The notes under the pieces are model-generated. The model was given only the letters and a program-made list of their open reading frames with translations. It made no database searches and was not told where the DNA came from. The position numbers and the translations under genes are program-made. From contig NZ_DRGY01000138.1 of assembly GCF_011049865.1 (NCBI RefSeq), forward strand, positions 1 through 64,000: a stretch of 64,000 nucleotides of DNA, read 5' to 3'. The stretch is from Marinobacter antarcticus. Its GTDB lineage: Bacteria > Pseudomonadota > Gammaproteobacteria > Pseudomonadales > Oleiphilaceae. Shown one piece after another: positions 1 through 64,000 of the stretch. Position 1 is the stretch's first letter. Each line of letters begins with the position of its first letter.

Positions 1-861
<861 letters not shown>

Positions 862-939
862 TCAATGCGCACACGATGAGGCGTGCGTCTTGCAAATTTG
901 GTAAATGTACCTGTATGAGTTCACGGCAGCTCACGAGCG

Positions 940-2121
940 TCAACCCAGCGTCTGTACCACCCAACGATCACCCTGTTTTACCAGTTCCCGATCACACCCT
1001 CGGGTTGCGGGATCAACTCCGTTGTCTTCCGGTAGCGCCCGGACAACGGTCTCCGTTATTCTCAGTTTTGAGATCATCTTTTCCAGCACTGCATCGTTCT
1101 GTGCAGGTGCCCAGACAGCGCAGCTGCGATTGAGCGACCGCTTGCCAAGGGCTACGAGTGCCCGTATGTCCAGGCTGAACCCTGTGGCAGGACGTGCCCG
1201 TCCGAAATCACTGCCAATGGCGTCGTAACGGCCGCCTTTGGCAACGGCGTCACCGTGGCCCGGCACGTAAGCGGCAAACACCAGACCGGTGTGATAGTTG
1301 TAACCGCGCAACTCGCAGAAATCGAAACCGAAACTGACTTCCGGGAAGTCTCTTTCCAGCATCTGTGCGACCCGGCCTAATTGATCGAGCGCCGCACTCA
1401 GGCTTTCGGACGCGCCGCTCAGTATTCGACGTGCTTCTGCCAGAGCCTCCGGGCCACCGCTTACACGGGCAAGCTCGCGGAGACGCGCACCCGCTGAACC
1501 GGCAGGGCAATCCCCCAGCAACTGGTCCAGCTCAGGTACCGATTTGCGCGCCATGGCGTCAAAGATTGCCGCACTGGTGTCACGATCAAATTGCGCTTCG
1601 CCAATCAGACTTTCATAAATGGAAACGTGGGCCAGATCCAGATGAATACTCGGCAGGCCAGCAACGCGAAGGGCCTCCAGCATCAGGCTGATGATTTCCA
1701 TGTCTGCAGATTCAGACGCGCTACCGAACAGTTCACAGCCCGCCTGAATGGGCGTGCGCCCGGTCAGCATGTGCTTGGGGCGGGTATGAAGCACGTGTCC
1801 CGCATAGCACAAGCGTGTGATCCCCTCCTGTCCCAAGGTGTGGGCATCAATGCGCGCAGCTTGGGGCGTCATATCGGCTCGAACACCCATCATGCGCCCG
1901 GTCAGCTGATCCGTCAGCTTGAAGGTTTGCAGTTCCAGGTTGTGCCCGGTGCCGGTAAACAGGGATTCGAGGTATTCGATAAGCGGTGGGATAACCAGTT
2001 GGTAGCCCCAGCGTTGGCAGGTATCCATTACATCCCGGCGCAGGGATTCTATCTGTCCGGCCAGTGGCGGCAAGATATCCTCCACCCCGTCCGGCAGTAA
2101 CCAGCGATCAGATACTGTCAT
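940..2121 (-). CDS. hisZ: ATP phosphoribosyltransferase regulatory subunit (HisS-like)
   Basis: WLLPDGVEDILPPLAGQIESLRRDVMD...TDQLTGRMMGVRADMTPQAARIDAH; class II aaRS-like paralogue next to purA. Start placed at internal ATG (MTVSDRW). Confidence 0.85.
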   Translation of the reverse strand: MTVSDRWLLPDGVEDILPPLAGQIESLRRDVMDTCQRWGYQLVIPPLIEYLESLFTGTGHNLELQTFKLTDQLTGRMMGVRADMTPQAARIDAHTLGQEGITRLCYAGHVLHTRPKHMLTGRTPIQAGCELFGSASESADMEIISLMLEALRVAGLPSIHLDLAHVSIYESLIGEAQFDRDTSAAIFDAMARKSVPELDQLLGDCPAGSAGARLRELARVSGGPEALAEARRILSGASESLSAALDQLGRVAQMLERDFPEVSFGFDFCELRGYNYHTGLVFAAYVPGHGDAVAKGGRYDAIGSDFGRARPATGFSLDIRALVALGKRSLNRSCAVWAPAQNDAVLEKMISKLRITETVVRALPEDNGVDPATRGCDRELVKQGDRWVVQTLG

Positions 2122-2247
2122 GAGATTCCGTTGTCCATCCCGCACACTTCTGCTTGTTACGCAGAAAAATACGCAGGTTCTTTAGGGTGACATTCGGGTA
2201 GAAGAACCCGAACCAAAACTCAGCAAATTTTACACTGTTGGCGGACA

Positions 2248-2283
2248 CAAAAAAACCGGAATACCAGGGCATTCCGGTTTTTC
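2248..2283 (-). terminator. Intrinsic terminator downstream of hflC
   Basis: aaaaaaaCCGGAATaccagggcATTCCGGttttt hairpin with A/T flanks. Confidence 0.8.
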
Positions 2284-2300
2284 AGCAAACGGTGCGCGTT

Positions 2301-3176
2301 TTAGCTTCCGCCCTTTGAATCCTTCAGGAATTTCATGAATTCGCTGTTGGCGTCAATAACCATCATGTCGTCTTTGCCAGAGAAAGTGTTCCGATATGCC
2401 TGAAGACTACGGTAGAAGCTGTAGAAGTCAGCGTTGGAGCCATAGGCGTCTGCGTATATCTGGGCCGCTTCACCATCACCTTCACCCCGAGTTGTTTCCG
2501 AGGCAGAGAATGCTTCTGCCAGGGTAACGGTTTTCTGGCGATCCGCATCGGCGCGAATACCCTCAGCCAGCTCCTTGCCGCGGGAACGGAATTCCTGGGC
2601 AAGTTTCTCACGCTCAGCCGCCATCCGGCGATAAACGTTTTCACTCACCTGTCCGGGAAATTCTATAGCCTTAAGTCGGATATCCCTGACTTCGATACCA
2701 AACTCTTTTACAGAGGTTTCATTTACCCGGTCACGCAGAGTTTGCATAAGCTGGTCACGCTGACCTGAGACCACCTCGTGCATGGTGCGAACACCGAACT
2801 CATCCCGCAGTCCGTTATCCACCCGTGACAACAACAGTGACTGGGCACGCAATTCATCCCCGCCGGTGGCGCGATAGAACTGATCCACGTCACGAATTTT
2901 CCAGACAATATAGGAATCCACATCCAGCGGTTTCTTTTCAACCGTCAGGTACTGCCGCGAAGGCAAATCCATGGTCAGTACGCGGACATCGAACTGCCGA
3001 ACCTGATCGATCACCGGCACCTTGAAATGAATGCCCGCCTGGATATCAGTTTCAACCAACTCACCGAACCTGAGCATGACCCCACGATGAGTTTCCGGAA
3101 TGATAAAAACGCTCGACATTACCAGCAGGACGACGATCAGGGCGCCTGCAAGGCCCACTACACCTTTAGGTCCCAT
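2301..3176 (-). CDS. hflC: FtsH protease modulator HflC (SPFH/band 7)
   Basis: N-terminal TM and SPFH domain (VIPETHRGVMLRFGELVETDIQAGIHFKVP); downstream of hflK. Confidence 0.95.
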   Translation of the reverse strand: MGPKGVVGLAGALIVVLLVMSSVFIIPETHRGVMLRFGELVETDIQAGIHFKVPVIDQVRQFDVRVLTMDLPSRQYLTVEKKPLDVDSYIVWKIRDVDQFYRATGGDELRAQSLLLSRVDNGLRDEFGVRTMHEVVSGQRDQLMQTLRDRVNETSVKEFGIEVRDIRLKAIEFPGQVSENVYRRMAAEREKLAQEFRSRGKELAEGIRADADRQKTVTLAEAFSASETTRGEGDGEAAQIYADAYGSNADFYSFYRSLQAYRNTFSGKDDMMVIDANSEFMKFLKDSKGGS

Positions 3177-3178
3177 GA

Positions 3179-4384
3179 TTATCTGCTCCTCCGTGCATTA
3201 GTGTCTTGTCTGGTCCGCAATTTCTGAACAACCTGATCGGTCAGGTCTTCAATATCCGCCTGGCTTCCACCACTTCCTGAAGACTGATTGCCTCCCCGTG
3301 ATGATGAACCCTGGGTGAGACGATCCAGAGGCAGATACATCATGTTGCCACTGCTTTCAGTATCCACAAGAATCTTGCTGCTGTTTGAAAGCACAGTTTC
3401 CAGAGTCTGCAAGTACATACGCTCGCGAGTGACCACGGGCGCCGTCTGATAGACAGCCAGTAACTCGAGGAAACGGGCTGTTTCACCGCGGGCGCGCTCA
3501 ACAACCTCTTGCTTGTAAGCGCTTGCTTCTTCGATCATGCGCTGCGCTTGGCCGCGAGCTTCAGGAACCACCTTGTTTCGGTAGGTTTCTGCCTCTTCCT
3601 TAACGCGTTGCTCATCTTCACGAGCGCGCTGGACTTCCCGGAACGCATCTTGCACCGCTGCGGGTGGCTGAGTACTTTCAACGTTAACACGGACGATCTC
3701 AAGACCGGTTCCGTATTCTTTCAAAAAGCCCTGGAGGCGCTGTTCAACACGAACGGCGAGTTCTGCACGACCTTCTGTCAGCACATCATCGAGAGACGAA
3801 CTGCCAACCTCGTGGCGCAGTGCGCTGTCTGTGGCGAACGCGAGAGCCTGGTTAGAGTCACGCACGTTCAAGACGTAAGCACGCGCATCACCAACCCGGT
3901 ACTGAACCTGCAGATCGATCGTTACCAGGTTTTCATCCTGGGTCAGCATCTGCCCGCTCGACTTGGCGGTTCTTACGCTGGTGACTCGCACCATGGTGAC
4001 GTCGTCAATCAGAGGCACTTTGAATCTCAGGCCGGGGCTTTCAGTTTTGGCATATTCACCAAATCTGAGCACCACAGAGCGCTCTTGCTCGTTGACGGTG
4101 TAGAATGATTGAAATATCACGTAACCCAGCACGAGAATGGCTGCCAGTGCGAGAATAGCGCCGAACCCGCCGCCACCCCCGGAACTTTTACCGCCCTCGT
4201 TGTTACCAGAGTCTCCGGACTTTTTACCCTTACCGCCCAGCATCTTACTAAGCTTGTCCAGGCCTTTTTTCAGCGCCTCGTCAAGGTCTGGTGGTCCCTG
4301 ATCATTGCCGCGACGACCGCCACCCGTTCCCCAGGGATCGTTGTCTTTGTCGTTGCGGTTTCCACCCGGTTCATTCCAGGCCAT
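3179..4384 (-). CDS. hflK: FtsH protease modulator HflK
   Basis: MAWNEPGGNRNDKDNDPWGTGGGRRGNDQGPPDLDEALKK Gly-rich N-terminus plus SPFH domain. Confidence 0.96.
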   Translation of the reverse strand: MAWNEPGGNRNDKDNDPWGTGGGRRGNDQGPPDLDEALKKGLDKLSKMLGGKGKKSGDSGNNEGGKSSGGGGGFGAILALAAILVLGYVIFQSFYTVNEQERSVVLRFGEYAKTESPGLRFKVPLIDDVTMVRVTSVRTAKSSGQMLTQDENLVTIDLQVQYRVGDARAYVLNVRDSNQALAFATDSALRHEVGSSSLDDVLTEGRAELAVRVEQRLQGFLKEYGTGLEIVRVNVESTQPPAAVQDAFREVQRAREDEQRVKEEAETYRNKVVPEARGQAQRMIEEASAYKQEVVERARGETARFLELLAVYQTAPVVTRERMYLQTLETVLSNSSKILVDTESSGNMMYLPLDRLTQGSSSRGGNQSSGSGGSQADIEDLTDQVVQKLRTRQDTNARRSR

Positions 4385-4462
4385 AGTGCTCTCCGTTACT
4401 AACGTGTCGATGGCTGCAGATACTAGGGACTTATCATCGCCCCGGCAATAGCCACTAAGGTT

Positions 4463-5761
4463 TCAGGCACGCCCAACGTCCAGACGTACCGATTCTTCAC
4501 TGATGCCCGCACGGCTCAGAAGCTGCAGCCAGTCCCGATGTTGTAATCGGGTTTCGAGCACCATGTCTCCGGATTCCCGGTGTTCTTCGCTGAGTACTGA
4601 TCCCGCCTCGTGCATGAGCGCCCGAAGCTTGCCATCAGCAGGCCCGAGCAAAACGAAGTAGTGTACAACATCTTCAGCCAAACGCTCGACGATCGCATCG
4701 TACAAGCCGTCCAGACCTTCACCGGAAACCGCAGACACCCAGGCCCGCACAGGCACACCCTCTTCATTGCGCTCTATCCGGGGAGTGAAATTGTCCAGCA
4801 AATCGATTTTATTGAATACCTGAAGCACAGGTATTTCGTCGGCGCCGATTTCCGCCAGCACCTCTTCAACTTGTTCTATATTTTCATCACGGCGGCTATC
4901 GTGACTGTCCACGATGTGAAGCAGAATGGTCGCTTCCGTTGTTTCTTCCAGGGTAGCCCGAAATGCCTCAACCAGTTTATGGGGCAGATGCCGGATAAAG
5001 CCCACGGTATCCGCCATTACGACCGGCCCTATGTCCGGAAGTTCCAGGCGTCGGATGGTTGGGTCCAATGTTGCGAACAACTTGTCGGCCGCGTATACGG
5101 AAGACGTGGTAATCCGGTTGAACAAGGTAGATTTGCCAGCGTTGGTATAACCAACCAGAGATACCGTCGGAATGTCTGCACGCTTGCGCGCGCGACGACC
5201 CTGATTACGCTGCCTGCGAACCTTCTCAAGACGCTTGTGGATCGACTTGATGCGCTCACGCAGCAATCTGCGGTCGGTTTCCAGTTGGGTTTCACCGGGG
5301 CCACGCAGGCCGATGCCGCCTTTCTGACGCTCAAGGTGTGTCCAGCCGCGTACAAGGCGCGTTGACATGAAATCAAGCTGAGCCAGCTCTACCTGTAGCT
5401 TGCCTTCGTGGGTGCGAGCTCGCTGCGCAAAAATATCCAGAATAACGCCGGTTCGATCCAGAACACGGCATTTTAACTCACGCTCAATGTTTCGTTCCTG
5501 GCTGGGGCTAAGCGCGTGGTTGAACAGAATGACATCGGCTTCGTGTGCGGTCATCGCATCACGAATTTCCTCCAGCTTGCCTTCGCCCACGAACAATCTC
5601 GGGCTGGGCTGCTTGCGGGATCCGGTTACAACTCCAACCGCCTCAACACCGGCAGACGCAACAAGTTCCCGAAATTCCTCGGGATCTTCAGAGCCTTCAT
5701 GAGACGTAAAATCGATATGGACGAGGATCGCTCGTTCACCTACATCCGGGCGCTCAAACAA
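4463..5761 (-). CDS. hflX: Ribosome-associated GTPase HflX
   Basis: G1 motif GYTNAGKSTLFN, DTVGFIRHLPH, NKIDLL; next to hfq. Confidence 0.96.
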   Translation of the reverse strand: MFERPDVGERAILVHIDFTSHEGSEDPEEFRELVASAGVEAVGVVTGSRKQPSPRLFVGEGKLEEIRDAMTAHEADVILFNHALSPSQERNIERELKCRVLDRTGVILDIFAQRARTHEGKLQVELAQLDFMSTRLVRGWTHLERQKGGIGLRGPGETQLETDRRLLRERIKSIHKRLEKVRRQRNQGRRARKRADIPTVSLVGYTNAGKSTLFNRITTSSVYAADKLFATLDPTIRRLELPDIGPVVMADTVGFIRHLPHKLVEAFRATLEETTEATILLHIVDSHDSRRDENIEQVEEVLAEIGADEIPVLQVFNKIDLLDNFTPRIERNEEGVPVRAWVSAVSGEGLDGLYDAIVERLAEDVVHYFVLLGPADGKLRALMHEAGSVLSEEHRESGDMVLETRLQHRDWLQLLSRAGISEESVRLDVGRA

Positions 5762-5880
5762 TGGGCATCAACTCCGAAACAGTCTGGCTGTTAACCTCAG
5801 AAAAACAAACACCCGCGGCCGTCAAAACCCAAAGGCTCGTCGGGAACGCGGGTGGCAAAAACCGGTAACCCCGGGTCAAT

Positions 5881-6132
5881 TCAGTCTTCAGATTCATCCT
5901 CTTCTGCCGGATTTTGCTGCGGAATGCGAACATTCCTGGCAGGCACAACCGTGGAAATTGCGTGCTTGTAGACCATTTGGCTGACGGTGTTTTTCAACAA
6001 AATAACGAATTGGTCAAAAGACTCTACCTGGCCCTGCAATTTGATGCCGTTAACCAAAAAGATGGAAACCGGAATGCGTTCCTTGCGTAAGGCATTGAGG
6101 TAAGGGTCTTGTAACGAGTGCCCTTTTGACAT
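5881..6132 (-). CDS. hfq: RNA chaperone Hfq
   Basis: [66 protein letters not shown]; start trimmed to the canonical ATG. Confidence 0.98.
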
Positions 6133-6169
6133 GTTTATTCTCCTGTTTTTTAGTAAATGCAAATCGTCA

Positions 6170-7222
6170 TTATTCGAAACTAAATGTGGCGTGAAGTCTG
6201 ACTTTTTTCAAGGCTGCCTCAACGATAAACGGGCCTTCGCTGTCGAACCAGTTCAAATCAGACCACTTGCGAAGCCACGTTAACTGCCGCTTGGCAAGCT
6301 GTCGGGTGGCCGCGACGCCGTTGCTTACAAATACGTCATAATCGTCGGAATTGACCAGATAACTCCAAGCCTGACGATAACCAACGCAACGCATCGAAGG
6401 GAGGTCCGGGTCAAGATCGCCCCGGCCCATCAGTGCGCGAACTTCTTCCAGAAATCCCGCTTCCAACATACTTGCGAAACGCTGGTGTATTCGGTCGTGA
6501 AGCACTTGCCTCTGCGGAGGTGCAAGCGCGAGTTGCGTTATAGTATACGGAAGCGACGAAGTTCCGTCTGCCTGCCATTGCGTAAAATAAGTGTAATCCT
6601 CAACATTCTGACAACCGGCCTCTTGCTGCGGCGACTGGGGGGCGTCTGACTTCCAGAACGCCGAGATCGGCCGCCCCGTCAGGCGAACGACTTCCAGGGC
6701 TCTCAACAGGCGCTGGTGATTGTTCGGGTGGATTATCTTTGCCGCAATCGGATCAACGGCCCGCAACTCTTCGTAAAGTGCCGGCCAGCCCAGCCGTCGC
6801 GCCTCCGCCTCCAAAGCTCTGCGCAGCTCCGGACTTGCCGCTGGCAACCCGGACATGCCATGCAACAACGCCTTGAAATACATCATGGTGCCGCCCACCA
6901 GCAACGGTATGCGCCCTGCGCGCGAGATTTTCGTCATTTCTGCGAGCGCATCCCTGCGAAAATCGGCAGCGGAATAGGTTTCGGCCGGATCACAGATATC
7001 AATCAGTCGGTGCGGAGCCCGCGCAAGCTCGTCATTGGTGGGCTTGGCCGTACCGATGTTCATCCCGCGGTAAATCATCGCCGAATCAACACTGATGATG
7101 TCGCAAGGCAGGCGTTCGCAAAGCGCCATGGCCAGATCGGTCTTGCCCGAGGCTGTTGGCCCCATGAGAAAAATCGCAGGCGGCCGGTCGGGGGCGCCAC
7201 CGGCATCAGAGATTGGCAACAT
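6170..7222 (-). CDS. miaA: tRNA dimethylallyltransferase
   Basis: [48 protein letters not shown]. Confidence 0.97.
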
Positions 7223-7224
7223 TG

Positions 7225-9141
7225 CTAGCGACCCCGCAGAAACAGCTTATCCAGCTCGGCGAGCGTCACCAGCGTCCAGGTCGGCCGGCCGTGGTTGCAC
7301 TGCCCACTGCGCTCTGTTGCTTCCATATCCCGCAGCAGTGAATTCATCTCCGGTATGGTCAACTGGCGATTTGCCCGCACCGAACCGTGACAAGCCATGG
7401 TGCCAAGAAGCTCATGGGTTACGGCTTCTACCCGGTCGCTTTGGCCGTGCTCAATCAAATCCGATAACACGTCCCGAACGAGCTGCTCGGTATCGGCGCC
7501 TCGCAGCAACGCAGGCACCTGACGAATGGCAAGCGTTTCAGGCCCGATTCGCTCAATCTGCAGCCCGAGCTGTTGCAGCTCGTCTGCGTGGGTTTCAGCC
7601 AACGCAGCTTCCTTCTGGCTGACCGCGAGAGACAGCGGCACCAGCAACGGCTGGCTTTTGAGATCCTGCTCTGCCAGTGCGCGCTTCATACGCTCGTAGG
7701 TGATGCGTTCGTGGGCCGCATGCATATCGACCACGACCATCCCGGCACTGCCTTGGGCCAAAATGTAAATGCCGTGCAACTGGGCAATGGCATATCCCAG
7801 AGGCGGCTCCTCATGCCCGTTCGCGTTGGCCTGATGATCCAGAGCGGCGGGAGACGCAGGCGCCAAACCGTCCAGCGCTGCATGCTCTTGTCGCGCGCTG
7901 ACACCGCCGCCGCCAAGGGACTGATAAAAGGCCATCTGATCACTGGCCCGCCATTCCTGCTGAGGCGCGGCCTGCCCGACAAAACCGGAACCCGGGGCAC
8001 GATTGTCAGCCACAGGCGTTGCCGGTTGCCGACCCCATGGCTGGTGCTGGGCCACTGAGCCGGCTGCCGGGTATTCTTTGTGACCTTCGGCTTCGCGCCC
8101 AAAAGACTGAGCCACCGCACCGCGAAAGTGGTCGTCTGGCCGCACATCAGCCAAAGCCTTGTGCAGCGTACGAAAGATAAAATCGTGCACCAGACGACCG
8201 TCACGGAAGCGCACTTCGTGCTTGGTCGGGTGCACGTTCACATCCACGGTGGCCGGATCCACTTCAAGGTAAAGAACAAACGCAGGATGGCGATTGTTGT
8301 ACAACACATCGCGGTATGCCTGACGCACGGCATGGGCAACCAACCGGTCGCGGATCACCCGGCCATTAACGAAGAAATACTGAAGATCGGCCTGGCTGCG
8401 AGAAAATGTGGGCAAGGCCACCCAACCCCAAAGGCGCAAACCCGTGGCTTCTGCGTCAATGACGACGGCGTTGTCGATAAATTTCTGCCCACAGAGGGCG
8501 CCAATGCGGCGCTCTCTGTCGAGCGTGGACCCTGCTGGTTGAAGGTTCTGTACAACCCGCTGGTTGTGACGGAGGGTAAAACCCGCATCGAAGCGACTGA
8601 GCGCCTGGCGTCGAATACACTCTTCTACGTGATTAAATTCGGTTTTTTCAGCCCGAAGAAATTTGCGCCGAGCCGGGGTATTGAAAAAAAGATCCCGAAC
8701 TTCAACGGTGGTGCCCACAGGATGCGCGGCCGGTGAAATTGTGGCGTCCATGTCACGCCCTTCAACTTCCACCCGGGAGGCCGCCTCCTGGCCTTCTGTG
8801 CGAGAGGTCAGCGCAAGGCGCGACACCGAACTGATACTGGCCAACGCTTCACCCCTGAAACCCAGGGACACTACGGATTCCAGATCATCAAGACTGACAA
8901 TTTTACTGGTTGCATGGCGGCTGAGCGCCAGCGGCAGGTCACTTTCAGCAATACCACTGCCGTCGTCACGAACCCGGATCAGCTTTACGCCGCCTTGTTC
9001 GACCTCAACATCGACGCGGTCAGCACCTGCGTCGAGTGCATTTTCAACCAGTTCTTTTACGACGGATGCAGGGCGCTCAACGACCTCGCCCGCGGCAATC
9101 TGGTTTGCCAGCCGCGGCGAGAGCAATCGTATGGAGGGCAT
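7225..9141 (-). CDS. mutL: DNA mismatch repair protein MutL
   Basis: [41 protein letters not shown] ATPase motifs, C-terminal [12 protein letters not shown]. Confidence 0.98.
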
Positions 9142-9161
9142 GTTTCAGGGCCACCTCTTGT

Positions 9162-10523
9162 TCAGGATGAGGGAATACGAATGGTTTGCCCTACCATAAC
9201 ACGGTCGTCCCTCAGGTCGTTATACTGCATCAATTCGCTGACCGTGGTCTGATTGTCCCGAGCCACTGCTGAGAGCGTATCGCCACTTTGAACTTCGTAT
9301 TGACTGATTCGACCAGAGCCTGGACCGTTATGTTTTTGCCACGCCAGCAAAGTACCCGGCGGGGGCGTTTTCCGGAAATATGCATCAATACCGTTCATTA
9401 TGGCGCCGGCCAATCTGCGGCGGTACCAGTCTGTCGCCAGATTTTTCTCTTCATGCGGATTTGAGATAAATCCGGCCTCTACCAAGATGGACGGAATATC
9501 GGGCGACTTGAGCACCGCAAAGGCTGCTTGTTCCACGCCTGGCTTGTGCAGACGAGCAACTCCACCAAGCTTACCCAGCACAGAGCTACCCACGCCCAGG
9601 CTGGCGTTTATGCTCGCGGTCATGGATAAATCGAGCAGCACACCCGCCAGCATATCGTCGCGGCCGTCAAGAGATACGCCGCCAGCACCGCCGATCAGGT
9701 CTGAGCGATTTTCACTCTGCGCCAGCCAGCGCGCCGTTTCACTGGTAGCACCACGCTGGGACAACGCGAATACCGAGGCGCCTTTAGGCTGGGGGGTGCG
9801 AAAGGCATCTGCGTGCACCGACACAAACAAATCGGCGCCGTACTTGCGGGCCAGAATAGTGCGGCTTCTCAACCCGATATAATAGTCTCCGGTTCGGGTG
9901 AGCTTGGCGGTATAACCCGGCTGCTTGTCGATCATATCCTTGATAATATGCGCCATTTTCAAGACAACGTCTTTTTCGTGGGTACCCCGTGGGCCGATAG
10001 CACCGGGATCTTCACCTCCGTGGCCTGCATCAACAACCACGATAACATCGCGTTTGCCGGCGGAATTTTGAGTGACCGTTGGTTTGGTCGCTTTTTCCAG
10101 GCGACTGCCACTTTCATCAATCAGATCAACCACGAGCCGGTAGCCATATTGCTGATTGGGCTCCAACTGAAAACTCCGGGGCTTGACGTCGCTGGCAAGA
10201 TCAAGAACCACTCTGAGATCTGTTCCATTGCGCGGCGCGCTGCGGATACGCCGGACAGGGCTGCCGGACAGATCGAGTTTATCGAAGTCCGCTTTGAGTC
10301 GAGTGTTCTTCAGATCAATCACCAACCGCGACGGATTGCTCAGTGCGAATATGTTGTGATCGACCTTGCCTTTCGTGTCCAGCACCAGGCGAGTATGGTC
10401 CGGCGCGGGCCAGATGCGGATACCTTCCACCTGCGTGCCTGCCTGAACCTGCACGGTTGCGACCAGCAGCCACAAGGACGTCAACGTCATCATTGTTTTC
10501 ATTGTGAGCTTGAATTTATTCAT
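9162..10523 (-). CDS. amiB: N-acetylmuramoyl-L-alanine amidase with AMIN and LysM domains
   Basis: VVVDAGHGGEDPGAIGPRGTHEKDVVL amidase_3 motif; C-terminal LysM YEVQSGDTLSAVARDNQTTVSELMQYN. Confidence 0.93.
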   Translation of the reverse strand: MNKFKLTMKTMMTLTSLWLLVATVQVQAGTQVEGIRIWPAPDHTRLVLDTKGKVDHNIFALSNPSRLVIDLKNTRLKADFDKLDLSGSPVRRIRSAPRNGTDLRVVLDLASDVKPRSFQLEPNQQYGYRLVVDLIDESGSRLEKATKPTVTQNSAGKRDVIVVVDAGHGGEDPGAIGPRGTHEKDVVLKMAHIIKDMIDKQPGYTAKLTRTGDYYIGLRSRTILARKYGADLFVSVHADAFRTPQPKGASVFALSQRGATSETARWLAQSENRSDLIGGAGGVSLDGRDDMLAGVLLDLSMTASINASLGVGSSVLGKLGGVARLHKPGVEQAAFAVLKSPDIPSILVEAGFISNPHEEKNLATDWYRRRLAGAIMNGIDAYFRKTPPPGTLLAWQKHNGPGSGRISQYEVQSGDTLSAVARDNQTTVSELMQYNDLRDDRVMVGQTIRIPSS

Positions 10524-10554
10524 ACAGCCTGCCTGTTTATCCGGTTCTGGCCCA

Positions 10555-11052
10555 TTAATAGCGCGGCCCGGTTAACTCCAGTTCGTTCAAAAGTGATGCA
10601 CCCAACTCTGAGCGCGCCCGGACAACCGCGGAGCGGCCTTCGCCCTGATATTCAAGTTGGATTTCGAGATCCGGCTTTGGTAGCAACCCTGTGCCTCGCT
10701 CCGGCCATTCGATAAGGCAAACGCTCTGACCGTTGAAGTAATCCCGTATGCCCATGTATTCCAGCTCTTCAGGATCGCCCAACCGGTACAAATCAAAATG
10801 ATAGGTCGGTGGTGTCAACTCCTCATAGGGCTCGACCAGCGTGTAGGTCGGGCTCTTCACAGCGCCTGTGTGCCCGAGACCCCTTATAAATCCCCGGCTG
10901 AGCGTGGTCTTACCCATTCCGAGATCGCCCTCGAGAAACACGGTCAGGCCCTGGCCGGATTTTTTTGCCAGCCGGGCTAACGCGCGGCCCAGTTTCTGCG
11001 TGTCGGCCTCACCTTCCAGAAACAGCCGATGCTCGCTCACAGAAATACTCAC
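10555..11052 (-). CDS. tsaE: tRNA threonylcarbamoyladenosine biosynthesis ATPase TsaE
   Basis: LEGDLGMGKTTLSRGFIRGLG Walker A, SPTYTLVEPY. Confidence 0.95.
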   Translation of the reverse strand: MSISVSEHRLFLEGEADTQKLGRALARLAKKSGQGLTVFLEGDLGMGKTTLSRGFIRGLGHTGAVKSPTYTLVEPYEELTPPTYHFDLYRLGDPEELEYMGIRDYFNGQSVCLIEWPERGTGLLPKPDLEIQLEYQGEGRSAVVRARSELGASLLNELELTGPRY

Positions 11053-12611
11053 TTGTCTTCCTCACGGCAGTGACTGGCTGGCTCAGCCTCACGGAAAACC
11101 AGGGGGAGCGCGTCGATAACATCGGTCGGTATCAACCCGGCATAGCCTTTGGTTGCCGATGCCTTGGCGGCCGCTTCAAGATGAATAACGGCCCCCAACA
11201 CAGCAGCGCGGGCAGGTGCACCGGGCATCTGAGCGTAAAGCGACCCGACAACTCCCGATAACACGTCTCCCATGCCTCCGGTCGCCATGCCCGGATTACT
11301 GCCACCGGCAATATCCACCGGCTCCGAACCAGATGCGATAACCGTGCCGGCACCTTTAAGCAACACCACGCCGCCATAAACCGACTGCAGCTTTTTGGCC
11401 GCAGCCAAACGATCCGCCTCTATCTCCGGGATCGCGCAGTTCAGTAATCTGGCGGCTTCACCCGGATGCGGTGTCAGAATCTGCTGACTGACCGGTTTAA
11501 CCGCTTGGGATGACAGCAAATTAAGCGCGTCTGCGTCCAGAACGCGGGGTTTTCCGCTGTCTAAAACCTGTTGCAGCATTTGCTGGCCCCAGGCGCTTTG
11601 CCCCATACCCGGCCCGCAAACGACAACCGTCGCAGCCTGCAGCAACGCCGGCAGCTCTGAACCATGAATTACACCGTGAACCATAACCGACGGACACCGC
11701 GCCAACGCTGCCGTAACGTGCTCAGGGCGCGTCGCCAGCGAAACCAGCCCGGCACCCGAGCGTGCAGCCGCTTCCGCAGCCAACAAGCCTGCGCCACCAA
11801 AGCCCCGGTCTCCCGCGACCACCAGAACATGGCCAAACCGGCCCTTGTGGGCATTGGCGAGGCGAACGGGCAACCAATCGCGAACCGAAGGCCAACGCCG
11901 AAGCATCGCGACCGGGCTTTCGCCACTTTCATCGACGCCAGTGCCCGTTTTCAGCGCTTCAAAAACCACATCACCACACACAGCCACGCCCTGCCCGGTA
12001 TACAGCCCGGCTTTACGGCCAATAAACGTAACCGTCATGGTGGCCAGCACTACTTCGCCCCCGGCCGCCCCCGACGTGGCATTCAGCCCGGATGGCACAT
12101 CCACCGCCAGCACGGGAAGCCCGGCGCGGTTGCAGCGCACAATTATCCCGGAAAATGGTTCCCTGGGGGCACCGGAAATGCCGGTGCCCAGCATGGCGTC
12201 GACAATCAGTTTTGCTGTTTCAAACAAAGCATTCAGCGCGGGCTCGCTGATATCTCCCAGATCCTGCACCTCTACGCCATCCGCAATCGCCTTTTGCCAG
12301 GCTTTGCGGGCATCGCCACTCAACTTACCGGTGGGAGCAACCGCAAGACACTGCACAGACAGCCCGTGCCTGATGGCATTGGCCGCGATCAGATAACCAT
12401 CACCGCCGTTATTGCCAGCGCCGCAAAGCACCAACACGGGCTCTACGCCGGGCCAGCGAACAACCAATTGGCGAAATGCTGCGCGGGCAGCAGACTGCAT
12501 CAGTTCAAAGCCGTCGACGCCCTGCTGTTCGATCACATATTGATCGATACGACGCACAGAATCGGCACAAAACAGCGCATCTGATAAACTATTCCCAGCG
12601 TGCTGTGGCAT
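11049..12611 (-). CDS. nnr: Bifunctional NAD(P)H-hydrate epimerase/dehydratase
   Basis: GAGNNGGDGYLIA (YjeF_N) and GGMGDVLSGVVGSLYAQ (carbohydrate-kinase-like); 4-bp overlap with tsaE. Confidence 0.93.
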   Translation of the reverse strand: MPQHAGNSLSDALFCADSVRRIDQYVIEQQGVDGFELMQSAARAAFRQLVVRWPGVEPVLVLCGAGNNGGDGYLIAANAIRHGLSVQCLAVAPTGKLSGDARKAWQKAIADGVEVQDLGDISEPALNALFETAKLIVDAMLGTGISGAPREPFSGIIVRCNRAGLPVLAVDVPSGLNATSGAAGGEVVLATMTVTFIGRKAGLYTGQGVAVCGDVVFEALKTGTGVDESGESPVAMLRRWPSVRDWLPVRLANAHKGRFGHVLVVAGDRGFGGAGLLAAEAAARSGAGLVSLATRPEHVTAALARCPSVMVHGVIHGSELPALLQAATVVVCGPGMGQSAWGQQMLQQVLDSGKPRVLDADALNLLSSQAVKPVSQQILTPHPGEAARLLNCAIPEIEADRLAAAKKLQSVYGGVVLLKGAGTVIASGSEPVDIAGGSNPGMATGGMGDVLSGVVGSLYAQMPGAPARAAVLGAVIHLEAAAKASATKGYAGLIPTDVIDALPLVFREAEPASHCREEDK

Positions 12612-12758
12612 GAACCTTTGCCCCCGTTACAGAAACCGGTTTAAGAAAATTGGCCAGCTATCTGTAAAGCATAGCAAAACAGCGGAAAAGGTCATAACTT
12701 AATCAAATTAAATATCATTATCTCTTGCGCCACCGACGCAGTTATCCCAACGGAGTTT

Positions 12759-13838
12759 ATGAATACGACAGAAGATAACGCCCCTCGATCACCGGAACTG
12801 GCTGATTTGCCAGCGCTTATTCGACAGTGGGGCAAAGAGCTCGGGTTTTCGGAGACGGGCATCACAACGGCGGATACCGGTGAACATGCCCGGCACCTTC
12901 AGGATTGGCTGGACAGCGGCTATCAAGGCGAAATGGAGTACATGGGCCACCACGGCGACAAGCGGTATACGCCGAGCTCCCTGGTACCCGGTACAACCCG
13001 GGTGATCTCCGTGCGCATGGATTATCTGCCGTCGCCCGACAGCCCGAAAGAAGCGCTTACTAACCGGGAAAACGCGTATGTCACTCGCTATGCTCTTGGC
13101 CGTGACTACCACAAGCTGATTCGCAAGCGATTGGCAACCCTGGCAAAACGAATTGACGATGCCCTGATCGGTTATGATTACCGCGCCTTTGTAGACAGCG
13201 CTCCCGTGCTGGAGAGGGCACTGGCCCAGCGGGCCGGTCTGGGCTGGATTGGCAAGAACAATATGCTGATACACCCGAAAGCCGGATCGTTCTTTTTTCT
13301 GGGTGAGATATTTACCAGTGCGCCCCTGCCGATAGACGCACCTTTTGACACCGACCATTGCGGTAGTTGCTCTGCTTGCCTCGACCTGTGCCCGACGGAT
13401 GCGTTTGTGGGGTCGCACAAGCTGGACGCCCGACGCTGCATCAGCTACCTCACTATTGAGCTGAAAGGCAGTATTCCAGAGGAATTGCGCCCGCTGATGG
13501 GCAATCGGGTGTTTGGCTGCGATGACTGCCAACTGGTCTGCCCCTGGCAAAAATTCAGCAAACCCACCCTCGAAGACGACTTCCAACCCAGACACAGCCT
13601 GGACAACAGCTCTTTGGCGGAGCTGTTTTTGTGGACGGAAGCGCAATTTTTGAAGCGCACGGAAGGCTCGGCGATTCGCCGCACCGGATATGAGGGCTGG
13701 TTACGTAATATGGCCGTGGGGCTGGGCAATGCGCCTTCGACCATTCCGGTGATAGAAGCGCTGAAACAGCGCGCTGACCATCCTTCTGACATGGTCCGCG
13801 AGCATGTTCAATGGGCCCTGGCGCAGCATGGCTTATAG
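12759..13838 (+). CDS. queG: Epoxyqueuosine reductase
   Basis: [16 protein letters not shown] and [11 protein letters not shown] 4Fe-4S motifs. Confidence 0.95.
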
Positions 13839-14375
13839 CTTGAAGAAGTGCTCGCGGTAGTGGCGCAACTCGTTGATTGAGTCACGAATGTCGTCCAGGG
13901 CCAGGTGGCTGCCCTTTTTCTTTACGCCGTCCAACACGTCCGGACGCCAGCGGCGGGCCAGTTCCTTTATGGTGGAGACGTCAAGGTTGCGGTAGTGGAA
14001 GAAATCTTCCAGTTCGGGCATGTACTTCACGAGGAACCGTCGATCCTGGCCGATACTGTTGCCGCACAGGGGGGACTTCCCCGGTTCCAGGTGCTCTTTC
14101 AGGAAGGCAAGAGTTTGCTGTTCGGCCTCGGCTGCCGATACCTTGCTTTCCCGGACGCGCTTGGTTAACCCGCTTTCGCCGTGGGTTCGGGTGCACCATT
14201 CGTCCATGGCATTCAAGAGGCTGTCGGGCTGGTGTAACGCGATGACCGGGCCTTCGGCCACGAGATTCAGTTCTGAATCTGTGATGAGGGTGGCCATCTC
14301 GATGATGCGTTCTTTTTCCGGATCCAGGCCGGTCATTTCCAGATCAATCCAAACCAGGTAGTTGCCTGCCGACAT
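13833..14375 (-). CDS. orn: Oligoribonuclease
   Basis: [28 protein letters not shown] DEDDh exonuclease; start trimmed to MSAGNYLVW. Confidence 0.96.
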
Positions 14376-14460
14376 TTTATTTCCCTCAAGCCGAATATGG
14401 TTTATTCCCGTATGATGGCACAGCAACGACACCACTTTCATCCGTGTTATCTGAGACCTT

Positions 14461-15516
14461 ATGGCAAAACGGCAACTGAACAAGCAGCAGCAATTCCGGA
14501 TCAAGAAGGTTCAGGAGGAGCGCGCAGCCCGCGCAGCGCGCAAAGAGAAGTCGGTTCAGGCGCAGGCCGATGCCGGTGAACTGGGGCCAGAGCAGGAAGG
14601 GCTGATTATTGCTCATTATGGGCAACAACTGGATGTCGAGGCGCTGGAAGGTGAGCACAAAGGTGACGTTGTGCGCTGCTTTGTTCGGGCGAATATCGAC
14701 AGCCTGGTAACGGGCGACCGGGTTGTGTGGCGGCCAGGCAAGAACGAAACCGGCGTGATCGTTGCCCGCTGTGAGCGCGATAATCTGCTGCAGCGGCCGG
14801 ATAACTTTGGCGCCGTAAAGCCTGTGGCGGCGAATATTGATCACATTATTCTGGTGATCGCGCCGGAGCCTGAACCCCATGACAACCTGATAGACCGGTA
14901 TCTGGTGGCATCAGAGATCACGGATATTCCCGCGGTTATTTTGCTGAACAAGACAGACCTGATCACGGATCGAAACCGCGCGCACATAGACGCGCTGCTC
15001 GAGCGCTACGCAGTGCTTGGCTATGAAGTAGTGCGCACCTCAGCGGTGCAGTTTGACGGCGGACCTTCGCCGGAGGTTGAAGCGCTGGTGAGGGATAAAA
15101 CGAGTGCGTTTGTAGGGCAATCGGGGGTTGGCAAGTCGTCGATTATCCAGACGCTGATGCCGAATGAGGCGATTCGCGTAGGTGCGGTCTCTGAAAGCAC
15201 GGGCAAGGGCATTCACACCACAACGACTGCGAAGCTGTTTCACTTGCCGATGGGCGGCGATCTGATTGATTCGCCGGGAATTCGGGAGTTCGGCCTCTGG
15301 CACATGAAGCCACAGGAAATCGAGTATGGTTTTCGTGAAATTCGCGAGGTGATCGGCTACTGCAAGTTCCGCAACTGCCGGCATATGGGAGACCCCGGCT
15401 GTGCGATTGATGCGGCTGCAGACTCCGGCAAACTCAGCCCGGAACGGTTGCGAAGCTTTCATCGCATTCTGCAAGATATGGCAGAGCAGCAAACTCGGGG
15501 GCTGAAAGCCAACTGA
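14461..15516 (+). CDS. rsgA: Small ribosomal subunit biogenesis GTPase RsgA
   Basis: [14 protein letters not shown], circularly permuted G motifs, C-terminal Zn motif [14 protein letters not shown]. Confidence 0.96.
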
Positions 15517-15535
15517 TCCAACACCGGCCGGCGAG

Positions 15536-16495
15536 CTACCAGTTCAGTTCGCCGGATGCAGGCTCTGCTTTTTTCTTCTGCCAGTCTCCGCCTTCAAGGT
15601 TATCCAGAGCTTTTTTCTGCGTCTCTTCAGAAGGTACCGTGAGGTCGATCAGAGGGGCGCCTTGGGCACTGGCGCTGCTGTGGATACCGTTCACGGTTTT
15701 CTTGTTGAGCACGATAATAGAAATTCGTCTGTTTACAGGCGCCGTTGGCTCATCCTGCTCGAACAGTACGGAATCACTCAGCCCCACCACCCTCGCGATC
15801 TGCTCGGCACGTACCCCGCCGGCGACCAGCGCTCGACGCGCTGTGTTCGCACGATCCGCAGAGAGTTCCCAGTTGGTATAGCCCGGGCGGCCACCAAACG
15901 GTGTAGAGTCCGTATGCCCGGTGATGCTGAGCTTGTTGTCCACTGACCCAAGGGTTTTTGCCAGCTCGAACAGAATTTCCTGAGAATAGTATTTCAGCTC
16001 GGCCTTGCCGCTATCAAACATGGGGCGACCGGAGCGATCAACTATCTGGATCCGCAGGCCCTCGTCTGTAATGTCTATCAGGAGCTGGTCTTTGAACTCC
16101 TGCAGCGTTTCGTTCTCTTCAATCCTCTGCTGCAATTCCTGAAAAAGTTCTTCCATGCGGCGCTGCTCAAGCGTGTCTGCAAGCGTATCCACCGCATCGT
16201 CGCCGATCACTAACGGGTTGGGGGCGATATTCGCGCTGGCTTCGTTGACAACCGATGCGCTGCCTTCAAGATCCACCGGGCTTGGGGACCCGCCTTCTGT
16301 GAACCCAACCGGATCACGAAAATAGCCTTCCACCGCTTTTATCTGCTCCGGCGATGCGGTTGCAGTGAGCCAGAGCACGAGAAAAAACGCCATCATCGCC
16401 ATTGCGAAGTCGGCAAAAGCCACCTTCCAGGAACCGCCGTGATGGCCCCCGGCAACGACTTTTTTACGCTTGATGATTATCGGCTGCTGTTCCAA
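15536..16495 (-). CDS. motB: Flagellar motor stator protein MotB
   Basis: WKVAFADFAMAMMAFFLVLWL plug/TM and OmpA-like domain (ITGHTDSTPFGG...NWELSADRANTARR). Confidence 0.94.
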   Translation of the reverse strand: MEQQPIIIKRKKVVAGGHHGGSWKVAFADFAMAMMAFFLVLWLTATASPEQIKAVEGYFRDPVGFTEGGSPSPVDLEGSASVVNEASANIAPNPLVIGDDAVDTLADTLEQRRMEELFQELQQRIEENETLQEFKDQLLIDITDEGLRIQIVDRSGRPMFDSGKAELKYYSQEILFELAKTLGSVDNKLSITGHTDSTPFGGRPGYTNWELSADRANTARRALVAGGVRAEQIARVVGLSDSVLFEQDEPTAPVNRRISIIVLNKKTVNGIHSSASAQGAPLIDLTVPSEETQKKALDNLEGGDWQKKKAEPASGELNW

Positions 16496-16541
16496 AAGTT
16501 CGCTCCTGGGTCAGGGATCCGGGGACAGAGAGCAGGCTGCG

Positions 16542-17393
16542 TTATTTCGCACGCACATGATCGTTCAGCTCCTGAAAACCAGGGCGCTTATCCGTTGGCA
16601 GCGCCTTGCGGCCAAATTCGATGGCCATCTGGGGGGCCTGCCCTGAAACCGTGGCAACAATAGCGGATTTAACGCACTGATAAGCTTTGAGTTCGTATTT
16701 TGCAGCATGCTCCATGGCGATAGACGTTGGCCCCACAAAACCGTACCCCATCCAGATACCCAGGAATGTTCCCACGAGCGCCGCAGCTACACTCAGACCA
16801 ATGCGCTCAGGCCCCTCACTCAGGAAATTCATGGTGACCACAATACCCAGCACCGCCGCGACTATGCCCAGGCCCGGCAACGCGTCTGCAATTTTGTTCA
16901 CCGCGTGGGCAGGTTCAAGAAGCTCATGTTCACGACTGTCAATTTCATTTTCCATCATGCCATCCAGCTCGTGGGTGGCCATATTGCCCGCGCTGATAAT
17001 TCTCAGGTAATCCGTAATGAATGCGAGCAATTCCTTTGATTTCATGATGGCCGGGTAGCGACTGAAAATCTGGCTGGATTCCGGATTATCGATATCTTCC
17101 TCAATGGACATGACGCCCTGCTTGCGGGATTTATCGAAAATCTCGTAGAGCATGCTCAGCAAGTCCATGTAATAGGATTTGTTAAACGGCGAGCCCGTGA
17201 GCAAACGCAAAACGCCGGAGAATACTTTTTTGACGGTATGGAGTGGATTGGCAATTATAAAAGAGCCAAGGGCAGCGCCGAAGATAATAAGCAGCTCCGT
17301 CGGTTGCCACAACACCATAAGGTTGCCGCCGTGGAGGGTGTACCCACCCAGAACGCTGGCAACGACAATAATTGCGCCAATAATAAGTAGCAT
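16542..17393 (-). CDS. motA: Flagellar motor stator protein MotA
   Basis: MotA/TolQ/ExbB family, ADALPGLGIVAAVLGIVVTM; upstream of motB. Confidence 0.94.
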   Translation of the reverse strand: MLLIIGAIIVVASVLGGYTLHGGNLMVLWQPTELLIIFGAALGSFIIANPLHTVKKVFSGVLRLLTGSPFNKSYYMDLLSMLYEIFDKSRKQGVMSIEEDIDNPESSQIFSRYPAIMKSKELLAFITDYLRIISAGNMATHELDGMMENEIDSREHELLEPAHAVNKIADALPGLGIVAAVLGIVVTMNFLSEGPERIGLSVAAALVGTFLGIWMGYGFVGPTSIAMEHAAKYELKAYQCVKSAIVATVSGQAPQMAIEFGRKALPTDKRPGFQELNDHVRAK

Positions 17394-17591
17394 GGGTAGA
17401 ATGTGAGCCTTTATATTGAGGTTGCCGACCAGTGCCGGAAGCGATCACGCGTTTTCTGCGACTGATAATAGCAAGCCCCTGCACCATCCGCGAAGCTATG
17501 AAACAATTTCTATACATACGGACGGTGGCGCGACACTCTTGCAATACTATTTGGTAAGCTTCACACCTTTGAGCGTAGAGGAATTCTTGTA

Positions 17592-18449
17592 ATGTTCGAC
17601 AAGCTGTTCATCCTGAGCCAGTACGTGACGCCGCAGCTGGCAATTTCGCGCCTGGCTGGTCGTCTGGCAGATAATGACCACGCCCCTGCACTCAAAAATC
17701 GCGTTGTTAACTGGTTCATCAAGCGCTACGGCGTGGATATGAGCGAGGCCGCCGAGCCGGATCCAGCGGCTTATTCCAGCTTTAACGCGTTTTTTACCCG
17801 GGCGTTAAAACCTGGCATCCGCCCCATTGCGGAGGGTGAAAAGACATTCGTATGCCCGGTAGACGGTGTCATCAGCCAGCTTGGCCAAGCCTCCGGTGAT
17901 CGTGTGTTTCAGGCCAAAGGCCAGTCGTTCAGTCTGATTGAACTGCTGGGTGGCGACACTCGGTTGGCTGACGCATTCTCGGAGGGAGAGTTTTCCACAG
18001 TTTATCTCTCCCCCAAAGATTATCACCGTATTCACATGCCGCTGGCGGGCAGGCTTCGGGAGATGATTTATGTTCCAGGCAAGCTGTTTTCGGTGAACCC
18101 GATGACGGCAGAGAATGTGCCTAACCTGTTTGCCCGAAATGAACGGGTTGTCTGTATTTTTGATACCAAAGCGGGGCCCATGGCGCTGGTTCTTGTGGGC
18201 GCGATGATTGTGGGCAGCGTTGAGACGCCCTGGGCCGGGGTTGTGGCGCCCAATGGCGACGGCGTGCGAGCGGTTACCTACGAGGGTGGGAGTGCGGTTG
18301 CGTTTGCCAAAGGTGAGGAAATGGGGCGTTTCCGTTTGGGCTCTACGGTGGTGATGGTGATGCCCAAGGGGAGCGTGAGCTGGAATGCTGAGCAGGTTGC
18401 GGGGAAGTTGGTTCGGATGGGTGAGGCATTTGGTCGGGTTGGGGTTTAA
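17592..18449 (+). CDS. psd: Phosphatidylserine decarboxylase proenzyme
   Basis: FNAFFTRALKPGIRP, YHRIHMP, self-cleavage motif LGST (GRFRLGSTVV). Confidence 0.96.
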   Translation: MFDKLFILSQYVTPQLAISRLAGRLADNDHAPALKNRVVNWFIKRYGVDMSEAAEPDPAAYSSFNAFFTRALKPGIRPIAEGEKTFVCPVDGVISQLGQASGDRVFQAKGQSFSLIELLGGDTRLADAFSEGEFSTVYLSPKDYHRIHMPLAGRLREMIYVPGKLFSVNPMTAENVPNLFARNERVVCIFDTKAGPMALVLVGAMIVGSVETPWAGVVAPNGDGVRAVTYEGGSAVAFAKGEEMGRFRLGSTVVMVMPKGSVSWNAEQVAGKLVRMGEAFGRVGV

Positions 18450-19414
18450 GCTCGTTCTAGTGGGAATGCCAGAACATCTGCAATATCACGGGTGCCGATC
18501 TTAAGCATTAACAACCGATCGAGGCCCAGGGCCACGCCGGCGCAGTCCGGGAGGCCATATTCCAAAGCTGCCAGGAAGGCTTCATCTGCGTTCATTTCGG
18601 GTTTTCCAGCGGCTTTGCGCATAAGGTTGTCGGCTTCGAAGCGGGCGCGCTGTTCTTCTACATCAGTCAGTTCCCAGTAACCGTTGCACAGCTCGAGGCC
18701 GTTGATGTGGAGCTCGAATCTGTGGGCCACGTCGAAGCCGCCAACTTGGGAAATTCTGGCCAGGGAGGCCTGGGAGGCCGGGTATTGGTTGATGAATACC
18801 GGGGTTTCAGTGCCCAGGTTGGGCTCAACGGCGAAGCTCATCAACAAATCCAGGCAACCGTCGCGGCTGAGATCCTCTAACTGCTCAGGCTCCAGCCACT
18901 GACGGCAGCGTTGGCGCAGGTCTTTTTCGGTGATGTCGAACGGGTCTATGCCTGCCCATGCGATCATTGCCTGGCGGTAGCTTGTAGTCTGCGGCCGGGG
19001 GCAGTTGAGCCAGCCGCAGACCAGATCGGACACTTCTGACATCAGGGCGGCATCGTCGAAGCCGGGGCGATACCATTCGAGCATGGAGAACTCGGGGTTG
19101 TGGCGGCGGCCACGTTCGCCGTTGCGGAACACTTTTGAGATCTGATAGATGGCGCCTGCGCCTGCGGCCAGCATGCGCTTCATGTGGTATTCGGGAGACG
19201 TTTGCAGCCAACCACCTTCAACTCCCCGGGCGCTGATCTGTGCGGATACGCCGTCAAGATTGGGCTCAGTTACACCGCAGCGGCCAAGTACCGGGGTTTC
19301 AACTTCCAGTACGTTGCGCCGGGCAAAAAAATCGCGCACAAAAGATGCCTGTTGTGCGCGGCTTTTCAAGGCTGCCCAGGTGGCGGTGGGCTGCCAGTCA
19401 GGCTGGCTTTTCAT
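18446..19414 (-). CDS. epmA: EF-P--(R)-beta-lysine ligase (GenX/PoxA)
   Basis: Truncated LysRS-like class II aaRS: FFARRNVLEVETPVLGRCGVTEPN, EFSMLEWYRPG, GVALGLDRLLML. Confidence 0.94.
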   Translation of the reverse strand: MKSQPDWQPTATWAALKSRAQQASFVRDFFARRNVLEVETPVLGRCGVTEPNLDGVSAQISARGVEGGWLQTSPEYHMKRMLAAGAGAIYQISKVFRNGERGRRHNPEFSMLEWYRPGFDDAALMSEVSDLVCGWLNCPRPQTTSYRQAMIAWAGIDPFDITEKDLRQRCRQWLEPEQLEDLSRDGCLDLLMSFAVEPNLGTETPVFINQYPASQASLARISQVGGFDVAHRFELHINGLELCNGYWELTDVEEQRARFEADNLMRKAAGKPEMNADEAFLAALEYGLPDCAGVALGLDRLLMLKIGTRDIADVLAFPLERA

Positions 19415-19421
19415 ATGGCAA

Positions 19422-19997
19422 TCAGCTGCTTTTTACCCGGTTCATGTACTCACCGGAGCGGGTATCAACTTTGAGCACTTCGCCGATGGTGATGAACAAT
19501 GGAACGCTGACAACGGCGCCGGTAGACAAGGTTGCTGGTTTGGAACCGCCCTGGGCGGTGTCGCCTTTCATGCCGGGGTCGGTTTCAACCACTTCAAGCT
19601 CAACGAAGTTTGGCGGGGTGATGGACAGGGGCGCGCCGTTATAAAGCGTTACGGTGTAGACGTCCTGCTCTTTCAGCCACTTGAGCGTGTCCCCAACGGC
19701 TTTCGCATCGGCAGGGTACTGCTCGAAGGAACCGTCGGTCAGCATGAAGTGCCAGAATTCCCCGTCTGTGTAGAGGTATTCCATATCCTGATCCATCACG
19801 TCTGCAGCTTCGAGGCTCTCGCCAGACTTGAAGGTGCGATCCCACACCCGGTTACTCATCAGGTTACGCAACCTGACCCGGCTGAACGCCTGGCCTTTGC
19901 CTGGTTTTACGAGTTCGTTCTCAAGAATGATACAGGGGTCGCCATCGAGTAATACTTTAAGACCGCCGCGAAATTCGTTGGTAGAATATGAAGCCAT
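19422..19997 (-). CDS. efp: Elongation factor P
   Basis: [46 protein letters not shown]; start trimmed. Confidence 0.97.
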
Positions 19998-20042
19998 GAA
20001 ATGTCCACCTGCCAAAATGCTGTTTAAAATTCGAAGGCCGTT

Positions 20043-21077
20043 ATGATACAGCGAACCCCTGCCTCTATAGAAGCCCGGCTTTCAGGCGATGATAACCGGA
20101 GCTGGCAACAACTGCTTTCCGATTCGATAACTTCACCGCGAGAACTGCTGGAGCGACTGGAACTGTCCCCGGAGATCTGGCTGGCCGGTGCTGAAGCAGG
20201 CAACCGGCTGTTTCCTGTCAGGGTGCCTGAGCCGTTTCTGGCGCGGATGGAAAAAGGAAATCCCGCAGACCCACTGCTGCGGCAAGTTCTGCCACTTGAT
20301 CTTGAAACCGGCGTTGCCGAGGGGTTTGTTACCGACCCGCTGCAAGAAGATACGGCAATACAGGTCACCGGGCTGATCCGGAAGTATCGCAGCCGTGCTC
20401 TTTTGATGGTAACCGGCCAATGTGCGATTAACTGCCGCTACTGTTTTCGCCGGCATTTCCCCTACAACGAACAGCGCCTCAGCCCGGCCGACCGGCAAAA
20501 AGTGCTTGATACGCTTGCGGCATCCCCCGAAATCAACGAGGTCATTTTCAGCGGCGGCGACCCCCTGGCCGTTAACGACCAGCTTTTGGCCCAGTGGGCA
20601 TCGGCGATCAGCTGCATTCCTCATATTCGCCGTATACGTCTGCATACGCGCCTTCCCGTCGTGATACCGCAACGCGTGTGCGAGGCCCTGCTGGAATGGA
20701 TAGACAACACGCCGGTGCAGGTTGTGATGGTGCTGCACATCAATCACCCGGCGGAAATAGACGAATCAACCCGCCGGGCGCTGAACCATCTCCGTGCAGC
20801 GGGCGTAACACTTTTAAACCAGAGCGTGATTCTCAGGGGGATTAACGACAACGCCTGCGTTTTGGAGCATCTCAGCGAGGCATTGTTCGAAGCCGGCGTG
20901 CTGCCCTATTACCTTCACGCGTTTGACCCGGTGGCGGGCGCTCATCACTTTGATGTGTCCGACGAAGAGGCTCGAGTGCTGGTTCGGGAGTTGCTTTGCA
21001 GACTGCCAGGGTTTCTGGTTCCACGGCTGGTGCGGGAAGTTCCCGGGAACGCAGCCAAGACGCCAATTAATCTGTAG
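20043..21077 (+). CDS. epmB: EF-P beta-lysylation protein (lysine 2,3-aminomutase family)
   Basis: Radical SAM cluster [15 protein letters not shown]; divergent from efp. Confidence 0.95.
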
Positions 21078-21318
21078 TTGGAAGCGGTTTAGCGATGCCT
21101 GAGAAGCGACAACCTGGCTTTACATGTCAAACATTGTTAACAGACGACGTTCTCGCTTTCTTGCACTGGTTTGCGGCCCCAAAGTCAAGTACCTTCTATC
21201 TTGTAAAAATATGTATTTACGGTGTTTTCCTGATATCTCCGCAAGTCACACTGGTATCTGCGGGGCAGGATAAGAAAACCCTGAATGCGAAACGTTGTCC
21301 TGATATTGGCGCACATTC

Positions 21319-23127
21319 ATGGAAGGTACGATCCTGAAACCAGATCTCCGTGTCCCGGAACAGAAAACGGCAAGCCTGTCGTTTTGTGACACAACGCCCA
21401 AGGCGTTCAAGACCTGGATTAAACAGCTTCCCATGGCGAATATTGGCGAAGTATCGCGCCAGCTCTATCACGCAATCATTGAACTCAACCACCTGTTTCT
21501 AGCACCTCAGAATCGCCTACAGTTTCTTGAGTTGATTCGCGAGAAGATTCACTTTGTTTGCGGCGAGCTTTCTCGTCACTATCTTGGCCTTGCCGTGGCA
21601 CTGCCGGAAAAGCAGCGCAAAATTGCCAACCTGTCCCAGGCGCTCCAACTGCACCTTGCCAGTGGTTACAAGCTGTGTATTCTGGAGGCGTTAGACGATA
21701 ACGGGCTGGACAAAAACCGCAAGCTGGTTACCACGGCTATCCACCGCGCGATGTCCGAGTTGGCATTTACTGTTCTGAGATCCCATCAACTCTATTGCCC
21801 GAGCCCGGCGCACAGCTGGCTTGAATGCCATCGTTTGTTCCAGTTTGCCCACCGCAATAGCCTTGCAGACGTTACCGTTGAAGACAACATCCTGAAACAA
21901 AAGCAGGCGAGCACGGTGGCCAACAGTTATAAACGCCTTTTGCTTCTTGGCTGTGCAAGACCCAACCAACTCAGGCAATCGGAACTGCTTCAGGCTTACG
22001 ATCTGTTCGAGTCCTGGACCGAACAAACCCAATGCGGCAAAGACATCGGAGAGGACACTCTGTTCGTTGTCAATATGGAACGCGACAGCTCGCCGGTATA
22101 CAGAAGCCTACTCGAGAGCAAGCCTGGCGACGAAAGTTTCGGATTTGATACCCGCGAACTGGCCGCCACCATTGCTGAAAATCTCGATGCCCGGCTTCGT
22201 CAGCTTCCGGTGCCCGGCACACTGAAAATTCCAGCCAACGTTAACGACACCCTGCTAACTCACCTTAGCCAGGCGTTGGGCATTCTGGCAAAACGGAACT
22301 TCAATCGGATTACCAGCCAGGGAACGCTGGAAATTTGCGTAGGGCTTTCGGCAGCGCACTATTTCATTGCCGGCGAAAAATTGTTCACGGAATTTGTCAC
22401 CGGCAACGACAACGGCGACCCGAACGACGAAAACCTGTTTGTTCGCTCTTCCCGCAAGCGCGATGACGCTTGGGCTGGCGCCCATGATGCCTCCCCCAAC
22501 GACGAACACCTGCACTCCGCCGATACGCCAATTAATTACCGCGGCAGTTTCGGGAATACACCGGCCTCGGCTAACCAGAAAAACCGACCCAAATCACACA
22601 TCACCTTATTGGTGAACACCAGTCCTGGCGGCTACTGCGTGTCATGGGAGACCAATGTTCCGCCGTCGATGCAAGCCGGCGAGATCCTCGGGGTTCGAGA
22701 ACAACGCTCTCACCCATGGAGCATTGCGGTGGTTCGCTGGATTCGGCAAATCCGTAACCAGGGCACTCAGATTGGTATCGAGCTGCTGGCCCCCAGCGGC
22801 TCACCCTGCGGTGTTCGCCTGATTCAAAAGGTTGGCAATAGCAGTGAATACCTGCGTGGTTTGATGCTACCTGAGATCAGCGTGGTCAATCAGGCTGCCA
22901 CCTTGATAACCCCTCGGCTTCCGTTCCAGCACGGCAGCCGGATTTCCCTGTTGCATGACGGCAGAGAAGAGCAAGGCCAATTATTGAAGAAGGTGTCCTC
23001 AACCGGAAGCGTTAGCCAGTTTGAGCTAAAACTTCAAAATCATGTCGCTGCGTCGACGCCCTCAAGTCCACCCACGGCATCCAGCACCAGTGAAGACGAT
23101 TTCGATTCGCTTTGGCCGTCTCTCTGA
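21319..23127 (+). CDS. PilZ-domain-like / putative c-di-GMP-related protein upstream of fimX-like gene
   Basis: 602-aa protein; C-terminal segment (VSWETNVPPSMQAGEILGVREQRSHPWSIAVVRWIR...GIELLAPSG) looks PilZ-like; upstream of the fimX-like gene. Confidence 0.6.
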   Translation: MEGTILKPDLRVPEQKTASLSFCDTTPKAFKTWIKQLPMANIGEVSRQLYHAIIELNHLFLAPQNRLQFLELIREKIHFVCGELSRHYLGLAVALPEKQRKIANLSQALQLHLASGYKLCILEALDDNGLDKNRKLVTTAIHRAMSELAFTVLRSHQLYCPSPAHSWLECHRLFQFAHRNSLADVTVEDNILKQKQASTVANSYKRLLLLGCARPNQLRQSELLQAYDLFESWTEQTQCGKDIGEDTLFVVNMERDSSPVYRSLLESKPGDESFGFDTRELAATIAENLDARLRQLPVPGTLKIPANVNDTLLTHLSQALGILAKRNFNRITSQGTLEICVGLSAAHYFIAGEKLFTEFVTGNDNGDPNDENLFVRSSRKRDDAWAGAHDASPNDEHLHSADTPINYRGSFGNTPASANQKNRPKSHITLLVNTSPGGYCVSWETNVPPSMQAGEILGVREQRSHPWSIAVVRWIRQIRNQGTQIGIELLAPSGSPCGVRLIQKVGNSSEYLRGLMLPEISVVNQAATLITPRLPFQHGSRISLLHDGREEQGQLLKKVSSTGSVSQFELKLQNHVAASTPSSPPTASSTSEDDFDSLWPSL

Positions 23128-23266
23128 ACACCTCCGGCGGGTGCCTCTGCAAATCCGCCGGAGGCTTGTTATTCCGCCTCAACCCCTTCATCATTTAACG
23201 ATCGTGTTCAACGATAGTGTCAGTCGGGGCAAGCCCCGCCAATCCGTTTTATGAGACGTCTTAGGA

Positions 23267-25351
23267 ATGCAGAAACAGAACGCCACCGTACACCTGCTGA
23301 TCCTCGATCCTTCCCAGAATGATGCCGAATCGTTGATAAGCCTGCTCCGAAATGCAGGTAACGCTACTCGGGCGCATCGCATTACCTCCGAAGAAGATCT
23401 GGAAGAAGCCCTGAAAACCAATAACTGGGACCTGCTTCTGGCCCGTGATATTGAGCAGGAATTCTCAGCCGATAACGCCCTCGCCATGATCCGGAGAATG
23501 GACAAAGACATTCCGTGCCTGTTCCTGACCGAGGAAGAAAGCCGCGAGAGAACGGTCGCTGTCATGAAGGCCGGCGCTCAGGGTACGGTGCAATCCGGCC
23601 ACAACGATCTGCTGATACTGAAAACCAAGCGTGAACTCGCTGCGCTTGAGGATCGCCGCCGCCGCAGAGCGCTGGAGTCGCATCTAAGGGAGGCCGAGCA
23701 GCGGTGTCAGTTGCTGTTGGAAAGCTCTAAAGATGCCATCGCTTATATCAATGACGGCATGCATATTTATGCCAATCAGTCCTACCTGGAGTTTCTGGGC
23801 TACGACGACATTGATGACATGATGTGTCTTCCCGTACTCGATACGTTAACGCCCGAAAGTCAAAACGCCTACAAGGCGTTCATGAAGTCTTTCGCAGAAA
23901 ACGGTGAAGACGGCATGACCCTCAACTGCACCGCAAAGCGCAGCGATGAACACGAGCTGAACGTGACCATGTCGGTGTCGGCTGCCACCTACGACAGCGA
24001 GGTGTGCACCCAGATAGTGCTGCAACCGGAGCACAGTGACGTCGAGCTGGAAGAAAAATTACGGGAAATCAGCAGCCAGGACCTCCTGACGGGCCTGTAT
24101 AATCGGCAACACCTGATGAGAGAGCTCGAACAGGCCATCGCCAGTGCCGGTAAAAACAACGAAACCGGCGCCCTGGCGTACATTGCACTCGATAATTTCA
24201 TGACCATGAAAGGTCAGGTGGGCATTGCCGGCGCGGACCTTCTGTTGGGTGACCTGTCGGCCTTGCTGAAACACGAAGCGGCCGATGACCTTGTATTGGC
24301 GCGCCTCAGCGACGATGCATTCTGCTTCCTGTGCCTGCCGGGGGATGAAACGTCTCTGGCTGGCCGGTGTGAAAGCCTCCGCAAAGCGGTCGATGAAAAT
24401 CTGTTCGAGATCAACGGCCGTACCGTTCCGTTAACCGTCAGTATCGGCATTGCGTCTATTACCGAGAACTCGCCAAAAGCAGAAGAGCTTATGGCCCGTG
24501 CTCACACTGCATCGTCGGAAGTACGCAAGCAGGAAGGCCAGTCTCAGGGCAACGGTGTTCGCGCCTACAATCCGGCAGACCACGAAATGCTGGACGATGG
24601 CAGCTCTGTAGAGACAATACTGAGAGCTCTGGATGAGAACCGCTTCCGGCTGCTGTTCCAGCCTATTATTAACCTTCGAGGCGACGGCGAAGAACACTAC
24701 GAAGCCTTTGTGCGAATGCTCGACAAAGACGAGAAAGAAGTCTCGCCCTACGATTTTCTGCCCCCCATGGGCCCAAGCGATACCGCCATCAAAATTGATC
24801 GCTGGGTTATCCTGCAAACCATCAAACAGTTATCAAGCCACCGCGCCAATGGCACTGATACCCGCATGTTTCTCAACGTGACGGCGGAAACCTTGCAGGA
24901 CAAAACGTTTACACCTTGGCTGAGCGTTGCCCTGAAAGCTGCACGGCTGCCGGGAGACGCACTGATTTTCCAGATTCGCGAAGGCGATGCGAATAATTAC
25001 ATGAAGCAGGCCAAAGACTTTACGAAGGCCCTGCATCAGCTTCACTGCAAGGTATCCATTGCTCAATTCGGCTGCGCCCTGAATCCGTTCAACACCCTGA
25101 AACACATAGATACCGATTACGTGAAGATTGACGGATCCTTCACGGAAGAAATTCAGAAGAGTGACGAAGCCAAAGAGCAAGTAAAGGAAATGGTGAAGAG
25201 CCTGCAGAGCGCCGGCAAGCTAACCATTATTCCATTGGTGGAAAACGCCGCTATTCTTGCCACACTTTGGCAGGCGGGCGTTAACTACATTCAGGGGTAT
25301 TATTTGCAGGCCCCGGCGCCGGAAATGAATTACGACTTTGGCGACAACTGA
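23267..25351 (+). CDS. fimX: FimX-like REC-like/PAS/degenerate GGDEF/degenerate EAL protein
   Basis: Domain order N-terminal receiver-like, PAS, GGDEF (degenerate SDDAF), EAL (degenerate EAF; DDFG replaced by AQFG); synteny between epmB region and serB/parC. Confidence 0.75.
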   Translation: MQKQNATVHLLILDPSQNDAESLISLLRNAGNATRAHRITSEEDLEEALKTNNWDLLLARDIEQEFSADNALAMIRRMDKDIPCLFLTEEESRERTVAVMKAGAQGTVQSGHNDLLILKTKRELAALEDRRRRRALESHLREAEQRCQLLLESSKDAIAYINDGMHIYANQSYLEFLGYDDIDDMMCLPVLDTLTPESQNAYKAFMKSFAENGEDGMTLNCTAKRSDEHELNVTMSVSAATYDSEVCTQIVLQPEHSDVELEEKLREISSQDLLTGLYNRQHLMRELEQAIASAGKNNETGALAYIALDNFMTMKGQVGIAGADLLLGDLSALLKHEAADDLVLARLSDDAFCFLCLPGDETSLAGRCESLRKAVDENLFEINGRTVPLTVSIGIASITENSPKAEELMARAHTASSEVRKQEGQSQGNGVRAYNPADHEMLDDGSSVETILRALDENRFRLLFQPIINLRGDGEEHYEAFVRMLDKDEKEVSPYDFLPPMGPSDTAIKIDRWVILQTIKQLSSHRANGTDTRMFLNVTAETLQDKTFTPWLSVALKAARLPGDALIFQIREGDANNYMKQAKDFTKALHQLHCKVSIAQFGCALNPFNTLKHIDTDYVKIDGSFTEEIQKSDEAKEQVKEMVKSLQSAGKLTIIPLVENAAILATLWQAGVNYIQGYYLQAPAPEMNYDFGDN

Positions 25352-25367
25352 GGGCTCAACACTGAAA

Positions 25368-25394
25368 AACGCCGGTTCAGAAACCGGCTTTTTT
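25368..25394. terminator. Bidirectional intrinsic terminator overlapping the serB 3' end
   Basis: aaaacGCCGGTTcagaAACCGGCtttttt between convergent fimX-like and serB. Confidence 0.8.
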
Positions 25395-26609
25395 CAGCCC
25401 CTGATTCGTCTCGCTTTCGCGAAAGCCGATAAGGTAAAGAATGGCGTCCAGGCCGAGCGTAGAGATAGCGTGGCGCGCCGATTCTTTTACCAGCGGTTTG
25501 GCCCGAAAGGCAACGCCAAGGCCTGCCTGACTCAGCATGGGCAGATCGTTGGCACCATCGCCCACAGCAATAACCTGCTCCCGGGAAATATGTTCTTTTT
25601 CGGCAATTTCCAGTAACAACTCGGCTTTGCGCTTGCCATCGACGATCTGTCCAGACACCTCCCCGGTTACCTTGCCATCACGAATTTCCAGCTCGTTAGC
25701 GTACACGTAATCGATACCCAACTTGCTCTGAAGGTGCCGGGCAAAATAAGTGAAGCCACCGGACAGTATCGCTGTGCGATAACCCAGTGCTTTCAAGCTT
25801 CGAATCAGGTGCTCCGCCCCTTCCGTCATTTTCAATCGACCGGCAACCCGCTCCAGCACTGATTCATCCAGGCCCTTGAGTAATAGCAGGCGCTCGGCAA
25901 AACTCTGGCTGAAATCCAGCTCACCCTGCATCGCACGTTCGGTAATCTCCGCGACCTGTTCGCCAACACCGGCTTCCCGGGCAAGCTCATCAATCACTTC
26001 GGCTTCAATCAGGGTGGAGTCCATATCAAACACCACAAGCCGCCGGTTGCGCCGAAAAATGGAATCTTCCTGGAACGCAATATCCACATTCATTTCGCCG
26101 GCAATCTGCAGAAAATCGGCTCTCAACTGCTCAGAATCCGAAGGCGTGCCGCGCACTGAAAACTCCACGCAGGCAATCCCGTTTGTCGTCGCGTTGAGGG
26201 ACGGTCTCGCTGACAGCCTGGAAATATTGTCAATATTCAGGCCGTGGCGGGCCGTGATCGCAGAAACCTGAGCAATCTGCTCCGCCTTGATATCACGGGA
26301 CAACAAAGTGACGATGTAACAGGCACGATTGCGCCCTTCCGCCCATGCTTGATATTCCTGCGTGGTAATCGGCGCGAATCTCACTTGAAGATCGAGCGCG
26401 TGCAAGCGGAACAACAAATCACGGATCACCGGGGAGGATTTCGACTCATCGGGGATTTCAATAAGAATTCCCCAGGTCAGATGGTCATGGATAACCGCCT
26501 GGCCTATGTCGAGAATCCGCACATCGTACTGCCCCATGATGCCGGTTATCTCAGACGTGAGCCCGGGCTTGTCGCGCCCGGATACATTGATCAGTACCAG
26601 TTCACTCAC
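25377..26609 (-). CDS. serB: Phosphoserine phosphatase with N-terminal ACT domains
   Basis: VVFDMDSTLIEAEVIDELAREAGVG HAD motif, VGDGANDLPMLSQAGLGVAF. Confidence 0.96.
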   Translation of the reverse strand: MSELVLINVSGRDKPGLTSEITGIMGQYDVRILDIGQAVIHDHLTWGILIEIPDESKSSPVIRDLLFRLHALDLQVRFAPITTQEYQAWAEGRNRACYIVTLLSRDIKAEQIAQVSAITARHGLNIDNISRLSARPSLNATTNGIACVEFSVRGTPSDSEQLRADFLQIAGEMNVDIAFQEDSIFRRNRRLVVFDMDSTLIEAEVIDELAREAGVGEQVAEITERAMQGELDFSQSFAERLLLLKGLDESVLERVAGRLKMTEGAEHLIRSLKALGYRTAILSGGFTYFARHLQSKLGIDYVYANELEIRDGKVTGEVSGQIVDGKRKAELLLEIAEKEHISREQVIAVGDGANDLPMLSQAGLGVAFRAKPLVKESARHAISTLGLDAILYLIGFRESETNQGLKKAGF

Positions 26610-26654
26610 TGTCAGATTGCTCCCTTTCCGCTCTCTGTTTCCAATCTGTCCATT

Positions 26655-28955
26655 TCAGGTCTCACCATTTTCCAGACTCGCCTCTTCCTTTGCTCGCGAG
26701 GCAGAGGGAATAACGTCAATGGCATCGACACGCTGCAGCCCTCGGGGCAGCTTGTGCCCGCGCCGGCCGCGCTCGCCCAGATAGTGCTCAAGATCGCTGA
26801 ACTGCAGGCCCATCTTGCGCTTGCCCGCCCGGATCTCCAACTGATCATCCTCGGCGAACACCGCGATGGCCACCACGAACTCCTCACGGCTTTGCACCCG
26901 GGCTGACGGAATACTGATAATCTTGTTGCCTTTGCCCTTACTCAACTCCGGCAGCTCGCTGAGCGGGAACACGAGCATTCTGCCTTCGTTGGTAATGGCA
27001 CCCAGGTACAGACCTTTCTCTGTAACAGGGATAACCACAGGCGACATAATCTGCGCACCTTTGGGAACACTGACCACGGCTTTGCCGTTCCTGTTTTTAC
27101 TGAGCATGTCGTTCAGCGAGGTCACAAATCCATAGCCGCCATCCGTCACCAACAACGTTTTCCGCGCTGGGTCGCCCATCAACAAGCCCGAGAAGCTTGC
27201 CCCTGAAGGGGGGTTGATCCTTCCCGTTAGAGGTTCGCCCTGCCCTCTGGCGGACGGCAGGCTGTGAGCCATCAGTGAATACGCCCGACCGGTGGAGTCG
27301 AGAAAGATTGTTTGCTGGTTATTGCGGCCTTTGGCGACCAAAGCAAAACGGTCGCCGGATTTATAGCTCAGACCATTGGGGTCTATGTCATGGCCCTTGG
27401 CAGCGCGAACCCAGCCCTTGTCAGACAGCACAACGGTCACGGGATCGTTGGAAACCAGGTCATTTTCGCTGAACGCCCGGGCCTCTTCGCGGGCAACAAT
27501 GGGCGAGCGGCGCTCATCGCCATAGGTTTCAGCATCGGCTAGCAGCTCATTCTTGATCAGTTCGCGCAACCGCTCCTGGGAACCAAGAATGGTCTGCAGT
27601 TCGTCCCGCTCTATGGCCAACTCGTCTTGCTCGCCGCGAATTTTCATTTCTTCAAGCTTGGCAAGATGCCGCAGTTTCAGCTCGAGAATGGATTCGGCCT
27701 GATCCGGAGACAATCCGAATCGCTCCATAAACACCAACTTGGGCTTATCTTCGGTGCGGATAATATGAATGACTTCGTCAATATTAAGATAGGCAATCAA
27801 CAGGCCTTCAAGAATGTGCAGTCGGGCAAGTACCTTATCAAGTCGGTACTGCAAACGGCGCGTGACCGTCGTGCGACGAAACGCAAGCCATTCGGTCAGC
27901 ATCTGGCGCAGGCCCTTTACACCGGGACGGCCATCGTTACCAATAACATTGATGTTAACCCGGTAGCTTTTCTCAAGATCCGTGCTGGCAAACAAATGGG
28001 CCATCAGCCCGTCGAGATCAACGCGGTTAGAGCGCGGCACAATAACCAGCCGGGTCGGATTCTCATGATCGGATTCGTCGCGAAGATCGGCCACCATCGG
28101 CAATTTTTTGGTTTGCATCTGGTGCGCAATCTGCTCAAGCACGCGGTTACCGGAAACCTGGTGCGGTAAATCGGTTACCACAACCTCACCACTCTCTCGC
28201 ACCCAGCGGGCGCGCATGCGCAGCGAGCCCCGGCCGGTTTCATAAATCTGGCGAAGATCTTTACGGGGCGTGATGATTTCTGCGTAGGTCGGAAAGTCGG
28301 GGCCTTTGACGTGCTCGCATAGCTGATCGACGGTGGCGTCAGGATCATCCAGCAGCCGGATACAGGCGGCGGTTACCTCCCTGACGTTATGGGGCGGAAT
28401 ATCTGTGGCCATGCCTACCGCGATGCCGGTCGTACCGTTGAGCAGCACGTGGGGCAGCCTTGCGGGCAGCACCGAGGGTTCGTCCATGGTGCCGTCAAAG
28501 TTGGGCGTCCAGTCTACGGTGCCCTGGCCAAGCTCGGTGAGCAATACATCGGCAAACCGCGCCAACCGTGATTCGGTGTACCGCATGGCCGCGAAGGATT
28601 TGGGATCGTCGGGCGCACCCCAGTTACCCTGGCCGTCAACAAGCGGATAACGATAGGAAAATGGCTGAGCCATCAGCACCATGGCTTCATAACAGGCGCT
28701 GTCGCCGTGGGGATGGAACTTGCCGAGAACATCGCCCACGGTACGGGCAGATTTCTTGTATTTGGACGTAGATTTCAGGCCCAGCTCTGACATAGCGTAA
28801 ATAATGCGCCGCTGAACCGGCTTCAGCCCGTCACCAATATTGGGAAGTGCCCGGTCGAGAATGACGTACATGGAGTAGTCCAGGTAGGCTTTTTCCGTGT
28901 AGTCTCTGAGTGAAACCCGCTCAAAGCCTTCATCCGTCGTCTGAAACTCTGGCAT
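26655..28955 (-). CDS. parC: DNA topoisomerase IV subunit A
   Basis: [53 protein letters not shown]. Confidence 0.97.
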
Positions 28956-29233
28956 GGATGCCTCTTTTGCCTGTATTAACTGATTTTGAAGGAGTCCGTG
29001 ATGCTACCTTGTGCGCCCGGAATAATCACGGGGCCGGTGCAACGGGACATTATATGGAGCGCCGGGCGGATACACCAACAACCCACGGATTTATTGGCCA
29101 AAATGGTTCGCCGAAGCCCAATACCGCCAATTCCAATAGCGGAATTCCCGCATGGAGAGTCTGTAACGTGCGCCGTATGCTCGTTGCCAGTGATGAATAG
29201 AAGACCGTTTTCCTTCCAAACAAGCGGAACACT

Positions 29234-29497
29234 ATGAAACCTAATCTAAAAGCCTGCGGGCAAGCCATGGTAACAGCCATGGTGAATGCGGCTCTGGCCG
29301 TCGCGCTGATGCTGCTCGTGGAATTTGCAATCAGCGGCAGCTTTCACGTTCCGGCAACCTATCTTTGGGCAGGCTTGCTGATATGGCTGGTTATTTTCGG
29401 TGCTCAGTTCTGGCGCCAGCGCAATCTTTGCCTAGCCTGTGACACTACGCCAAAAACAACCACTGCAACCCATCAAAACCTGCACACAGACGTCTGA
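29234..29497 (+). CDS. Small two-TM membrane protein of unknown function
   Basis: 87 aa with two hydrophobic segments (AALAVALMLLVEFAI; YLWAGLLIWLVIFGAQFW); purine-rich region upstream; no family recognised. Confidence 0.5.
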   Translation: MKPNLKACGQAMVTAMVNAALAVALMLLVEFAISGSFHVPATYLWAGLLIWLVIFGAQFWRQRNLCLACDTTPKTTTATHQNLHTDV

Positions 29498-29564
29498 ATA
29501 TCACGATCAAGTCACCTCTTCTTTAATAAGTTTCTGACAGCCGGCTCTGCGCTGCTATGCTTTG

Positions 29565-29839
29565 ACACAAGCATCAGCAGACACCTTCTTCACGTCCGCC
29601 AGCCGCATCCTGAACGGTGACCGGGATCTTTGTTAGGCTAGGGAACGTTTCGAAACAACCGTCAAACAGTTCTCCAACACTGATGTTTCCAGCGTAGCCA
29701 AGCGGTTTGATTCATTGCGCACGTATTTTGATGAAGTAGGCGCCCATGCGGACGATCAGGGGAAATTGACGGGATCAGTCAGTCTCTTGACAAACATGCC
29801 CGTGAACTGGAAAAACAGACCGGCAGGTTCCGGGTATAA
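29565..29839 (+). pseudogene. Possible decayed methyl-accepting chemotaxis protein remnant
   Basis: Broken reading frames encode DTFFTSASRILNGDRDL and, after a frameshift, ISQSLDKHARELEKQTGRFRV-stop, which resembles an MCP C-terminus (GRFRV). Confidence 0.4.
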
Positions 29840-29871
29840 ATCCGAAACCTGCCATCCGTGAGCGGCCAGGT

Positions 29872-30453
29872 TTACTGACGGATACCCTCAACCGAGATAA
29901 TAATTTCCACGGTTTCGGATGCCTTGCCAAGATTCATGGGAATGCCGAAGTCTTGAAGTCGCAACTCAGTTGTGGCTTCAAAGCCCATACGATATCCGCC
30001 CCAGGGGTCCTTGCCGTGACCCAGCATTTCCACGTCGAGGGTGACCTCACGAGTAACACCGCGCAAGGTAAGATCACCAACAATATCGGCCTCGCCGTCA
30101 TCATCAAGTTCAACACGCTTGCTCTTGAAGCTCGCTTCAGGATGCTCACTCACATACAGAAAATCTTCACTGCGCAAGTGCTTGTCCCGCTCGGCGTGGT
30201 TCGAGTCCACGCTGGAGGTGTCAATGGTTACGCTTACCGAATCGTTTTGCGGATTTTCAGCGTCGTAAACAAACTGGCCGTCAAAATCGTTGAATCGGCC
30301 ATACAGCCAACTGTAGCCCAGATGCGAAATTTTGAAGGTAATGAACTGATGATCTTTTTCGTTATCAAAATCGTAGGTGCCGCTGCCCTCGCTGGCATGC
30401 ACGCTTCCCACAAGTGCCAATGAAACGGCTGATGCAAGCAGTAATTTTTTCAT
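29872..30453 (-). CDS. YceI family periplasmic protein
   Basis: Signal peptide then YDFDNEKDHQFITFKISHLGYSWLYGRFNDFDGQFVYD; VTIDTSSVDSNHAERDKHLRSEDFL. Confidence 0.93.
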   Translation of the reverse strand: MKKLLLASAVSLALVGSVHASEGSGTYDFDNEKDHQFITFKISHLGYSWLYGRFNDFDGQFVYDAENPQNDSVSVTIDTSSVDSNHAERDKHLRSEDFLYVSEHPEASFKSKRVELDDDGEADIVGDLTLRGVTREVTLDVEMLGHGKDPWGGYRMGFEATTELRLQDFGIPMNLGKASETVEIIISVEGIRQ

Positions 30454-30507
30454 GATGTCTCCTTTTAAAAAACAGAATCGCTCTGGTTCAGAGCAGCGTT
30501 ACGCCAA

Positions 30508-31068
30508 TTACTTCTCCTGACGCTGAGGAACAAACATCCGGCGCAGGGTGTTATCCCGGTCAATAAAATGATGCTTCAATGCGCCTGCCGAATGGGCCAG
30601 CGCAAGAGCCACTAAACTCCATGTGCTCCAGTAGTGAACCAACCCTGCCGTATCTTCCAGTTGTTTGATCTGGCCTGTTACAGAGGGTACCTCGATCCAG
30701 CCAAACACGCTCACAAATGAACCGTCGGCGGTTGAAATGAGATACCCGCTTACCAGCGCAACGAACACTAGAACGTACAGAAGGCCATGGGCGAACCGGG
30801 CGCCGATAACCTCCCAGCGTTTATGATTCGCAAGCGCATCAGGAGAGGCGGTGAACAAACGCCAGAATAGCCGGAGTACAATCAAACAAAATAACAAAAC
30901 GCCGATGGCACGATGGATGTCCGGGGCGCGTTGGTACCAGCTGCTGTAATAGGTAAGATCAACCATCCAGAATCCTAGCGCGAACATTCCGAACACAACC
31001 ACAGCGGCAACCCAGTGGAGAACAATCGCTACGAAGCCGTAGCTGACAGGTGTATTACTTAATTGCAT
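30508..31068 (-). CDS. Cytochrome b561 family protein
   Basis: IVLHWVAAVVVFGMFALGFWMVDL, DIHRAIGVLLF; 4-TM with His residues; adjacent to yceI. Confidence 0.92.
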   Translation of the reverse strand: MQLSNTPVSYGFVAIVLHWVAAVVVFGMFALGFWMVDLTYYSSWYQRAPDIHRAIGVLLFCLIVLRLFWRLFTASPDALANHKRWEVIGARFAHGLLYVLVFVALVSGYLISTADGSFVSVFGWIEVPSVTGQIKQLEDTAGLVHYWSTWSLVALALAHSAGALKHHFIDRDNTLRRMFVPQRQEK

Positions 31069-31317
31069 GGTGACGGTGACCTTTCATTCTTTGCCTGAAA
31101 CTCTCGCTCGCACGAGTATAGAAAGTGACATCCGCAAAGGACATCGCAATCTTTTGCTCTGTATCGTCAAAAATTCTGATCATGGGCCTGAGACAGTGCA
31201 CCTATTTGCCTTTGGTCGCATACGGGTTTTACGGATTGTTGAGAACTCTTGACTTGATAGTATTTACTCATACTGAATTGCCCCGTCGTGGGGTCTCATT
31301 GAACGAGAGGACAAGAC

Positions 31318-31365
31318 ATGGAAATCGAATTCGACGAATCCGTTGCGATTCCCAGCAATAACTGA
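31318..31365 (+). CDS. Candidate 15-aa small protein MEIEFDESVAIPSNN
   Basis: ATG preceded by gagaggacaagac, stop TGA directly upstream of the terminator; acidic N-terminus. Confidence 0.3.
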   Translation: MEIEFDESVAIPSNN

Positions 31366-31372
31366 TTTTGAG

Positions 31373-31402
31373 TGGCCCCTTTTCGGGGCCATTCCATTTT
31401 TT
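31373..31402 (+). terminator. Intrinsic terminator
   Basis: TGGCCCC-ttttc-GGGGCCA followed by ttccatttttt; T-tract only on the + strand side. Confidence 0.85.
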
Positions 31403-31607
31403 GCCGTGTACAACCCGAGCGAAAATCTGCAGCCCGCTTTCAGTTTCTTTATGAAACAGTAGCAATACTCCCGTGTTTTTGGCAATCTCTCTCCCAACTA
31501 TCAGTTTACTCAGGCTTTTCCGGTTTCATCAGTGACTGATCAGTGATCGTTCAGGCGCTCGTCTGTCATGGCGCCTGATGCATTCGTTCAATAACTAAAA
31601 ACTCACT

Positions 31608-32903
31608 ATGCAGCAATCTCTCCCGGAAAAGTTGACCGATTCAGAAGTAGACTTGCTAACGCCAATGCTGCGCAGAAACGGCGATGCCTGGACGGCAAGT
31701 TTTCGCGGCCTGATTCTGGGCACGGCACTGCAACCTATTTACAGCATTTCCCATAAACGAATCGTCGGTTATGAAGCCCTGATTCGGGCGCTCGATCCCG
31801 ATAACGCCAGTGTGCTGCCAATACACCTTTTTGAACTGCCAACGTCTGATACCGAAGCTCTGCTGCTAGACCGCTTGTGTCGGTATCTGCACATTCAGAA
31901 CTTCAGCGGTATACAGGACCAGCTCAACTGGCTGTTTCTCAATGTCTCCCCCAGGGTTATCACCAGTGGCAGCCAGACCGATTCTTTTTTAGGCGAATTA
32001 CTTGCCAAAACCGGGCTACCGCCCCACCAGATTGTTATCGAGATTGTTGAGCAACCAACCGATGACGCCGAGCGCCTGCGTGAAACCGTTGCTTACTATC
32101 GGCAACTGGGGTGTCTGACAGCCATTGACGACTTTGGTGCCGGGCATTCCAACTTTGAGCGCATCTGGAACCTGTCGCCCGACATCGTAAAATTGGACCG
32201 GAAGCTGCTAACGCGGGCAACAGAAGATCATAAGGCGCGACAGATACTGAACGGAATTGTCTCATTGCTGCATCAGTCGGGTTGCCTGGTGTTACTGGAG
32301 GGAGTGGAAACCGGCGACCAGGCGATGATTGCCATTGATGCAGGGGTGGACTTTGTTCAGGGATTCTACTTTTGCCGTCCTGTTATGGATTTGTCTCAGT
32401 TGCGCTCATCGTCCGCCGACTTCGACAAGCTGCTTCGCGAGTACAAGGCGTGCTATCAGATAACAGGGGATCCGACGCGCCAATTGGTCGATTTTTTCCA
32501 GCCCGATTTCCAGAAAGCCATTGAGCAACTGCAAGCCGGCGTCAGCATGGCCCTTGCTTGCCATAACCTGCTGAATCACCCTACCGTTTCACGCTGCTAT
32601 CTGGTGGATGACAAAGGTGTCCAAGTTGGCGACAACCTGATATCCGATACCGGCACTCGTAGCCTGGACCCACGTTTCAAGCCGCTTGAGCGCACCAGCA
32701 AGGCGGACTGGTTTCGGCAACAGTACCTTCAGCAGGCACTGGCCCAGCCAGGAACGTTGCATGTTACTGCGCCCTACCTCTGCGTAACGGGTGCCTACAT
32801 GTGCGTCACTCTGTCACTGTGTTTTACTCACGACAGCGAATTGCATGTACTTTGCTGCGATATTCTGGCCAATCCTTCGATGCCTTCTGTTATCCCGGGC
32901 TAA
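31608..32903 (+). CDS. EAL-domain c-di-GMP phosphodiesterase with C-terminal PAS/Cache-like sensor
   Basis: YEALIRALDP, LNVSP, IEIVE, IDDFGAGHSN, VKLDRKLL, EGVET, QGFYFCRP all present; C-terminal ~150 aa sensor-like. Confidence 0.88.
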   Translation: MQQSLPEKLTDSEVDLLTPMLRRNGDAWTASFRGLILGTALQPIYSISHKRIVGYEALIRALDPDNASVLPIHLFELPTSDTEALLLDRLCRYLHIQNFSGIQDQLNWLFLNVSPRVITSGSQTDSFLGELLAKTGLPPHQIVIEIVEQPTDDAERLRETVAYYRQLGCLTAIDDFGAGHSNFERIWNLSPDIVKLDRKLLTRATEDHKARQILNGIVSLLHQSGCLVLLEGVETGDQAMIAIDAGVDFVQGFYFCRPVMDLSQLRSSSADFDKLLREYKACYQITGDPTRQLVDFFQPDFQKAIEQLQAGVSMALACHNLLNHPTVSRCYLVDDKGVQVGDNLISDTGTRSLDPRFKPLERTSKADWFRQQYLQQALAQPGTLHVTAPYLCVTGAYMCVTLSLCFTHDSELHVLCCDILANPSMPSVIPG

Positions 32904-34665
32904 TTCCGTACACCATCGCAATGACGGCAACAGAGACAAGGCCAATGAGCAGATTCATTGGCAGGCCTACCCGCACGAAATCCCAGAACCGGTAACCCCC
33001 GGGGCCAAATACCATCATATTGGTTTGATATCCAAGAGGCGTTGCAAAACTGGCCGATGCGGCCATCATCACCGCGATCACAAACGGTTCCGCCGCAACG
33101 TTCATGGTTGTGGTCATCGACAAGACCACCGGGATAACCAGAACAGCCGCCGCATTATTGGTAATAACCTCTGTCAGTGCAGACACTGAAAAATAAACCA
33201 GAAAAAGCGCCAGCAGCACGTGCCCCTTACTGAGGCCAAGAATGGCGCCAGCGACATAACTTGCCGCCCCGGTTTCCTGCAGGGCTGCACCCAAGGCAAA
33301 GGATGCGGCAATTGTGAGAACAACCGGCACATCAACGGACTTCTGCGCCTGCCCCACCGAGCAGCAGCCGCTCAGAATCATCAGGGCCGCACCCAGTAAC
33401 GCGGCATTCAGCATGCTGAGTAAGCCGCAGGCGGCAAGCCCTACCAACACAATGAGAATCCCCCAGGACAGCCAGGCACGATCATGCCTTGGGGCCTCGG
33501 TTCCCAAATCGTTTATAAGCAGAAAATCCTTGTTGTAGCGTTGCCGGCTTACAAACGCCGGCCGGGCTTCGAGCAAAAGCACATCGCCGGGCTTGAGACG
33601 AATATTGCCGAGGTTTCCTGACACTCTTGCCCCACCCCGGGCAACCGCCAGGACGATCGCTCCATAGCGTTCGCGAAAACGTGCATCGCGGATGGTGAGG
33701 CCCAGAACTTCGGACTGGGGAGACAAAGCCGCTTCCATCAGGCACCGCTCTGCGCGATCTTTGCTCAGGCTGGGTTCGTCGGCGTGCACTGAGGGCACAA
33801 TGCCGTTAATGCGCAGAAGATCAGAAATCGCCTGGGTATCACCGGCAAAGACCAGCCTGTCTCCGCCGCGCAGGCGCTCTTCTGAAGGTACTGCGGTTAC
33901 CACGCTACCGTCACGTTCGATTTCTACCAGATAAAGCCGTTCCAGCTCCCGCAGACCGGCCTCGCCTACGGCCTTGCCAACCAGAGGCCCATCAACCGCA
34001 ACCGCCACTTCAAGCGTAAACTCTTTCATGGAGCCAAATTTGTGCCTGTCTTCCCGGTCTGGCAGCGCTCTGGGCATGAACAGTAAAATCGCTGCAATAC
34101 CGACAATAGCGACCGGCAAACCAACGGCGGTGATGGAGAAGATAGAAAGCCCGGTGTCACCGGTCAGTTGCTCGTATTGGCCGTTAACAACCAGGTTGGT
34201 GCTGGTGCCAATCATGGTCAGCGTGCCGCCCAAAATAGCGGAGTAGCTGAGGGGGATCATTAGTTTTGACGGGGCAATTCCGATCTTCCGGGACCAGGCG
34301 TGAACGGCCGGAATCATTGTGGCCACAACAGGCGTGTTGTTGAGAAAGCCACTCAGCAGAGCAACCGGTAGCGTAATCCGCGCCTGGGCCGAGCGAACCG
34401 TCTTGGGGTTTCGCAGAAGGTATCTCACCAGCAGGTCTACGCCGCCGGAATGATGGATGCCAGCAGCCACCACAAACAGGGCCACAACGGTTATCAACCC
34501 TGTGTTGCTGAAGCCCATCAGCGCCTGATCTGCCGAGATGATGCCGCTTGCGCTCAGCACAACGAGTACGCTCATCATCACCAGATGAGGGGCGTATCGT
34601 CCCGAACTCATGAGCACCAAAGCAGCCCCTGCGAGGCTCAACGCAAACCAGCCTTGCCAATTCAT
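32890..34665 (-). CDS. SLC13/DASS-type permease with two TrkA-C (RCK_C) domains
   Basis: SGFLNNTPVVATMIPAVHAWSRK, SAILGGTLTMIGTSTNLVVNG, central RCK_C repeats. Confidence 0.88.
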   Translation of the reverse strand: MNWQGWFALSLAGAALVLMSSGRYAPHLVMMSVLVVLSASGIISADQALMGFSNTGLITVVALFVVAAGIHHSGGVDLLVRYLLRNPKTVRSAQARITLPVALLSGFLNNTPVVATMIPAVHAWSRKIGIAPSKLMIPLSYSAILGGTLTMIGTSTNLVVNGQYEQLTGDTGLSIFSITAVGLPVAIVGIAAILLFMPRALPDREDRHKFGSMKEFTLEVAVAVDGPLVGKAVGEAGLRELERLYLVEIERDGSVVTAVPSEERLRGGDRLVFAGDTQAISDLLRINGIVPSVHADEPSLSKDRAERCLMEAALSPQSEVLGLTIRDARFRERYGAIVLAVARGGARVSGNLGNIRLKPGDVLLLEARPAFVSRQRYNKDFLLINDLGTEAPRHDRAWLSWGILIVLVGLAACGLLSMLNAALLGAALMILSGCCSVGQAQKSVDVPVVLTIAASFALGAALQETGAASYVAGAILGLSKGHVLLALFLVYFSVSALTEVITNNAAAVLVIPVVLSMTTTMNVAAEPFVIAVMMAASASFATPLGYQTNMMVFGPGGYRFWDFVRVGLPMNLLIGLVSVAVIAMVYGISPG

Positions 34666-34777
34666 CTGCGGTTTATCCCGATCAGAAAACCGGCAGAATA
34701 ACGAGTTTGCTAGATACTTAAAAAGAATAACGAATTCTTTTTATAGTTCTTAATCGAATAATTGATGCACCATGGGC

Positions 34778-36718
<1,941 letters not shown>

Positions 36719-36762
36719 TTAGGGATTCGCGGCTAAAGATCAACGGCTGTAAAACACATTCC

Positions 36763-37275
36763 TCAGGGCTTCATCACCAGATCCTCGTCAAGAACGCCGG
36801 AAACCCGCACTTCAGACCAGTTGGTGGCGGGAACCGCAACCACAACACAGGGTGAGGTAACCGCTTGCGTAACCATTGTTCCGGGTGCCGGCGTGCGCAC
36901 TGCCACAGAAATGTGCAATACGCTTTCGTTGCTCTCAGACGAGACCAGGCTGACACTGTAACCACCCGTGGTTTTCTCGCCCAACGTCACGAAGAGCAAG
37001 TGCTCTTTCGTGAGGTCAACCTGTCGCAATTGTTGAACCACCATGTTCTGGGCGGGTAACTCAAGCAATGCCTGTAACCGATCCGCCCCCTGAACATAAG
37101 CCAGGCCGGGGCCCGTCAGCCCGCAATGTGCAGACTGGGTAACTTGGCGAGCCAGGAGCGCGCCGGGCTCATCTTCCACGGCTGTTGACGATGCACAGCC
37201 GGCCAATACGGCGATCACAGATGCCATAAGCACTACAGGCACCTCGGCCATTGTCTTCCTGAATACAGCGATCAA
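36763..37275 (-). CDS. PrcB_C-like (protease complex subunit) lipoprotein
   Basis: Lipobox-like VLAGC; LLFVTLGEKTTGGYSVSLVSSE resembles the PrcB core; start overlaps the subtilase stop. Confidence 0.6.
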   Translation of the reverse strand: MIAVFRKTMAEVPVVLMASVIAVLAGCASSTAVEDEPGALLARQVTQSAHCGLTGPGLAYVQGADRLQALLELPAQNMVVQQLRQVDLTKEHLLFVTLGEKTTGGYSVSLVSSESNESVLHISVAVRTPAPGTMVTQAVTSPCVVVAVPATNWSEVRVSGVLDEDLVMKP

Positions 37276-39971
37276 CGCTCTGCTCCAATTTGTTTGGGGT
37301 CAATTCCACCTTCTGACGACCACTCTATCAGGCTATAGCCTTTGAATCCGGGACGCGGCAGCATATCCGATGTGGCCGCTGATATAGACGGGCGGGAATA
37401 GCTGGTGGTCATTCTCACCTCAATAACGGGCTTGCCCGCCTGAACCGTGATTTCTTCCCGAAGCCCGGCCACCGGGTATTCCGCACAGGCTTCGCCTGCG
37501 AGGCAAATCAGGCCATCGTTATCCAGATCAGATCCGGCGACCAGAATGTAGCTGCCGGGTGGCACCTCGTTTCGCTGTCTCGGCTCAACACCGTCATCGG
37601 GCAGAAACGCGAACTGGTATTGACCGTTCTCCGCCAGCGCAGTGGTTTGAGCAACCGTTGTATACAAGCCGTTCCTGGGTTGCGGGTCGACTAAAAGAAC
37701 AAAATGCCTGCCCGCATCACGGGCCTGCTGATCCGTGATGCGCTGGCCGATAACCGGGATTTCGAGCTGGCGAGATTCGGCACCGCGATATTCGACAACC
37801 ACCGTTGTTCGTTCCGATATACCTGCGTCAAGCGCTTCCGGCAGCAGCGTTATGTTGATATCAAACTCGGTACCCGAATCGCCGCTGGCGGGCGCAGAAT
37901 CCAAGAGTACCCATGGTGCTTCTACTGATACAGAATTGATGGTAACGGACGCCGAATTGCTGCCATAAACGCGTAATTTCACACTCGCCGACAAGCCACC
38001 TTCGGAAGAAAGGCTTACAACGGCGGGAGCTGCCGTCAGCAAATCTGTCACCGTGGCGTTGGAGACCGCCAAGGTCGACTTACCGGCATCAAGAAGCCCC
38101 CAGCCCAGAGTGTCAGTCTTGGGGCACATTTCGCGACCGCAATCCTGAGACGTCAGCTCTCCGGCCCTCAGCATGGCATTCAGCCTTGTATAATCGAGAC
38201 CTGGGTCGAGGCCCTTCATCAGAGCAAATACGGCCGAGACATGGGGCGCCGCCATGGAGGTGCCCTGCAAACCGATGTAGGTTTCCCTCGCGCCGCCGTT
38301 TATCACGCTGGCACTGGTGCTGCTGACCAGGTCGCTGCGACCGTCGGCGTTGCCGTCACGGCTGGCGTCGCCGCCGGGCGCAGCCAGATCAATCGAGTCA
38401 CCATAATTCGAATAGGATGCCAGCACGCCCGCACCGTCTACGGCGCTTACAGAAAAAACGTTCTCATACGCCGCAGGGTAGGACGCACGCGTCGAGGCCG
38501 AGTTGCCCGCCGCCGCGACGAACACAATGCCCCGATCGGTGCCATAACGGATAGCGTCCCGCAGCGGCTGCTGAAAAGGCAAGCCGCCCAGGCTCAGGTT
38601 AACAATGTCGGCGCGGCGCGATCCGTTGGCCGGGCCGGCAACCCAACGCAGGGCTGCAAGCAGGTCGGCGGATGAACCTGTGCCGCCCTCACCCAGAACC
38701 CGCACAGGCAGCAACGAGGCGTTGTAGGCAACACCAGCCCCGCCAACACCGTTAACCGCAGCGGCAATGGTTCCCGCGACGTGCGTGCCGTGGAAAACAC
38801 GGCTGCCTATCGAGTTACCGGGCTCGGACGGGTTATTATCCGGGCCCGGCATGTCATCGTTATCAAACTGTGCCGACACGAAATCCGTACCAACAGGCAA
38901 AGGCTGAACGACATTCGCATTCAGCTCGCTGTGCCAGTTATCCGGCGCGCCGTACAAGCCTGTGTCCATGACTGCGACGGTAACACCATCGCCCCCGGTT
39001 CCGGCGATCTGCCATGCGATCGGGGCATTGATCAGCTCATAATGCCATTGCTGACCGACTGAGGGGTTGTCGTACAAAGGTTCATTTACAGGCGTTGAGG
39101 CCATGGCCCGCATTTTATAGTTGGGCGTGGCCGAGGCAACGTCCGGGCGTTGCTTCAGTGCCCGGATCCACTCCAAAGTTGACTCTTTCGTCGGCGATTG
39201 ACCCGCCTTGGCGGCTTGGGCCGGCGCTTTCATCAACCAGACTCCCGGAGCCAGCTCCTCTTCGGGCTCCATCGAGCCTTGTGGCACTGCCGAGCCCATT
39301 GCCACCTGATCCGCATTCTGCTTTAGCACGACAATGGCCTCTGCCGGGGCAAAATCATGATCGGGCCACGCGAACGACGTCGCCAAAACGCTGCCAACCG
39401 CAGACGTTGACAGAATATAAAGCATGGGGGCCGGGCCCGACGCCTCAACCTGCAGTCTATAAGTACCCGCAGGCTCGCCAGCTGACAACGAAACCTCAAC
39501 CGGTTTCGGCTGGTTGCTGGTAGCAACGGTTTCGACAACACGACTGCCGCTCAATAGAGTCAACGTCAGCTCAGACGACCCTTCACTTGTTGAGAACGGC
39601 TGGAGATAAACACTCTGACCTTTGCGCAGGTCCATGGAAAAGTTATCGGAAGGATCGGCAGCATAGGGGTTTCCGGACGACTGGCTGCCGCTCACGTACT
39701 TTCCCGCGCTGGCACTTACGTAACCCGCAAGAATGAATTCCCGGGGCAAAGGCTGGGCGCCAGCCAACGGACGCAAGCCAAGCCCCAGAGTGTCCCCATC
39801 GTCTGCATCTACTCTGGTGCCGGTTTCAATATCGATAGTGCCAGAGATCGCAATGTTTGCGGGTGTTGGCTCACTGTCGCCCGAGCTACCACCACAGCCG
39901 CCCAGCGCGGTTATCAACCCCACCAGCACGGAATATCTTAAACACTTCACAGCTTGTGCGTTATCCAGCAT
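37272..39971 (-). CDS. S8 (subtilisin-like) serine peptidase lipoprotein
   Basis: Catalytic motifs VAVMDTGLYG, HGTHVAGTIAA, GTSMAAPHVSA; lipobox ALGGCGG. Confidence 0.95.
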   Translation of the reverse strand: MLDNAQAVKCLRYSVLVGLITALGGCGGSSGDSEPTPANIAISGTIDIETGTRVDADDGDTLGLGLRPLAGAQPLPREFILAGYVSASAGKYVSGSQSSGNPYAADPSDNFSMDLRKGQSVYLQPFSTSEGSSELTLTLLSGSRVVETVATSNQPKPVEVSLSAGEPAGTYRLQVEASGPAPMLYILSTSAVGSVLATSFAWPDHDFAPAEAIVVLKQNADQVAMGSAVPQGSMEPEEELAPGVWLMKAPAQAAKAGQSPTKESTLEWIRALKQRPDVASATPNYKMRAMASTPVNEPLYDNPSVGQQWHYELINAPIAWQIAGTGGDGVTVAVMDTGLYGAPDNWHSELNANVVQPLPVGTDFVSAQFDNDDMPGPDNNPSEPGNSIGSRVFHGTHVAGTIAAAVNGVGGAGVAYNASLLPVRVLGEGGTGSSADLLAALRWVAGPANGSRRADIVNLSLGGLPFQQPLRDAIRYGTDRGIVFVAAAGNSASTRASYPAAYENVFSVSAVDGAGVLASYSNYGDSIDLAAPGGDASRDGNADGRSDLVSSTSASVINGGARETYIGLQGTSMAAPHVSAVFALMKGLDPGLDYTRLNAMLRAGELTSQDCGREMCPKTDTLGWGLLDAGKSTLAVSNATVTDLLTAAPAVVSLSSEGGLSASVKLRVYGSNSASVTINSVSVEAPWVLLDSAPASGDSGTEFDINITLLPEALDAGISERTTVVVEYRGAESRQLEIPVIGQRITDQQARDAGRHFVLLVDPQPRNGLYTTVAQTTALAENGQYQFAFLPDDGVEPRQRNEVPPGSYILVAGSDLDNDGLICLAGEACAEYPVAGLREEITVQAGKPVIEVRMTTSYSRPSISAATSDMLPRPGFKGYSLIEWSSEGGIDPKQIGAER

Positions 39972-40038
39972 TCACAGTAACCCCTGTTTCATCAATCGAC
40001 AGTTTACAACGCGCGCGTTCAGCCAGATGAATACTACC

Positions 40039-40680
40039 TCAGGACGGGCTCAAGCCAAGCATGGCGATTACCTCATCGGTCAGTGCGTCCTGCGTCAAAC
40101 CGCCGCGCTCGGGCCGGTACCAGGTTACGGTCCAACTCAGGGCACCTGTCAGCAGACGGCGCACCACAAACGGATCGGCCAGCAAAGCGCCCTCCTCTTT
40201 CAGCGCACTGAGCACGTCCAGCCACAAGGTTTCATAGATATCCCGAAGCTTAAGAACTTCTACCTGAGAAACCTCAGAAAGGCTGCGCCATTCAAACACC
40301 AGAACGGCCATGGCTTCTCCGGTCTGGCCGTTAATCGATTCCAGCTCTGCGCTTACCAGCGCCCGCAGTTTCTCTCGATTGGAGTCAGCCGCATCGATAG
40401 CGGCCCGCATCACCGCCGTGTTCAGCCGTATGGTTTCAACCATCACCGCCTTGAGAATTTCTTCTTTGGTGCGAAAGTGATGGAACAGGCTTCCCGACTG
40501 GATACCCACAGCGGCGGCCAGATCCCTCACTGTGGTTCGCTCATAGCCTTTTTCCCGGAATAATCGCGCCGCTTCGCGAAGCAACCGGCCGCGCGCACTG
40601 TCCGGATCGGAAACCAGATTGTCGGCAACGAGTAACTGAAGAATTTTGGCTTGATTCACGAGCGTATCCAGTGGTTTCAA
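40039..40680 (-). CDS. atuR: TetR family regulator of the atu cluster (AtuR-like)
   Basis: TetR HTH: AARLFREKGYERTTVRDLAAAVGIQSGSLFHHFRTKEEIL; divergent from atuA. Confidence 0.8.
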   Translation of the reverse strand: MKPLDTLVNQAKILQLLVADNLVSDPDSARGRLLREAARLFREKGYERTTVRDLAAAVGIQSGSLFHHFRTKEEILKAVMVETIRLNTAVMRAAIDAADSNREKLRALVSAELESINGQTGEAMAVLVFEWRSLSEVSQVEVLKLRDIYETLWLDVLSALKEEGALLADPFVVRRLLTGALSWTVTWYRPERGGLTQDALTDEVIAMLGLSPS

Positions 40681-40716
40681 TAGAATTGATAGTTTAACTG
40701 AAACTTACCTGTTTAC

Positions 40717-40738
40717 ATACCAAGCGCTTGCTTGGTAT
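40717..40738. promoter_or_regulatory. Candidate TetR-type operator palindrome
   Basis: ATACCAAGC-gctt-GCTTGGTAT, perfect 9-bp arms, in the atuR/atuA divergent promoter. Confidence 0.65.
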
Positions 40739-40844
40739 TGTCTGGTGGTCAGATTACATCAGACTACATTAGATCAAGATGTCGCCCGCATTCATGCGCT
40801 GACGCATTAGAGCTGGGTCAATACGAAGAACAGGATGCACAAAC

Positions 40845-42659
40845 ATGGCTGACTCCCCGAAAACCGTACGCATCGGATGTTCCTCCGCATTCTGGGGCGA
40901 CACCGAGACGGCCGCAGCGCAACTGGTTCACAAAGGCAACATTGATTACCTGGTTGCCGATTACCTGGCCGAAGTCACCATGTCGATCATGGCCGGCCAG
41001 AGGATGAAAGATCCCGGCCAGGGCTACGCCCGGGACTTTGTGGAAACCGTTATGGGCCCCTTGCTGGGCGAAATCAAAGCCAAAGGTATTCGCGTTCTGG
41101 CCAACGCCGGTGGCGTTAACCCGACGGCCTGTCGCGATGCCCTGCAAGCCCTGTGTGAAAAAGCCGGCGTGAAAATGAACATTGCCCTGGTGCTGGGTGA
41201 TGACTTACTGCCCAAAAAACAGGCTCTGAGCAAATCCGGTACAACCGAGATGGCCACCGGCGAGCCCATGCCCGCCATGATGGTAAGCATGAATGCCTAT
41301 CTGGGTGCGCCTGGCCTGGTCGCAGCGCTGGAACAGGGTGCCGATATTGTTATTACGGGCCGGGTTGTCGACAGCGCACTGATCCTCGCGCCTCTGGTTC
41401 ACGAGTTTGGCTGGCAGTGGAACGATTACCACAAGCTGGCGCAGGGCAGCCTTGCCGGTCACCTGCTGGAATGCGGCGCCCAGGTAACGGGGGGCAACTT
41501 TACCGATTGGGAAGCTGTCGCCGAGGGCTTTGCAGATATGGGGTTCCCCATCGCCGAAGTCAGTGCAAGCGGTGATTTTGTAATCACCAAGCCGGAATGT
41601 ACGGGCGGCCTGGTAAGCCGTGGCACCGTGGCCGAACAACTGGTTTATGAAATCGGCGACCCGCGCGCGTACGTGCTACCCGATGTGGTCTGCGACTTTA
41701 CCGCGGTCGAGCTGGAAGAAAGCGGCACAAACCGCGTAACCGTGCGCGGGGCAAGAGGCATGCCGCCAACAGACAGCTATAAAGTGTCCGGCACTTGGCC
41801 GGACGGATTCAAGTGCACCGCCACTTTTCTGCTCGCCGGTATTGATGCCCCGAAGAAAGCCCAGGCGGTTGCCGAGGCAATTCTCACCAAAACGTCGCGG
41901 CTGTTTCTGGAGCGCGGCTTGCCCGACTACACAGAGACCAGCATCGAGCTGCTGGGCACTGAAACCACCTACGGCAAACAGGGCCGTGGCCGGGACTGCC
42001 GGGAAGTGATCGTCAAAATAAGTACGGCCCACGCCAAAAAGGCAGCTCTGGTGCTTTTCTCCCGGGAGATTGCCCAGGCCGCTACCGGCATGGCACCGGG
42101 CCTGACCGGCATTGTCGGCGGCCGCCCGGCCGTGATGCCGAAGATTCGGCTGTATTCGTGCCTCGTGCCCAAGAGCCAGGTGGCTGTATCCGTCGATCTG
42201 AACCGTAATGCAACCTCCGTGGACATAGATTCGGCAGGCGGATTCCAGCCAGATAAAATCGCAGACCAACACCCAGGCGAGCCAGCATCAGCGACCGATA
42301 CCAACGTGCGCCTGATCGATTTGGCTTGGGCCCGCAGCGGTGACAAAGGCGACCACAGCAACATCGGTGTGGTCGCTCGCAGCCCGGAATTTGTTCCGTT
42401 TATCGAAGCGGCGCTGACCGAAGAGGCCGTTGCCCAGTGGATGGCCCACACACTGAACCCGAAGACCGGCAAGGTGACACGCTGGGCTATGCCGGGGCTG
42501 CATGGGTTTAACTTTCTTCTGGAACACAGCCTGGGCGGCGGCGGCATTGCCAGCCTGCGCATTGATCCGCAGGGCAAAGCGTTTGCCCAACAGCTACTTG
42601 AATTCCCGGTGCCGGTTCCTTCCGAGCTGGTTCGCGCCTTAACGCTGAATAAGGTTTAG
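40845..42659 (+). CDS. atuA: Acyclic terpene utilisation protein AtuA
   Basis: DUF1446-type protein ([43 protein letters not shown]); first gene of an atu-order cluster. Confidence 0.88.
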
Positions 42660-42663
42660 AGAC

Positions 42664-43530
42664 ATGAGCTATCAATCCGTTTTTCACCCTGACCTGTTCA
42701 AGGGTCAAACATTTATCGTAACCGGCGGCGGCTCCGGTATCGGCCGCTGCACCGCACACGAACTCGCCTCCCTGGGCGCCCGGGTTGCGCTGGTGGGCCG
42801 TAAAGTCGAAAAAGTTGAAGCCGTAAAAGCAGAAATACTTGAAGACGGCGGCATTGCATCAGCTCACGTATGCGATATCCGTGAGGAAGACTCTGTAAAA
42901 GCCACCGTAAAAGCCATCATCGAGGAACACGGTGGTCTGAACGGCTTGGTCAACAACGCCGGTGGCCAGTTCCCCTCTCCGCTGGCAGGTATTAACCAGA
43001 AAGGTTGGGAGACGGTTGTTCGCACCAATTTAACCGGCGGGTTTCTGATGGCGAGAGAGGCTTACAACCAGGCATTGTTAAAAACCGGTGGCGCCATCGT
43101 GAACATTGTGGCCGACATGTGGGGTGGCATGCCCGGCATGGGTCACTCAGGCGCCGCAAGGGCTGGCATGGTGAACTTCACCCAGACAGCCGCCGTGGAG
43201 TGGGCCACCTGCGGCGTTCGTGTGAATGCGGTGGCGCCGGGCTGGATCGCCTCCAGCGGCATGGACAGCTACCCCGAGCATATGAAGCAGTGGATTCGCA
43301 GCCTTGGCGACAATGTGCCCATTAAACGCATGGGCACGGAATCGGAAGTGAGCTCGGCCATCTGTTTTTTACTCAGCCCTGGCGCAGCCTTTATAACCGG
43401 CGACTGCCTGCGCATTGATGGCGCTGCGTCACAAGGCGGGCGCGTGTGGCCGTTTCCCAAGGCCAAGAATAACGAACCTTACAACGGTTTCCATCGGGCG
43501 GTCACACCAAAAGTACTCAGCGAGGATTGA
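42664..43530 (+). CDS. atuB: SDR family oxidoreductase AtuB-like
   Basis: TGGGSGIGRCTAHELASLGARVALVGR; NNAGGQF; position in cluster. Confidence 0.82.
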   Translation: MSYQSVFHPDLFKGQTFIVTGGGSGIGRCTAHELASLGARVALVGRKVEKVEAVKAEILEDGGIASAHVCDIREEDSVKATVKAIIEEHGGLNGLVNNAGGQFPSPLAGINQKGWETVVRTNLTGGFLMAREAYNQALLKTGGAIVNIVADMWGGMPGMGHSGAARAGMVNFTQTAAVEWATCGVRVNAVAPGWIASSGMDSYPEHMKQWIRSLGDNVPIKRMGTESEVSSAICFLLSPGAAFITGDCLRIDGAASQGGRVWPFPKAKNNEPYNGFHRAVTPKVLSED

Positions 43531-43539
43531 GGAGTTTTT

Positions 43540-45156
43540 ATGCAAACACTTCAAACCAGCGTTAACCCGCAATCCGATGAGTTCCGCGGTAACACGGTTG
43601 CCATGAGCGCGCACATTCAAACCTTCCGCGATGTTGAGCAACAGGTGCTCGACCTGGCGGAAGCGGCAAGGGAAAAGTTCACCACGCGCGGAAAACTGCT
43701 GCCCCGGGATCGCATTAACCGCTTACTGGATCGCGGCACGCCGTTTCTGGAGCTGTGTTCCCTGGCCGGCTACAAGATGCACGACGACAAAGACGGCAGC
43801 ATGGCCGGCGGCAACATCATCGCCGGCATCGGCACCGTCAGCGGCATTCGCTGCCTTGTGGTCGCCAGCAACAGCGCCATCAAAGGCGGCACCATCACGC
43901 CTGCAGGCCTGGATAAAACCCTGCGTCTGCAGCAAATTGCCAAAGAAAACAAACTGCCGGTTGTTTCCCTCTCGGAAAGCGGCGGGGCCAACCTGAACTA
44001 CGCCACCGACATTTTTGTGCAGGGCGCGCGCGGCTTCGCCAACCAGGCGCGCATGTCCGCCGCCGGGCTGCCACAGGTTACCATCGTACACGGCAACGCA
44101 ACCGCAGGCGGCGCCTACCAGCCGGGTTTATCTGACTACGTGATCGCTATCCGTGGCCAGGCCAAAATGTTCCTGGCCGGCCCGCCACTGCTGAAAGCCG
44201 CAACCGGCGAAGTAGCCGATGCCGAAGAACTCGGCGGTGCCCAAATGCACGCACAGGTCGCCGGCACCGCCGAATACCTGGCCGAAGACGACGCAGACGG
44301 CATTCGCCAAGCCAGAAACATTCTGGAAGCTCTGCCGTGGAACGAGCAGCTTCCAGTGCAACGCGAACTAAAGTGGGACAAGCCCCTGCACCCGGCGGAA
44401 GAGCTGCTAGGGGTTATTCCCTCAGATTCCAAAAAACCTTACGACGTGCGTGAAATCCTGGCGCGCATTGCCGATGGCTCAAAGTTCCTGGATTTCAAAA
44501 ATGAGTTCGACGACCAGACCGTATGCGGCACCATCCGCATTGAGGGTCACTCCGTTGGCATCGTCGGCAACAACGGCCCGATCACCCCGGCCGGAAGCGC
44601 AAAAGCCGCTCAATTCATCCAACTCTGCGACCAGGCTGGCACGCCCCTTCTGTTCCTGCACAACACCACCGGCTTCATGGTGGGCACCCACTCAGAGCAG
44701 AACGGCATCATCAAACACGGCTCAAAAATGATTCAGGCAGTGGCCAACTGCCGGGTGCCAAAAGTCGCAATCGTGATCGGTGGTTCCTACGGTGCAGGTA
44801 ACTACGCCATGTGTGGCCGCGGCCTGGACCCACGCTTCATCTTCGCCTGGCCCAACAGCCGAACCGCCGTCATGGGCCCGGCCCAGGCCGGCAAAGTGAT
44901 GCGCATAGTGGCTGAGGACAAACAGAGGCGCAGCGGCATAGAGCCTGATCCGAAGACTCTGGACTTTCTGGAGCAAGCGACGGCCAAGAAACTGGAAGAC
45001 GGTTCCACAGCCCTGTTCGGTACAGCCCGGCTCTGGGACGACGGCCTGATTGATCCACGGGATACACGGCGCGTTATCGCGCTGGTTCTGGACGTATGCC
45101 GCGAAGCCGAAATCCGGCAATTACGGCCCAATACATTTGGCGTAGCCCGCCTCTAA
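43540..45156 (+). CDS. atuC: Geranyl-CoA carboxylase beta subunit
   Basis: Carboxyltransferase family (GGANLNYATDIFVQGARGFANQARMSAAGLPQVTIVHGNATAGGAYQPGLSD); Gly where MCC beta subunits have Phe. Confidence 0.87.
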   Translation: MQTLQTSVNPQSDEFRGNTVAMSAHIQTFRDVEQQVLDLAEAAREKFTTRGKLLPRDRINRLLDRGTPFLELCSLAGYKMHDDKDGSMAGGNIIAGIGTVSGIRCLVVASNSAIKGGTITPAGLDKTLRLQQIAKENKLPVVSLSESGGANLNYATDIFVQGARGFANQARMSAAGLPQVTIVHGNATAGGAYQPGLSDYVIAIRGQAKMFLAGPPLLKAATGEVADAEELGGAQMHAQVAGTAEYLAEDDADGIRQARNILEALPWNEQLPVQRELKWDKPLHPAEELLGVIPSDSKKPYDVREILARIADGSKFLDFKNEFDDQTVCGTIRIEGHSVGIVGNNGPITPAGSAKAAQFIQLCDQAGTPLLFLHNTTGFMVGTHSEQNGIIKHGSKMIQAVANCRVPKVAIVIGGSYGAGNYAMCGRGLDPRFIFAWPNSRTAVMGPAQAGKVMRIVAEDKQRRSGIEPDPKTLDFLEQATAKKLEDGSTALFGTARLWDDGLIDPRDTRRVIALVLDVCREAEIRQLRPNTFGVARL

Positions 45157-45243
45157 GAGATTCAAATAATGGTGTCTGGAATCGAACAACCATTGAAACT
45201 GAAAATTGTTAGCAGGTAGCAGTGCAGTTGCAGACATAAGCGG

Positions 45244-45345
45244 CTGTGGGGGTAGGCTTTCAGAAAATGTCGGAGGCCATGGATGGCCGGAGTCAAGCGC
45301 ACACGGACGTGCTTGTAGCGGTTTTCTGAAAGCCTACCCCCACAG
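45244..45345. repeat. Long perfect-stem intergenic hairpin, copy 1
   Basis: CTGTGGGGGTAGGCTTTCAGAAAA / TTTTCTGAAAGCCTACCCCCACAG (24/24 bp) around a 54-nt apical core homologous to copy 2. Confidence 0.9.
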
Positions 45346-45413
45346 TCGCAACCCGAGTCAAAGAACCTGCGCCAAGAGAGGCAGGCAAGAACTAATTATC
45401 AGGAGAACAAAAC

Positions 45414-46574
45414 GTGAAATTCACAGCCGAACACGAAGCCCTGAGAAAAACCGTCCGCGATTTCGTGCAAAAAGAAATCAACCCCCATTGCGACGCGTGG
45501 GAAGAAGCCGGCGAGTTCCCCATTCGTGAAATATTCAAGAAAATGGGCGATTTGGGCTTGCTCGGCATTCAAAAGCCCGAAGAATACGGCGGCATGGGGC
45601 TGGATTACAGCTACAACCTCGTAGCGGCTGAAGAACTGGGCATGGCCAATTGCGGCGGCGTACCCCTGGCCGTTGGTGTGCAAACCGACATGTGCACGCC
45701 GGCCATTGCTCGCTTTGGCTCTGACGAACTGAAGCGAAAATTTCTGGCACCGGCTATCGCCGGCGACATGGTCGGCTGCATTGGCGTGAGTGAAGTCGGT
45801 GCAGGTTCCGACGTGGCGGGCATGAAAACCAACGCCAAAAAAGACGGCGATGACTACATCATCAACGGCTCCAAAATGTGGATCACCAACAGTCCGAAAG
45901 CCGACTTTATTTGCCTGCTGGCCAACACCAGCGACGACAAGCCGCACAAGAACAAATCCCTGATTATCGTGCCCATGAACACGCCGGGCATCACCATGAG
46001 CCCGCACCTGAACAAGCTGGGCATGCGCTCTTCCGAGACCGCTCAGATCTTCTTTGACGACGTTCGCGTGCCACAGCGTTACAGAATTGGCGCCGAAGGT
46101 ACGGGCTTCATGATGCAAATGCTGCAGTTCCAGGAAGAGCGTTTGTGGGGTGCCGCCAACGTGATCAAAGCGCTGGAAAACTGCATCAATCAGACCATTG
46201 ATTACTGTCGCGAGCGCAAGACGTTCGGGATTCCGCTGATCGACAACCAGGTGATTCACTTCCGCCTGGCCGAATTGCAAACCGAAGTAGAGGCCCTGCG
46301 CGCCCTCACCTATCAGGCCTGCGAACTGCACATTGAAGGCAAGGAAGTGACCAAGCTCGCGTCCATGGCCAAACTGAAGGCCGGCCGCCTCGGGCGTGAG
46401 GTTACCGACAGCTGTCTGCAGTACTGGGGTGGCAACGGTTATATGTGGGACAACCCCGTATCCCGTGCCTTTCGTGATGTTCGGCTGGTGTCTATTGGCG
46501 GTGGTGCCGATGAAATCATGCTGGGGATTATTTGCAAGATGATGGGCACTTTGCCTGGCAAGCGCAAAAGCTGA
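45414..46574 (+). CDS. atuD: Citronellyl-CoA dehydrogenase (acyl-CoA dehydrogenase family)
   Basis: ACAD motifs GCIGVSEVGAGSDVAGMKTNA, QYWGGNGYMWDNPVSRAFRDVRLVSIGGGADEIMLGII. Confidence 0.86.
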   Translation: MKFTAEHEALRKTVRDFVQKEINPHCDAWEEAGEFPIREIFKKMGDLGLLGIQKPEEYGGMGLDYSYNLVAAEELGMANCGGVPLAVGVQTDMCTPAIARFGSDELKRKFLAPAIAGDMVGCIGVSEVGAGSDVAGMKTNAKKDGDDYIINGSKMWITNSPKADFICLLANTSDDKPHKNKSLIIVPMNTPGITMSPHLNKLGMRSSETAQIFFDDVRVPQRYRIGAEGTGFMMQMLQFQEERLWGAANVIKALENCINQTIDYCRERKTFGIPLIDNQVIHFRLAELQTEVEALRALTYQACELHIEGKEVTKLASMAKLKAGRLGREVTDSCLQYWGGNGYMWDNPVSRAFRDVRLVSIGGGADEIMLGIICKMMGTLPGKRKS

Positions 46575-46629
46575 ACTCAGGTGCCAGACCGGACTACCGG
46601 CCCCAAAATAATGTTCGTGGAGTCTACCG

Positions 46630-47451
46630 ATGGAAACCTTGCCTCATTGCGACACACTGCTTCTGGAAAAACAGGGGGCAGCCCTGCACATAACCATCAA
46701 CCGGCCGAACTCCCGGAACGCCATGAGCCTGCAGATGGTTGCCGAGCTGTCCGCGATATTCACCGAAGTGGAATCTAATCCCAGCATACGCGCCTTGGTT
46801 ATCCGCGGTTCCGGTGGACATTTCTGTGCCGGCGGCGACATCAAAGACATGGCTGGCGCCCGCAACCACAAAGCCGGTGAAGGCGAAACCGACCCGTTCT
46901 ACCGCCTCAACCGTGCCTTCGGGCAGATGATCCAGCAGGTAAACGAATCCTCCAAAGTCGTCATTGCCATCACCGAAGGCGCCGTTATGGGTGGCGGCTT
47001 TGGCTTGGCCTGCGTGTCAGACGTCGCCATCGCCGGCCCCACAGCCAAGTTCGGCATGCCGGAAACGTCCCTGGGCATCATCCCGGCGCAGATCGCACCG
47101 TTTGTCGTAGAACGCATCGGCCTGACCCAGGCCCGTCGACTTGCGCTACTTGGATTAAGAATCGGAGCAGAAGAAGCCTGCGCACTGGGCATCGTTCACC
47201 AAGCCGCTGCATCGGATGAAGAACTGAACGACATGTTAGCCAAGGCACTGGATCGCATTCGCCATTGCGCGCCAAACGCAACAGCCCAAACCAAAGCCCT
47301 GCTCCACCGAGTAGGCCACGAGCCCATGAGTAGATTACTCGACAGCGCCGCTGAAATGTTCACAGCAGCCGTCCGAAGCAGCGAAGGCGCCGAAGGCACC
47401 ATGGCGTTCATGCAAAAACGCCCGCCAGCTTGGGCAGACGAAAACCATTGA
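46630..47451 (+). CDS. atuE: Isohexenylglutaconyl-CoA hydratase-like enoyl-CoA hydratase
   Basis: Crotonase fold: IRGSGGHFCAGGDIKDMAGA; cluster position. Confidence 0.84.
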   Translation: METLPHCDTLLLEKQGAALHITINRPNSRNAMSLQMVAELSAIFTEVESNPSIRALVIRGSGGHFCAGGDIKDMAGARNHKAGEGETDPFYRLNRAFGQMIQQVNESSKVVIAITEGAVMGGGFGLACVSDVAIAGPTAKFGMPETSLGIIPAQIAPFVVERIGLTQARRLALLGLRIGAEEACALGIVHQAAASDEELNDMLAKALDRIRHCAPNATAQTKALLHRVGHEPMSRLLDSAAEMFTAAVRSSEGAEGTMAFMQKRPPAWADENH

Positions 47452-47484
47452 TTGCGGCCTTGTACCGATTAAGAGAAATACGCC

Positions 47485-49455
47485 ATGCTGAAAAAATTAC
47501 TGATAGCGAACCGGGGCGAAATCGCAGTCCGGGTTATTCGCACCGCCAAAGCCCTCGGATACCGCACCGTGGCCGTCTACTCCGAGGCAGACGCCAACGC
47601 AATGCACACCGAACTGGCAGATGAAGCCGTTTGCATAGGCCCAGCGCAAGTGGCGGCGTCTTACCTCAATGCTGACGCCATACTCGATGCCGCCCGCAAA
47701 ACCGGCGCAGATTGCATCCACCCTGGCTACGGCTTTCTCTCTGAAAATGCTGGCTTCTCCAATGCCTGCAAAGCAGCCGGCATCGTATTCGTAGGCCCGC
47801 CGGCCAGCGCCATCGAACTCATGGGTAGCAAGCGACGCTCAAAAATCGCCATGCAAAAAGCCGGCGTACCCGTGGTTCCCGGTTACGAAGGCGACAACGC
47901 AGGCGATGACGAACTGATCGCCGCAGCAGCGGACATCGGCTACCCGCTGATGATCAAAGCCTCCGCCGGCGGCGGTGGCCGGGGCATGCGCCTGGTGCAT
48001 CAAGAATCCGAACTGGCCGACAACATCAAACGCGCCAGATCCGAATCCAAACAAGCCTTTGGCGACGACGAACTGATCCTCGAAAAAGCCGTCATCGAAC
48101 CCCGCCATATCGAAATACAGGTCTTCGCCGACCGTCACGGCAACGCCGTTTACCTTGGCGAGCGGGACTGTTCGGTACAGCGTCGGCACCAGAAGGTGGT
48201 CGAAGAAGCGCCCTCGCCCTTTGTGACACCCGAACTTCGGGCCGCCATGGGCGACGCCGCCGTAACAGCGGCCCTTGCCTGCAACTACGAAGGCGCGGGT
48301 ACCGTCGAATTTCTCGTCGACAAAGACCGTAACTTCTACTTCCTGGAAATGAACACGCGCCTGCAGGTAGAACATCCGGTTACCGAACTGATCACCGGGC
48401 AGGATCTGGTGGCCTGGCAGCTCTCGGTTGCCGAAGGCCTACCGCTGCCACTGGCTCAGAACGATATTGAACTGAACGGCCACGCCATTGAAGTCCGGCT
48501 TTACGCGGAAGATCCCGCCAATGGCTTCACACCCCAAACCGGCCCGCTGCATGTCTTTCAGCCGGCAGAGGGCGAAGGCCTGCGCTATGACACAGGCGTG
48601 CGTTCCGGTGATGAGGTAACGCCACACTACGACCCCATGCTTGCGAAGGTTATCGCCTGGGGCGAAAACCGTGATGAAGCCCGTCGTCGGTTGATCCGGG
48701 CCTTGGAAGACACCACCATTTTTGGCCTGACAACCAACCGGTATTTCCTTAGCCGCATCATCGCAGACAGCACGTTTGGTGCCGGCGAGGCCACCACCGC
48801 GTTCCTGCAGCAGTCCTTCAGCGCAGACCCATCACTGCAGCCGGCGAAGACGCAAATCCGCCAGCTCGCACTTGCAGCCTGCGTATTGGCCCATGGCACC
48901 AGTGGCCAGGAAGCCTGGAGCAACGCACCGGCTACCCACACCCCCATGAAGCTTGAAACCGGAGGTGAGACCGTTGAGTTATTGGTGCAAAGCAACGGCC
49001 AAAATCTCTCCGCCCGTCTCGGCCATGAACACTATGAATTGACCATAGCCAGCATCCAGAACGGCCTCTTGTGCGTTGTCGACAAGGGTATTCGTCAGCG
49101 TTGTCACTATCACCGCGACGGAGATTCTCTTCATTTGCAGGCATTCGGAAAATCGTGGTCAGTGACGGATCTTACTCACCAGCCAGCCGCCGGCGCCAAC
49201 GGAGAAGGCAACGGGCGCATTCCAGCTTCAATGGACGGCGCCATTATCGACGTACTGGTCGAGCCCGGCCAAACCGTTCGCCAGGGTGAAACCCTCGTCA
49301 TACTGGAAGCCATGAAAATGGAGCACCCGGTGAAAGCAGACTGTGACGGGGTTGTTGCCCAGGTTCTGACTCGCAAAGGCGATCAGGTCAGGCGCAATCA
49401 GTTACTGGTGGAAGTGACCATCGACGAAGCATCCGAATCGGAGAACAAAAAATGA
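47485..49455 (+). CDS. atuF: Geranyl-CoA carboxylase biotin-containing alpha subunit
   Basis: Biotin carboxylase N-terminus (LIANRGEIAVRVIRTAK) and biotinyl motif EAMKMEHPV. Confidence 0.88.
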   Translation: MLKKLLIANRGEIAVRVIRTAKALGYRTVAVYSEADANAMHTELADEAVCIGPAQVAASYLNADAILDAARKTGADCIHPGYGFLSENAGFSNACKAAGIVFVGPPASAIELMGSKRRSKIAMQKAGVPVVPGYEGDNAGDDELIAAAADIGYPLMIKASAGGGGRGMRLVHQESELADNIKRARSESKQAFGDDELILEKAVIEPRHIEIQVFADRHGNAVYLGERDCSVQRRHQKVVEEAPSPFVTPELRAAMGDAAVTAALACNYEGAGTVEFLVDKDRNFYFLEMNTRLQVEHPVTELITGQDLVAWQLSVAEGLPLPLAQNDIELNGHAIEVRLYAEDPANGFTPQTGPLHVFQPAEGEGLRYDTGVRSGDEVTPHYDPMLAKVIAWGENRDEARRRLIRALEDTTIFGLTTNRYFLSRIIADSTFGAGEATTAFLQQSFSADPSLQPAKTQIRQLALAACVLAHGTSGQEAWSNAPATHTPMKLETGGETVELLVQSNGQNLSARLGHEHYELTIASIQNGLLCVVDKGIRQRCHYHRDGDSLHLQAFGKSWSVTDLTHQPAAGANGEGNGRIPASMDGAIIDVLVEPGQTVRQGETLVILEAMKMEHPVKADCDGVVAQVLTRKGDQVRRNQLLVEVTIDEASESENKK

Positions 49456-50285
49456 ACACACTGAAAAACCAAACCATCTTTATTACCGGCGCCAGCCGGG
49501 GTATCGGCCGTCAGATCGCTATTGCCTGTGCCCGCCAGGGCGCCAATGTTGTCATCGCGGCGAAGTCAGACACACCACACCCTAAGCTGCCAGGCACCAT
49601 TCACACAGTAGCCGAAGAGGTTCGTGCGGCAGGTGGCCAGGCGCTGCCTTTGGTTCTCGACGTGCGCGATGAAAAACAGATAAAACAGCGTATCGATGAG
49701 GCCGCCGAGCACTTTGGCGGCCTTGATGCATTGATCAATAACGCCGGCGCCATACGCCTGACCGGCGTAGAAAACCTGAAGATCAGCCGCTTCGACCTAA
49801 TGCACCAAGTGAACGCCCGCGCAGTACTTGCCTGCAGCCAGGCTGCCCTGCCCTGGCTCAAAAAAACCGGTCGTGGCCATATTCTGAGCATGTCGCCGCC
49901 ACTGAACCTGGATCCAAAATGGTTCGCGCAGTTCGGGCCTTATACCTCAACAAAATACGCGATGACCATGATCAGTATCGGCATGGCACAGGAATTCCGG
50001 CGTTACGGAATTGCCGTGAACACTCTTTGGCCCAAAACGCTCATCGCGACCGCCGCCATTCAATATGAAGTGGGTGGCGAGCAATTGATGGCACAGGGCA
50101 GAACGCCGGAAATCATGGCCGATGCGACCGTTAGCATCCTGAATCGATCGTTAGACGAGATGACCGGCCAAAACCTGATTGACGAAGACGTGCTCCGCCA
50201 AGACGGCGTCACCGATTTCGAGAGATACCGGTACATAGCGGGTGATAAGCCCCTATTGCCAGATCTTTACCTGGACCAGCCTTAA
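49452..50285 (+). CDS. atuG: SDR family oxidoreductase AtuG-like
   Basis: TGASRGIGRQIAIACARQGANVVIAAKSD; ATGA overlap with atuF stop. Confidence 0.84.
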   Translation: MNTLKNQTIFITGASRGIGRQIAIACARQGANVVIAAKSDTPHPKLPGTIHTVAEEVRAAGGQALPLVLDVRDEKQIKQRIDEAAEHFGGLDALINNAGAIRLTGVENLKISRFDLMHQVNARAVLACSQAALPWLKKTGRGHILSMSPPLNLDPKWFAQFGPYTSTKYAMTMISIGMAQEFRRYGIAVNTLWPKTLIATAAIQYEVGGEQLMAQGRTPEIMADATVSILNRSLDEMTGQNLIDEDVLRQDGVTDFERYRYIAGDKPLLPDLYLDQP

Positions 50286-50340
50286 GGCGAGGTTATCCCA
50301 AGGCCCTAAACACATTATAAAAATACCTTACGGAAAGCCC

Positions 50341-52164
50341 ATGGACCACGACAACGTTACAGCGATGGACATCGTGCGCAGCCTGCCGGGAATATTCAAA
50401 AGATTCCCGACTATTGCAAAAGGGTACTATTACTACTCGATCAAGGACGCGCAGAATACCCTTACCCTCGGGACCCTGGTTGAAAACAACGCTGAAAAGC
50501 ACGGGAACAGGCCGGCAATTCTTTTTGAGGATTGCCGCATCACCTGGGGTGACTTCAACGCCTGGGCCAACCGCATTGCCGGTTACTTTCTGGCACAGGG
50601 GCTGAAAAAAGGCGATTCCATCGCTGTATTCCTTGAAAATCGTCCGGAAATTCTGGCAGTGGTGGCGGGCGCAGCCAAGATCGGGGTTGCCTGCGCAATG
50701 CTGAACGCCTCCCAGAAAGGCAACGTACTGAAACACAGCGTCAACCTGATCAAGCCGAAAATGATGGTGATTGGTGAGGAGCTGATACCTGCCTTTGATG
50801 GGATTAAAGCAGGCCTTCAGCCCGACCATCCCACGCCTTTTTTATTCCTTGCCGACACCAATACCCTCAACGCCTTCGGCGATGCCCCCTCGGGCTACGC
50901 CAACATGGCGCAGCAGATCAGCACATTTAACAGCGAAGACCCCGTTCTGAGCGATCCGCCCAGAACCGGAGACATAGCGATTTACCTGTTCACCTCCGGC
51001 ACCACAGGTCTGCCTAAGGCCGCCCCTGCCTCCCACAACAAGTTCCTGAAAGCCTATGGCGGCTTTGGCCTGATGTCTCTGGCCATGAAGCCGGAAGACG
51101 TCTTCTACTGCGCCCTACCGCTGTATCACGGCACCGGGCTTGTGGTTTGCTGGGGCTCGGTACTCGCCGGCGGATCTGCCTTTGCCCTGCGCCGAAAATT
51201 CTCTGCCAGCGCCTTCTGGGACGACGTGCGCCGCTATGATGCCACCGTCTTTGGCTACATCGGCGAACTCTGCCGTTACCTGCTCAACCAGCCGCCCAGC
51301 GATCAGGACCGCAACCACCGGCTAACCAGAATGCTCGGCAACGGCTTGCGCCCGTCTATCTGGAAAGAGTTCAAAGACCGGTTCGGTATTGAAACCATTG
51401 CAGAGCTCTATGCGTCCAGCGAGGGCAACATCGGCTTCAGCAACTTCTTCAACCTGAACAAAACCGTCGGCTTGTCTACCGCGCCGTACAAACTGGTGAA
51501 ATTCCATGACGGCACCCGCGACCCAATTCGGAACCGCAACGGCATCCTGCAGGAAGTAACGAAAGGTGATCCAGGACTGCTCATCGGTGAGATCACGAAA
51601 AAGTGGGGTTTTGAGGGTTACACTCAGAAAGACGCCACGGAGAAATCCATCCTGCGCGATGCCTTTAGAAGAGGAGATTCCTGGTTCAACACTGGCGATG
51701 TGCTGAGAGACATCGGCTGTCGCCATCTGCAGTTCGTGGACCGTATGGGGGATACGTTTCGCTGGAAAGGCGAGAACGTTTCAACCAACGAAGTGGAAAA
51801 CATCATCGACGGCTCGGGAATGGTCGAGGAAGCTATCGTCTACGGCGTGGAGATCCCGAAAACCAGCGGCAAAGCCGGCATGGTGACGCTGGTACCGAAC
51901 AGTCGCACCTTTGAAATCAACAAACTGCTGGCATTCATGCGGGCCAACCTGCCAGCGTATGCGGTTCCGGTGTTTGTGCGCATTACCCACGCCATCGAGA
52001 AAACCGGCACGTTCAAGTATCGCAAGGTGGATATCCAGAAAGCCGGTTACGCTCTGGCGCGGCCCAGTGAGCACGTTTTCGCTTGGCTGCCAAAAACCGA
52101 GGGTTACATTCAACTAACCCCTGAGCTGATTACGGATATTGATGCTGGCATGTTTAACTTCTGA
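50341..52164 (+). CDS. atuH: Long-chain/very-long-chain acyl-CoA synthetase (AtuH-like)
   Basis: AMP-binding motif IYLFTSGTTGLPKAAPASHNK; last co-oriented gene of the cluster; start trimmed to MDHDNVT. Confidence 0.82.
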   Translation: MDHDNVTAMDIVRSLPGIFKRFPTIAKGYYYYSIKDAQNTLTLGTLVENNAEKHGNRPAILFEDCRITWGDFNAWANRIAGYFLAQGLKKGDSIAVFLENRPEILAVVAGAAKIGVACAMLNASQKGNVLKHSVNLIKPKMMVIGEELIPAFDGIKAGLQPDHPTPFLFLADTNTLNAFGDAPSGYANMAQQISTFNSEDPVLSDPPRTGDIAIYLFTSGTTGLPKAAPASHNKFLKAYGGFGLMSLAMKPEDVFYCALPLYHGTGLVVCWGSVLAGGSAFALRRKFSASAFWDDVRRYDATVFGYIGELCRYLLNQPPSDQDRNHRLTRMLGNGLRPSIWKEFKDRFGIETIAELYASSEGNIGFSNFFNLNKTVGLSTAPYKLVKFHDGTRDPIRNRNGILQEVTKGDPGLLIGEITKKWGFEGYTQKDATEKSILRDAFRRGDSWFNTGDVLRDIGCRHLQFVDRMGDTFRWKGENVSTNEVENIIDGSGMVEEAIVYGVEIPKTSGKAGMVTLVPNSRTFEINKLLAFMRANLPAYAVPVFVRITHAIEKTGTFKYRKVDIQKAGYALARPSEHVFAWLPKTEGYIQLTPELITDIDAGMFNF

Positions 52165-52221
52165 AATCGGCTCTAGCCTTTCAGTCGCTGCTTTGCGCCA
52201 AAACTAAAAGGCTACGAGAAC

Positions 52222-53202
52222 TCAGGAGCCAACCTTAAGCACCACCTTGCCAGTAGCACGCCGCTCACTCAGCGCCCTCAGAGCCTTGGCGTAATCCTCG
52301 AACTCAAACACTTCGCTGATGTTTGGGTCGATTTTGCCTTCGGCATAAAGCTTCATCAAATCCATCATGTTCTGGGCGCTCGTTTCTGGCTCGCGCTGGG
52401 TGAAACTGCCCCAGAACACGCCAACAACCGAACAACCTTTCAGAAGTGTCAGATTCGCCGGAATTTTCGGGATATCCCCCGCAGCAAAGCCGATGATCAA
52501 GTGGCGACCGTTCCAGGCCATGGCGCGCAACGCCTGCTCGGTGAAATCGCCGCCTACGGGGTCGTAAATCACGTCCACGCCCTTGCTGTTCGTCAGGCGC
52601 TTTACCGCGTCTTTCAACGGCTCTTCGGTGTAGTTGATCAGCTCATCTGCGCCCGCCGCTCTGGCAACTTCAAGCTTCTCCGCTGAGCTGGCAGCAGCAA
52701 TAACGTGGGCGCCCATGGCTTTGCCCAACTCTATCGTAGCAAGGCCTACACCGCCGCTGGCGCCCAGAACCAGAAGGCTTTCGCCAGGCTGGATGTTGGC
52801 GCGCTGTTTGAGGGCGTAATAGGACGTGCCGTAAACCATGGTAAACGCCGCGGCTTTCTCGTCGCTCATGCCTTCTGGCACCGGAAGCAGGTTGTGCTCG
52901 GGCACGATGACTTCTTCGGCAAAAGCGCCGTAACCGGTCAGGCCGGCCACTCGGTCGCCCACCTTGAAGCGGGTTACCTTGTCGCCTATCGCAATGACTT
53001 CACCGGACATTTCGCCGCCGGGAGAGAATGGCATGGTCGGCTTGAGCTGGTATTTACCTTCGATAATAAGCGTGTCAGGAAAGTTCAGCCCGGCTGCTTT
53101 CACGCGGACTTTAACACCGCGACCTTTGGCTTCAGGGCTCGGTACGTCTTCAATTACGAGCTTTTCAGCCGGGCCGTATTCTTTACAGAGGATGGCTTTC
53201 AC
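52222..53202 (-). CDS. NADPH:quinone oxidoreductase-like zinc-type MDR dehydrogenase
   Basis: LLVLGASGGVGLATIELGKAMGAHVIAAASS; likely GTG start (VKAILCKEYGPAEKL). Confidence 0.9.
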   Translation of the reverse strand: MKAILCKEYGPAEKLVIEDVPSPEAKGRGVKVRVKAAGLNFPDTLIIEGKYQLKPTMPFSPGGEMSGEVIAIGDKVTRFKVGDRVAGLTGYGAFAEEVIVPEHNLLPVPEGMSDEKAAAFTMVYGTSYYALKQRANIQPGESLLVLGASGGVGLATIELGKAMGAHVIAAASSAEKLEVARAAGADELINYTEEPLKDAVKRLTNSKGVDVIYDPVGGDFTEQALRAMAWNGRHLIIGFAAGDIPKIPANLTLLKGCSVVGVFWGSFTQREPETSAQNMMDLMKLYAEGKIDPNISEVFEFEDYAKALRALSERRATGKVVLKVGS

Positions 53203-53414
53203 GGAAACTCCTGCAACGATGCTGCTGTTTGATTCTGACAGGACAGAGATTCTGCCCGTTCGTGGTTTCAATCAAGCTAAACAGAGTCACCCCATGAAGC
53301 AAATAAATCTCTTTTATCCATCTGAATAAAGATTGTTTATAGTTGTGGCGTTGTGTGGATCGTTGTTGGTTGGAGCATTGTTGGCCAGAGCGTTATCGCT
53401 AAAGGCGTTAGGGC

Positions 53415-53981
53415 TTACAGCATCGTACCAGCATAAATCAGCGCTCCCAGCAGGCAGGCAGCCGCAGCGAGCAGGCCCATGCGCAGTTTCCAGGAATAGG
53501 CCTGTGCCTTTTGTTTCGGTGCGTTCCGGTCATTCGGATTAACCGACTTCTGGTTTTGACTGGCGCTGCGAACCAATCCGATCATTTCTTCGCATTGCCC
53601 GGAGGTGAACGATGCAGGATTAAAACTATCCAGGTTATGGCTTGCCAGAAATCGACGAACGTCCGTTGAGAGCGGCACGTACTTCATGGACCAATTGCTG
53701 AACGTTCGTGCCTCAAGGGGCTCATCCATCAATTTGACGATAGTGCGATGCCTGCTGTCCTGCTTGATGCGCTCATAGGTTTTTCGAACATCCTCTTCTT
53801 CACCTTCCAGATATTGAAAGAATCGATTATCCCCGTAATAGAGACCCCCGACGAGGTCGCACTTGCCGTTATTCCGGCGCGACGCCATGAGAATTCGGGC
53901 AACGTGGGGCTCAACACCCTGCTCTACTGGTTTGGGTGCGAACGTGGCTTCACTGGCATAGGCCAGACGCGTGAGAGGCAT
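53415..53981 (-). CDS. BLUF-domain blue-light sensor with C-terminal transmembrane helix
   Basis: RLAYAS (Tyr8), ILMASRRNNGKCDLVGGLYYGDNRFFQYLEGEEEDV, NWSMKYV; C-terminal LLAAAACLLGALIYAGTML. Confidence 0.82.
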   Translation of the reverse strand: MPLTRLAYASEATFAPKPVEQGVEPHVARILMASRRNNGKCDLVGGLYYGDNRFFQYLEGEEEDVRKTYERIKQDSRHRTIVKLMDEPLEARTFSNWSMKYVPLSTDVRRFLASHNLDSFNPASFTSGQCEEMIGLVRSASQNQKSVNPNDRNAPKQKAQAYSWKLRMGLLAAAACLLGALIYAGTML

Positions 53982-54179
53982 ATCAGAAACTCCGTATATC
54001 GGATTAACGGGAAGCAGACAGCAGAGTACGTCCAGGGACGCTGTTATGGATCATAGACGCCGGCGAAAACAGGCTCTTCGAATCGCTATTCGGGATGAAT
54101 CAAAAGCGGTTTTCCGCTATCCTCCTCACTCTTGTTACAGACTACTCAGAAAGCATCCGCCTCCCAGTCAGAATCCGCT

Positions 54180-54797
54180 ATGTTCGACGTTGTTTATTCG
54201 CTTGAAATGATTGGAATTATTGCCTTTGCCATATCCGGCATGGTGGTTGCGCGTTCGAAGAACATGGATCCCGTCGGGGTTTTCACCATCGCATTTATTA
54301 CCGCCCTTGGGGGTGGAACCCTCCGTGATCTCATCATGGCGAATCATCCGGTTTACTGGATCAAGCACGAAGAACAACCCATCCTTATTCTCGCCATGGC
54401 GATTGTATTCAGCTACTGGAAGCGTTCAGAGCGTATTCGCGAATCCTGGATTGTATTTCCGGATGCCATCGGGCTCGGTACCTTCTCGATACTCGGTGCG
54501 CAACTGGCTCTCGATATGGGCCACTCATGGTTTATCGCCTCACTGCTTGGCGTGATGACAGGTACATTTGGTGGCGCCTTGCGCGACACTATTTGCAACG
54601 AAGTACCCTTCATTTTCCGCAAAGATCAGATTTATGCGTCTATTTCGTTCGCCGGCTGCTGGCTTTATTTTCTGTGCCAGTGGGCGTTGCAAAGCGAAGT
54701 GCTTGCGCTGGCGATTGGCCTGCTCTTTATTGTTATTGTTCGAATGGCTGCGGTGCGATTCGACATCCGCTTACAGCGTGATCCAACGCAAAACTGA
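54180..54797 (+). CDS. TRIC/UPF0126 family membrane protein (YicG-like)
   Basis: Two repeated 3-TM units: AISGMVVARSKNMDPVGVFTIAFITALGGGTLRDLI and DAIGLGTFSILGAQLAL...GVMTGTFGGALRDTI. Confidence 0.92.
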   Translation: MFDVVYSLEMIGIIAFAISGMVVARSKNMDPVGVFTIAFITALGGGTLRDLIMANHPVYWIKHEEQPILILAMAIVFSYWKRSERIRESWIVFPDAIGLGTFSILGAQLALDMGHSWFIASLLGVMTGTFGGALRDTICNEVPFIFRKDQIYASISFAGCWLYFLCQWALQSEVLALAIGLLFIVIVRMAAVRFDIRLQRDPTQN

Positions 54798-54836
54798 CAT
54801 CCCACACTCTGATACCCCGAGAGGCCGACACCCGAC

Positions 54837-56135
54837 ATGCTCGAACGACTGTTCCAACTCCAGGCCCACGGCACCAACGTTCGTAAAGAACTGGTTGCGG
54901 GCATTACCACCTTCTTGACCATGGCATACATTATTGTGGTCAACCCCAGCATTATGTCTTCCACAGGCATGGACGCCGGTGCGGTATTCGTTGCTACTTG
55001 TTTGGCTGCCGCCATCGGCACCCTGATTATGGGACTGTGGGCTAACTACCCGATTGCCCTGGCGCCGGGCATGGGCCTGAACGCATTTTTCGCGTATACC
55101 GTTGTGGGCAACCTCGGGTACAGCTGGCAAGTCGCGCTTGGCGCCGTATTTCTCTCGGGCCTGATCTTCTTCCTGCTCAGCATTTTCAAGATCCGCGAGT
55201 GGATCATTAACAGCATTCCCATGTCCCTGCGTTTTGGAATTTCCGCGGGCATCGGCTTTTTCCTGGCGCTGATTGCCCTGAAAAACGCCGGTGTAGTGGT
55301 TGCCAATCCTGGCACTCTGATTGGCCTTGGTGAATTAAAATCGGCAGAGAGCCTGCTGTTTTTTGGCGGGTTTGTCGTGATTTGTGCTTTGTCGTTCCGG
55401 CGCATAACCGGTGCGGTCATGATTGGCATTATTGCCGTAACAGCCATTGCAATGATGTTGGGCATGGTCGAATACAACGGTCTGGTTTCCGCTCCGCCAA
55501 GCCTTGCGCCTACGTTCATGCAGCTGGATATCGCCGGCGCCCTGAACGTTGGCATGATCAGCATTGTGTTCGCCTTTCTGTTTGTGGATCTGTTTGACAC
55601 CTCGGGCACGCTGATTGGCGCCGCTCAACGCGGCGGACTGCTCGACAAAGACGGCAAACTTCCACGCCTGGGCCGGGCCCTGATGTCTGACTCGGTAGCC
55701 ACTATGTCCGGTGCCGCTCTCGGCACCTCAACCACCACCAGTTACATCGAGTCTACCGCAGGTATTTCGGCCGGTGGGCGCACCGGCCTGACCGCCGTGG
55801 TGGTTGCCGTTCTCTTCCTCGCGTGCCTTTTGCTGTCTCCCATTGCCAGCATTATTCCGGCGTATGCCACAGCGCCGGCGTTGCTGTACGTTGCGGTGTT
55901 GATGGCCAGCGGGCTGAAACTGATAGACTGGGATGACATCACAGAGGCCGCGCCGGCAGTGGTTACAGCACTGATGATGCCGCTGACGTTTTCAATCGCC
56001 AACGGCATTGCACTGGGCTTCATCACGTATGCCGTCATCAAGGCTTTGAGCGGTCGCTGGTCGGATCTGAACGTCAGCGTGGTGGTGATCGCCATTATTT
56101 TCATTCTGAAATTCATCTTTCTTGACGCAGCCTGA
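54837..56135 (+). CDS. NCS2/AzgA-type purine (hypoxanthine/guanine) permease
   Basis: KELVAGITTFLTMAYIIVVNPSIMSSTGMDAGAVFVATCLAAAIGTLIMG. Confidence 0.93.
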   Translation: MLERLFQLQAHGTNVRKELVAGITTFLTMAYIIVVNPSIMSSTGMDAGAVFVATCLAAAIGTLIMGLWANYPIALAPGMGLNAFFAYTVVGNLGYSWQVALGAVFLSGLIFFLLSIFKIREWIINSIPMSLRFGISAGIGFFLALIALKNAGVVVANPGTLIGLGELKSAESLLFFGGFVVICALSFRRITGAVMIGIIAVTAIAMMLGMVEYNGLVSAPPSLAPTFMQLDIAGALNVGMISIVFAFLFVDLFDTSGTLIGAAQRGGLLDKDGKLPRLGRALMSDSVATMSGAALGTSTTTSYIESTAGISAGGRTGLTAVVVAVLFLACLLLSPIASIIPAYATAPALLYVAVLMASGLKLIDWDDITEAAPAVVTALMMPLTFSIANGIALGFITYAVIKALSGRWSDLNVSVVVIAIIFILKFIFLDAA

Positions 56136-56165
56136 GCTGCGCGCAGACCCAGAGCCTGATTTCCT

Positions 56166-56708
56166 ATGGATTACTTTTCCAACAGCATTAAACAAGCAAT
56201 CCGTACGGTGCCGGACTGGCCCAAGCCCGGTGTCACGTTTCGTGATATCACCACCGTTCTGCAAGACAAAACAGCCTTCCGGAAGCTGATTGACGCTTTC
56301 GTTCATCGCTACCACGGCCACAAGATTGATGCGGTGGCCGCGGTGGATGCTCGGGGGTTCATTATTGGATCGGCCCTGGCTTATGAGCTCAATGCCTCTT
56401 TGGTGCTGGTGCGCAAAAAGGGCAAGTTGCCGTTTGATACGCTGGTGGAGGACTACGAACTGGAGTATGGAACCGCCTCCGTAGAGCTCCACGAAGATGC
56501 GCTCAAACCCGGTGACAAGGTTGTGCTAGTCGATGATTTGATTGCGACCGGTGGCACCATGCTGGCCGCCAGTCGGTTGATCCGCCGTATTGGCGCAGAC
56601 ATTATAGAAGTTGCCGCAATGATCGATCTTCCCGACCTTGGAGGTTCCGCCAAGCTGCAGGAAGAGGGCTTGAAGGTCTATACTGTGTGCTCGTTTGAGG
56701 GCGAATAG
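56166..56708 (+). CDS. apt: Adenine phosphoribosyltransferase
   Basis: [46 protein letters not shown] motif. Confidence 0.97.
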
Positions 56709-56781
56709 AGACGGCGCCTCCGGGACGTTTTGAGACGTGTTTAAGTTTTAGGACGTGTTTAAAGAGCATCGGGAGAACACC

Positions 56782-57444
56782 ATGGATCGTTATCAACACC
56801 ACTGGAAAGACGGCACACCTGTGCACCTGCCGCTGGGAAAGATTGTCTGCGTTGGCCGGAATTACGCGGACCACGCCAAAGAGCTCAACAACCCGGTACC
56901 CGCGGAACCCCTGCTGTTCATAAAGCCCGCCACGTCTGCGGTGCACGTAACACGTCCTCTGGCGCTTTCCGCCAATCAGGGCCAAGTGCACTTCGAAACC
57001 GAGCTGGCGGTATTGATAGGCAAACCCCTCACCAACGCATCGGAGAGCGACGCTCAGTCAGCCATTCTCGGCTACGGGCTGGCGTTGGACCTGACCCTTC
57101 GGGATCTGCAAAGTCAGCTCAAAGAGAAAGGCCATCCCTGGGAACGGGCAAAAGCCTTTGATGGCGCCTGCCCCTTGTCTCCGTTTGTGGCGGTGGAGTA
57201 TTTCGGTAACGACTGCATCACCTTCAATCTGGACATCGATGAGCAGAGACAGCAAAGCGGCGACACCGGGGATATGATTTTCCCTATCGTTCCGCTGCTG
57301 GCTCATATAAGCCGCCATTTCACGCTGTTGCCCGGCGATGTAGTGCTCACTGGCACCCCCAGTGGCGTGGGCCCGCTGCGCTCAGGACAAACCCTGTCGC
57401 TACAACTGGAGGACCAGTTGTCTGTCTCCACCAAAGTGGTTTAA
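56782..57444 (+). CDS. Fumarylacetoacetate hydrolase family protein
   Basis: GKIVCVGRNYADHAKELNNPVPAEPLLFIKP; GDVVLTGTPSGVGPL. Confidence 0.93.
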   Translation: MDRYQHHWKDGTPVHLPLGKIVCVGRNYADHAKELNNPVPAEPLLFIKPATSAVHVTRPLALSANQGQVHFETELAVLIGKPLTNASESDAQSAILGYGLALDLTLRDLQSQLKEKGHPWERAKAFDGACPLSPFVAVEYFGNDCITFNLDIDEQRQQSGDTGDMIFPIVPLLAHISRHFTLLPGDVVLTGTPSGVGPLRSGQTLSLQLEDQLSVSTKVV

Positions 57445-57491
57445 CGTGAGCTGACACAATCTTTCTTTTTCGGGAGCACGTATAGTCAGGC

Positions 57492-58802
57492 ATGGCAAAA
57501 AAACCGGTTACCTCGCGCAGTGGTCGATTCTTCAAGCTTGCCGGCATGACGGCCTCGGTAGCGGGACAGTATGCCGGTCAGAAAGCCCGCAGCCTGTTCA
57601 GCAATGAAAACGACGACGGCGCCCGCAGTGAAAGCTACACCCGCATGGCAAACCGCATTACCGACACCCTCGGTGAGATGAAAGGCGCGGCTATGAAGGT
57701 GGGCCAGATTGCTTCCCAGACCCAGGATTTCCTGCCCCGAGAGTTTTCTGATGCGCTCCAAAAGCTGCAGAAAGAAGCGCCTCCCATGCCGTTCGAAATC
57801 ATTCTTGAACAGATAGAGATGGAACTGGGAAAGCCGGTAGGCGAGCTGTTCGAGTATCTGCAGGAGACCCCCTATGCCGCTGCATCGATCGGCCAGGTGC
57901 ACCGCGCCCGGTTACACGACGGCACCGATGTCATCGTAAAGGTGCAGTATCCGGGTGTGGATGAATCGTGCGATTCCGACCTGAAACAGCTACGCCTGGC
58001 TCTGAAGCTGGGCGGCCTCCTGAAAATGCCGAAAGAGTCGGTAGATCAGCTGTTCACGGAGATTCGGGAGCGCCTTCAGGAAGAGCTGGATTACGAGAAT
58101 GAAGCCCGCAATATTGACCTGTTCCGGGAGTTTCACAAGAAAGATTCCTGGGTCGTTATTCCTTCCGTGATCCTCAGCCACTCGACCCGTCATGTGCTGA
58201 CGCTGGGGCTGGAGGAAGGCGATCACGTTAACGAGGTTACGCCGGAGCGCTACGATCAGGCCACGATCAATCTGATTGGTCATCGTATGTTTACCACCAT
58301 GGCAGATCAGCTATTCCGGTTCCAATGCATCCATGGCGACCCGCACGCGGGGAACTTTGCGTATCGGCCCGATGGCAGCATCGTTATGTATGACTTTGGC
58401 TGTGTTAAAAAACTGAAGCCGGAGATTGTTGAGGCGTATCGCAATGCCATCATCGCGGCGCTGGATCAGGATTATAAAGCTCTTGATGCGTACTTGATTG
58501 ATCTGGGCGCCCGAGTGGGGAGCCAACCTGCTATTGATGAGGCGTATTACGCTATGTGGCGGGATATTCTTGTGGTGCCGTTCAATTCCGAGCAACCCTA
58601 TGACTTTGGCGAGTCCAGTATTCACAAGCATGTGGCAGCCAAGACGAGCACGGTGTTCAAGTATCTGGATTCGTTCAAGCCGCCGGTTGAGAGTATTTTT
58701 ATCGACCGGATGATTGCGGGGCATTACTGGATGCTGAAGCGGCTGGGGGTTCAGGCGGCGTTTGGCGAGGAGCTTCGTGGGTATCTTGGCGGGCCTGACT
58801 GA
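57492..58802 (+). CDS. ABC1/UbiB-family (AarF-like) atypical kinase
   Basis: PYAAASIGQVHRARLHDGTDVIVKVQYPGV; GDPHAGNFAYRPDGSIVMYDFGCVK. Confidence 0.93.
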   Translation: MAKKPVTSRSGRFFKLAGMTASVAGQYAGQKARSLFSNENDDGARSESYTRMANRITDTLGEMKGAAMKVGQIASQTQDFLPREFSDALQKLQKEAPPMPFEIILEQIEMELGKPVGELFEYLQETPYAAASIGQVHRARLHDGTDVIVKVQYPGVDESCDSDLKQLRLALKLGGLLKMPKESVDQLFTEIRERLQEELDYENEARNIDLFREFHKKDSWVVIPSVILSHSTRHVLTLGLEEGDHVNEVTPERYDQATINLIGHRMFTTMADQLFRFQCIHGDPHAGNFAYRPDGSIVMYDFGCVKKLKPEIVEAYRNAIIAALDQDYKALDAYLIDLGARVGSQPAIDEAYYAMWRDILVVPFNSEQPYDFGESSIHKHVAAKTSTVFKYLDSFKPPVESIFIDRMIAGHYWMLKRLGVQAAFGEELRGYLGGPD

Positions 58803-58823
58803 TTTTCTGGCTTTAGTGGTAAC

Positions 58824-58932
58824 GGCATCGACAGGGTGTAGCGTTCAAAACACGCTGTGAATACGTCCCTGTGCGCTTGGCTCCGCCATTCATGGCTACG
58901 CACAGTTTTGAGCGCTACACCCTGTCGGTGCC
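58824..58932. repeat. Long intergenic hairpin, copy 2 (opposite orientation to copy 1)
   Basis: 28-bp arms GGCATCGACAGGGTGTAGCGTTCAAAAC / GTTTTGAGCGCTACACCCTGTCGGTGCC with two G-U-compatible differences; 53-nt core homologous (reverse complement) to copy 1. Confidence 0.9.
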
Positions 58933-58974
58933 TATCTTGCTAAGGCGTTTTTTAGCACACTTTGTACGTTTGCA

Positions 58975-60378
58975 TCAGTCGAAGATCTTGCCGGGGTTGA
59001 TGATGCCGTTGGGGTCAAATACCTGTTTGATGCCTCTCAGATAGGCAATTTCTGCTTCGCTGCGGGTGTAATGCAAGTAGGGCTTTTTGGTCATGCCTAC
59101 GCCGTGTTCGGCGGAGACGCTGCCCTGGTACTTTTCGACGATTTCAAACACCCACTTGTTGACCTGCTGGCACTTTTCGAAGAAGTCTTCCTTTGCCATG
59201 TCTTCCGGTTTGAGGATGTTGAGGTGCAGGTTGCCATCGCCAATGTGGCCGAACCAGATGATTTCAAAATCCGGGTACTGTGCAGTCACCAACTCGTCAA
59301 TTTCCTGCAGAAATCCCGGCACTTTAGAAACCACAACGGAAATGTCGTTCTTGTATGGGGTGCGGGGGGCGATGGATTCCGAGATGCGCTCGCGCAGCTG
59401 CCACAGGTTCCGGGCCTGAGTTTCGCTCTGGCTGATCACGCCGTCCAGCACCCAGCCGTTTTCCATGCACTGCTCGAACAGGCCCATGGCGTCGTCCATT
59501 ACCTGATCAGACGTCGATTCAAACTCCAACAAGGCATAATACGGCGCTTCGGTTTCAAACGGCGCCGGCACCTGTCCGTGGGCCAGGACATGCCCCATAG
59601 CCTGGTGCGAGAAGAATTCGTAGGCGGTCAGGTCCAGGCCACTCTGGAAGGTTTTGAGCACGTCCATGGTGTTGCCAAGATCGTTCAGCCCGAGCACCAG
59701 TACCGTCAGGTTATCTGGCTGGCGCGTGAGCTTCATGGTGACTTCGGTAATAAAGCCCAGGGTTCCTTCGGCGCCGATAAACAGATGGCGCAGGTCGTAG
59801 CCGGTGTTGTTTTTCGCAAGGTCTTTATTCAGATCAAGAATGTCGCCCTTGCCGGTTACCACTTTGAGGCCGGCGACCCAGTCGCGGCTCATGCCGTAGC
59901 GGATCACCTTGATACCGCCCGCGTTGGTGGAGAGATTACCCCCAAGCTGGCTGGAGCCGGCGGAGGCAAAATCGACCGGGTAGTAAAGGTTGTTCTCTTC
60001 GGCAAAACTCTGCAGTTGCTGGGTCACAACGCCGGCCTGGCAGTGAACCAATCGGTCACTGGCGCTGAAATCCAGAATCTGGTTCATGTTGTCGAATGCA
60101 ACAACCACCTCGCCGTTAGCGGCCACAGCGCCCGCACTCAGGCCCGTTCGGCCACCGGAGGGCACCAGTGCCACACGGTTTTCGTTGGCAAACTTCACCA
60201 GTGCCTGAACCTGCTCAGTGGTTTTCGGGAGCACGATGGCCAGTGGGTTTGGCTCATAAATTCGCGTCCAATCCTTGCCGTAAGTGTCGAGATCCGCTGG
60301 GTCCGTCAGCACCTTTGCGGGCGCGTCGCCGGCGGCTACAAGCTCTTTCAGGGCAACAATGATCTGTTCAGAGTTCAT
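58975..60378 (-). CDS. FAD-linked oxidase, D-2-hydroxyglutarate dehydrogenase-like
   Basis: FAD_binding_4: VALVPSGGRTGLSAGAVAANGEVVVAFDNMNQIL; FASAGSSQLGGNLSTNAGGIKVIRYGMSRDWVAGL; divergent from serA. Confidence 0.85.
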   Translation of the reverse strand: MNSEQIIVALKELVAAGDAPAKVLTDPADLDTYGKDWTRIYEPNPLAIVLPKTTEQVQALVKFANENRVALVPSGGRTGLSAGAVAANGEVVVAFDNMNQILDFSASDRLVHCQAGVVTQQLQSFAEENNLYYPVDFASAGSSQLGGNLSTNAGGIKVIRYGMSRDWVAGLKVVTGKGDILDLNKDLAKNNTGYDLRHLFIGAEGTLGFITEVTMKLTRQPDNLTVLVLGLNDLGNTMDVLKTFQSGLDLTAYEFFSHQAMGHVLAHGQVPAPFETEAPYYALLEFESTSDQVMDDAMGLFEQCMENGWVLDGVISQSETQARNLWQLRERISESIAPRTPYKNDISVVVSKVPGFLQEIDELVTAQYPDFEIIWFGHIGDGNLHLNILKPEDMAKEDFFEKCQQVNKWVFEIVEKYQGSVSAEHGVGMTKKPYLHYTRSEAEIAYLRGIKQVFDPNGIINPGKIFD

Positions 60379-60430
60379 GAAGTCATCAGTCTCGTCAGGG
60401 TCGGGCGGTGGCTCTGGATTAAAAGTTCCA

Positions 60431-60453
60431 GGTTCGCTTGATTCAGGCGAACC
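60431..60453. promoter_or_regulatory. Inverted repeat in the divergent D2HGDH-like/serA promoter region
   Basis: GGTTCGC-ttgattcag-GCGAACC, 7-bp perfect arms. Confidence 0.4.
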
Positions 60454-60569
60454 GGGACACTGTGAAAAGTTGCTTTTATGGTATCATACTGCCCCTGTTC
60501 TGCGAGCCAGCCCCAACGACCACTGGCCGCAGGTCACTTCATGCGACGAAAGGTTCGGAAGCAAAGCCC

Positions 60570-61799
60570 ATGTCAACGACGTCTCTCGAAAAGAGCAAAA
60601 TCCGCATTCTACTGCTGGAAGGCGTGCATCAGACCGCACTGGATACTCTGAATGCTGCAGGCTACACCAACATTGAGTCCCTCAGTCACTCGCTGTCCGA
60701 GGAAGACCTTATAGAGAAGATTGCCGATGCGCATTTTATAGGCCTTCGCTCTCGCACTCAGTTGACTGCCAAGGTGTTCGAGGCTGCCAAAAAGCTGGTT
60801 GCAGTGGGCTGTTTCTGCATTGGCACTAATCAGGTTGATCTGCACGCAGCGACACGTCGCGGCATCGCGGTGTTCAATGCGCCTTTTTCTAACACCCGCA
60901 GTGTTGCGGAACTGGTTTTGGCGCAGGCTATCCTGCTACTGCGCGGCGTTCCGGAAAAAAATGCCAGTGCCCACCGTGGCGATTGGCAGAAATCGGCCAA
61001 AAACAGCTACGAGATTCGCGGCAAAAAGCTGGGCATCATCGGTTACGGCAACATAGGCACCCAGTTCAGCGTTCTGGCCGAAAGCCTGGGCATGGACGTG
61101 TACTTCTACGACGTAGTGTCCAAGCTGCCGATCGGCAATGCAACCCAGGTAGGAACCCTGCAGGAACTGCTCAACATTGCCGATGTTGTGAGTTTGCACG
61201 TTCCCGAAACACCGGCCACCAAGTACATGTTCAAGGCCGAGCAGTTGGCCCAGATGAAGCCTGATTCTATCCTGATGAATGCATCACGAGGCTCCGTCGT
61301 GGATATCGAGGCACTTGCAGAATCCCTGAGAAGCGGCAAGCTGCTGGGCGCTGCGATTGACGTTTTCCCGGTCGAGCCCAAGTCCAATAACGAAGAATTC
61401 GTTTCTCCACTGCGTGAGTTCGACAACGTTATTCTGACGCCACACGTAGGCGGCTCCACCATCGAAGCCCAAGAAAACATCGGGCGCGAAGTAGCTGAGA
61501 AGCTCGCTATGTATAGCGACAACGGCACCTCGGTGTCGTCGGTGAACTTTCCGGAAGTGGCTCTGCCCTCACACCCGAACCAGCACCGTTTGCTGCACAT
61601 TCATGAGAACGTGCCGGGCGTGATGTCGGAAATAAACCAGGTGTTCTCCGAGAACGGCATCAACGTTTGCGGCCAATATCTGCAAACCAAACAAGACATT
61701 GGCTACGTGGTGATTGATGTAGACAAGGCCTACGGCGAACTTGCTCTGGAGAAACTGCTCCAGGTAAAAGGCACCATTCGCGGTCGGGTGCTGTTCTAG
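60570..61799 (+). CDS. serA: D-3-phosphoglycerate dehydrogenase
   Basis: KLGIIGYGNIGTQFSVLAESLGMDVYFYD; C-terminal ACT domain; start trimmed to MSTTSLEKSKIRIL. Confidence 0.96.
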   Translation: MSTTSLEKSKIRILLLEGVHQTALDTLNAAGYTNIESLSHSLSEEDLIEKIADAHFIGLRSRTQLTAKVFEAAKKLVAVGCFCIGTNQVDLHAATRRGIAVFNAPFSNTRSVAELVLAQAILLLRGVPEKNASAHRGDWQKSAKNSYEIRGKKLGIIGYGNIGTQFSVLAESLGMDVYFYDVVSKLPIGNATQVGTLQELLNIADVVSLHVPETPATKYMFKAEQLAQMKPDSILMNASRGSVVDIEALAESLRSGKLLGAAIDVFPVEPKSNNEEFVSPLREFDNVILTPHVGGSTIEAQENIGREVAEKLAMYSDNGTSVSSVNFPEVALPSHPNQHRLLHIHENVPGVMSEINQVFSENGINVCGQYLQTKQDIGYVVIDVDKAYGELALEKLLQVKGTIRGRVLF

Positions 61800-61831
61800 G
61801 CGGCGCTCGGTATAAACGCCGGTCAGAGAAA

Positions 61832-61874
61832 GCAAAAAAGCTCCGCCACCAAAAGGTCGCGGAGCTTTTTTTGC
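61832..61874. terminator. Bidirectional intrinsic terminator between serA and ompA-like gene
   Basis: GCAAAAAAGCTCCGC-caccaaaaggtc-GCGGAGCTTTTTTTGC. Confidence 0.9.
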
Positions 61875-61902
61875 CCGGCCAGGCCGGACCGGAGTAGTCG
61901 CG

Positions 61903-62559
61903 TTACTGCATAGGAACCAGCGTCAGCTCGACGCGACGGTTCTGTTCACGCCCTGCGGCGTTATCGTTGGACGCGATAGGTTTACGCTCACCGTAACCCG
62001 TCGCGCGAGTGCGCCTGGACTCGATACCCTGATTCAGGAGGAAGTCCCGCACGGAGCCCGCGCGACGCTCACTGAGCAACTGGTTGTAGCTGTCTGAACC
62101 CGAGCTGTCGGTATGACCGTCGATCTGAATGATTGTTTTGTTGAACTCTTTCAGCACCAGAACAACCGATTCCAGCGTGTTTGTGAACCCGCCCCGGATG
62201 GCGGTCTGATTCAACTCAAAGGTGATGTTGCCCGGCATGATGAGTTCAATCTGATCACCGTTGCGAACAACACGAACGCCGCTGCCTTCCAGCCTCTGCC
62301 GCAACATGGCTTCTTGCCTGTCCATGTAATAGCCAATGCCGCCGCCAACGGCCGCACCACTCGCTGCACCAATCAGCGCGCCCTTGCCACGGTCACTTTT
62401 ACTGGAGGTTGCAGCGCCAACGGCTGCGCCACCAATCGCACCAATGATACTGCCTTTGGTGGCATCTGAAGTTTTCTGCTCGCCTGTGTATGGGTCATAC
62501 GTCATACAACCGGCGAGGCCCATGGTCGTTACTGCTAGTGCAAGCATTGTTTTCTTCAC
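61903..62559 (-). CDS. OmpA-family lipoprotein with glycine-zipper domain
   Basis: Lipobox TTMGLAGC; glycine zipper GSIIGAIGGAAVGAATSS; OmpA_C IQIDGHTDSSGSDSYNQLLSERRAGSVRDFL. Confidence 0.93.
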   Translation of the reverse strand: MKKTMLALAVTTMGLAGCMTYDPYTGEQKTSDATKGSIIGAIGGAAVGAATSSKSDRGKGALIGAASGAAVGGGIGYYMDRQEAMLRQRLEGSGVRVVRNGDQIELIMPGNITFELNQTAIRGGFTNTLESVVLVLKEFNKTIIQIDGHTDSSGSDSYNQLLSERRAGSVRDFLLNQGIESRRTRATGYGERKPIASNDNAAGREQNRRVELTLVPMQ

Positions 62560-62667
62560 AGCATTCTCCTGTGGCTGGGTTTATTACTGGTTTTGTTGCA
62601 GGGGTCTTTCGAGCCCTTTAGCGCTCTCGTTGTGGCGTCGAGAATGGTCAAGACTCATCTGGAGTGA

Positions 62668-63684
62668 TCAATAGTCGTCAGGGTCATCTGCCAATGAATG
62701 ATCAAAGGTATCTATAATGGTGTTGAACACAGTTGCCTGCAGATCCTTGGCTTCGTTCACCAAGTGATGGCGGCCGTCGGCAATCCTCACTTCCTCTACC
62801 GATGCAAACTTGTTGCGGATAATTCTCAGATTGTGTTGCCAATCTACTGTCTGGTCTTTTTCGCCCTGAACCACCGTAACGGGGAAGTTGACCGGTCGCG
62901 CAGATTCAATGTGTGGAATCCAGGTACGCAACGCGCCCACCCAGTCAACGTGAACGGCTCTTGCCTGCAGTGGATCATTTTCTCGCAGGAAGCGCAAAAA
63001 ACGAGTATTGCCACTGTTCGCTGAAAACGCACGCTGCCACCGTGAAATAAACGGCTTTACCATCGTGTGGAGCATTTTTGCGCCGAGCCAGCCTGCAGGC
63101 CGTACCAACGGTGCCAACAACACAACATTACGGAACTCCGATGTTTCCACGGAGTGGTGGTTCGAGAGCAGGTAGTCAATCAGTATGGCGCCCCCCGTAC
63201 TCTGGCCCACCGCAAACCATGGCCCACGGGTTTTCTCACGAGCACAAGCCATAACATCTGACAACACCGCCTGATATTCCAGGAAATTGCCGATAGCCGC
63301 CGGTGTCCCGCTGGAGAGCCCGTGGCCAGGTTGATCATACGTCAACACGTCGAAACCCGCGCTGAGACAACGCTCAATCAATTGGCTGTATAAACCCACA
63401 TGATCAAAGTAACCGTGCAGGATAAACACAGTGCCACGCCCGGGACGGGATTCCGGCAATCGGAAATAATGCACCATAATCTGGTGCCGATCCGCCGTTA
63501 TATAGCCCTGATGATAGGCAATACCCGGGTGTTCCACCCAGAGATCAAGGCCATAAAATCGGCAATATGCCACCATCTCTTCGCTCAGATCTTCCCGTCC
63601 TTCCGGGTCGAACGGCTCAAGCCTTTCAAGCAGGGATTCACGATTCCAGTCCGGTATTTCTATGGTATCTGTTTTCCAGTACAC
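62668..63684 (-). CDS. Alpha/beta hydrolase (monoacylglycerol-lipase-like)
   Basis: TVFILHGYFDHVGLYSQLIERCLSAGFDVLTYDQPGHGLSSG; GQSTGGAIL nucleophile elbow. Confidence 0.92.
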   Translation of the reverse strand: MYWKTDTIEIPDWNRESLLERLEPFDPEGREDLSEEMVAYCRFYGLDLWVEHPGIAYHQGYITADRHQIMVHYFRLPESRPGRGTVFILHGYFDHVGLYSQLIERCLSAGFDVLTYDQPGHGLSSGTPAAIGNFLEYQAVLSDVMACAREKTRGPWFAVGQSTGGAILIDYLLSNHHSVETSEFRNVVLLAPLVRPAGWLGAKMLHTMVKPFISRWQRAFSANSGNTRFLRFLRENDPLQARAVHVDWVGALRTWIPHIESARPVNFPVTVVQGEKDQTVDWQHNLRIIRNKFASVEEVRIADGRHHLVNEAKDLQATVFNTIIDTFDHSLADDPDDY

Positions 63685-63763
63685 GTAGAGTTAAACGCCT
63701 GTCGTGGATAGATAATACGAATTACGATGCACAATCCTAACCCATAGCGGGGGCATAACACAG

Positions 63764-64000
63764 ATGTTGCAACATCTTCTTGAAACCGGGCTGCGACAAA
63801 CCATGAATTGCCTGGTCAAGCCGGCTCTTCACCCAACCGTCCCAATTGCCGTTCAACGCACGCTTACACGCCAGGCCTACCGGAGCTCCGTGGCGCCCCG
63901 TGGCTGTCGCTTCCAGGCCGACACACTGGCGGGCATACCGGTAATCAGAAGCTCTTTTGGCCAGGCCACGCGCGGCGCCGTGCTGTATTTGCACGGCGGT
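63764..64000 (+). CDS. Alpha/beta hydrolase (HSL/esterase type), 3'-truncated by window
   Basis: Open frame from ATG at 63764 to the window end: MLQHLLETGLRQTMNCLVKPALHPTVPIAVQRTLTRQAYRS...RGAVLYLHGG, ending in the HGG oxyanion motif; not in the ORF track because there is no stop. Confidence 0.75.
   Translation, partial: MLQHLLETGLRQTMNCLVKPALHPTVPIAVQRTLTRQAYRSSVAPRGCRFQADTLAGIPVIRSSFGQATRGAVLYLHGG

Follow-up and report, generated by a model that had tools for sequence, protein, structure and literature searches.

Long hairpins with drifting stems in Marinobacter as a probable high-copy, MITE-like form of the TwoAYGGAY RNA with predicted docking sites for CsrA

Introduction

A long hairpin lies between the atuC-like and atuD-like genes of Marinobacter antarcticus, and its position raises the question of whether it serves those genes, through processing or attenuation of their transcript, or belongs to an element dispersed through the genome. 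A preliminary description of the locus had raised both ideas and had left undecided whether the family was already described. We have examined these questions by computational analysis of the 64-kb stretch of DNA that carries the hairpin (hereafter, the window), of the host genome and of related genomes. In our judgement the hairpin is probably a copy of the TwoAYGGAY RNA, which in the Marinobacter branch has become a high-copy, dispersed, MITE-like repeat with predicted CsrA docking.

Results

Two hairpins of one family in the window

The top two inverted repeats found by a search of the window were the hairpins at 45240-45349 (+ strand) and 58824-58932, designated here copy 1 and copy 2. The arms of copy 1, 28 nt each, are 96% complementary, and their innermost 24 nt pair exactly around a core of 54 nt; the 24/24-bp repeat described previously was thus reproduced exactly, in coordinates and in core sequence. 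The arms of copy 2 (58824-58851 and 58905-58932) are also 28 nt long, are 93% complementary and enclose a 53-nt core. Exact inverted repeats reached 24 in the window versus 13 at the longest in 10 first-order Markov simulations of it. Both hairpins are real, lie far beyond chance expectation and are members of one family. The features of the two loci are as follows.

43540..45156, + strand: atuC-like gene (carboxyltransferase; PF01039), upstream of copy 1
45235..45354, + strand: match of copy 1 to Rfam RF01731, TwoAYGGAY (31.6 bits; gathering cut-off 43)
45240..45267, + strand: copy 1, 5' arm of the long variable stem, pairs with 45322-45349
45275..45288, + strand: copy 1, hairpin A, GGCC-AUGGAU-GGCC, ANGGAN hexaloop at 45279-45284
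45299..45312, + strand: copy 1, hairpin B, GCAC-ACGGAC-GUGC, ANGGAN hexaloop at 45303-45308
45313..45321, + strand: copy 1, conserved core tail on the 3' side, UUGUAGCGG here and UUCACAGCG in other copies
45322..45349, + strand: copy 1, 3' arm of the long variable stem, pairs with 45240-45267
45414..46574, + strand: atuD-like gene (acyl-CoA dehydrogenase; PF00441, PF02771), downstream of copy 1
58824..58932, core on the - strand: copy 2 of the family (101.5 bits with covariance model R1)

The small inner palindrome noted earlier, GGCCATGGATGGCC, is present and is really a hairpin with an AUGGAU hexaloop; the second core hairpin, whose loop B lies 24 nt downstream of loop A in copy 1, had been missed. 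The homologous core that had been reported for copy 2 was found there on the - strand, with loop A mutated to AUGAAU (58888-58893) and with AGGGAC as loop B (58865-58870). Copy 2 is situated between convergent ABC1-kinase and FAD-oxidase genes. An ordinary intrinsic-terminator-like hairpin (AAAAAAGCTCCGCCACC...GGTCGCGGAGCTTTTTT) occupies window positions 61834-61871, between convergent genes.

A dispersed family

The covariance-model search that had been proposed for the core was carried out with a model (R1) built from 11 copies of the host genome, and it revealed further copies in the host and its relatives: 20 in the 3.93-Mb host genome and from 3 to at least 70 in each genome searched of the same genus, the R1 counts being limited at the top by a scoring cap. 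A strict two-loop pattern gave 1-111 matches per same-genus genome, with a reversed control near zero. One of these genomes (G036) was sampled without bias over a contiguous 400 kb, where 17 of 22 long hairpins were family members, which extrapolates to ~190 per genome. The suspicion of a dispersed family was therefore justified, as about 20-200 unrelated loci per genome carry the element. At the class level, R1 matched at 1e-6 in 44 of 274 genomes, representing 39 of 222 sampled gammaproteobacterial genera; a search of viral contigs gave no match.

One region (L319 and L323; G046:C27:404784-405349) holds three tandem TwoAYGGAY-like copies ~233 bp apart. We also observed a second family of long hairpins in Marinobacter. 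Its arms drift as well, its conserved core is a different one (GGAAAAAGAACTCGCTNNGCTCNGACACCTTTTTCC), and it is sometimes located 15 bp or less from a TwoAYGGAY copy. Its positions include the following.

L080: 2330-2412
L177: 2352-2434 and 3640-3724
L255: 635-728 and 1964-2057
G036:C1: near 1021380, 1050429, 1051031 and 1291474

Identity with the TwoAYGGAY RNA

The question of whether this family had been described can be answered in the affirmative: it corresponds to Rfam RF01731, TwoAYGGAY, of clan CL00106. Individually the window's copies are sub-threshold, since copy 1 scores 31.6 bits against a cut-off of 43 and copy 2 gives no hit. Sibling Marinobacter copies that coincide in position with R1 hits (L265, L267-L270) score 43.4-49.8 bits, and because these exceed the Rfam cut-off we assign the family, by sequence comparison, to the TwoAYGGAY RNA, even though the window's own two copies fall below it. 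The assignment agrees with the form of the element, which has two adjacent AYGGAY-like loops (AUGGAU and ACGGAC of copy 1 fit exactly) and an external stem that is present but unconserved in sequence; the tandem hairpins, the AYGGAY-type loops, the poorly conserved external stem and the occurrence in Gammaproteobacteria are all likenesses to the published RNA. Matches to microRNA families in Rfam were discarded, as any long perfect stem yields them.

Weinberg et al. 2010 (PMC2864571) rated TwoAYGGAY a probable RNA that is not cis-regulatory, and a later report (PMC4333381) predicted CsrA binding independently from the loops and noted the poor conservation of the external stem. In both accounts TwoAYGGAY is a structured RNA of unknown function, whereas the Marinobacter copies form a high-copy repeat. 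We found nothing in the literature on TwoAYGGAY about a high copy number, pairs placed back to back, a bounded unit or strand-specific wobble, and a literature search for Marinobacter repeats or dispersed CsrA decoys returned nothing relevant. New here are the up to ~190 copies per Marinobacter genome by extrapolation, the 50 of 51 neighbouring pairs that stand back to back, the 134-bp bounded repeat and the presence in 39/222 genera.

Structure, covariation and the strand under selection

The family architecture is a fast-evolving stem of 23-30 bp capped by two ANGGAN-hexaloop hairpins 23-25 nt apart; exactly two closed hexaloops at this spacing occurred in 267 of the 271 elements analysed. 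In the core, hairpin A is GCC-ANGGAN-GGC and longer, and hairpin B is UAC/CAC-ANGGAN-GUA/GUG. Of the cells of the long stem (helix 1), 98.1% were paired; 21 of its 24 pairs had double changes, and none of 500 shuffles scored as high. The stem covariation that the preliminary description had proposed to tabulate is therefore very strong, and its argument that a conserved loop on diverged yet self-complementary stems reflects selection on structure is borne out.

Among 24 lineage representatives, hairpins A and B both covary, and loop positions 1 and 5 are A and positions 3 and 4 are G, the loop composition in this set being partly fixed by the search pattern. Many other loci were likewise picked by core-based patterns, which renders loop conservation among them partly circular; the contiguous 400 kb of G036 and the class-wide R1 hits are less biased samples. 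R1 hits, which were selected without a loop pattern, nearly all have two ANGGAN-type loops. In those from other gammaproteobacterial families the arms and hairpin-A stems are entirely different, yet ANGGAN is retained in both loops and covariation is seen in both stems, and in nearly every locus examined from 19 class-level genomes the two loops were kept on entirely different stems. As to the tandem G.A pairs that TwoAYGGAY has in one stem, hairpin A of Marinobacter contains a GGA/GGA-type internal loop at positions 5-7, where other families are often Watson-Crick paired.

When stem pairs were oriented by the core strand, we counted 7190 Watson-Crick pairs, 146 G.U, 14 A.C and 48 others. G.U exceeded A.C in 111 elements and the reverse held in 10 (p=1e-22); in a de-duplicated sample the bias was 128 to 11. 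This asymmetry shows selection on the single strand that carries the GGA loops, and speaks against mechanisms acting on double-stranded DNA (template-switching correction of the arms, cruciforms), which predict equal numbers of G.U and A.C. The strand under selection acts most simply as RNA, and folding as ssDNA is the remaining alternative. The latter would suit a selfish DNA repeat whose fold matters as ssDNA during transposition, in the manner of REP/IS200-like or integron-like elements, with a transposase and not CsrA reading the GGA loops, since ssDNA likewise tolerates G.T better than A.C.

Dispersal and mobility

The clearest signs of mobility came from a genome of another family in the same order (G051), which has 74 copies with near-identical arms where inspected. 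Alignment of 23 of these defined a unit of 134 bp with sharp ends, TACTA...TAGTA, that is, the bounded terminal inverted repeats of a MITE; this delimitation applies to G051 and not to the Marinobacter copies. No target-site duplication beyond chance was detected in the same 23 copies. From the near-identical arms and sharp ends we infer that the whole element, arms included, is copied around. The Marinobacter copies, on the other hand, are old: atuC-atuD orthologues hold their position and orientation while the arms drift by compensatory changes. One copy in G051 (L326; G051:C43:38600-39500) seems to have its core inverted relative to the TACTA/TAGTA ends, as if flipped between the arms, and at the 58.8-kb locus the core of L145 and L148 is oriented oppositely to most orthologues, possibly by a true flip.

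These data bear directly on the selfish ssDNA repeat. The bounded unit with its ends, the near-identical copies in G051 and a nearly random orientation relative to genes are all as such a repeat would have them. However, many high-copy genomes (G001, G005, G008, G009, G019, G021-G024, G027, G028) lack Y1/RAYT transposases and low-copy ones (G004, G012, G020, G026) have them, the loops keep the CsrA consensus in all lineages seen despite completely changed stems, and orthologous Marinobacter copies persist with compensatory drift and do not resemble fresh insertions. We consider the selfish ssDNA repeat unlikely for these reasons. RAYT-driven mobilisation was rejected, since transposase presence does not track copy number, and our search for a mobilising enzyme or partner transposase found none. 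We also rejected the idea that the arms are a host target duplicated in inverted orientation, because they share a weak near-core consensus (CTTTCC-RAAA), drift in orthologues and travel with the element in G051.

The element resembles REP/BIME sequences in being intergenic, palindromic, of high copy number and paired in inverted orientation. REPs, which one account (PMC3733652) gives as 20-40 bp palindromes tagged with GTAG/CGTC, differ from it in that the TwoAYGGAY repeat measures 105-134 bp, has variable arms around a conserved internal core and shows no correlation with Y1 transposases. It is like MITEs in its small size, its lack of coding sequence and, in G051, its defined boundaries with short inverted termini (TACTA/TAGTA), and unlike them in that no target-site duplication or partner transposase was found and selection on structure is strand-specific. 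The earlier choice between a REP/MITE-like element and a structured RNA thus dissolves, both applying in part, although a RAYT-driven REP is unsupported.

Arrangement, gene context and the atu locus

Among 51 non-redundant neighbouring pairs less than 300 bp apart, 50 were back to back (- then +), 1 was tandem and none was facing; the same arrangement, with different cores, was seen in G039 and G041. As a consequence of this pairing, the last element transcribed is sense from either direction. Single copies showed a mild excess of sense orientation relative to the upstream gene (103 versus 65 antisense), these counts being approximate, as genes were called with a simple codon-usage finder. A stand-alone sRNA with its own promoter was rejected, since no promoter was found in 45100-45450, and in the 134-bp unit none is recognisable and space for one is scarce.

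Copies are often located 28-45 nt past a stop codon, and so stable a hairpin at such a position would suit a transcription terminator or attenuator. We give this reading hardly any chance of being right: at least 5 T within the 9 nt past the stem on the core strand occur in 3 of 271 copies versus a background of 3.3%, the 31 opposite-strand T-runs are concentrated in the context in which they would be of no use to the neighbouring gene, and no terminator was called in 45100-45450. The attenuation role suggested earlier is thus unsupported, as no U-tract follows the stem.

A local cis-regulator that sets the ratio of atuABC to atuDEFGH had likewise been suggested; it would act by processing or stabilisation. 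Its position between atuC and atuD, the presence of at least one copy at 21 of 29 orthologous Marinobacter loci and an atuD-proximal core that is sense in every case are compatible with such a function. In contrast, six of these loci (L102, L104, L112, L116, L118, L119) have no copy and two (L092, L115) retain a half-stem remnant of it, an antisense partner often adjoins atuC, and the family occupies 20-200 unrelated loci elsewhere; a dedicated role in the atu operon is, in our estimation, very improbable, and the proposed ratio setting found no support. Flipping of the core between species at this locus was rejected, as the pattern is constant once - strand loci are oriented. In six orthologues (L095, L097, L105, L107-L109) another repeat, GTAGGTCGGATTAG...CGTAATCCGACAAA, has been inserted repeatedly between the paired hairpins.

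Discussion

The ANGGAN hexaloop is an established high-affinity site for CsrA/RsmE. The family presents paired GGA hexaloops of this type on short stems, and in every lineage observed its loops agree with the CsrA consensus although the stems are completely changed. The gene csrA is present in 57 of 58 relative genomes, including 51 of 51 high-quality ones, and the host CsrA is canonical in its MLILTRR and AVHREE segments. In G051, which of the genomes has the most csrA-like matches (9), the recent burst of the element (74 copies) is also the most evident, by coincidence or co-adaptation.

The best supported reading of the element is a transcript-borne, putative CsrA docking site with a long stem as its presenter and protector. 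The core strand would be transcribed by read-through from flanking genes or from antisense promoters, and the RNA would fold into the 23-30 bp stem, its sequence free to drift while pairing holds, capped by the two ANGGAN hairpins. One CsrA/RsmA dimer could then bridge both loops, which the long stem would present and protect. Each locus would place a small docking site close to the end of a transcript and the copies together would buffer free CsrA, while the element presumably spreads whole, stem included, in the manner of a MITE. The weak orientation bias counts against a docking RNA to the extent that many copies would need antisense transcription or transcription of their own. The same weak bias, together with the many loci, speaks more for an element that acts globally or is selfish than for one that switches a particular locus, and the family may be a genome-wide docking array instead of a switch for one operon.

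A bolder proposal, for which we would claim possibility rather than likelihood, is that a mobile RNA-binding-site repeat has been amplified in many Gammaproteobacteria and that its back-to-back pairs, by placing a docking hairpin at the downstream end of the transcript in either direction, act as a distributed, transcription-coupled buffer of CsrA. The putative sites recall the CsrA-sequestering sRNAs CsrB/CsrC/RsmX/Y/Z, which also carry multiple GGA-in-loop sites. Those sRNAs, however, are few free genes with many sites each, whereas the TwoAYGGAY repeat has many loci with two sites each, borne on a long variable stem in a unit that lacks a recognisable promoter.

As a method, the excess of G.U over A.C in drifting stems can tell cleanly which strand of a repeat is the functional one. 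In the usual picture of CsrA/Rsm control, a few dedicated sRNAs titrate one protein. If the docking proposal is true, 100-200 two-site hairpins in the intergenic transcripts of a genome would make the availability of CsrA depend on global transcription, and a repeat could rewire a regulator. The wide spread of the family (39/222 genera) makes TwoAYGGAY, an orphan RNA since 2010, testable in cultivable Marinobacter.
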